Part shown: piece after piece, positions 1-32,889 of the stretch
Layout: each line of letters opens with the position of its first letter
How positions within the stretch are numbered: the stretch's first letter is position 1
From: a virus
Reading direction: 5' to 3' (one strand)
IMG/VR virus record: IMGVR_UViG_3300030114_000528
Coordinates: 1-32,889 of that record
Length of the DNA: 32,889 bases
The notes under the pieces: generated by a model
What the model was told of the DNA's origin: nothing
Database searches by the model: none
The model's input: the letters and a program-made list of their open reading frames with translations, nothing else
Program-made: the position numbers and the translations under genes

Positions 1-603
1 ATGAGCCCTCTCTCAGAGCAATACCCGCGCGATGAAAATACGTTCATTCGCACCTATACCGGCCGCAAATATTGGCCGCTCAATCCGCACCCAGAGGACG
101 TGTGCATTGAAGACATCGCACACCACCTGGCACTGATCAATCGCTTTGCTGGCGCGACCTATGAGCCATATTCGGTTGCACAACACTCCATTCTGGTTTC
201 GAAGTGCATCAAGGATCGGCTTGCCCCATTCATCGGTGCGGACCGGTTGCGCCTGCTGTGCCTTGCATGCCTGTTGCACGACGCGAGCGAGGCCTACCTA
301 CAAGACATTCCACGGCCGTTCAAGCACTCCCCGGTGATGGACCTCTACCGCGAGTGGGAGGAAAAGAACGAGCGTGCGATTGCCGAGGCTCTGGGCGTGG
401 AATATCCGTGGCCTACGTGCGTGAAGTCTGCCGACATCGTCCTGCTCAGAACTGAGATGCGGGACCTGCTCGGTAAAAAGACTGAGGTCTATGCGACCTG
501 GCGCCTGGAAGATCGTCCCGCAGATCTTCTTCCGACGATTTTCCCACTTGAATGGCGCGATGCGGAAACCAAGTTTCTGCACCTCTATCGGGAGCTGCAG
601 TAA
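1..603 (+). CDS. HD-domain phosphohydrolase (YfbR-like nucleotidase type)
   Basis: This 200-residue protein looks like the small HD-superfamily phosphohydrolases that phages carry in early operons, probably acting on deoxynucleotides in the cytoplasm. Metal-binding residues expected of the fold are visible: His62 in the AQHS segment, the His93-Asp94 doublet in LLHDASEAY, and Asp145 in KSADIVLLR. An N-terminal tract with YWPLNP and the His41-His42 pair is typical of the phage members. The window opens exactly on its ATG, so upstream signals cannot be judged and a longer N-terminus is possible. It is followed by a 49-base gap and then the next early gene on the same strand. The fold call is strong; the exact substrate (dNMP or another nucleotide) is inferred. 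Confidence 0.8.
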   Translation: MSPLSEQYPRDENTFIRTYTGRKYWPLNPHPEDVCIEDIAHHLALINRFAGATYEPYSVAQHSILVSKCIKDRLAPFIGADRLRLLCLACLLHDASEAYLQDIPRPFKHSPVMDLYREWEEKNERAIAEALGVEYPWPTCVKSADIVLLRTEMRDLLGKKTEVYATWRLEDRPADLLPTIFPLEWRDAETKFLHLYRELQ

Positions 604-652
604 AAGGCTTCCGCTTTCATCCACCGCTTCACAACCTACAAGGAGTTGCATC

Positions 653-1030
653 GTGGGATCACAAAACACAGAAGAAGTCTCTCTTGCCAACCTCGACAAA
701 GGTGGGCTGATGGAACTGGCCACCTCCGAGTTTCACAAGATCTGCGCGAATGTGGCGGACCCGAATGTGCGCACGGACGCTACGCGCAAGATGACGATCA
801 CCATCGAGGTCAAGCCGGACCGCAAGGGTCAGACAGCGGACGTGGCTTACTCGGTCAAGACGACGCTCGTTGGCCCTGACAAGGCAAAGACCACGGCCTT
901 CATTGCGCAAGCGCCTGGCTCGAAGGACATCAGCCTTTTTGGCGTCGACGTGCGCCAGGGCGACCTCTTTCCGGAGGGAGAACAGCCGGCGGGACCCGTC
1001 GCGGTTCCTTCCAAGGCAGTCAACCAGTAA
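653..1030 (+). CDS. Early phage protein of the 'replication terminator' type
   Basis: I start this 125-residue protein at the GTG at 653 because AAGGAG (640-645) lies seven bases upstream; an ATG at 710 is the alternative. The motif of the family is clear: an N-terminal LANLDKGGLMEL segment, then CANVADPNVRTDATRKMTI, then a beta-rich stretch. Proteins with this pattern in Firmicutes phages are commonly labelled 'replication terminator protein', but I know of no firm experimental basis for that name, so the role is best taken as unknown, probably in phage DNA replication or recombination. The next gene, 39 bases downstream, is its usual partner in those phages. The C-terminus is Pro/Ala-rich and looks disordered. 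Confidence 0.6.
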   Translation: MGSQNTEEVSLANLDKGGLMELATSEFHKICANVADPNVRTDATRKMTITIEVKPDRKGQTADVAYSVKTTLVGPDKAKTTAFIAQAPGSKDISLFGVDVRQGDLFPEGEQPAGPVAVPSKAVNQ

Positions 1031-1069
1031 CTCAACCAGAAACCAAGTTTCTAGAACGGAGTTTGCAGC

Positions 1070-1834
1070 ATGAGCAGTTTGATTCAAGGCAGCGATGAAT
1101 TGGTCAAGACACTGACGGGCCTTGCCGAGGTCCAGACCTTCGAACTTACCGACACGAACAAGGTCCAGGCCACCTACACGAGCAAGCAGGTTTACGAGGT
1201 CAAGGCAGCACCGCCCCCGCAGCTTTCTGGCGTTTCCGTGCACACTCTCGACGGTTTTGTCGATCTGGTAAAGGAAAAGCTCGACGGTGTCGAAAACACG
1301 GAAGGAAAGTACTTGGTCCACGTCGTGGATCACAAAACCGTGCAGCTCAAGGCGCTCACCACTGACATCTATGGCCGCCGTTTGACGCTGATCTCGGCAT
1401 CGCCGGTCGAGACCGATCCCTTTCCTTTCGGGAGTTTCCTCGATCAGGAGCTCTTTGCGATTCAGGTGGCTGCCAAGTTTGCTGACGGTGGCGACAAGGA
1501 TTATGTACTCGATTTGGCCTCTTCGCTGACTTCCGAAGCCACGAAGAACAACGAGGACAACGGATTTGTTCAGGGCGCAACCATCAAACGCGGCATCCGC
1601 ATGAAGGAAAACGTCACGCTGAAACCGCGCGTAGGCCTCATGCCCTACCGCACCTTTCCGGAGGCTGCGCAGCCTGCCAGCGACTTCGTCTTCCGTGCTC
1701 GTTCTGTCGACGACCAGCAGCCGCCCGAGTTGTTGCTGATCGAAGCGGACGGCGGCAAGTGGAAGGTGGACGCGATCAATGAGGTCGCGCGTTATCTGCG
1801 CGCGGCCGGTCTCGAAATTCCTGTCATTTCATAA
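1070..1834 (+). CDS. DUF2303-like conserved phage protein
   Basis: The 254-residue soluble protein has the layout of DUF2303-type phage proteins: an early segment with SVHTLDGFVDLVKEKLD, a central FGSFLDQELFAIQ block, a KDYVLDLASSLTSE block, and a C-terminal LMPYRTFPEAAQPASDFVFR segment. The last block closely follows the pattern seen in phage proteins encoded beside 'replication terminator' proteins, and the same neighbour is present here. The function of the family is not known; early-operon position suggests a link to replication or recombination. GGAG lies about eleven bases before the ATG. A strong hairpin follows the stop codon. Identity as a real gene is secure; family assignment is by remembered motif and is moderate. 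Confidence 0.6.
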   Translation: MSSLIQGSDELVKTLTGLAEVQTFELTDTNKVQATYTSKQVYEVKAAPPPQLSGVSVHTLDGFVDLVKEKLDGVENTEGKYLVHVVDHKTVQLKALTTDIYGRRLTLISASPVETDPFPFGSFLDQELFAIQVAAKFADGGDKDYVLDLASSLTSEATKNNEDNGFVQGATIKRGIRMKENVTLKPRVGLMPYRTFPEAAQPASDFVFRARSVDDQQPPELLLIEADGGKWKVDAINEVARYLRAAGLEIPVIS

Positions 1835-1840
1835 CCAATA

Positions 1841-1872
1841 TCGGCAGGTTCACCGATCGGTGGGCCTGCCGA
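1841..1872 (+). other. Nested palindrome / long hairpin
   Basis: The outer arms TCGGCAGG (1841-1848) and CCTGCCGA (1865-1872) are perfect inverted repeats. Between them sits a second perfect palindrome, CACCGATCGGTG (1851-1862), joined by TT and GG, which can form two G-U wobbles in RNA. The mRNA could fold into a 14-pair stem closed by a GATC tetraloop. No T-run follows, so it is not a canonical intrinsic terminator; it could be an operator, an mRNA processing or stability element, or a partial attenuator before the small membrane gene. Confidence 0.7.
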
Positions 1873-1889
1873 AACACATGGGAGTCGCG

Positions 1890-2048
1890 ATGGCATTGCA
1901 CGAGGAATCGAAATTCAGTGCACGGAAAAAGGCAATCGTCCTGTTAGGTTTGTCGGCCATTGGTTGGGGGATCGTGGTTTGGGTCATGACCGAGGCCGTC
2001 ACGCTCATGTACGCGATTTATAGCGTCGTGCATGGGGCACACCAATGA
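1890..2048 (+). CDS. Small single-span membrane protein
   Basis: This is a 52-residue protein with a charged N-terminus (ESKFSARKK) and one hydrophobic stretch from about residue 14 to 38, so it should sit in the inner membrane. I prefer the ATG at 1890, which has GGGAG (1880-1884) five bases upstream; an ATG at 1878 in the same frame is possible. It overlaps the next gene by four bases (ATGA), a sign of translational coupling. I do not recognise the family. Its place in an early operon suggests a host-modulating peptide, but nothing in the sequence proves that. Confidence 0.5.
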   Translation: MALHEESKFSARKKAIVLLGLSAIGWGIVVWVMTEAVTLMYAIYSVVHGAHQ

Positions 2049-2228
2049 GGTGCGATTTGGCTCGGTCATGCCTCAACAAGCGTTCGTACTTGAGCATGGA
2101 CGAGGCAAGCGAGGCAGCCAAGGGCATTCGCAAGAGCGGAAAGCTACCGAGATTTTCGCGAATTGAACCTTACAAATGCCGGTGGTGTAACTGGTGGCAT
2201 CTGGGACATAGCAAGAGGGCAAAGAGCA

Positions 2229-3409
<1,181 letters not shown>

Positions 3410-3416
<7 letters not shown>

Positions 3417-3859
3417 CCCAAGTGACGGCGCAACGTTCGCAACGCACACTGCAGACTGATCGGCCGGCGCGGCGTGTGGCGGAGGTTTCACTGCTGCTCT
3501 TCCGCAGGCTGAAGGATCAGGCGATTTACGAGGCCAAGCGCACGCGCGATGGGCTGCCCACAGCCTCTGCTCTGCTGGAGCGCGCCTGGATTGAACAGTT
3601 CTCGCAGGAGGGATGGGACGGGTGGGAGACGAGCTTTGCCAACTGCTGCAGGATGCTCGGCGAAGACGTCAGCGAGGAACGCGACAAAGCTGTGCGAGAG
3701 ATCAACCGCGTTTGGCGCAAAGCGCTGATCGACTGGGGCCGCCGCAAGTGGCAAGCGCGCCTTGAGCAGATCGAGGTGATGAAGGCTGGTGATAATCCCG
3801 CGCTTGCCGCGCACCGCGGAGTGCAGCAGGAACTGACCTTCGAAAGCGAGGAGCTATGA
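3410..3859 (+). CDS. Hypothetical early protein
   Basis: The 149-residue protein is mostly helical and charged, with a Trp-rich middle (EGWDGWETSFANCCRMLGED) and a basic helix (INRVWRKALIDWGRRKWQARLEQIE). I do not recognise a family. It overlaps the preceding gene by seven bases and the following one by four (ATGA), so it is certainly part of the early operon and probably translated by coupling. A role next to the replication protein is likely only by position. Confidence 0.55.
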
Positions 3860-4035
3860 AGCGTTTTGTGGTGGTGTCAACAATGCGCCGCGGCGTTCTG
3901 GATAAGCCGGAGCCGCTTGATCCGGATGGCCAACTGGCCGCATTCAATCGGGCACTCGCTGACGCAGAGCAGGAAGCGCGATTTCCAAAGAGGGGCAGCT
4001 ACGGTACGAAGCTGCAGGAGAGGATCAAGAGGTGA
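3856..4035 (+). CDS. Small hypothetical protein ending the early operon
   Basis: A 59-residue reading frame starts at the ATG at 3856, overlapping the previous stop as ATGA, with GAGGAG (3848-3853) just upstream. The product begins MKRFVVVSTMRRG and ends KRGSYGTKLQERIKR; it is basic at both ends with an acidic centre (PEPLDPDGQLAAFNRALADAEQ). I do not recognise it. The coupled start, good SD and GC-rich codon use like its neighbours support it as a real gene. Immediately after its stop the base composition turns AT-rich, which marks the end of the operon. Confidence 0.55.
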   Translation: MKRFVVVSTMRRGVLDKPEPLDPDGQLAAFNRALADAEQEARFPKRGSYGTKLQERIKR

Positions 4036-4114
4036 TTTGGAAATTTTTCAATATTTTTGAGGCCATATTAAAAGTTATCGACACTGCCCCATATGCGGTG
4101 GGAGGATTGTGGAT

Positions 4115-5020
4115 ATGGGAAAAGCGTCTCGTTCAAAGTGGAAAAAACGCCAGACATCTATCCAAAAGATTGTATTGCCAAAGATGGAGGCTTATCAGAC
4201 GTTTTCTATCTTTAATCTCAAGGATTTCTGGCGTCATCCTGTATGGCCTCTTCTTCTCGCAGCTCTTATCGCTGGTGTGGGAGGGGACTATATGAACCAA
4301 AAATTCATCGGAATTATTTTCTGTTTATTGTGGCTGTTGTTTGAAGCATGGCTGTGGTCACAGGGGGCAGCAGAGCTACTGCTTAACCGGGGAGAATATT
4401 ATGTCATAAAAAGAGGAAAGCCAAAAATTGATGAAACCAAGATGGATGAGGTTAAAAGCAGACGAGAGGCGTTTTTGCGATTTTGGCGTGCAACGATAAC
4501 TTCAATCTCCGGATGCGCCGTGTCGATCTTAGCGTTATGGATGGCGGGACATATAGCCTTAATTCATCAACAGGAGGAGCAGGTCAAGGCAGATCGTGGG
4601 ATACTTATTGGCTTTCATGTTCCTCCTTCGATGAAGTTGGGGGACTTCACCGCAATAGTCACGAACCAATCAGGGGTGAACATCGATAGACATCAGATTT
4701 CATGTTTTATTAAGGATTCTACCTATAACACTGGGAGACCGGCCTTGTCTAATCTTGCCTTGACGATGGATTCTTATAATGGGACACTGGTTGGTAATGG
4801 AGACTCGCAGTCTGATAAGTGCCTTCGATACATACGGTTAATTCCTTCTGCCTCATGCATTGATATGCTTGTTACCTTCAACTATGAACTGGACAGCCAA
4901 AGGGAAAAATTTTATAGCAAAAGCGAACGGTTTGTCTACACGGTCAATAGCACAGACTTCAGCATTGATAAGCAACCATTAAATGATCCTCGCTATTTTT
5001 GTAATGAAAAATATCCGTAA
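4115..5020 (+). CDS. Membrane protein with three spans and periplasmic beta domain (moron)
   Basis: The ATG at 4115 is chosen because GGAGG (4101-4105) is nine bases upstream and because the product then begins MGKASRSKWKKRQ, a start seen in many small membrane-associated proteins; a GTG at 4109 is the alternative. The 301-residue protein has predicted spans at about 42-57, 63-83 and 126-150, a charged loop between the second and third, and a beta-rich soluble domain after residue 155. The gene is clearly more AT-rich than its neighbours and faces another AT-rich membrane gene tail to tail, both signs of recent acquisition. I do not recognise a family; superinfection exclusion or host modulation is only a positional guess. 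Confidence 0.6.
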   Translation: MGKASRSKWKKRQTSIQKIVLPKMEAYQTFSIFNLKDFWRHPVWPLLLAALIAGVGGDYMNQKFIGIIFCLLWLLFEAWLWSQGAAELLLNRGEYYVIKRGKPKIDETKMDEVKSRREAFLRFWRATITSISGCAVSILALWMAGHIALIHQQEEQVKADRGILIGFHVPPSMKLGDFTAIVTNQSGVNIDRHQISCFIKDSTYNTGRPALSNLALTMDSYNGTLVGNGDSQSDKCLRYIRLIPSASCIDMLVTFNYELDSQREKFYSKSERFVYTVNSTDFSIDKQPLNDPRYFCNEKYP

Positions 5021-5076
5021 ATTGCTGTGTAGCCCAGAACTTTTACGGAGTCTACCTTGCAGGCAATATCCAGCCT

Positions 5077-5925
5077 TCAGCGCAAGCCAGATTTATTGCC
5101 GTACTTAGGACAAAGCTCGTCCGATGTATGATCTTGCTTAGACTTGAGGTCAGTAAAATCTTCAGCATTCAGCCAATTATTTGTGCCAGGCAGCCATTGG
5201 TATCGGAACGGAGAGCAATAATACTGTCCAAATTTATCGAAGTATGTGAATGCTCCAAAAACATAGATTGCATCTTTTCCATTCCACGCAAGCAGTTCCT
5301 CCTGATTGACTTTAAAGCTTTCGCTCGAACTAGAATAAGTGTTCTTCATGGAAATTGCAGTGGTAAAACTACCTTTTCCTGGAGGTTCGCTCGATTGGCC
5401 AGTCAAAATAATCGGATCCGCGTGAGAATTATTGATGCCGTCATCACCGAAAACGACATGACGATAGGTATGAAGGTTGATTGCGTTTGATTTTCCAGAA
5501 TTTTGAAACGAGATAGAGACCAAAACAACTTTTCCTGGCTCTGGTCTTGTGAAATCGGCAGCACCTTCGGTCGTCAAGCTTCCTATGCGGAAACCGCCTG
5601 GAACAATATAGGGACGCTGTTCCTGCGCGAATTGAGCGCGAAGAATGTCTAGAGACTGTTGTGTTTTTTCCGCTTGCCCCTTCATCACTTCCAATTGCCC
5701 TCCATAAATGCAAATAGCAATGACTCCTGCGAGGAGTAAACAAAAATTTATAAAGACCTGCCCCCATTCGCGTATACGTATCTCGAGGGGTTCCTTTTCT
5801 TTCTTGGAAGGCAGAGGATTTATTTTTTGCAGATCGTCTTGTTTATGTTTCTTGGAGACTGGAACTGGCGATTGAGCAAGTTGGTTGTCTTTTTTCTCAT
5901 TATAGGTATTTTCTGTGTCGTTCAT
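5077..5925 (-). CDS. Single-span membrane protein with coiled-coil and beta domain (moron)
   Basis: On the minus strand, the ATG at 5925 has AAAGGTG about seven bases upstream, so I use it rather than the longer frame that begins at 6027. The 282-residue product has a long charged cytoplasmic N-terminus (1-52), one membrane span (about 56-74), a short coiled-coil (QLEVMKGQAEKTQQSLDILR) ending in EQRPYIV, and a beta-rich C-terminal domain of about 170 residues. That architecture is common in bacterial proteins of unknown function, often described only as 'membrane + Ig-like domain'. It is AT-rich and convergent with the gene ending at 5020; 56 bases separate the two stops. Function unknown. 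Confidence 0.65.
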   Translation of the reverse strand: MNDTENTYNEKKDNQLAQSPVPVSKKHKQDDLQKINPLPSKKEKEPLEIRIREWGQVFINFCLLLAGVIAICIYGGQLEVMKGQAEKTQQSLDILRAQFAQEQRPYIVPGGFRIGSLTTEGAADFTRPEPGKVVLVSISFQNSGKSNAINLHTYRHVVFGDDGINNSHADPIILTGQSSEPPGKGSFTTAISMKNTYSSSSESFKVNQEELLAWNGKDAIYVFGAFTYFDKFGQYYCSPFRYQWLPGTNNWLNAEDFTDLKSKQDHTSDELCPKYGNKSGLR

Positions 5926-6020
5926 GCCTGTCACCTTTTGAAATATATTAATCTTTCTTTCTTGCAGTACTAAAATTTTTCTTTCTCCGCAAGTTGCGTG
6001 CGTTGTATCTACACGACTTT

Positions 6021-6048
6021 TTGACACAAATCTGCGTTTGGGTACTCA
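6021..6048 (+). promoter_or_regulatory. Candidate promoter for the first integrase
   Basis: TTGACA (6021-6026) is followed after 16 bases by TACTCA (6043-6048). The -10 overlaps the left arm of an inverted repeat, which would allow repression by a bound protein. The start codon of the integrase is 45 bases downstream, unlike the late promoters in this window. Confidence 0.35.
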
Positions 6049-6075
6049 CTTGGTGCCACAAGTGAAGGAAGTACC
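6041..6075 (+). repeat. Two-layer inverted repeat before the integrase
   Basis: Inner arms CACTTG (6047-6052) and CAAGTG (6059-6064) flank GTGCCA; outer arms GGTACT (6041-6046) and AGTACC (6070-6075) are also perfect inverted repeats, with five extra bases on the right side. It overlaps the putative -10 of the integrase promoter. It may be an operator, or part of an attachment site, since P4-type integrases often have attP next to their gene. Confidence 0.6.
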
Positions 6076-6093
6076 TACTTCGCAGGGACAAGA

Positions 6094-7257
6094 ATGCTGA
6101 CACAGAGCAAAATTCAGGCAATGAAGCCGCGCACCCAGCGCTATGCAGTCGCCGATGGCCATGGGCTGACGCTGGAGGTGCAACCGAGCGGTGTGCGCAG
6201 TTGGCGGCTGCGCTATCGGTTTGCAGGGCGTCAGCGCCGCGTGAATCTCGGTCGTTGGCCGATGGTATCGCTTGCCGCGGCGCGCGAACAGACGCGGATG
6301 CTGCGCAGCCAACTCGCAGTCGGCCTGCCTCTGTCGTCGCGGTTCTTCTCATCGTCGCGGAAGGACGCCTCGCCAACATTCAAAGAGTTTGTCGAGCGCT
6401 ATCTGGGCGAGATTGTTTCCAAGGCGCGGCGCGCGCCGGCCGCTGTCGAGCGTTGGATCGATCGTGACCTGACTCCAGCCCTGGGCGCGCTGCCGATGCG
6501 CTCGATTACGGCCGAGCACGTTCGCGCCATCGTTTTTGCGCGGCGTGATTCCGGGAGGCCGCAAGCGGCGCGCGCATTGCGCAACCTGATCAAGCGCATC
6601 TTCGACTATGCCCAGGTCTGTGGCGTGGTCGATGCAAATCCTGCACACGCAGTCCCATTGAAGTTTGTGGCCAAGCCGCACACGCGTGATCGCGCCCTGA
6701 GTGAGGCCGAAATCGGTCTGTTTTTGCGTCGTCTGACTGTGGCGCCGATCAGGTCACAGCACAAGGCCGCGCTTCGTCTGATTCTGCTGACGATGGTGCG
6801 CAAAAGTGAACTGCGTTTGGCGCAGTGGGAGCATGTGCATCTGGATCGAGCCGAGTGGGAGATTCCGAAGGAAAGCTCGAAAACTGGCGCGGCGCAGATC
6901 GTTTACCTCTCACGCCAGGCCGTGGATCTGCTACGCGGCCTAGGTCCAGCGACTGGCTTTGTGCTGCCGCATCGTGCCAGCCAGACGCAGCCGATGGCAC
7001 CGAGCACGCTGAACCGCGCACTGGCCGTGGTCGCGCGCGGCATGATTCCGTTCACCGTTCACGATCTACGGCGCACGGCTGCCACGCGCCTAAGCGAAAT
7101 GGAATTCAACAAGGATTGGATTGAAAAGGCGATGAACCACACGCTGCCCGGTGTGCGCGGCATCTACAACCGCGCGCAGTACGCTAAGCAGCGCAGGCGT
7201 ATGTTGCAGACCTGGGCTGATGCCATGGATCGCATGGCTACCGCCGGGAAATTGTAG
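6094..7257 (+). CDS. int: P4-type tyrosine integrase
   Basis: This 387-residue protein has the DUF4102-type N-terminal DNA-binding domain (residues 1-90, with DGHGLTLEVQPSG and GRWPMVSLAAAR), a core-binding domain and a C-terminal catalytic domain. The catalytic set is complete: Arg236 (TMVRKSEL), Lys263 (KESSKTGAA), His323 and Arg326 (VHDLRRTAATRL), His349 (MNHTLPGVRG) and Tyr358 (IYNRAQY). It should cut and join attP and attB for integration and excision. AGGGA precedes the ATG by about six bases. Its 3' end overlaps a small convergent regulator by 20 bases. Length is normal for the family, with no sign of decay. A second, differently built recombinase lies 460 bases downstream. Confidence 0.93.
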   Translation: MLTQSKIQAMKPRTQRYAVADGHGLTLEVQPSGVRSWRLRYRFAGRQRRVNLGRWPMVSLAAAREQTRMLRSQLAVGLPLSSRFFSSSRKDASPTFKEFVERYLGEIVSKARRAPAAVERWIDRDLTPALGALPMRSITAEHVRAIVFARRDSGRPQAARALRNLIKRIFDYAQVCGVVDANPAHAVPLKFVAKPHTRDRALSEAEIGLFLRRLTVAPIRSQHKAALRLILLTMVRKSELRLAQWEHVHLDRAEWEIPKESSKTGAAQIVYLSRQAVDLLRGLGPATGFVLPHRASQTQPMAPSTLNRALAVVARGMIPFTVHDLRRTAATRLSEMEFNKDWIEKAMNHTLPGVRGIYNRAQYAKQRRRMLQTWADAMDRMATAGKL

Positions 7258-7411
7258 ATCGGTCCGAAAAAAGTTCGTCATAAAGCCGGTTGACGGCCTG
7301 GCGGTAAACGGAAGAAACAGTCCCGCCCAACTTTTCAGCAAGCTGCTGAGCGCGTTCGAGTTCTTTCTTTGAAACTCGGATGCGCACCGTTTCTGTTCTA
7401 GATTCAGCCAT
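7238..7411 (-). CDS. Ribbon-helix-helix (CopG/Arc-like) regulator
   Basis: The minus-strand ATG at 7411 gives a 57-residue protein; a TTG at 7420 would add three residues. The short N-terminal strand (RTETVRIRVSKKE) followed by two helices (LERAQQLAEKLGGT and SSVYRQAVNRLYDELF) matches the ribbon-helix-helix fold of CopG/Arc repressors, which bind DNA as dimers. It is divergent from the excisionase-like gene, with a perfect inverted repeat between them that could be its operator, and it overlaps the convergent integrase end by 20 bases. No toxin partner is visible, so a repressor controlling the recombination genes is more likely than an antitoxin. No SD is evident. Confidence 0.6.
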   Translation of the reverse strand: MAESRTETVRIRVSKKELERAQQLAEKLGGTVSSVYRQAVNRLYDELFSDRSTISRR

Positions 7412-7467
7412 TGGTCTCAAACCACAGTACCAAGAATCTTTCGTAATACGGCCTCTTGTGGCCCTTA

Positions 7468-7488
7468 TGTGGTAGTTTTGTTACCACA
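7468..7488 (+). promoter_or_regulatory. Perfect inverted repeat, probable operator
   Basis: TGTGGTA (7468-7474) and TACCACA (7482-7488) are perfect seven-base arms with a seven-base centre. It lies in the divergent region between the ribbon-helix-helix gene and the excisionase-like gene. Related half-site-like copies, TTGTGG at 7456-7461 and ACCACAG at 7421-7427, lie nearby, as expected of a repressor-binding region. Confidence 0.5.
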
Positions 7489-7553
7489 ACAAAGAACCGT
7501 TTGGCCTACAACTGCGCTATTATTGGCAAATAAAAAGCGAAAAAGGAGGGTGT

Positions 7554-7751
7554 GTGGAGAAGCTTTTGACGCCAGTTGAAGTCGCAGAGATTTTGCAGGT
7601 GAAAGTTGATACGCTGCGCGCTTGGCGCGCACGCGGAAAAGGCCCAGAAGCAATCCATGTCGGCCGGTTATGCCGGTACGCCGAAAGCAGCATCCAGCAA
7701 TACACAAAGGGGGAATATGCCACAAACTGTGGCTCACGGCAGGAATGCTGA
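7554..7751 (+). CDS. xis: Excisionase-like helix-turn-helix protein
   Basis: The GTG start at 7554 has AGGAGG (7544-7549) four bases upstream. The 65-residue protein opens with LLTPVEVAEILQVKVDTLRAWRARGKGPEAIHVGRLCRYAESSI, the winged-helix pattern of HTH_17/MerR-like excisionases, ending in a conserved 'hhxhGrxxRY' strand. Such proteins bend attachment-site DNA and favour excision, and can also act as regulators. Its last 35 bases overlap the next gene, the second recombinase, so the two are probably translated together, the usual arrangement for xis-int pairs. The DNA-binding fold is well supported; the excision role is inferred from that arrangement. Confidence 0.75.
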   Translation: MEKLLTPVEVAEILQVKVDTLRAWRARGKGPEAIHVGRLCRYAESSIQQYTKGEYATNCGSRQEC

Positions 7752-8859
7752 TGGGCTCTATAAAAAGCGCGGAATCTGGTATTTTCGCGTAAGGGATGTG
7801 AACGGGAAATTGCGCGCCCTCTCAACAAGGACGCGCAATTATGCGGAAGCCAAGAGCATCAAAGCCGAAAAAGAGAAAGAAAGCCAAGACGGTATTAGCG
7901 TGGACCTGTCGCGTAGACGCTATTGCGATTTTGCGCAGGAATGGCTAGAGCACAAGCGCATTGATTTATCGCCCAGAACATTTCTCACTTATCGCTGGGC
8001 CGTGAATCTGTCCAGTGACGCGTTCGGCGCGCTCCCGCTCGGCAATATTACTCTCGAAATTATCCGTAACTATCAAACGGAACAAAGCAAACGCATCGCG
8101 CCGGGAAGCATCAACGTGCTGACTGGAGTGATTATTTCCATTCTGCATGCTGCCGAACTTGGCCACCGTATTCAAGGCAAGCTAAAAAAACTGCGTGTGA
8201 AAAAGGAGCGCGGCCGCATTTTTACGCCGGATGAATTGCAGCGAATATTGACCACAGCAGATCGCCGAAAATCTCACATAAAATACGCAATACGGCTATT
8301 TCTTGAAACCGGAATGCGCCATAAAGAGATGCGTACGATTCGGATTGGCAACATCAACCTAAAACAGAAGATACTGACGATTCCGCGCGATTCCACCAAA
8401 ACCGATTCAGGTGCACGGGTCATTCCGCTAACAGATGAGGCATGCTCTGCTTTGCAGCAATTGATTGCTCGGGCCTACAGACTCGGTGCATCTACCGACG
8501 CGCATTACCTGTTCCCCGTGCGCATTCAGGAGCGGGGCGTTACGTGGCATGATCCAGCAAGGCCGCAAGAACCATTTAATGATGCCTGGCGGAATCTTAA
8601 GAAAGCCGCTGGCGTCGATCCTCGGTTGCGATTACATGACCTGCGCCATCATGTTGTGACCGAAATGGCGGCCGCCGGTGTCCCTGGCCGGGTCGCCATG
8701 AAGTTGCTTGGATGGTCGAGCATGAGTATATTTGGCCGATATGAGCATCTGCAATCTGACGCGCTTCGCGCTGGGATCGAGCAATGGTCATCGGCCCGCA
8801 AGCGCCCGGTGAGCACCTATGAAGCCAGCGCTCCGGGGTCATCCTCGCGCGTTGCTTGA
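7717..8859 (+). CDS. int: Second tyrosine recombinase (phage integrase)
   Basis: The ATG at 7717 is preceded by AAGGGGG and lies inside the end of the excisionase-like gene. The 380-residue product has an N-terminal Arm-type domain (GLYKKRGIWYFRVRDVNGK), a SAM-like core-binding domain (about 70-155) and a catalytic domain with Arg201 (ETGMRHKEMR), Lys228 (DSTKTDSGARVIPL), His307 and Arg310 (LHDLRHHV), Trp333 in the His/Trp position (LLGWSSMSIFGRYEHL) and Tyr342. All active-site positions are filled, so it should be functional. It is not a copy of the first integrase: the N-terminal domain and motif spacing differ. Two intact integrases in one phage are unusual; one could be a resolvase or belong to a neighbouring element. 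Confidence 0.92.
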   Translation: MPQTVAHGRNADGLYKKRGIWYFRVRDVNGKLRALSTRTRNYAEAKSIKAEKEKESQDGISVDLSRRRYCDFAQEWLEHKRIDLSPRTFLTYRWAVNLSSDAFGALPLGNITLEIIRNYQTEQSKRIAPGSINVLTGVIISILHAAELGHRIQGKLKKLRVKKERGRIFTPDELQRILTTADRRKSHIKYAIRLFLETGMRHKEMRTIRIGNINLKQKILTIPRDSTKTDSGARVIPLTDEACSALQQLIARAYRLGASTDAHYLFPVRIQERGVTWHDPARPQEPFNDAWRNLKKAAGVDPRLRLHDLRHHVVTEMAAAGVPGRVAMKLLGWSSMSIFGRYEHLQSDALRAGIEQWSSARKRPVSTYEASAPGSSSRVA

Positions 8860-8951
8860 CTCGTTTCCTTGCTTTCGTGGTACAAGCAGTGGCACAAGGA
8901 CGGGGTCGATCAGAGCGCGCCCGTCGCGGGTCCTTCCCGGACGGCCGCGCC

Positions 8952-8979
8952 GTGCGGGTTACGCGCCCGCGCCAATTTT
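8952..8979 (+). terminator. Weak intrinsic-terminator-like hairpin
   Basis: Arms 8952-8958 (GTGCGGG) and 8966-8972 (CCCGCGC) pair with one G-U wobble around a seven-base loop, and four T residues follow (8976-8979). It would end transcription from the recombinase genes before the packaging genes. The T-run is short, so it may equally be part of the packaging site. Confidence 0.35.
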
Positions 8980-8982
8980 CTA

Positions 8983-9012
8983 GCGACAGGCAAATTTTAG
9001 GACCGTTTCCAT
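8983..9012 (+). promoter_or_regulatory. Possible weak member of the late-promoter family
   Basis: GCGACA (8983-8988), 18 bases, then TTCCAT (9007-9012), seven bases before the ATG of the small terminase, which has no SD. It matches the geometry of the better sites in this window but the -35 hexamer agrees at only four of six positions and the -10 lacks A at position 2. Confidence 0.25.
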
Positions 9013-9019
9013 TTCCGCG

Positions 9020-9580
9020 ATGGCAGAGGCGCAAAAATCCGGCGGATTCGATGCGATGCCAGTCGAGGATGTCGCTGAGCTTCTGTTCGTCAGCGCAAAA
9101 ACTGTTCGCAACTGGATCAATCACAATGGTTTATCGTGCAAGGATGATGGCCGCCGTCGCGTTTTGGTGTGGCGCGAAGTTCTTGACTGGTATATCGCCA
9201 TGCGAGTCGAGCGCGACGGAAACAGCGGAAACGAGCCTGAGCCCGCCCCGGACGCTCCGGCGGAAACGCTTCCGCAAGCGGAAACCCGAAAAACCATCGC
9301 CGAGGCGGACCTGAAAGAGCTTCGCCTCGCCCAACTTCGCGGGCAACTCGTTCCGGCGGACGAGGTCGGCCGCAACGTGGGCCGCGTGGCCTCGGCCATC
9401 AAAACCAAGCTCGATGCGCTGCCAAACTCACTGGCCATGCGCCTCATCGGAAAATCGGATCGTGTTGAAGTGCAGCAGATTCTTCAGGATGCCATCTATC
9501 GCATCCGGTTGGAACTGGCTGCCGTGGCTTCCGAGCCGGAGCCGGTTTCCGTTTCCGTTGACGAGGAGGACGCAGATTGA
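9020..9580 (+). CDS. Terminase small subunit, Nu1-like
   Basis: The 186-residue protein starts with a helix-turn-helix (MPVEDVAELLFVSAKTVRNWINHNGL, about residues 13-38) of the Nu1 type, followed by a strand with VLVWREVLDWYI. A Pro/Ala-rich linker (about 72-92) leads to a helical region (ETRKTIAEADLKELRLAQLRGQLVPADEVGRNVGRVASAIKTKLDALPNSLAMRL) that in this family is involved in assembly and large-subunit contact. It should recognise the packaging site just upstream. No SD is visible before the ATG. Its stop overlaps the TTG start of the large subunit, so the two subunits are coupled. The assignment is firm from motif plus position. Confidence 0.88.
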   Translation: MAEAQKSGGFDAMPVEDVAELLFVSAKTVRNWINHNGLSCKDDGRRRVLVWREVLDWYIAMRVERDGNSGNEPEPAPDAPAETLPQAETRKTIAEADLKELRLAQLRGQLVPADEVGRNVGRVASAIKTKLDALPNSLAMRLIGKSDRVEVQQILQDAIYRIRLELAAVASEPEPVSVSVDEEDAD

Positions 9581-11628
9581 CCGCCTACGTTTGCCCGCCG
9601 GCCAGCCGCGCGGCCCTGCAGGCGGCCATCCGGCAGGGCCTTGCCATTTTCACGCCAAAGCCTCCGCTTTCGCTTTCCGAGTGGGCTGACGAGTACGCAT
9701 ACATTCCTGCCGGATCAGCCGAGCCAGGCAAGTTCGTCACGGCCGTCGCCGAGTACCAGCGCGAGCCGATGGATGCCATCTCCGATCCGCATATCCGCAA
9801 GGTGGTGCTCATCTGGGCTAGCCAGACCGGCAAGACGCAGATCCAACTCAACGCGACCGGATACTTTTCGCACCACGATCCGGCCTATATGCTGATGATC
9901 CAGCCGACGCTGGAGCGCGCCGAGGAGGTTTCAAAGCTCCGCATCGCAACAATGATCCGCGATACGCCCGTGCTGCGTGAGCTCTACCCTGACCCGAAGT
10001 CGCGCGATTCCGGCAATACCCTGCTTCTCAAGGAATTTCCCGGCGGCTATCTAGCGCTGATTGGCTCCAATGCACCTTCCGGACTCGCCTCAAAGCCGGT
10101 GCGCATTCTGCTACCCGACGAGGTCGATCGCTTCGAGGAGTCGGCAGGCACTGAGGGCGACCCTCTAGCCCTGGCCGAGATTCGCGGATCGACCTACTGG
10201 AATTTCAAGATCATCGAGACCTCGACGCCGCTCATCAAAGGAACAAGCCGCATCGAGCAATCTGGCGAAGAGTCTGACAAACGCTACTATTTTGTGCGCT
10301 GCCCTCGCTGTGGCCTCGAGCAGAGGCTCGTCTGGAGTCGTCTCCGCTACGACACCGAAGATGTTGGCGGTGGCCGCCTCCGGCCTACGCACGTTTGGTA
10401 CGAGTGCGCCTCCGGGCTCACTCGGGATGACAAACTGGGCTGTGCCATCGAGGAGTCGGAAAAGTACGAGATGATCCGGCACGGTCGATGGAAGGCCACC
10501 GTGACCAGCACGGACGGCCGCACCGCGGGCTTTTATCTCAACGCACTCTACTCGCCATGGGTAGAGTGGACCCGCCTGGCGCAGGAGTGGATCGCGGCGC
10601 AGAACGATTCCGAGAAACTGCAGGTCTTCACCAACACACGCCTGGCGGAATCATGGGAGCTGAAGGGCGATGGCGCCGAAGAGTCGGCTCTGTCCAGCCG
10701 CCTCGAACCACTTGCGGCCGAAGACCTGCTGCCGGACGGTGTCTTGATGCTGACCATGGGCGTCGATGTGCAGCGTGATCGCATCGAGGCCAGCATCTGG
10801 GGATGGGGACTCGACAAGGAAAGTTGGATACTCGATCACCGCGTGATGCGCGGATCGCCCGCACTGCCCGAGGAGCATCCGGATAGCCCATGGCGCGAGC
10901 TGGACGACTACCGCAAAACGGCCTTCCCTCATCCATCCGGAAAGTCACTGCGCGTCATCTGCTGCTGCGTCGACTCAGGCGACCAGACAAAAATCGTCTA
11001 CGACTACACGCGGCGTCGCGAGCGCGAGCGCGTCTATGCGATCAAAGGTGTCGCAGGCTTCGGAAAGCCACTCGTGAACAATGGCAAGCGCCCGGACAAA
11101 AACAAGACGCTGCTTTACCTCATTGGCGTTGATACGGCCAAGGAGCGCATCTATTCCGGTCTGAAGCAGTCACAACCAGGCCCGGGCTTTACGCACATCA
11201 TGAAAAACGATCACCTCGGTGACGAGTATCTGCGCCAGCTCACCTCGGAGCATTTGGTCACAACCAAGGTCAAAGGCCGTCCCGTTCTGAGCTTCGTCCT
11301 GCGTGAGGGGCGCCGCAATGAGACGCTCGACTGCGCCGTCTACGCCTCGGCCGCGCGTGAAATTATGCGCCCGAACTTCGAGAAAATCTTCCGCAGTCTC
11401 TGGGGGCGCGATCCGTTGCCGCGCATGGCCGAAGAACTGGCAGCCTCGATGCGCGCAGTGGCGCGCGTCACCCAGGCCACCGCCCACCCTGCGCCTGCGC
11501 CGGAATCACCATGCGCGCCAGAGGTTGAAATGGACCCGCTGGCCAGCCTTCCCGTTATTGGTAGCGTTAAACAGACCAAAAGCAACAACACGCCAGAAAA
11601 CTGGCGTGATTCGTGGAAACTTCTGTGA
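9577..11628 (+). CDS. Terminase large subunit, GpA family
   Basis: This 683-residue ATPase-nuclease pumps DNA into the prohead and cuts it at the packaging site. The TTG start overlaps the small-subunit stop and has GAGGAGGA (9563-9570) six bases upstream. The ATPase domain shows a Walker A variant at residues 82-87 (SQTGKT) and Walker B at 178-182 (LLPDE). A zinc-knuckle-like CPRC (Cys242, Cys245) follows. The nuclease part begins with LTMGVDVQRDRIEASIWGWG around residue 390 and includes a conserved CCVDSGDQT segment. The length matches lambda gpA-type proteins. The C-terminal tail is Pro/Ala-rich, and its codons include a strong hairpin. GpA-type terminase with a Nu1 partner points to cos packaging. 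Confidence 0.96.
   Translation: MTAYVCPPASRAALQAAIRQGLAIFTPKPPLSLSEWADEYAYIPAGSAEPGKFVTAVAEYQREPMDAISDPHIRKVVLIWASQTGKTQIQLNATGYFSHHDPAYMLMIQPTLERAEEVSKLRIATMIRDTPVLRELYPDPKSRDSGNTLLLKEFPGGYLALIGSNAPSGLASKPVRILLPDEVDRFEESAGTEGDPLALAEIRGSTYWNFKIIETSTPLIKGTSRIEQSGEESDKRYYFVRCPRCGLEQRLVWSRLRYDTEDVGGGRLRPTHVWYECASGLTRDDKLGCAIEESEKYEMIRHGRWKATVTSTDGRTAGFYLNALYSPWVEWTRLAQEWIAAQNDSEKLQVFTNTRLAESWELKGDGAEESALSSRLEPLAAEDLLPDGVLMLTMGVDVQRDRIEASIWGWGLDKESWILDHRVMRGSPALPEEHPDSPWRELDDYRKTAFPHPSGKSLRVICCCVDSGDQTKIVYDYTRRRERERVYAIKGVAGFGKPLVNNGKRPDKNKTLLYLIGVDTAKERIYSGLKQSQPGPGFTHIMKNDHLGDEYLRQLTSEHLVTTKVKGRPVLSFVLREGRRNETLDCAVYASAAREIMRPNFEKIFRSLWGRDPLPRMAEELAASMRAVARVTQATAHPAPAPESPCAPEVEMDPLASLPVIGSVKQTKSNNTPENWRDSWKLL
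11589..11608 (+). other. Strong hairpin inside the end of the terminase gene
   Basis: CACGCCAG (11589-11596) and CTGGCGTG (11601-11608) form a perfect eight-pair stem with an AAAA loop, 18 bases before the terminase stop codon is reached. No T-run follows directly. It could slow or partly end transcription entering the head operon, or protect the upstream mRNA end. Confidence 0.6.
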
Positions 11629-11653
11629 TTTTTCGCGATTTTTGACCATTTTT
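11628..11653 (+). promoter_or_regulatory. Three helically phased T-tracts (predicted DNA bend)
   Basis: ATTTTT occurs at 11628-11633, 11638-11643 and 11648-11653, exactly ten bases apart. Phased A/T-tracts of this length are known to curve DNA. The second tract overlaps the -35 hexamer of the promoter at 11642. Confidence 0.7.
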
Positions 11654-11671
11654 ACGGATCGGTTTTACCCT
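11642..11671 (+). promoter_or_regulatory. Late promoter A (leaderless type)
   Basis: TTGACC (11642-11647), an 18-base spacer and TACCCT (11666-11671), then only CCCGC before the ATG at 11677. There is no SD. A start site about seven bases past the -10 would fall at the ATG, giving a leaderless mRNA. Confidence 0.55.
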
Positions 11672-11676
11672 CCCGC

Positions 11677-12297
11677 ATGAGCAGCTATCCCGGAATCCTC
11701 CCCGGTTGGGTGGTATTTTCGCTCGACGAGCCACATCCTGAGCCTCTGGCGGCCATCGCGGGCGACTCACTGCGTTGGCAGCGCAGCTTTGAAGATTACC
11801 CCGCCAATGCTGGATGGACGCTGACCTATGCGCTCAATAATGCCGCGCAGCGCTATCTCGTCGCCTCTGGGGATGTCGCTGCCGACGGCGATGGGTTCAC
11901 GATTACGATTCCTTCCTCCGAGACCAAGACCTGGGTACCGGGCGAGTACCTGTGGCTGGCCGTTCTGCAAAATGCTGCCACGGGCGCGCGCGTCACCGGA
12001 GCAGCCGGGCGCATTACGATCCAGCCCGATGTACTCGACGCCACTGCGCCCATCGACACGCGCAGCCAGGAAGAAATCGCGCTTGAGAATGTGAAAGCAA
12101 CCATCGCCGGCCGCGCCAGCGATGGCGTCCTCGAGTACAAAATCGGCGATCGTGAATTGCGCCGCTACTCGATGGCTGAGCTCATGAGCCTCAAGAGCTA
12201 TCTGTCCTCCGAGGTCAAGCAGCAGCGCATCGACCGTGGCGAAACCGTGCTGCCAGAAACGGTAGCCTTTCACATGGATTGGGGCATCAATGGCTGA
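11677..12297 (+). CDS. gpW-like head-tail connector with extra N-terminal beta domain
   Basis: This 206-residue protein lies where lambda encodes W, between large terminase and portal. The C-terminal part (about 138-190) has the gpW-like pattern: a helix ending in IAGRAS, a two-strand hairpin (GVLEYKIGDRELRRYS) and a second helix (MAELMSLKSYLSSEVKQQR). gpW plugs the portal after packaging and lets the tail join. Residues 1-125 are an added beta-sandwich-like domain, with WTLTYALNN and GEYLWLAVLQNAATGARVT, not present in the 68-residue lambda protein; similar N-terminal extensions occur in other phages. It overlaps the portal gene by eight bases. No SD precedes the ATG; a promoter-like element sits directly before it. 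Confidence 0.7.
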   Translation: MSSYPGILPGWVVFSLDEPHPEPLAAIAGDSLRWQRSFEDYPANAGWTLTYALNNAAQRYLVASGDVAADGDGFTITIPSSETKTWVPGEYLWLAVLQNAATGARVTGAAGRITIQPDVLDATAPIDTRSQEEIALENVKATIAGRASDGVLEYKIGDRELRRYSMAELMSLKSYLSSEVKQQRIDRGETVLPETVAFHMDWGING

Positions 12298-13801
12298 TCT
12301 GACGATTCTCGATCTCTCTGAGGCGCGGCACGAACTGTCGACCGTTGCCATGGCCGCCGCGCCCAAGGCGCGCGCCTACGATGCCGCGGCCTTCACGCGC
12401 CTCACCGAGGACTGGCCCACCTGGACAACCTCGGCCGATCTTGATCTCTGGGCAGACATCTACCGGCTGCGCGCCCGCGCCCGACGCGAGGCGCAGAACA
12501 ACCCGCTGGCTCGCAAGGCGATCAAGAATTTTAAAAAGAACGTCGTTGGAGCCTCAGGCATTACCATGCGTGCCAAGATTCCGATGAAAAAGGGCAGAAA
12601 ACTGAACAAAAAGCTAAATGATCAGATTGAGCAGCTTTTTCGCCAGTGGAGTCGCCCAGAAAACTGCACCGTGCAGGGAAACATGAGTTGGCGCTTTTCT
12701 CAGGGGTTTGCCGGAGCGCAACTCTTTCGGGATGGCGAGTGCTTCATTCGGCGCCGCATGGGCAACAACAAATTCAATTTTGCGCTGCAGTTCATTGATC
12801 CTGACCAGCTCGACACCAACTACTACCTGCAACAAATGGCCAATGGCAACTCGATCCGCATGGGTGTCGAGATGGATGTGGACGGGCGCCCCGTTGCCTA
12901 TCACTTCTGGGATCACCATCCCGCCGAGTGGTCCATCTCGCCGAAGAACCGTATTCGTGTGCCGGCCGAAGACGTGATCCATCTCTACCCCATGGACCGC
13001 GTGATGCAGTCGCGCGGCATCACAGAGATGGCCTCGTCGCTGATGACGATGCACATGCTCTCCGGCTACTCCATGGCCGAAGTTGTTGCCGCGCGCCTCG
13101 CCGCCGCCAAAATGGGTTTCTTCGTCAAAAAATCATCCGACGCGGAGTTTACCGGAAACGAGCGCGATGCCGATCGCAACATCAAAATGAAGGCCAATCC
13201 GGGAACTATGGAAACGCTGCCGGAAGGCGTTGAATTTCAGCCGTGGGACCCTCAGCATCCAACAAGCCAGTTCCCGGCATTCACTAAAATGCTGCAGCGG
13301 TTGATCGGCGCAGGCCTTGACCAGAGCTATGAGAACCTGGCCAACGACCGCGAGGGAGTGAACTACTCCTCCATCCGTGCCGGGCTTCTCGATGATCGTG
13401 ATTCGTGGCGCGACTGGCAGCAGTACTTCATTGAGATGCTCTGCCAGCGCGTCATCGCGTGGTTTCTGGAATCAGTTTGGCTCTCTGGCCTGCTGCCCGC
13501 CGATGTAGTCGCAGAAGATCTGGTCGATTACATTGAGTGGACGGGCCGCGCCTGGGCATGGATCGATCCTCTCAAAGATAACCAGGCCTCCACCGAGGCG
13601 CATAACAGTGGCCGCCAAACCATGACGCAACAGTTGGCCGAGTTGGGATTGGACTTTGAGGAAACGATGGAGCAATACGCCTACGAGCAGGGAGTCATCA
13701 AGCAGCTCGGGCTGAACTTCAATTCGGACATCCACGGCGACGCCAAGGCTCAACCCGACGACGGCAGCGATCCGGATGGAGACAAAACGCAAAAGGAATA
13801 G
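12290..13801 (+). CDS. Portal protein, lambda family
   Basis: The 503-residue protein matches the lambda-type portal: N-terminal RARARREAQNNPLARKAIKNFKKNVVG, then GITMRAKIP, the FRDGECFIRRR strand, LQFIDPDQLD, an EMDVDGRPVAYHFWDHHP strand pair, DVIHLYPMDRVMQSRGITEM, and a C-terminal crown with NYSSIRAGLLDDRDSWRDWQQYF. Portals form a dodecameric ring at one capsid vertex through which DNA enters and leaves. Length is close to lambda gpB. The ATG lies within the end of the gpW-like gene and has GGGG about five bases upstream, so it is probably coupled. The C-terminus is acidic and disordered (QPDDGSDPDGDKTQKE). Confidence 0.95.
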   Translation: MADLTILDLSEARHELSTVAMAAAPKARAYDAAAFTRLTEDWPTWTTSADLDLWADIYRLRARARREAQNNPLARKAIKNFKKNVVGASGITMRAKIPMKKGRKLNKKLNDQIEQLFRQWSRPENCTVQGNMSWRFSQGFAGAQLFRDGECFIRRRMGNNKFNFALQFIDPDQLDTNYYLQQMANGNSIRMGVEMDVDGRPVAYHFWDHHPAEWSISPKNRIRVPAEDVIHLYPMDRVMQSRGITEMASSLMTMHMLSGYSMAEVVAARLAAAKMGFFVKKSSDAEFTGNERDADRNIKMKANPGTMETLPEGVEFQPWDPQHPTSQFPAFTKMLQRLIGAGLDQSYENLANDREGVNYSSIRAGLLDDRDSWRDWQQYFIEMLCQRVIAWFLESVWLSGLLPADVVAEDLVDYIEWTGRAWAWIDPLKDNQASTEAHNSGRQTMTQQLAELGLDFEETMEQYAYEQGVIKQLGLNFNSDIHGDAKAQPDDGSDPDGDKTQKE

Positions 13802-13807
13802 CCGGAT

Positions 13808-13838
13808 TTGACAGCTTTTCACAGTTCCGTGGCACCAT
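13808..13838 (+). promoter_or_regulatory. Late promoter B (leaderless type)
   Basis: TTGACA (13808-13813), a 19-base spacer and CACCAT (13833-13838), nine bases before the ATG at 13848. There is no SD at that start. It would drive the protease-capsid gene, which has to be the most highly expressed gene of the late region. Confidence 0.45.
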
Positions 13839-13847
13839 GCCCGCGCA

Positions 13848-15857
13848 ATGAGCCGCACACGCGAACTACCCAAATCGCTGCCCGCCGGATACCGCACCAT
13901 TTCCATCCGCGCCCAAGAGGGCTCGGATGGAGCCAAGCAGTATCCAATCACTTTTTCGTCAGAAAATCCCGTCAAGCGTACAGGGTGGTGGGGATGGTAT
14001 TACGAGGTCCTCGGTCACAACGCTGGCGAGGTCCGCACGGATCGTCTCGAGAACGGCCTGACCGTGCTCGACGGCCACGATCCCATGATGCGCGCCGGCA
14101 GGCTCACCAATGCCAAAATCGCCGACCAGCGCGGCAGCGGAGAAATCAAGTTCGGTTCCACCCAGTTCGCAAAGGATCGCCAGCAGGAAGTCGATGACGG
14201 CATTCTGAGCGGCATCTCGGTCGGCTACCAGGTGCACGACTATCAGCGCGTGGCCGACGTTGACCCCGATGACGACGAAGACGAGGACTACCTCGGAACC
14301 TATCGCGCCGTCGACTGGGAACCCTACGAGGTTTCTCTCACTCCCATCGAGGCCGATGCGCGTTGCGGTGTTGGGCGTTCGCTTGCCTCGCCGGAAGAGG
14401 CTTTGCAGCAGCACATCCCGCTTTTCCCGGTGCGCTTTCAGGGCGCGCCGGCCCTCCCCCCTGAACCACAGCAAAAGGAGAATCGATCCATGGCAACCCC
14501 CGCTGTTACACCCGTCCCCGCTGTGGCACCCGTCTCGGTGCAAGTGGGTGCCGACAATATCGCCCAGGAGCGCAAGCGGGCGGCCTACATCAACCTGCTT
14601 TCCCGTCAGTATCCCGATATTCTCACCCGCGATCTGTCGGAAAAGTTCCTCAACGAAGGCACCGAGGCCAATGCCGTCAGCGCCTATGTCCTCGAGCAGA
14701 AGCGCTCCTCCGAAATCGCGTTGCACTCTGGCAGCCCGGTGCATCTCTCTGACAAGGAACGCAAGGCCTACAGTGTGCAGCGCGCCATGCGTGCCGTTGC
14801 CGGTGCGCGCCATGGCTTTACGGAAGAGGCTGGATTCGAGAACGAGGTATCGCAGGAAATCGGCAAGCAGCTCGGCCGGGACACGGGCGGCATCTACATC
14901 CCGACGATGGAGCCCATCTTCCGCCTCACCCCGCAAGAGTTGCAGAAGCGCGCACTCTACACCGGGACGAGCGGAGCGGGCGGTGCGACAGTGGCCACGG
15001 AGTTGGTCAGCTTCCTCGACGTTCTGCGCCCTGCCACCAAACTCTTTCGTCTCGGCGCAGAGTTCATGGGCGGCATGCAGTCCAACTTTTCGTTGCCCAA
15101 GCAGCTTTCGGATGCCGACTTCAACTGGGTGGGTGAGAATCCCGGCGCTGACAACACGGACATCGATCCGACCTTTGGCCAAGTGGCCTTTACTCCCAAG
15201 ACCGCAACCGGGTCGACGAGCTGGTCGCGGCAGTTGCTGGTGCAGTCGTCCATCGACGTTGAGGCCAAGGTGCGCAACTCGCTTGTGCAACGCGCGGCCA
15301 TCGCCATTGAGAAAGTTGGCCTTCAGGGAACCGGGTCGGCCAACCAACCGCAGGGAATCCTGTCCGCCTCCGGTGTTTCGGTTGTTGCGCTCGGCACCAA
15401 TGGTGCGGCACCTACCTTCGGCAATCTGGTCGACATGGGGCAAGACCCTGCCGCCTACAACGCCGATCAGCTCGGCGAGCTCCGCTACCTGCTCACCCCT
15501 GAAATCGCCGGTTACCTGATGCAGACGCCGATGCTCAACAACACCATCGCCCTGCCGACCTGGACCACTGTGGGAGATCAGGGATACATCAACGGTCGCC
15601 GCGCCGACTGGTCGAACCTGCTTCCCAAAAACCTCACCAAGGGAACTGGCACGGGCCTGCACGCCGGTATCGCGGGTGTCTTCAACTGCCTGACGATTGC
15701 CGAGTGGGGTGCAATGGAGCTCATGCTCGATCCCTTCACCGGTTCCAAGCAGGCTTTGATCAAGATCATCGCCAACCTCATGGTCGACGTGCATCCCACC
15801 TACGCGCAGGCCTTCAGCGTGTATCTGGATGCCGTGAACTCAACCAGCGAGGCTTAA
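13848..15857 (+). CDS. Prohead protease fused to HK97-fold major capsid protein
   Basis: One 669-residue frame encodes two head proteins that are separate in lambda and HK97. Residues 1-185 match an S78-type prohead protease: the His77 motif (TVLDGHDPM), the GRLTNAKI strand, the probable catalytic serine 124 in LSGISVGYQV, and WEPYEVSLTPIEADARCGV. An acidic stretch (DVDPDDDEDEDY) lies inside it. Residues 186-214 are a linker. From Met215 a delta-like helical scaffold region is followed (about 300-669) by a capsid domain with RALYTGTSGAGGATVATELV, SWSRQLLVQSSIDVEAKVR, GTGSANQPQGIL and MELMLDPFTGS. An internal SD and ATG at Met215 would give a separate 455-residue capsid. No SD precedes the first ATG. 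Confidence 0.9.
   Translation: MSRTRELPKSLPAGYRTISIRAQEGSDGAKQYPITFSSENPVKRTGWWGWYYEVLGHNAGEVRTDRLENGLTVLDGHDPMMRAGRLTNAKIADQRGSGEIKFGSTQFAKDRQQEVDDGILSGISVGYQVHDYQRVADVDPDDDEDEDYLGTYRAVDWEPYEVSLTPIEADARCGVGRSLASPEEALQQHIPLFPVRFQGAPALPPEPQQKENRSMATPAVTPVPAVAPVSVQVGADNIAQERKRAAYINLLSRQYPDILTRDLSEKFLNEGTEANAVSAYVLEQKRSSEIALHSGSPVHLSDKERKAYSVQRAMRAVAGARHGFTEEAGFENEVSQEIGKQLGRDTGGIYIPTMEPIFRLTPQELQKRALYTGTSGAGGATVATELVSFLDVLRPATKLFRLGAEFMGGMQSNFSLPKQLSDADFNWVGENPGADNTDIDPTFGQVAFTPKTATGSTSWSRQLLVQSSIDVEAKVRNSLVQRAAIAIEKVGLQGTGSANQPQGILSASGVSVVALGTNGAAPTFGNLVDMGQDPAAYNADQLGELRYLLTPEIAGYLMQTPMLNNTIALPTWTTVGDQGYINGRRADWSNLLPKNLTKGTGTGLHAGIAGVFNCLTIAEWGAMELMLDPFTGSKQALIKIIANLMVDVHPTYAQAFSVYLDAVNSTSEA
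14473..14492 (+). promoter_or_regulatory. Internal ribosome-binding site and start for free capsid protein
   Basis: AAAAGGAG (14473-14480) stands nine bases before an in-frame ATG (14490-14492) at the junction between the protease and capsid parts. It is far better than the upstream start, which has no SD, so free capsid protein probably outnumbers the fusion. Confidence 0.6.
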
Positions 15858-15895
15858 CCCAGGATTTACCCCAGCAAGCCGTACCACAACAGCAA

Positions 15896-15928
15896 GTGGG
15901 GGCCGTGCGATGCCAGCGCGGCCCCCAC
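15896..15928 (+). terminator. GC-rich hairpin after the capsid gene
   Basis: GTGGGGGCCG (15896-15905) and CGGCCCCCAC (15919-15928) form a perfect ten-pair stem with a 13-base loop, 39 bases after the capsid stop. No T-run follows, so it may be a partial terminator or a stabiliser of the capsid mRNA rather than a full stop. Confidence 0.5.
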
Positions 15929-15945
15929 CTAGAAATGAGGGAATG

Positions 15946-16146
15946 ATGGCAATTGAACTATTGCAGAAACCGGAAGAGCTTCGCGCGATTGAGATTCTGC
16001 GCCCCGTGTTGGTGCAGGGGTCCGCGCTCAAAAAGGGCCAGCAGGTCAAGGTCCCCATCTACGATGCCTATGACCTCGTTCACCATGGTCAGGCCAAGTT
16101 CATCACGGCGGCCGACGTGCGCGCGGCTGAGAAGGGTGGCAAGTAG
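15946..16146 (+). CDS. Small head protein (copy 1 of a related pair)
   Basis: The 66-residue protein begins at the second of two adjacent ATGs (15946), five bases after GAGG; ATGs at 15943 and 15910 are in frame, but the latter lies in the loop of the preceding hairpin. It reads as a helix (ELLQKPEELRAIEIL) followed by a compact beta unit: RPVLVQGSALKKGQQVKVPIYDAYDLVHHGQAKFIT. A very similar unit forms the core of the next gene. Position between capsid and joining protein suggests a decoration, capsid-stabilising or connector-associated role. I cannot name a family. Confidence 0.55.
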   Translation: MAIELLQKPEELRAIEILRPVLVQGSALKKGQQVKVPIYDAYDLVHHGQAKFITAADVRAAEKGGK

Positions 16147-16149
16147 ACC

Positions 16150-16353
16150 ATGGCCGACGAGACCACCCAGACCACGCCAACCGAGGCTGCCGAACCTGAA
16201 GTTGAGGCGACACCTTCGGCGACAAAGAAGTTTCGCGCGACGCGGCCGCTCATCTTTGACGGCAAGGTGCTTAACACGGACGATCCGATTGAAATCGATC
16301 CGGTCTGTGTCGCCGACCTCGTCGGATGTGGACAGCTCATCGAGGTCAAATAG
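16150..16353 (+). CDS. Small head protein (copy 2 of a related pair)
   Basis: This 67-residue protein starts three bases after the previous stop. A disordered Thr/Glu-rich N-terminus (ETTQTTPTEAAEPEVEATPS) precedes RPLIFDGKVLNTDDPIEIDPVCVADLVGCGQLIEV, which aligns by eye with the core of the preceding gene: RP at the start, a Gly turn, an alternating strand, and a final A-x-DLV-x-x-GQ motif. The two probably arose by duplication. The next gene starts directly at its stop codon. A capsid-surface or connector role is inferred only from position. Confidence 0.6.
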   Translation: MADETTQTTPTEAAEPEVEATPSATKKFRATRPLIFDGKVLNTDDPIEIDPVCVADLVGCGQLIEVK

Positions 16354-16653
16354 ATGGCCTTCGGCGACGCCGACCTCGCAATCTTCGCGGCCGACTTTGG
16401 CGTCGCCGTTGTCTTCGGCGGCGCGACCGCGCGGGGAATCTTTGACCGTCCGCAAAGCCTTTCGCTGGCCGACGAGGGCTATGGCGGTATCAACACAACC
16501 GCGCCCGTCGTGCGCATCCCGAAGAACGCCTTCGCGGTCATGCCCAAAACAACGGACGCAATCACGGTCGACGGAACCGGATACACGGTCGACAGCATTG
16601 AATCGGACTCGGACGGCGGTTTCGTCTACCTCACTTTGATGGCGGTGGCATGA
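16354..16653 (+). CDS. Head-tail joining protein, FII-like
   Basis: The 99-residue protein starts immediately after the previous stop. Its C-terminal half has the beta pattern of lambda FII-type joining proteins: APVVRIPKNAF, then DAITVDGTGYTVDSIESDSDGGFVYLTLMAV, with the conserved 'V-DG--Y-V--I--D-DG----L-L' spacing. FII-like proteins attach to gpW at the portal and form the docking surface for the tail. Gene order (after the capsid, before the tail terminator) agrees exactly. It overlaps the next gene by four bases (ATGA). Confidence 0.7.
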   Translation: MAFGDADLAIFAADFGVAVVFGGATARGIFDRPQSLSLADEGYGGINTTAPVVRIPKNAFAVMPKTTDAITVDGTGYTVDSIESDSDGGFVYLTLMAVA

Positions 16654-17105
16654 TGGCAATCAACCCGAGCGTACAGTCCCAGGTGATCGCGGCCGCCGTG
16701 GCCGCGCTGAATGCCGCCGCCGTGGGCTACACCGCATATCGCTGCCGCATGGCGGCCTTTCTCCCGGAACAGCTTCCTGCCTGGAACGTGATTCCAGAGG
16801 ACGACGATCCGGACTACAACACTGATGCCTACAGCGGCACGGTTGCCTGGAAGTTTCGTTTCCGCGTGCGCTGCATGGTTGCCTCTGTGGGTGAGGTCGA
16901 CGCGGCGGCCGATCCGCTCTTCGTTGCAGCCTGTCAGGCCATCCTCGCCGATCCCACGCTCGGCGGTCTGGCTGTGGTGACGCGCATCGCTGGCGTCAAG
17001 TGGGAGCGCGAGGCCAAAGGCGAGTACGACCAGTGCGCTGAGGTCATTGTTTTTGAATCTGAATTCGGCACGTCGCGGAGCGATCCGAGCGTGCGTGTGC
17101 CTTAG
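16650..17105 (+). CDS. Tail terminator-like minor tail protein (gpU-like)
   Basis: The 151-residue protein starts by overlap (ATGA) with the joining protein. It has a helical N-terminus (SVQSQVIAAAVAALNAA) and strands including WKFRFRVRCMVASVGEVDAAADPLFVAACQAILADP and AEVIVFESEFGTSRSDP. The helix after the central strands and the final 'h-h-F-S-FxTSRxDP' strand are features often seen in tail terminator proteins, and the position between joining protein and tube protein is where lambda places U. Tail terminators cap the finished tail and set its length with the tape measure. Function is inferred from position and general layout. Confidence 0.6.
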   Translation: MMAINPSVQSQVIAAAVAALNAAAVGYTAYRCRMAAFLPEQLPAWNVIPEDDDPDYNTDAYSGTVAWKFRFRVRCMVASVGEVDAAADPLFVAACQAILADPTLGGLAVVTRIAGVKWEREAKGEYDQCAEVIVFESEFGTSRSDPSVRVP

Positions 17106-17122
17106 CGGCACAGGGAGGAACC

Positions 17123-17581
17123 ATGCCAGTTACAGCAACAAGACTTGTAGGCGACCTGGCGCAAACCAGCGTCGGCGTAACCGGAACGCAAATCCAGGTG
17201 GTCGGGCTTGTGAGTTGGTCCATTGACTGGAAGCGCAAAACCGTCGACAGCACAACCACCGACGACGCTGCGCACGAAACCAAACTCGGCTCGACTGACT
17301 CCTGGACTGCCAAGGCCAACTATCTGTACATCGACGGCGACACCTCGCAGTCGACCAACATTCTCGCCGCTCTGCAAACGCCCGCCGGCGCTGCCGAGTG
17401 GAATTTCTTCTCGACGGTGGCCACCGGCCGCGACTCCTGGAAGGGAAGCGCCTACATCACCGGCGCGACCATCACCTCGGGTGTCGGCAAAACGGTCGCC
17501 CTCGATGTCACACTCGATGGCACCGGCCCGCTCACCAAGGTCGCGCAGACGGCTGCCTCGAGCGGTACGGCCGAGGATTAA
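17123..17581 (+). CDS. Major tail (tube) protein, gpV-like
   Basis: The 152-residue protein has GGGAGGA directly upstream of its ATG, the strong SD expected of an abundant virion protein. It is almost all beta: VVGLVSWSIDWKRKTVDSTTTDDAAHETKLGSTDSWTAKANYLYIDGD, then WNFFSTVATGRDSWKGSAYITGATITSGVGKTVALDVTLDGTGPLTK. The final strand with 'DVTLDGTGPLT' is the hallmark of tube proteins of siphophage tails (as in 'h-h-x-G-G-x-h-T'). It should form the hexameric rings stacked around the tape measure. The C-terminal Ig domain of lambda gpV is absent. Confidence 0.8.
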   Translation: MPVTATRLVGDLAQTSVGVTGTQIQVVGLVSWSIDWKRKTVDSTTTDDAAHETKLGSTDSWTAKANYLYIDGDTSQSTNILAALQTPAGAAEWNFFSTVATGRDSWKGSAYITGATITSGVGKTVALDVTLDGTGPLTKVAQTAASSGTAED

Positions 17582-17643
17582 CGCCCATCGTGCGGGGGCC
17601 GCGCCGCGCCTCCGCCACACGCTTGCAGCGCAGGAATAGAGCC

Positions 17644-17715
17644 ATGAGAGAGTCATGGACGGGTGTAGGCACTCTACCTTCGTTGAACACCTGCTCTGCA
17701 ATCACCGCGCCGTGA
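17644..17715 (+). CDS. Possible 23-residue leader peptide
   Basis: An ATG at 17644 opens a frame of 23 codons (MRESWTGVGTLPSLNTCSAI...) ending at TGA 17713-17715, just before a phased repeat; AGGAA lies about nine bases upstream. It is the only candidate in the 183-base gap after the tube gene. There is no homology I can name, so this may be chance. Confidence 0.2.
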   Translation: MRESWTGVGTLPSLNTCSAITAP

Positions 17716-17716
17716 T

Positions 17717-17756
17717 GCACTACCATGCACCACGGCGCACCACTTTGCACCATCGA
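17717..17756 (+). repeat. Four ten-base-phased GCAC repeats
   Basis: GCAC begins at 17717, 17727, 17737 and 17747, exactly one helical turn apart, each followed by Y-A-C or C-A-T (TACCAT, CACGGC, CACTTT, CATCGA). It lies between the tube gene and the chaperone gene, ending nine bases before the ATG at 17765 and overlapping the SD region. It could be a protein-binding site at the DNA or mRNA level. Confidence 0.6.
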
Positions 17757-17764
17757 GGGGCAAC

Positions 17765-18262
17765 ATGGCAGAGATAGTTTCCATTCCCGCCGCGCGCCCG
17801 GGCCTTGCGCCCGATCCGGCGCGCTTTTTCATCCCCGTCACGCTCGACAGAGAGCGCGTGCTGTGTTTTGACAATACCGCATCCTTTCTCATCTACCAGC
17901 GCTATGGCGCGGGCTTCTGGCGCGAGCTTTTTGAGCCGGAACCGGAAGAGAATGCAGCCAAGCCTGCCAGTCGCAAGCTGAGGCTGCGTTCGCAGTCAAC
18001 CTTCGAGTGGTTCCTCTGGGTCGGCTTGCAGCGGGACGCCACCGAGGCCGGGGAAACGCTGACGCTCGACCAGGTGCGCGCGGAAATCTTCCCCACCAAC
18101 ATCGACGAAATCGCCATGGCGCTGCTCGTGGCTCTCTCGGCCACGCGCAAACGGCTTGAGCCTGCGGAAAAGCGTGGCCGGGGAAACGTGCCGGCGGCCG
18201 CCGTGGGCGTGGCCGTCGCAAAGAAGAAGAAGCGTTCGACTTTGACGCGGCACAGCGGATAG
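17765..18262 (+). CDS. Tail assembly chaperone (gpG-like)
   Basis: The 165-residue protein has GAGGGG about five bases before its ATG. It contains FFIPVTLDRERVLCFDNTASFLIYQRYGAGFWRELFE, a linker, then STFEWFLWVGLQRDATEAGETLTLDQVRAEIFPTNIDEIAMALLVAL, the pattern of G-type tail chaperones, which bind the tape measure and recruit tube subunits but do not end up in the virion. The C-terminus is Lys-rich because of a run of four AAG codons (18221-18232), which is the likely site of a programmed -1 frameshift into the downstream frame. Gene order (tube, chaperone, tape measure) fits lambda G. Confidence 0.75.
   Translation: MAEIVSIPAARPGLAPDPARFFIPVTLDRERVLCFDNTASFLIYQRYGAGFWRELFEPEPEENAAKPASRKLRLRSQSTFEWFLWVGLQRDATEAGETLTLDQVRAEIFPTNIDEIAMALLVALSATRKRLEPAEKRGRGNVPAAAVGVAVAKKKKRSTLTRHSG
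18219..18232 (+). promoter_or_regulatory. Probable -1 frameshift site in the tail chaperone
   Basis: In the chaperone frame the codons read GCA AAG AAG AAG AAG. A one-base backward slip at the first AAG re-pairs the lysine tRNA with AAA (18220-18222) and enters the frame encoding the T-domain. The -1 frame is closed upstream by TGA at 18157-18159 and the chaperone frame ends at 18262, so the slip must lie between these points. Confidence 0.55.
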
Positions 18263-18549
18263 CCTACGGCGTCTTCCACCTGCGTCCGGAGGATTTCTGG
18301 CGGCTCACTCCCGCCGAGTGGGGCCTGATGCTGGAGGGCCGCGCCAACGAGCTGCGGCGCCAGGGGCGCACCATCGCCAACTGGATGGCGCCGCTACTGA
18401 CGGCGACCACCGGCCAGCCCATTACCGCCGCGCAGTTGCTCGGCGAAGAGCCAACCGCGGATTCCATTGAAGATCGCCTGCGAGAAGGCGAGCGCCTGCG
18501 GAAGAGGTTCGAGCGTCGTCTCAAGCGGCAGAAAGGCAAGGTAAGATGA
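18220..18549 (+). CDS. Frameshift extension of the tail chaperone (GT part)
   Basis: The -1 frame relative to the chaperone is open from 18160 to 18549 and has no usable start of its own upstream of its conserved region. Read after a slip at the AAG run it continues KEEEAFDFDAAQRIAYGV, then FHLRPEDFWRLTPAEWGLML, which is the clear signature of phage tail chaperone T-domains and of the related gene-transfer-agent proteins ('GVLxLxPxxFWxhTPxEh'). The fusion would be about 261 residues. This reproduces the G/GT system of lambda, where a few percent of ribosomes make the fusion. Slippage at C-AAA-G (18219-18223) is preferred; GGAAAAG at 18166-18172 is an alternative. The T-domain is certain; the exact slip site is inferred. 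Confidence 0.75.
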   Translation, partial: KEEEAFDFDAAQRIAYGVFHLRPEDFWRLTPAEWGLMLEGRANELRRQGRTIANWMAPLLTATTGQPITAAQLLGEEPTADSIEDRLREGERLRKRFERRLKRQKGKVR

Positions 18550-18569
18550 CTCTCGGAGGGACAACCTAC

Positions 18570-18845
18570 ATGACGGAAGACCGCAAAAAAGAGAACATCG
18601 AGTTATGGATGAATCGTCTGCAACAGGCCAAAGAGAAGAGCAACCACCTGAATGCACGCATTCAGCTCTGGTCAAAAACCCTTTTCGATGCCTACACGGC
18701 TCTCAACGGATCAAGCGAGTTCGACTTTTCGCAGCTTCCCCTTGGGAATGAAATCACTACTGTCATCGTGGAGCGCAAAAAGGCGTATGACGATATGGCA
18801 GAAGCGCGCAACGTTCTTCGTTCGCTTGGCTACGACATCAACTGA
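18570..18845 (+). CDS. Small coiled-coil protein before tape measure
   Basis: The ATG at 18570 has GGAGGG (18555-18560) nine bases upstream and gives 91 residues; an ATG at 18546 overlapping the previous stop would add eight. The sequence is a helical, charged protein (ENIELWMNRLQQAKEKSNHLNARIQLW, and VERKKAYDDMAEARNVLRSLGYDIN), probably a two-helix hairpin. It has no match I recognise. It lies between the chaperone and the tape measure, a slot where extra chaperones or small tail factors are sometimes encoded. Its codon use is more AT-rich than the head genes. Confidence 0.55.
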   Translation: MTEDRKKENIELWMNRLQQAKEKSNHLNARIQLWSKTLFDAYTALNGSSEFDFSQLPLGNEITTVIVERKKAYDDMAEARNVLRSLGYDIN

Positions 18846-18895
18846 ACTTATTCCCGACGCGGCTGAGTCCGCGCCGGTGGCATGGCGGAGGTCGC

Positions 18896-21319
18896 ATGGC
18901 AGGCGAAAAAGGCATCGTCATCAACATCTCGGGATCTGGCGAAGGCGCCGCTGAAGCGCTGCGCCAGATCGAAGCCAGGATGAAGGAGACGCAAGAGCGC
19001 GCATTGGCCATGCAGAGCCAAATTTCCAGCGCGACCGAAAGATTCAATGGCGAGTTGGAGGGGACAGTTTCTGCGGGGCGCGCGGCGGGCGGCGCAATGC
19101 ATGAAATTGAGGGAAAGCTGCCTACAAGGGCCTTTGAGGCGTTTATCGTAGACACTTTACGGCTTGGTCCAATTATCCAAGCTGCATTTCCCTTAATTGG
19201 CTTGATCGCATTTATCGATGTGGCCAAAGAGGGAATTGAAAAAATTCATTCAATGAGTGAGGCGGCCGAGCATGCCGCTGAAGAGATTCGACGCTCATGG
19301 GATAAAGTCAATACCTCATTGGCGCATTCTTCAAATGAGGTTGATGCTCAAATCGATAAGACCATCGAAGAAACAGACAAACTGCTTGGCCATCGCGGTC
19401 AAAACATCTTGCGCGAGCAGTTTGATGATGCGCGCGTCGCCGCCGATAAGCTGGGCGAGTCGATCCTCAAAGATCTGGAAGACTACGAAAAGCTCATAGA
19501 ACGCAAAGAAAATAAAATCGGTTTTTGGAATTCTCTTTTTACAGGGAAAGCTGAAACAAAAAAATCTGAAGACCTTTTACAGACCGTTCATGACAACCTG
19601 CAAAAAACATCGGATGAATACGATGCTTTGGTCAGTCGATCTGGTGAAACTGGAAATGGTCACTATCTGCAAGAGGCGCAGGAAGCGCGCATCATTCACT
19701 TGCAAAGCGTCTATGATGATGCAACCAAAAGAATTAACGCGGCACTTTCTGAATCGGAGAATGCGCAAAAAACATTCGAAGGTTCCGGAAAGACTGTTGG
19801 CAAAGACCAAACAGCAAACATCAATTTGCTAGCCGCAGCTCTTCGCAATCTTGCAGAGCAACAGCGCAACATCGGTACGCGCTACGCGGAGGACTCCGCA
19901 AAATCAAAAAATGCCGTAGTTACGCGCGCGCACTCCAACGAAGATGAGGACTCGAAACTGCGCCTGGGTCGCGAAAAGCTGACCAGCCAGGCCGCTGCCC
20001 TCGCGCGGGAGCTGCAGCAGACGCTCCAACGCGAGGCGGACGCGGAACTGCAGTTGGCCCAAGCCAAGGAAAACGCGGAACTCGCCATCATCAAGGCTGG
20101 CAATCAGGCGCAGTTACAGTTGCTGGAGTCGCAGCATGCGGCCGGCATCGTCGGCTTTGAAGAGTACTACGCGCGCCGCCTCGAACTCACCCAGTCTGCC
20201 ATCGACAAGGAAATCGACGTCGAGCGTACCAAGCGCGATCAGATTCAGCAGCAGATCGGCCAAATCAACGATCCGAACGGCGCGGAAAAGCAGCGCATTG
20301 CGGCGCTGCAGCGCCAGGTGGTCGAAGAGCAAGCGCAGATCGCACGCCTCGGCAAGGGCGGCGGCAGTCAGGAGCAACAGCGATCCATTGAGTTGCAGCA
20401 GAAGCTGATCGCAGACCAGGCCAAGGCCGCTGAAGAAGAAGTTCAGAACAAGATCCGCGTCGATGGCTTGCAAAAGGAGCTTGTCGCCTCACAGGCCAAG
20501 ATCACAGAGCTGGCTGTGCAGCGAGGCACTGCCGAGGTCCAGACGACAGCGGAACTCAACCAACAGCGCTGGGCGCAGCAGGTGGCCGCGGCGGAACAGA
20601 CCATTCGCGACCGTGAAAAGCAAGAGGCATGGACGCAGCGAATCCAGAGCCTCAAAACGCAGGGTGCGGAGGCCGGTCCCGAGGCGATGAATGTTGAGGC
20701 CGCGCGGGCAGCGTCACAAACCATCAGCAGCTTCATGAATCAGATGGCAGAAGGCGCCATGCGCGGAAAGATGAGCTTCCGGGATATGGCAGACTCCGTT
20801 ATCCTCGACCTCTCGCGCATGGCTATGAAGATGGCGGAAGAGCGCGCCATTCTTCCTTTTATGAGTTCGCTGTTTGGCATCTCAGGGGCGGGAAGTGGAT
20901 CGAACGCGCTGGCAGGCATCCTGCAACAGGGCGCCTCCAATGCGGCCAGCATGAGCACGAGCATTGACCTAAGCGATATTTCGATTCCGTACCTGGCCGG
21001 CGGTGGCGACATCGACAACGGCTGGGCGGTGGTCGGCGATGGTGGCGACGGCAGCGGATCAGAACTGTTCGCGCCTAAAGGCCCTGGTACCGTGCTGCCG
21101 CATGACGTGCTCGAAGGTTTGGCGGCCAACCGCGGTGGCGGCGGCACGCCCAACGTGACCATTAACACCATCAATAATTCAAGCTCGCCGGTGCAGCAGA
21201 GCACCGCTGGCGTCAACTATGACTCCCAGGCCAAGCAGTTCATCATTCACACGGTGCTTGAGGATATGAACCAGGGTGGCCCGGTCAGCGCGGCAATGTC
21301 GGGCTTTGCGCGGTCGTAA
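18896..21319 (+). CDS. Tail tape measure protein (lambda gpH-type C-terminus)
   Basis: This 807-residue protein sets tail length and is ejected with the DNA. GGAGG lies about eight bases before the ATG. Residues 1-70 begin GEKGIVINISGSGEGA; a hydrophobic segment (about 91-110, LGPIIQAAFPLIGLIAFIDV) could insert in the host membrane during ejection. Long coiled-coil stretches run from about 115 to 600, rich in Gln, Glu and Ala. Residues about 613-660 (FMNQMAEGAMRGKMSFRDMADSVILDLSRMAMKMAEERAILPF) match the C-terminal domain of lambda gpH-like tape measures. A Gly-rich tail follows. The region 19140-19900 is more AT-rich than the rest, suggesting mosaic origin. Its stop lies within the end of a convergent gene. 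Confidence 0.9.
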   Translation: MAGEKGIVINISGSGEGAAEALRQIEARMKETQERALAMQSQISSATERFNGELEGTVSAGRAAGGAMHEIEGKLPTRAFEAFIVDTLRLGPIIQAAFPLIGLIAFIDVAKEGIEKIHSMSEAAEHAAEEIRRSWDKVNTSLAHSSNEVDAQIDKTIEETDKLLGHRGQNILREQFDDARVAADKLGESILKDLEDYEKLIERKENKIGFWNSLFTGKAETKKSEDLLQTVHDNLQKTSDEYDALVSRSGETGNGHYLQEAQEARIIHLQSVYDDATKRINAALSESENAQKTFEGSGKTVGKDQTANINLLAAALRNLAEQQRNIGTRYAEDSAKSKNAVVTRAHSNEDEDSKLRLGREKLTSQAAALARELQQTLQREADAELQLAQAKENAELAIIKAGNQAQLQLLESQHAAGIVGFEEYYARRLELTQSAIDKEIDVERTKRDQIQQQIGQINDPNGAEKQRIAALQRQVVEEQAQIARLGKGGGSQEQQRSIELQQKLIADQAKAAEEEVQNKIRVDGLQKELVASQAKITELAVQRGTAEVQTTAELNQQRWAQQVAAAEQTIRDREKQEAWTQRIQSLKTQGAEAGPEAMNVEAARAASQTISSFMNQMAEGAMRGKMSFRDMADSVILDLSRMAMKMAEERAILPFMSSLFGISGAGSGSNALAGILQQGASNAASMSTSIDLSDISIPYLAGGGDIDNGWAVVGDGGDGSGSELFAPKGPGTVLPHDVLEGLAANRGGGGTPNVTINTINNSSSPVQQSTAGVNYDSQAKQFIIHTVLEDMNQGGPVSAAMSGFARS

Positions 21320-21929
21320 TCGTAGCTGGCATGGGTTCGCCACTGGCGGCCCATGCCAGCGAAATAACCCACCCGATAAAGGTCCAGCCAAGGAAGAGAT
21401 TGATCGCAAGAATGCCGTTGTGAGCCTTACATTTGCGCCGCTTTGAAACGATAGATGGAATGAAATAAATGGCAATTACACATAGAATTAATAACCATCC
21501 CTGTGAAAGACTGATATAAGGAGTCTCGGATTTTTGTTGTTGGTTGGATGCGCTTGTTTGTGCTATAGCCGCTTCTTTAGGGTTAATCACAGGAAGGAGT
21601 TTTGCCATGCACGGCATCCTTTTGCTTATCTCTTCATTGGAGAGCGCGTCATCTCCTGTGATTTTAAAGCTATCTACATATTCCCAATGACTCCCATATT
21701 TTTCTGGTCCCATAAACCATGCTTCAAAATTATTCTTACGGTATTTCAACTTGCGCGTGAATCCGTATTCCGGATCAGAATTTGTGCGACCAAGGCTCTC
21801 GGCCGTGGGTGCTCCACACGCCGTTTTCACACTCGACAGATCGTTATGTGGGTTGGGTGCCCATTTTGTTTCGGTAGCCGATGCTGTAACTGACAAAGTT
21901 ATGAGAGCAATAAAAATTCCAAATTTCAT
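21285..21929 (-). CDS. Superinfection-immunity-type membrane protein with signal peptide
   Basis: The minus-strand ATG at 21929 gives 214 residues with an evident Sec signal peptide (MKFGIFIALITLSVTASA); a TTG at 21938 is in frame but would spoil it. Residues about 20-115 are a periplasmic domain with two cysteines (Cys38, Cys107). Residues 143-196 contain the superinfection immunity domain seen in T4 Imm-type proteins: GWLLILCVIAIYFIP, KRRKCKAHNG, then LGWTFIGWVISLAWA. Such proteins sit in the inner membrane and block DNA entry of related phages. It overlaps the tape-measure end by 35 bases, tail to tail, and is AT-rich, so it looks like cargo. The added secreted domain is unusual for the family. 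Confidence 0.75.
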   Translation of the reverse strand: MKFGIFIALITLSVTASATETKWAPNPHNDLSSVKTACGAPTAESLGRTNSDPEYGFTRKLKYRKNNFEAWFMGPEKYGSHWEYVDSFKITGDDALSNEEISKRMPCMAKLLPVINPKEAAIAQTSASNQQQKSETPYISLSQGWLLILCVIAIYFIPSIVSKRRKCKAHNGILAINLFLGWTFIGWVISLAWAASGEPMPATITTAQSPTLPR

Positions 21930-21998
21930 GTCGTCCAATATCTAATGCGGTTTCAATTGCTTGCAGCCGTTTCATCGTTGCGATGTAAAGAAAGAACA

Positions 21999-22235
21999 TT
22001 AGTTGAGATGGATGCTGATGCTGTCTCCCGAGTCGCGGTCGTCGACTTCATCTGCTTCACCGATAGCAGCCCAAGCCAGAGATCCTACCCATCCCACGAA
22101 CGTCCATCCGAGCAAAAGAGAAACGATTGCGATTCCCGCAGTCGACTTGCAATTGCGTCGTTTGGCAATATAAATGGGAAGGAAGTACGCAACTATCCCA
22201 GCCACAATAAGCAAAAGCCCTAAAAAGTCAGCCAT
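21999..22235 (-). CDS. Superinfection immunity protein (Imm-like)
   Basis: This 78-residue minus-strand protein has GAAAGGG about six bases before its ATG. Two hydrophobic segments are joined by a basic loop: FLGLLLIVAGIVAYFLPIYI, AKRRNCKSTAG, then IVSLLLGWTFVGWVGSLAWAA. This is the whole superinfection-immunity domain and the size matches T4 Imm (83 residues). The motif KRRxCK and LGWTFxGWxxSLAWA is shared with the next gene downstream, so the two are related, one standing alone and one fused to a secreted domain. An acidic tail (EADEVDDRDSGD) ends the protein. It should act in the inner membrane to exclude other phages. Confidence 0.85.
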   Translation of the reverse strand: MADFLGLLLIVAGIVAYFLPIYIAKRRNCKSTAGIAIVSLLLGWTFVGWVGSLAWAAIGEADEVDDRDSGDSISIHLN

Positions 22236-22259
22236 GTTGATACCCTTTCACAAAAGTGG

Positions 22260-23006
22260 TCACAGTTTAACGCGGACACCTGTCCCCTGCAAGCTATTAT
22301 TGACGGCGATTTCCGTCGCGGCCTTCGAAAAATTCTCGGCAAACTTCTCCTCGACGACGACTTCAACGGTCTCGTCGACCGGGTGTCGGCCACGCAAGTG
22401 CGCGGAAGTAATCAGGATATAGTACGGAATGGCGGCTTCTCGGGCATCGGCTACGGCACGACCCATCAAGAAGAGGGCACTGCTTTTCAGGCGCACGATG
22501 AAGTAGTACATGCCGTCGCGGGCCATTGCGCGCCGCTGCCGCGTCTGCGTGCGCGTCAGTGGCCCCATAGTGGCGTTCAGCAGCATCTGCGAAGGCCGCC
22601 ACTTGGCCGGGATCGGGCCTGGGCAAATGCGGCGCAGCGCCTTGGTTGGCACGGCCAGGTAGCCTTGGGATCGCCACTGCACGCTGTAGGCATTCGGCCG
22701 CTTGGTGCCGCCATCTTCCTGCATGGGCATGTAGTCGGGCGCGCCGGTGCGCCGATTCTCTGTATCGGTATAGACCTGCGCCGTCAGATCGGTCTTCGTG
22801 GCCATCTTGGTCAGGGTCCGCTTCTGCGTCCAGTCGTTGCGCAGCTCGAAGACCTCGCCTTCTTTTGTGCGCACGGCGTCGCGTGCGTCCATCGCCGTCA
22901 TGGTCAGCGCCCGGGCAATGGTGAAGGGAAGCTGTTCCTCGCGCAGAATCTTGCAGGCCCGCATCGGCCCGTCGATGTCGACCTTGATGTCGAGAACATT
23001 CGCCAT
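22260..23006 (-). CDS. Phage morphogenesis protein, possibly minor tail protein Z-like
   Basis: The minus-strand ATG at 23006 gives 248 residues. The N-terminal part follows the pattern of Z-like minor tail proteins: EEQLPFTIARALTMTAMDARDAVRTKEGEVFELRNDWTQKRTLTKMATKTDLTAQVYTD ('LPxAhAxALxxTAxDhRxAh...hxxRxxxTxxxhxhxxAtKxxLxAxVhxD'), ending in a basic C-terminal region. In other phages this protein is encoded with the tail genes in the same direction; here it is reversed and heads the minus-strand immunity cassette, with 24 bases to the next gene. There is no SD, but a promoter-like motif of the late type precedes it. Being real is well supported; the Z-like role is moderate. Confidence 0.55.
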   Translation of the reverse strand: MANVLDIKVDIDGPMRACKILREEQLPFTIARALTMTAMDARDAVRTKEGEVFELRNDWTQKRTLTKMATKTDLTAQVYTDTENRRTGAPDYMPMQEDGGTKRPNAYSVQWRSQGYLAVPTKALRRICPGPIPAKWRPSQMLLNATMGPLTRTQTRQRRAMARDGMYYFIVRLKSSALFLMGRAVADAREAAIPYYILITSAHLRGRHPVDETVEVVVEEKFAENFSKAATEIAVNNSLQGTGVRVKL

Positions 23007-23012
23007 GCCGCC

Positions 23013-23042
23013 AGTCTGCCGCAGGTTGACGTTTTTCGGCAA
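23013..23042 (-). promoter_or_regulatory. Late-type promoter on the minus strand (leaderless type)
   Basis: Read on the minus strand: TTGCCG (23042-23037), 18 bases, CAGACT (23018-23013), then GGCGGC before the ATG at 23006. The match and geometry equal those of the plus-strand late sites. It overlaps the divergent promoter at 23026. Confidence 0.4.
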
Positions 23043-23052
23043 TCTGCCGCAG
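23015..23052 (+). repeat. Direct repeat across the divergent promoter region
   Basis: TCTGCCGCAG occurs at 23015-23024 and 23043-23052, 28 bases apart. Each copy overlaps the -10 region of one of the two divergent promoters, so a single DNA-binding protein could control both directions. Confidence 0.55.
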
Positions 23053-23055
23053 CCT
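23026..23055 (+). promoter_or_regulatory. Late promoter C (leaderless type)
   Basis: TTGACG (23026-23031), 18 bases, CAGCCT (23050-23055), then TGCGACC before the ATG at 23063. There is no SD. Confidence 0.45.
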
Positions 23056-23062
23056 TGCGACC

Positions 23063-23272
23063 ATGCACAACACCTTTCCCAAGCCAACCACTCCAGCATG
23101 CTCTGAAGATGCCGCCCTGGCGGCCCATCCCGAACGGATCGAACGACCTGAACGCAACTGGCAACCGGTGGTGCGGCGCACCCATCTGTTTCAGCCGCCG
23201 GCGTGCGCAGCCATGCCGCCGATCCACAACCGTGAGCGCGATCTGCTGCGCACGTTACAGAGGCGCGGGTAG
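23063..23272 (+). CDS. Small hypothetical protein in tail region
   Basis: The 69-residue product (MHNTFPKPTTPACSEDAALAAHPERIERPERNWQPVVRRTH...) is Pro- and Arg-rich and looks largely disordered. I recognise no family. It is kept because it fills the gap between the divergent promoter region and the M-like gene, and because its ATG has the same promoter geometry as the other late genes. Its stop lies within a hairpin. A long shadow frame on the other strand (to 23468) makes the call uncertain. Confidence 0.35.
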   Translation: MHNTFPKPTTPACSEDAALAAHPERIERPERNWQPVVRRTHLFQPPACAAMPPIHNRERDLLRTLQRRG

Positions 23273-23281
23273 CGCCGCGCC
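23262..23281 (+). terminator. GC-rich hairpin before the M-like gene
   Basis: GGCGCGG (23262-23268) and CCGCGCC (23275-23281) form a perfect seven-pair stem with a six-base loop, spanning the stop at 23272. No T-run follows. As with the hairpin at 11589, it lies just upstream of a late-type promoter. Confidence 0.4.
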
Positions 23282-23285
23282 AGCG

Positions 23286-23315
23286 TTGACGGTTTCCGCA
23301 GAATCGCGGTACGGT
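23286..23315 (+). promoter_or_regulatory. Late promoter D (leaderless type)
   Basis: TTGACG (23286-23291), 18 bases, TACGGT (23310-23315), then CCCGC before the GTG at 23321. The last eleven bases repeat the arrangement at promoter A, including the identical CCCGC. Confidence 0.55.
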
Positions 23316-23320
23316 CCCGC

Positions 23321-23707
23321 GTGGCAACCTATCCACAATTCCCCGAGCTGTCGCGCGGCTGGAAGCTGAGCCAGAGCGAGAGCGCGCTCGATCCCACGCT
23401 GCGCGACACGCAGTATGAAAACGGCATGGAGGCAACGCGTGCCCGGTGGACGCGCAACCGCCGCACATGGTCCATGTCGATTGCGTTGATCACACCGGCG
23501 GATAAAGACGCGCTCGACGCCTTCTACACCGACATGAAGACCGGCGCAGCCTATGGCGCGAAGCCGTTTCTCATCGTGGACCCGCGCAATCAGGAGAACC
23601 CGCAAACCTACATTGTGCGGTTCTACTCGCTGCCCAAATATACCGACGCCGGGTGGGTCGAGGGCTGCTATCGCCAGAACGTCACGTTTCAGGTTCGTGA
23701 GGTGTAG
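23321..23707 (+). CDS. Minor tail protein M-like
   Basis: A GTG start gives 128 residues. The pattern 'FPEL-RGWKLSQSESALDPTLRD-QYENGMEATRARWTRNRRTWSMSIALITPADKDALDAFY', ending with 'Y-VRFYSLP-Y...Y-QNVTFQVREV', is that of tail-tip M-like/DUF2460-related proteins, which connect tape measure and tip complex. The next two genes follow the lambda order M, L, K-I-J. Residues about 70-95 (KTGAAYGAKPFLIVDPRNQEN) form the conserved loop seen in these proteins. No SD is visible; the start is chosen because it follows the promoter motif and gives the normal length. Confidence 0.7.
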   Translation: MATYPQFPELSRGWKLSQSESALDPTLRDTQYENGMEATRARWTRNRRTWSMSIALITPADKDALDAFYTDMKTGAAYGAKPFLIVDPRNQENPQTYIVRFYSLPKYTDAGWVEGCYRQNVTFQVREV

Positions 23708-23709
23708 CC

Positions 23710-24396
23710 ATGTCGAATGCTCGTCCTCCCATTGCTCTGCTTTCCATCCTGGCCAACCGCGAGCGGCACGCCATCGCCAGCGGTGAGCCGTTTCTGCAGC
23801 TCATGGACATTGCTGTGCTCGTCGACGACACGACAACAGAACACGTCCGCCTGGCGCGCAACATCGACGACATCACCTTCGACGCCAACGACGGCAATGG
23901 CCCGCAGGTCTATCAGGCCTTCAACTTTGAAATGGGCGAGTGCAAAATCAGCTCGGACGGCAGCGTTCCTGAGGTGACCTTCACGGCCAGCAATGTGATG
24001 CGCATTTTACAGTCCACCATCGAGACGTATGGCGGCTTGTCCGGCTCTGAACTTTACCTCTACGCATTCAACACGACGCAACCGGCTGGCGAGCCAGACC
24101 TCGCCATGCAGTTCACCATCAAGCAAGCCACCTGCAACGCAAAAAACGTACAGATCAAATGTGGCGCGCCAAGCCCGATGCGGAGACTCTTCCCCACCTA
24201 CAAATATTGGCCGAACAGTTGCATTTGGCGCTACAAGAGCGGCGTTGGCTGCACCTACAGCGGCACCATGACTACCTGCTCCAAAACCATCGACGGCGAC
24301 AACGGGTGCAAGGCGCATTTTCCGAGCGCGGTGCTTCCCTTTGGCGGCTTCCCTGGCATTGACACCAACGGCATCACCGCAGCGGGGGTGGTGTAG
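23710..24396 (+). CDS. Minor tail protein L-like with four-cysteine cluster
   Basis: The 228-residue protein starts three bases after the M-like gene. The N-terminal half is a DUF1833-type beta domain with FNFEMGECKISSDGSVPEVTFTASNV. The C-terminal part has the spacing KY-x-x-NSCIWRYKSGVGCTYSGTMTTCSKTIDGDNGCKAHF, four cysteines corresponding to the iron-sulphur cluster-binding cysteines of lambda gpL. gpL joins the tip complex around J. The gene order and motif make the assignment strong. The C-terminal end (PFGGFPGIDTNGI) is also typical. Its stop is followed directly by the GTG of the tip fusion. Confidence 0.8.
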   Translation: MSNARPPIALLSILANRERHAIASGEPFLQLMDIAVLVDDTTTEHVRLARNIDDITFDANDGNGPQVYQAFNFEMGECKISSDGSVPEVTFTASNVMRILQSTIETYGGLSGSELYLYAFNTTQPAGEPDLAMQFTIKQATCNAKNVQIKCGAPSPMRRLFPTYKYWPNSCIWRYKSGVGCTYSGTMTTCSKTIDGDNGCKAHFPSAVLPFGGFPGIDTNGITAAGVV

Positions 24397-27300
24397 GTGG
24401 CCGCGCCCGGCGCAGTGCAGGCGCGCATCTATGCAGACCTGCTCGGCAAGCCATGGCGGCGCGGCGCGCGCGGCCCAGAGGCTTACGACTGCCTGGGGCT
24501 TGCGCTCGAGATCGCTCGTCGGCTTGGTCGCACTTTTCCGGCCTATGTTTCCACCGAGGCCGAGCTGCATGCGCAACTCGGCAGTGGTGGTGGCACGCTG
24601 GCCGACTGCCCGCGCATTGCCGCGCCGGAGCCGGGCGCCGTGGCCTTGCTGCGCATGAGCGTCGGAGAGCATCATCTGGCGTTTCTGGTTGACCGCTATC
24701 GCATGATTCACACCACGGAAGCTACGGGGTGCGTGGTCGAGCGCATCCTCGAGCCCATGTGGCAGCGCCGCATCATGGGCTATTTCCGTCTGGAGGGCAG
24801 TTCTCTTGTTGTAGCCGATGCGACAGCGCTGGAGCCTACTCCCGCGCCGCCAGTGCTGCATCTGGTCCATGTGCACAACCCGCTGATGCCGTCGACCTCA
24901 CGCGAGGCGCGCGAACTGGTATGGGTGCACTGCCGCACAGTGCGGGAATATCTGGATGAGGCCTTCCCGCTTGGCCATAACCTGCTGCTCGTGTCCCTCA
25001 ATGGCCGGATGCTGGCCGAGGTCGAACAGGCGCACGTCCTTCCGCGCGCCGGAGACTATCTTGTCGTTTCTCCCTCCATTGAGGGCGGTGGCGTCTTCCG
25101 CACGCTGGCCATGGTCGCGGTCATGGCGGCGTCCATCGCCGCAACTCATTTTTTAGGGCCTGCTGGATTTGGGTTGATGTCGGGTGTGTGGGCTTCCGTT
25201 GTTGGCGGTGCAGTTTCCATCGGCGGCAATCTGCTCATCAACACCTTTATGGGACTGACCCCGGCAACAAAGTCGAATCAGCCAAGCTGGGCATTCGGGG
25301 GGCCAACCACGCTGGCTTCACCCGGCGTTGTGATTCCGAAAGGGTACGGCACATTTCGCTCTGCCGGAAACATTATCGCCAGCTTCATTGACCTCGAGGG
25401 TGCAGACCAGTACATCAACGCTCTGGTTTGCTATGGCTTTGGACCGGCGCGCTCGATCTCTGACATCCAGATCAACAGCAAGAGCATCAGCAGCTACACA
25501 AACGTGCAATATTATCTGCGTTACGGCACAAACGATCAGACGGCGGTTCCGGCCTTTAACCGCGTGGTGAATGGCTACCCACAATCGACTCAGGTGCTGG
25601 TCTCGAGTGGTCCTGTCGTGGTGCCCGGCACCGGCGATCTGACGCAGGCCCTGCAGGTCGACATCGAAATGCCCGTTGGATGCTTCTACATCTCTGGCGC
25701 TGGCAACCAGCTCCCGCTCAAACTCATCTACAAGGTCGAGTACGCCGTGCACGGTACGAGCGACTGGCAGAATGTGATGCAGCCGGATTCGACCTCCGAC
25801 GTTGTCGTCTACAACAGCGATGGCAGTGTGAATTGGGATTCCACTCCGACGTGGGTGCTGAAGTGGACCGGCGGCGATCCCGCTTCCGGCATCGTGCTCA
25901 AAGGCGATAGCGGATCGCACACCGCCGGAGACACGGAAACCATCACGGAAACCGTGACCACGACCAACCCAGACACGAGCACATCCAGCGTCTCGATGAG
26001 CTTCACGGGCGAGTGGCAGCCCATCGACATCACGCTGAATCAGGTGAAGGTGAATAGCTGGCGCGCGGGCTGGGTAGTCTACGAGGATGACACCACATCC
26101 ACCGTCTACAACCGCACATCGATCTATGGCCTCGCGGCCAACAAGTACGACGTCCGCGTGACCAAATACGGCAACGAGCACGGCGACGGAACCCAGCTCC
26201 ACAACTACGACGAAGACAGCTCGCGTAAAGGCCAGCAGATCTGGATTCACTCGGTGAACGAGATCACCTATCAGGATCTGAGCTACCCCAACATGATCCT
26301 TGTCGGCATTCGGGCCCTGGCCACCAACCAGCTTTCCGGTTCCAGCATCAACATCACGGCTTTGATCGAGTACGGCTTGCGCACGCTCGACAACAACCTG
26401 CTGCCTGAGTCGTTGCAGGCATTCGAAGAAGACAATCCCGTCTGTGTGGCAGCCGACATGATGCTTGATCCGCTCTATGGCGGCGGCTCGTGGCCTGGAA
26501 TCAAGCCCGTGAACATCGAACGGTTCATCGACGAGTGGCTTGCCTGGGCAGAGCTGAACGATACGCTGGTTCCGGATGGCAACGGCAATAACATCCGTCT
26601 GCATGTGTTCAATGGCGTCTTTGACAACGAAGACAACCTTTGGAACCAGTTGCAGACGGTCGGCCGCATGTCGCGCGCCTGCATCGTGCCGATGGGGCTC
26701 GACTATGGCGTCTTCGTCAACCAGGACGATGACCCTGTGCAGATGTTTTCGGTGGGCAGCATCGTGATTGACTCGTTCGAAGAGACCTTCATGGATCTTG
26801 ACGAGCGGGCCAACCAGGTCGAGATAGAGTTTGCGGATTCCACGCGTTACTACAAGACCAACAACCCGCTCGTTTACATGGACCCGGCCGATCAGGAAGC
26901 CGGCGCGATTGTGAAGAATGTGCGCGTGCGCGGCACTGGTATCACAGTTCCGGCGCAGGCCTGGCATTATGGCCACTTCCTCGGCTTGTCGAACAAAAAA
27001 TTGCTGCGCACGGGCAAGTTCGACACCGACATTGAGGGGATTGCCTGCCGCCCGGGCAACGTCGTCATTTTGCAGCATGATGTGCCGGAGTGGGGCTGGG
27101 GCGGCCGTACGCTGCCTGAATCGACGGCGACCGTACTGAATGTGGATCGCAACGACCTGCCATGGGACGGCACGACGGCCTACAACGTGATCGTGCTTTT
27201 CCCGGATCTTGAGCGCTACACCGGAACGGTCACTGCTGTGGCTACCCTCACCGATTCCACCGGACTCAGCATCGGAACGCAGCTCACGCTTTCCACCTTC

Positions 27301-29439
27301 GATGCCGCCAACCGCGTTACACGCGCCCTCGTCGCGGGCAATGACTGCGCCATTCTTTCGAGTGCGGCTGGCTCGGTCACCGTGACGCTACCGCCCGGCT
27401 TTACGCCGACAGTGGGAATGGCCTACGCGCTCTATGACACCGATGTTCTCGAAACATCCACGGTGAGCGGCGTCGTCGCTGGCCCCAACAACACAATGCA
27501 GCTCACACTGGGGACAGGGTTCACCGCCGCGCCGGCGGATTTTTCCGTGTATTTCTATGGACAACCGGGCGCCCAGAAGCTGGCGCGCGTCACTTCCATT
27601 CGCAAGAAAAACGACTTCAAGGCCACCATCGAGTGGATCGACAAAGACTCAGGCATCTACGCGATTGGAACGCCTGTTGTTGGCGAAACCAGCGCCAGCA
27701 CTAGCACGGTCCCCGGTGTTTCAAATCTCAAAATTTCCGAGATCTTCCAGATCGTTTCCGGAAGCTATATGGACTATGCCGTACTGACCTGGACCAATGG
27801 GACCAACACTGCGGGCGTGGCCATTTACGGGACGATTGGCTCTGGATCGCCAACACTGCTCGTGCGGCAGACGGGAACGGCAACAACGTGGAAGTATCCA
27901 GTCAAAGCGGGCGTCACCATGAAGTTCACCGTGGTCGGCTTTGATTCATCGGACAACTACGCTGCGTTTTCGAGCGCCCCCTCGGTCTCTTTTACCGGCG
28001 AAGGCATCACGGATAATCTGTTACTCGGGTCGACTTTCCAGACGGGATTCACCTACTGGAACGTGAACCCGCGCTCAGGCGATTCCCTTGCCGCCAACAT
28101 CAACGGCTGGAACAGCAATTGCACTTATACCGTGGCCGGGTCCGCGCTCACCACCGCTCAAACGCTGCTTTCGCAGGTGATCTCAACCAGCGATTGGGCA
28201 GTTGGCGACAGCCTGATTCTTTCCGCTTACTTTTCGGTTGCTGGAACCCCAACGGGCAACCTCGTCGCCGACATCGCTTTTCAAGATGCCAGCGGCAGCC
28301 TATTGAGCACCTCGCGTGCCGTTCTCACACTGGCCGGCGCGGTCGTCGGCCTCTCTCGCGCGGCGACTGCCGTAACTGCGATTCCAATCAGCACAGCGCA
28401 GGTGACCGTGCGCATTCTCGTGGACGGCTCGACGTTGTCGCTGCCGGTGGGCACGGCCATCACCGTGCAGGATGTGCTGCTAGAGATTCCGTCGTCGGGT
28501 CAAACGTCGCCGAGCACCTGGGCCGATGCTGATGCCTCAAGCACGGCCACGTCCATCTCGTCCGGATCAAGCTCAAGCCTCCGCGCCCAGTCTTCCGTGT
28601 TGCCTACGATCTCCGGCAATCTGGCATATAGCCTCACCTCAACAACGGCCACCCTGAGCTGGAGCGATCTGGCAATTGGCTGGTCCGACGGCAGCGTGAC
28701 CTATGTTCCCGATGGATCGCTCGAAGAAGTTACGGGGCTCACGGCATCGACCGAATACTACGCCTATCCCTTCTGGGATGTGCTGAACGCCACCATGGGC
28801 CTCGTGTCGCCATCGACAGCAGTCGGGACTCCAGCCGTCCTCAGCACATCGTACGATGAGGTTGCCGACCTTGCATGCAAGGTCGACAACAGAGTCGCGA
28901 TCCATTCGGGCGGTTTCACTTTTACGACACCCGCGACCAGTTCGGGCTCAGGCTCTGGATCTGGAACAACCACGGGCGGTGGTGGAGGATACCGCTGCAC
29001 GCTGCGTGGCACGCCATTGCTGGGCGAGTTTGGACCTGTATCCAACGAAGTCGTCAAAGCGGTCTTTGACGCGAATGGTGAGTACGTCCTGCGAACTCCC
29101 TTTGGCGCCATGGAGCCCATCAAGAGCGCGCAGTGGGTCGAGGTCGACCACTACTATCGGATTGAAGTGGAGGGCTTCGCCGCCTTCTGCGCCTCGGGCA
29201 GCCATACACTTTTTGTCGAAGGAGAATCCCGGCAGCGGTGGTGCAGCACCATTCCGAACGGCTCCAAGGTCGCAACGGCCCGCGGCTACCGCGTGGCCAT
29301 CATCACGCGCATCGAGCGCCGTGGCGAAGTGCTGGCCATTGAACTCGAAGGCCCTACGCATCAGTATGTCGTGCTTGATGGCGTCTACACGCACAACATG
29401 AAAATGGACCCTGCGTCGCTTGATGTAGCGCTTGAGTAG
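24397..29439 (+). CDS. Tail-tip fusion: NlpC/P60 (K), I-like, J-like, C-terminal Hint domain
   Basis: One 1680-residue frame combines proteins that are separate in lambda. Residues 1-135 are an NlpC/P60 peptidase with Cys32 (YDCLGL), His93 (GEHHLAFLVD) and His105, which could cut cell-wall peptide. About 155-230 is an I-like domain, followed by two hydrophobic segments (about 231-290). About 300-1105 is the J-like core (PKGYGTFRSAGN, ALVCYGFGPARSISDIQING-type region). Fibronectin-like domains lie at about 1107-1200 and 1403-1480, with a carbohydrate-binding-like domain at 1203-1370. A Gly/Ser linker (about 1510-1533) leads to a Hint domain: Cys1534 (CTLRGTPLL), a SHTLFVEG block, and VYTHN ending at Asn1667, then 13 residues. 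The start is the GTG just after the L-like stop. Confidence 0.9.
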   Translation: MAAPGAVQARIYADLLGKPWRRGARGPEAYDCLGLALEIARRLGRTFPAYVSTEAELHAQLGSGGGTLADCPRIAAPEPGAVALLRMSVGEHHLAFLVDRYRMIHTTEATGCVVERILEPMWQRRIMGYFRLEGSSLVVADATALEPTPAPPVLHLVHVHNPLMPSTSREARELVWVHCRTVREYLDEAFPLGHNLLLVSLNGRMLAEVEQAHVLPRAGDYLVVSPSIEGGGVFRTLAMVAVMAASIAATHFLGPAGFGLMSGVWASVVGGAVSIGGNLLINTFMGLTPATKSNQPSWAFGGPTTLASPGVVIPKGYGTFRSAGNIIASFIDLEGADQYINALVCYGFGPARSISDIQINSKSISSYTNVQYYLRYGTNDQTAVPAFNRVVNGYPQSTQVLVSSGPVVVPGTGDLTQALQVDIEMPVGCFYISGAGNQLPLKLIYKVEYAVHGTSDWQNVMQPDSTSDVVVYNSDGSVNWDSTPTWVLKWTGGDPASGIVLKGDSGSHTAGDTETITETVTTTNPDTSTSSVSMSFTGEWQPIDITLNQVKVNSWRAGWVVYEDDTTSTVYNRTSIYGLAANKYDVRVTKYGNEHGDGTQLHNYDEDSSRKGQQIWIHSVNEITYQDLSYPNMILVGIRALATNQLSGSSINITALIEYGLRTLDNNLLPESLQAFEEDNPVCVAADMMLDPLYGGGSWPGIKPVNIERFIDEWLAWAELNDTLVPDGNGNNIRLHVFNGVFDNEDNLWNQLQTVGRMSRACIVPMGLDYGVFVNQDDDPVQMFSVGSIVIDSFEETFMDLDERANQVEIEFADSTRYYKTNNPLVYMDPADQEAGAIVKNVRVRGTGITVPAQAWHYGHFLGLSNKKLLRTGKFDTDIEGIACRPGNVVILQHDVPEWGWGGRTLPESTATVLNVDRNDLPWDGTTAYNVIVLFPDLERYTGTVTAVATLTDSTGLSIGTQLTLSTFDAANRVTRALVAGNDCAILSSAAGSVTVTLPPGFTPTVGMAYALYDTDVLETSTVSGVVAGPNNTMQLTLGTGFTAAPADFSVYFYGQPGAQKLARVTSIRKKNDFKATIEWIDKDSGIYAIGTPVVGETSASTSTVPGVSNLKISEIFQIVSGSYMDYAVLTWTNGTNTAGVAIYGTIGSGSPTLLVRQTGTATTWKYPVKAGVTMKFTVVGFDSSDNYAAFSSAPSVSFTGEGITDNLLLGSTFQTGFTYWNVNPRSGDSLAANINGWNSNCTYTVAGSALTTAQTLLSQVISTSDWAVGDSLILSAYFSVAGTPTGNLVADIAFQDASGSLLSTSRAVLTLAGAVVGLSRAATAVTAIPISTAQVTVRILVDGSTLSLPVGTAITVQDVLLEIPSSGQTSPSTWADADASSTATSISSGSSSSLRAQSSVLPTISGNLAYSLTSTTATLSWSDLAIGWSDGSVTYVPDGSLEEVTGLTASTEYYAYPFWDVLNATMGLVSPSTAVGTPAVLSTSYDEVADLACKVDNRVAIHSGGFTFTTPATSSGSGSGSGTTTGGGGGYRCTLRGTPLLGEFGPVSNEVVKAVFDANGEYVLRTPFGAMEPIKSAQWVEVDHYYRIEVEGFAAFCASGSHTLFVEGESRQRWCSTIPNGSKVATARGYRVAIITRIERRGEVLAIELEGPTHQYVVLDGVYTHNMKMDPASLDVALE

Positions 29440-29449
29440 AAATAGAGAA

Positions 29450-29479
29450 TTGACGGATTTTGTGTTTTTCGGCCACGCT
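29450..29479 (+). promoter_or_regulatory. Late promoter E (leaderless type)
   Basis: TTGACG (29450-29455), 18 bases, CACGCT (29474-29479), then GCACGC before the ATG at 29486. There is no SD. It starts just after the stop of the tip fusion gene. Confidence 0.5.
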
Positions 29480-29485
29480 GCACGC

Positions 29486-32116
29486 ATGAAGCGCGTATTG
29501 CAGCTTATCGGCCTGTCCATCGCATGCGGAGTTTGCGCAGTTGCGCAGACGGTGACCTTCACGGCCTCGCAGATCCACGTAGGCGGCAAACTGCTGGCCA
29601 ATGGCCAGTTATGCATTGTCCCGGTCGACATCACAAACCGCCCGCTAACGGCAGCCGCGCTGGGCGCCTCGGAGAGTTCAGCCGGCGCGCTGACCTTCCA
29701 GTCCAGTTGCGCCGCGGTGACGGCTGGCGCGTTGGCCTCTGGATTCACAGTGCCTGATACGGCTCTGGCCACTCCGAAGAATCTCTGCGTGCGCGTGACA
29801 ATTACCGATGCCAGCCAGAGTGGCCGCCAGGTGTACATGGCGCCATGCGTTCAACCTGCGAGCACCGGGCAGGCTTCTTGGTGCACGACATCCAGCGGAG
29901 CGACCACATGCAACTTTGATCTCTACGCGCCGACGCTTGCCGCTGTTGCCCCAATCACATCTCCATCCCTCTCCATTGGCACCGTGACGACCGGAGGCCC
30001 GGGCAGTGATGCCGCTGCATCTGTTTCCGGACGTGCGCCAAATTACACGCTCAATCTGACGATTCCAACAGGCACGCCGGGCCCAAACTGTGCGAGCACG
30101 TCTCCTGTGGGTGAGTGTGATCTGGAAATAGTTAAAGCTAGCTCTGTTGTGTCGAATGTTGTGAATTGGGCATTATATGGAATGTGCGTTTCCAACAAGT
30201 ATGCTGCGATGTCTGATCAGGCAGGAAATGCGATCGGTCCCATTGAAGCCCGCATGCTTGGCGCTGGGCTTGGAGTGAGCAACGACGCGCCGACGCTCAA
30301 TGCAGCATTTTTATGCGGAAAGAATCTTGGCCGCGGCGTACATCTCGGCAATGGAACCTATGTCTCAAAAGATGCCGTTTTGCTTATCGATTCAACCCCC
30401 GTATGGGGCGACGGTGCACTTACGGTCATAGCGCATCAGCCTACCGCTACCTCAAATCCTAATCAGGAGATTGTGCTAACCGGAACTGGCCCGTCTATCC
30501 GAAACCTAAGCATCACATCCACCTACGCCTACGGGCGCAGCACAGTAACGGGATACAATGGAGCGGCTGTTGTCGTAAGCGCCGCTAAACATGTAATTAT
30601 TGATTCTCTGAGCATATCGGGATGGAGCGGGACCGGATGCACCCCCGGTGGATCGACAACAAATTGCGGGCTCATGGGCATAGTTATCGATAATTCGCAG
30701 GATGTTCATATCAGCAAAAACCTCGTGCAAAACACACTAGCAGATGGCATCTACATCACGAACGGAAGTTCTAACGTGTTCGAGTACGACAATATCGTTT
30801 CTAGTCCCGGAGACGATTGCCACAGCGTGGTTTCATATGCTTACCAGTCTGCGCCTGTTAAAAATGTGAACATACACCACAACCTATGTTTAAACGGTCC
30901 GTCTAGGAGTTGGACCGTTGACGGCGGTAATCACATCACCGTGGACGACAACCAGTCGTACGGGACGCAGGACGCGTTTGTCCTCATCAGCGGCGGTAGT
31001 GCTTTCAACACGTACGATGCGTCCTATGTGAACGAGGAGAACAATCTTGGTGTCGGGTCGCCTTTACGCGCCGCTATATTTATCGGCGGCCAGCAAGTTC
31101 CCAGCACGGGAGTTAATCATATCGTGGACCATGTGAAAGTGTCTCATAACACTTTCTCTGGTGCCCTCGATACGGCTTTTATCGGCTTTGGGAACCCGGC
31201 AACCGGACACTTTTCTGCCTCAAATGTAGAACTAAGTTTCAATACGATTAGCTCCGAAACGGGTACGCAAAACTACAACCATGGAATCACAATAAACGGA
31301 GCCAAGGACGTTACCTTGAGAGGTAACAAGATAGAAAACGTCGGTGGATATGGAATCTATTCTATGGGCGTTAACGGTGGCCATCTCATCGTTCAAGGGA
31401 ACAGCTTCTACAACACCAGCGCGTCTCAGGCGTCAATGGCTGTTATCAACGTGTCCAGCGGCGGTGCGTGGAAAGATGCCTTATTCGTTGAGAACGTAGA
31501 AACAAACGGCACAAACAGCCCCGGCATGTTTCTCTATTTGCCTTCTGATTTACCCGTCTGTGGCATTTATGGCAATGCGGGCGATGTAGTGAATGTTGCT
31601 GGATCGCTTGCGATGGGTACCAACTGCGGCATGGAATATCTGAGCACACTCTACAATCCCACGCTTAGCAATCCCACAATTACGGACGGCATGACCGTAT
31701 CAGCCGGCGACGTCCACCTAAGCAATACGGGTTCGCAGCGCATATATGGCAGCGGAAACGCTGCCTATGTGCAGTTGGATAGTGGAAATTTCACCGGTTC
31801 CGCAAATGCTACAAGTACGATCACATCTAATGCTGCTGGCACTGCAAACACGGCGAAGACGGTGTTTAAAAATTCGTCAACCCAGATAGGCTATTTTGGT
31901 GCCGCTTCTGACGCGGTTCCATATGTTTTCTCTGCGGCTTATGGGATGCAGCCAGGGCAAGGAGCATATGTGTCGGAATTACCTACTGGTTTGCCTGGCA
32001 TGATGGTGTGGGTAAAGGACTCGACGGTCATTGCGAATGAAGGGCAAGCGTGCGTTGGCGGCGGGGCAACGAAGGCGCTGGCGTTCTATACAGGATCAAC
32101 GTGGAAGTGCTTCTAA
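29486..32116 (+). CDS. Secreted-type beta-helix protein, putative tail fibre
   Basis: The ATG at 29486 gives 876 residues that open with an apparent Sec signal peptide (MKRVLQLIGLSIACGVCAVAQ), odd for a virion protein; a TTG at 29432 would bury it. Residues about 22-155 are a beta-sandwich-like domain, then a Gly/Pro-rich stretch (LTIPTGTPGPNC). About 230-720 is a right-handed parallel beta-helix of the pectate-lyase type: short repeats such as VIIDSLSISGWSG, VHISKNLVQNTLADGIYITNGSSNVFEYDN and VTLRGNKIENVGGYGIY. The last 100 residues resemble fibre C-termini (GAYVSELPTGLPGMMVWVKDST...FYTGSTWKCF). Beta-helix spikes commonly bind or cut surface sugars. AT-rich middle. Fibre role inferred from position. 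Confidence 0.7.
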   Translation: MKRVLQLIGLSIACGVCAVAQTVTFTASQIHVGGKLLANGQLCIVPVDITNRPLTAAALGASESSAGALTFQSSCAAVTAGALASGFTVPDTALATPKNLCVRVTITDASQSGRQVYMAPCVQPASTGQASWCTTSSGATTCNFDLYAPTLAAVAPITSPSLSIGTVTTGGPGSDAAASVSGRAPNYTLNLTIPTGTPGPNCASTSPVGECDLEIVKASSVVSNVVNWALYGMCVSNKYAAMSDQAGNAIGPIEARMLGAGLGVSNDAPTLNAAFLCGKNLGRGVHLGNGTYVSKDAVLLIDSTPVWGDGALTVIAHQPTATSNPNQEIVLTGTGPSIRNLSITSTYAYGRSTVTGYNGAAVVVSAAKHVIIDSLSISGWSGTGCTPGGSTTNCGLMGIVIDNSQDVHISKNLVQNTLADGIYITNGSSNVFEYDNIVSSPGDDCHSVVSYAYQSAPVKNVNIHHNLCLNGPSRSWTVDGGNHITVDDNQSYGTQDAFVLISGGSAFNTYDASYVNEENNLGVGSPLRAAIFIGGQQVPSTGVNHIVDHVKVSHNTFSGALDTAFIGFGNPATGHFSASNVELSFNTISSETGTQNYNHGITINGAKDVTLRGNKIENVGGYGIYSMGVNGGHLIVQGNSFYNTSASQASMAVINVSSGGAWKDALFVENVETNGTNSPGMFLYLPSDLPVCGIYGNAGDVVNVAGSLAMGTNCGMEYLSTLYNPTLSNPTITDGMTVSAGDVHLSNTGSQRIYGSGNAAYVQLDSGNFTGSANATSTITSNAAGTANTAKTVFKNSSTQIGYFGAASDAVPYVFSAAYGMQPGQGAYVSELPTGLPGMMVWVKDSTVIANEGQACVGGGATKALAFYTGSTWKCF

Positions 32117-32130
32117 CTGTAGAACGCAAC

Positions 32131-32161
32131 TTGACACAAAACTTTAGGTCAAGGGTACGAT
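32131..32161 (+). promoter_or_regulatory. Late promoter F, lysis genes (leaderless type)
   Basis: TTGACA (32131-32136), 19 bases, TACGAT (32156-32161), eight bases before the ATG at 32170. There is no SD at that start. A separate promoter for the endolysin-holin pair would be sensible. Confidence 0.5.
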
Positions 32162-32169
32162 GCTGCGCC

Positions 32170-32607
32170 ATGAATCTTACGCCCAATTTCACTTTGGAAG
32201 AGCTCATCTTTAGCTCAACCGCTCATGCACGCGGCATCAGCAATACGCCTACACCCGACGCGGTTGAGCATCTGCATGTGCTCGCTGCTGGTCTCGAGCG
32301 TGTGCGTGCCATCCTTGGCCATGCAATGCACATCGATTCCGGTTATCGAAGCCCGGAACTGAATCATCTGGTCCGCGGCGTGCCAAACTCTGCGCACGTT
32401 ACCGGCTATGCCGCCGATTTTCTCTGCCCCGAATATGGCACTCCTTTGGAGATTGTTCAGCGACTGCACAACGACATTGATTTGGAATTCGATCAGATCA
32501 TTCAGGAAGGCACTTGGGTGCATATCAGCTTTGCGCCGGCAATGCGGCGCCAGGTGTTGACGGCACACTTCGCCAACGGATCAGCCAGCTATTCGCTCGG
32601 CGTTTAA
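32170..32607 (+). CDS. Endolysin: M15-family peptidase
   Basis: The ATG at 32170 gives a 145-residue protein of the M15A type, which cuts the peptide part of peptidoglycan at lysis. The zinc ligands are in place: His76 and Asp83 within SAHVTGYAAD, and His118 in GTWVHISF; the preceding SGYRSPELN motif and the N-terminal NFTLEEL segment are typical of the family. There is no signal peptide, so release should depend on a holin, and a holin-like gene follows 15 bases downstream. The longer frame to 32050 runs into the preceding gene and lacks the family start. The enzyme assignment is strong. Confidence 0.88.
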   Translation: MNLTPNFTLEELIFSSTAHARGISNTPTPDAVEHLHVLAAGLERVRAILGHAMHIDSGYRSPELNHLVRGVPNSAHVTGYAADFLCPEYGTPLEIVQRLHNDIDLEFDQIIQEGTWVHISFAPAMRRQVLTAHFANGSASYSLGV

Positions 32608-32622
32608 CTGAAAGGAACCTGG

Positions 32623-32889
32623 ATGGATCGCGAGCTCGAATTCCAGCAACTCGTGCTGACGCAGCTTTCAGCCCTCAACACGAAGATGGACATCGTTGTT
32701 GGCACCGATGGCAACGGGGGATCGATTCGCGATCTCATCAGCCGCGTCACCAACCTTGAGCAGTCCCGAAAAATTGACGAAGGCCGCAAGCAGATCAGCA
32801 ACAAGGTCATTGCGGCTGTGAGTGGCCTCGTTGGCGCAGGGACAGCGGTCGTGCTCACTGCCGTGCTGCACGCCTTTGGCATTCACTGA
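32623..32889 (+). CDS. Holin-like small membrane protein
   Basis: AAAGGAA lies about seven bases before the ATG. The 88-residue protein has an N-terminal helical, charged region (LEFQQLVLTQLSALNTKMDIVV, then DLISRVTNLEQSRKIDEGRKQ) and one C-terminal hydrophobic span (about 64-86, VIAAVSGLVGAGTAVVLTAVLHAFG). This layout, amphipathic coiled-coil followed by a single membrane segment, resembles XhlA-type holins and other small lysis proteins. It directly follows the endolysin. The window ends at its stop codon, so any additional lysis gene (spanin, second holin) is out of view. Membrane protein certain, holin role inferred. Confidence 0.6.
   Translation: MDRELEFQQLVLTQLSALNTKMDIVVGTDGNGGSIRDLISRVTNLEQSRKIDEGRKQISNKVIAAVSGLVGAGTAVVLTAVLHAFGIH

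What the first reader, a model, noticed from the sequence alone, without database searches (positions are those of the whole stretch)
21285..22235. Two superinfection-immunity proteins, one with a secreted domain, buried antisense in the tail module
Two adjacent minus-strand genes share the KRRxCK and LGWTFxGWxxSLAWA core. One is a minimal Imm-like protein; the other adds a signal peptide and about 95 periplasmic residues with two cysteines before the same core. A periplasmic sensor or blocker joined to the membrane immunity domain could recognise an incoming tail tip or ejected protein. Being reversed relative to the late genes allows expression in the lysogen. I know of the short Imm proteins but not of this fused form in a tail operon.
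Basis: partly seen in the sequence, partly recalled or inferred. Interest (0 to 1): 0.65.

Follow-up and report, generated by a model that had tools for sequence, protein, structure and literature searches.

The report
Exclusion-protein cargo site in phage tail
A phage whose relatives live in soil Acidobacteriota carries, on the reverse strand between its tail genes, two membrane proteins related to the T4 'immunity' protein that keeps rival phages' DNA out; one has gained an exported domain, and relatives use the same spot to carry other exported proteins or a restriction system.

Summary
Two minus-strand genes (78 and 214 aa) both match Pfam Imm_superinfect well above cut-off, as T4 Imm does. 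The larger adds a signal peptide and about 120 extracytoplasmic residues. In 27 related IMG/VR contigs and five Acidobacteriota prophages this gene is antisense to the tail module and convergent with the tape-measure gene. The gap between the two stop codons is a cargo site. It is empty in five cases. It holds Imm genes in 17 of 28 viral contigs, elsewhere unrelated exported proteins, and once a type II restriction-modification system plus Imm. The fused form recurs at this site in two relatives, with other N-domains. So the reversed orientation belongs to the tail gene, not the immunity genes, and does not by itself show expression in the lysogen. Most likely reading: a moron site for DNA-entry exclusion proteins, in which exported domains have been joined to an Imm membrane hairpin. 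Function is inferred only: PF14373 is also common in Acidobacteriota chromosomes, and the N-domain has no known relative or confident fold. New variant of a known kind.

The parts
21285..21929 (-). sec-Imm (P0001), 214 aa: signal peptide (about 1-18), extracytoplasmic domain with C39 and C108, Q/S-rich linker (about 115-140), Imm_superinfect hairpin (154-194), short tail
   Evidence: PF14373 52.2 bits, phrog_1039 E 2.6e-19; AF2: core helices 141-164 and 170-196 at pLDDT about 90, N-domain mostly under 50; open N-terminal frame 5/5000 shuffles
21999..22235 (-). minimal Imm protein (P0002), 78 aa, acidic C-terminal tail
   Evidence: PF14373 54.6 bits, phrog_1039 E 1e-19; core 57% identical to P0001's core
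22260..23006 (-). tail-completion protein (lambda gpZ / HK97 gp10-like), 248 aa, first gene of the minus-strand block
   Evidence: phrog_1924 minor tail E 1e-27; one aligned relative hits PF06763 Minor_tail_Z; AF2 pLDDT 76.9; VIA Z 8.9, rmsd 3.6 over 107 of 109 residues to SaPI1 neck tail-completion protein 9mu2_P, next Z 3.8
18896..21319 (+). tail tape-measure protein, convergent with the cargo; its end overlaps P0001 by 35 bp
   Evidence: PF09718 E 3.7e-8, phrog_24 E 2.8e-14
23321..23707 (+). small tail protein in the lambda M position, diverging from the tail-completion gene (homologues in L007, L009 and other relatives)
   Evidence: tblastn synteny; phrog_384 E 1e-9
23710..24396 (+). minor tail protein L
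   Evidence: PF05100 E 1.1e-6, phrog_18 E 2e-18
24397..29439 (+). central tail fibre J
   Evidence: phrog_31 E 1.1e-75
21286..22259 (.). cargo site: interval between the tail-completion stop and the tape-measure stop, empty in L056 and L218-L221
   Evidence: G+C 0.46 against 0.57 for the window

Best explanation
The two genes are moron cargo sitting at a conserved site: the gap between an antisense tail-completion gene and the convergent tape-measure gene of lambda-like siphophages whose relatives are prophages of Acidobacteriota. Both encode inner-membrane hairpin proteins of the T4 Imm family that most likely stop the DNA of superinfecting phages from crossing the inner membrane. In P0001 a signal peptide exports an extra, disulphide-capable domain, which I infer binds a component of the incoming injection machinery (tape-measure protein or tail tip, or a host entry factor) in the periplasm, so that the membrane hairpin acts at the right place. 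Shown: family membership, fusion, recurrence, site conservation and cargo turnover. Inferred: topology, exclusion activity, target, timing. They probably share a transcript with the tail-completion gene, with or without a weak promoter of their own.
For: PF14373 and phrog_1039 hits for both proteins, and T4 Imm in the same Pfam family. Antisense tail-completion gene conserved in 28 viral contigs including the window and 5 Acidobacteriota prophages. Imm at this site in 17 of 28 contigs and in L224. Fused signal-peptide + Imm forms also at this site in L107 (172 aa) and L058 (121 aa), with different N-parts. Exported protein next to Imm in L007, L055, L224; R-M genes next to Imm in L116. Empty sites L056, L218-L221. 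Tail-completion proteins 97% identical carry different cargo (L039 Imm, L045 exported protein). Low G+C. A basic loop between the two helices in nearly all relatives puts that loop inside and both ends outside, which suits an exported N-domain. Other siphophage exclusion proteins (Ltp, HK97 gp15) are linked to the tape measure or tail genes by escape data (PMC10883804). T4 excludes with a membrane protein, Imm, plus a small exported protein, Spackle (PMC7677548).
Against: No experiment. PF14373 is a short two-helix family present in 161 of 398 genomes of one Acidobacteriota family, the 30 sampled being mostly a distinct short subfamily whose role is unknown, so the Pfam name does not prove exclusion. 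Some Imm homologues end in zinc-ribbon or SHOCT domains, usually cytoplasmic, which conflicts with an outside C-terminus. The N-domain has no homologue in any library and no confident fold. No sigma-70-like promoter was seen for the block.
Confidence: 0.55

Rival explanations
1. General lysogenic-conversion membrane proteins: PF14373 hairpins are generic envelope or stress proteins picked up from the acidobacterial chromosome, with no role in phage exclusion.
For: PF14373 in 161 of 398 genomes of the host family, mostly one copy each; exported cargo at the site is diverse and often lacks Imm.
Against: The chromosomal proteins sampled are a recognisably different subfamily; phage copies recur in tail modules, also after a tail-tube-like gene in L198 and L199 and just upstream of a 3-kb gene followed by minor tail protein M in Pseudomonas phage YMC11/02/R656; an R-M system shares the site (L116).
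Confidence: 0.2
2. The fused protein works by the exported domain alone (a Spackle- or Ltp-like blocker of a tail enzyme or the tape measure), and the Imm hairpin is only a membrane anchor.
For: Exported proteins occur at this site without any Imm (L044, L045, L047, L048, L052, L053); the window already has a separate minimal Imm; Spackle is a small exported blocker (PMC7677548).
Against: The Imm core of P0001 keeps the positions that are invariant in the family, more than an anchor needs; no sequence similarity to T4 Spackle.
Confidence: 0.13
3. The genes are part of tail assembly or timing of the lytic cycle (co-transcribed with the tail-completion gene), not defence.
For: Position directly after a tail-completion gene with a 24-bp gap and no visible promoter.
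Against: Close relatives lack them completely (L056, L218-L221) or have unrelated cargo, so they are dispensable for tails; low G+C.
Confidence: 0.07
4. Secreted toxin plus membrane immunity protein, used against competing cells.
For: Exported protein next to a small membrane protein in L007, L055, L224.
Against: Fusion of both parts in one chain (window, L107, L058) makes little sense for a toxin and its immunity; no toxin domain found.
Confidence: 0.03

Closest known systems
T4 Imm (PF14373, phrog_1039)
   Same: Same Pfam family, 36% identity over the 47-residue hairpin; two-helix inner-membrane protein
   Different: T4 Imm is 83 aa with no exported domain and lies among replication genes; here one copy is fused to an exported domain and both lie antisense in the tail module
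T4 Spackle
   Same: Small exported protein that works beside Imm in superinfection exclusion (PMC7677548)
   Different: Separate polypeptide, inhibits gp5 lysozyme; no sequence similarity to P0001
HK97 gp15 moron
   Same: Small inner-membrane exclusion protein encoded as a moron next to the tape-measure gene; HK97 also has a 'reverse moron', gp23, in its tail region (PMC10883804)
   Different: gp15 matches YebO (PF13974), not Imm; sense strand, with an annotated terminator; lies upstream of the tape-measure gene
TP-J34 Ltp / Tuc2009 Sie2009
   Same: Envelope-anchored proteins that block DNA injection; tape-measure changes overcome Ltp (PMC10883804)
   Different: Gram-positive hosts, other protein families, no Imm hairpin known to me
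Noncontiguous operons of Tha/Ith in S. aureus prophages
   Same: Defence genes arranged opposite to other phage genes in prophages (PMC11087260)
   Different: Regulatory antisense pair in the cI operon; here the antisense unit begins with a virion gene

Membership tests
Imm_superinfect (PF14373) | Match to the profile above its gathering score | tested here: met
   52.2 and 54.6 bits against 27.9; T4 Imm 58.2 bits
Imm_superinfect (PF14373) | Two hydrophobic helices joined by a short basic loop | tested here: met
   Hydropathy and charges; AF2 helices 141-164 and 170-196
Superinfection-exclusion proteins (functional class) | Expression blocks infection by other phages at DNA entry | not testable with these tools
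   No experimental data for this or any near relative
Superinfection-exclusion proteins (functional class) | Expressed in the lysogen or early in infection | tested here: inconclusive
   No sigma-70-like minus-strand site upstream; the scan does not cover other promoter types
T4 Spackle family | Sequence similarity to gp61.3 | tested here: not met
   No local alignment at E <= 100
HK97 gp15 / YebO family | Match to PF13974 | tested here: not met
   P0001 and P0002 have no PF13974 match; HK97 gp15 does
Tail-completion protein (gpZ / HK97 gp10-like), for 22260-23006 | Profile or fold match to known tail-completion proteins | tested here: met
   phrog_1924 E 1e-27; Z 8.9 to 9mu2_P, SaPI1 neck; PF06763 only for one distant relative
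Moron | Extra gene absent from close relatives, inserted between conserved genes, differing G+C | tested here: met
   Empty sites L056, L218-L221; G+C 0.46 vs 0.57
Moron | Own promoter and terminator | tested here: inconclusive
   None seen upstream on the minus strand by a sigma-70 scan

The most novel reading that the evidence does not exclude
A dedicated defence-cargo site, hitched to an antisense tail-completion gene and abutting the tape-measure gene, in which exchangeable exported domains are joined to a common Imm membrane hairpin; the exported domain sets which phage's injection apparatus is recognised and the hairpin blocks the DNA, so one polypeptide does what T4 does with Spackle plus Imm.
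Probability: 0.3. Interest if true: 0.72.

Novelty: new variant of a known kind. Interest (0 to 1): 0.52.

Why it matters
How Imm-type proteins block DNA entry is, to my knowledge, still unclear. Natural fusions of one hairpin to several unrelated exported domains, next to the tape-measure gene, would give a direct handle on target recognition by domain swaps. The site is also a compact source of untested anti-phage candidates (exported proteins, Imm fusions, an R-M system) from phages of Acidobacteriota, a phylum with few studied phages.

Tried and rejected
N-domain relatives: none in phages by tblastn at E 10, Pfam at E 10, PHROGs, NCBIfam and PADLOC, PDB sequences, or 8-mer scans of IMG/VR and genome contigs, which returned only core matches. 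AF2 of P0001 gave a low-confidence N-domain, so no fold search was made with it. Similarity of the N-domain to the exported proteins of L007, L107, L045, L047, L052: none. The Acinetobacter phage SPB hit covering 71% of P0001 (H1) looked like a fusion but is an unrelated upstream ORF plus a 70-aa Imm. Long Imm frames in L049, L147, L163 and L009 are upstream read-through frames, judged by eye, not fusions. Recent tandem duplication of the two window genes: rejected, as P0001's core is nearer to L116, L107 and L058 (63-67%) than to P0002 (57%). Relatives of the L-type tail protein in 398 genomes of the phylum of Woodsholea maritima: none. Foldseek alone gave no significant match for the tail-completion model; the match came from the VIA second look.

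Full report
Observation. The two minus-strand genes are real. P0002 (22235-21999, 78 aa) and P0001 (21929-21285, 214 aa) match Pfam PF14373 with 54.6 and 52.2 bits (cut-off 27.9) and phrog_1039 'immunity to superinfection'. T4 Imm, taken from the T4 record, scores 58.2 bits in the same family and aligns 36% with P0001 over the 47-residue hairpin. P0001 has a signal-peptide-like start, two cysteines, a Q/S-rich linker and then the core. An open N-terminal frame of that length is rare in shuffles, 5 of 5000.

The same strand carries a third gene directly upstream (23006-22260), with 24 bp between its stop and P0002's start. It is a tail-completion protein: phrog_1924 minor tail E 1e-27, one aligned distant relative hits PF06763 gpZ, and the AlphaFold model (pLDDT 76.9) matches the tail-completion protein of the SaPI1 neck at Z 8.9 over 107 of its 109 residues, the next chain being at Z 3.8. 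Foldseek alone gave no significant hit. So the minus-strand block begins with a virion protein gene; P0001's end runs 35 bp into the convergent tape-measure gene.

Conserved site. Profile-based scans of IMG/VR gave 27 further contigs with the order J, L, M on one strand and the tail-completion gene on the other (L039/L041, L042/L043 and L049/L050 are near-duplicates). The next long ORF, convergent, is a tape measure by PHROGs in all seven contigs tested. Five prophages in genomes of one Acidobacteriota family (by search centre: the phylum of a contig titled Acidobacteriaceae) have the same arrangement. In two other genomes of that family a close homologue of the tail-completion gene lies on the same strand as the tape-measure match, upstream of it (L222, L223), so the antisense position looks like a lineage-specific relocation (inference).

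Cargo. Between the tail-completion stop and the tape-measure stop there is nothing in L056, L218, L219, L220 and L221 (stops overlap or lie within about 5 bp). Elsewhere there is cargo: Imm in 17 of 28 viral contigs (window included) and in L224; exported proteins without Imm in L044, L045, L047, L048, L052 and L053; exported protein beside Imm in L007, L055 and L224 (the last with a lipobox-like start); a C5 methylase, Vsr and MvaI/BcnI-family nuclease beside Imm in L116. Tail-completion proteins 97% identical (L039, L045) have different cargo. Several cargo genes end with their stop overlapping the tape-measure stop by a few bases. G+C of the window's cargo is 0.46 against 0.57 overall. These are the marks of a moron site with quick turnover.

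The fused form. Of 88 distinct Imm-bearing frames collected (before the genome searches), those that by eye have a signal peptide and an exported stretch before the core are L107 (172 aa, about 90 exported residues with two cysteines) and L058 (121 aa, about 30 exported residues), both at this site, besides the window. Their N-parts show no similarity to P0001's (for L107; L058 by eye). In L007 an exported 140-aa protein is followed at once by a remnant of an Imm core whose DNA reads almost like P0001's (FLGWTFIGWVI), then a 3' fragment of the tail-completion gene, then an intact Imm. This points to assembly by recombination among cassettes. P0001's core is nearer to those of L116, L107 and L058 than to P0002's, so the window pair is not a recent duplication.

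Mechanism. Shown: family, architecture, site. Inferred: the connecting loop is basic in almost all relatives while the tails are on the whole less basic, which by the positive-inside rule puts the loop in the cytoplasm and both ends outside; a signal peptide plus exported domain can be added without disturbing that. T4 Imm is annotated as a membrane protein that leaves superinfecting DNA in the periplasm. [quoted passage not shown] the membrane nuclease SNIPE also associates with the tape measure (PMC13190303). T4 uses Imm together with exported Spackle (PMC7677548). I therefore take the exported domain of P0001 to be a recogniser of an injection component and the hairpin to be the block. The step from hairpin to block and the target are not shown.

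Expression. The reversed strand is not evidence for lysogenic expression, since it is inherited from the tail-completion gene and is seen with no cargo. The simple scan found no sigma-70-like minus-strand site upstream; the host may use other promoters. HK97 shows that a moron by the tape measure can protect a lysogen (PMC10883804), and antisense units can switch defence in prophages (PMC11087260), so lysogenic expression remains possible.

Limits. The Pfam name is weak evidence of function: 161 of 398 genomes of the host family carry PF14373, and the sampled ones are mainly a distinct short subfamily. Zinc-ribbon and SHOCT tails on other homologues sit badly with an outside C-terminus. The N-domain is an orphan. 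IMG/VR contigs are mostly fragments, but the arrangement recurs in separate metagenomes and in genome assemblies, which argues against an assembly artefact. The window's own host is not known; Acidobacteriota is inferred from relatives.

Verdict. A new variant of a known kind: Imm-family exclusion morons, here with a recurrent exported-domain fusion at a conserved antisense cargo site. Interest 0.52.

Noticed in passing
window 6094-7257 and 7606-8859: Two tyrosine integrase genes side by side on the same strand, which suggests a temperate phage and perhaps a second integrated element or a recombined boundary.
   Followed up: no
L116 3006-5862: C5 methylase, Vsr and MvaI/BcnI-family restriction nuclease inserted between the antisense tail-completion gene and an Imm gene.
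   Followed up: partly
L231-L260: PF14373 occurs in 161 of 398 genomes of one Acidobacteriota family, mostly one short copy of a distinct subfamily (FFFPFFGFGFxMYFLPSIIALARSKRD...); its cellular role is unknown.
   Followed up: partly
L007 5095-5436: Remnant Imm core (FLGWTFIGWVI) followed by a 3' fragment of the tail-completion gene, a fossil of cassette recombination.
   Followed up: partly
L198 1781-2035, L199 8182-8466: Imm genes of the same subclade on the sense strand just after a tail-tube-like gene of other siphophages.
   Followed up: no
L004 3986-4573 (Pseudomonas phage YMC11/02/R656): Imm hairpin with a C-terminal zinc ribbon and a further domain of about 75 residues, encoded just upstream of a 3-kb gene followed by minor tail protein M.
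   Followed up: partly
L044 6742-7251, L048 6721-7251, L038 6798-7307: About 169-residue proteins, not obviously exported and of similar length, in the same cargo site; no Pfam match for the L044 one.
   Followed up: no
window, P0001 codon 110 (about 21600): Possible internal start (AAAAGGATGCCGTGCATG) that would give a 105-residue Imm without the exported domain.
   Followed up: no
L007 3353-3547: 64-aa HTH protein between the M-position gene and the antisense tail-completion gene, a possible regulator of the divergent region.
   Followed up: no
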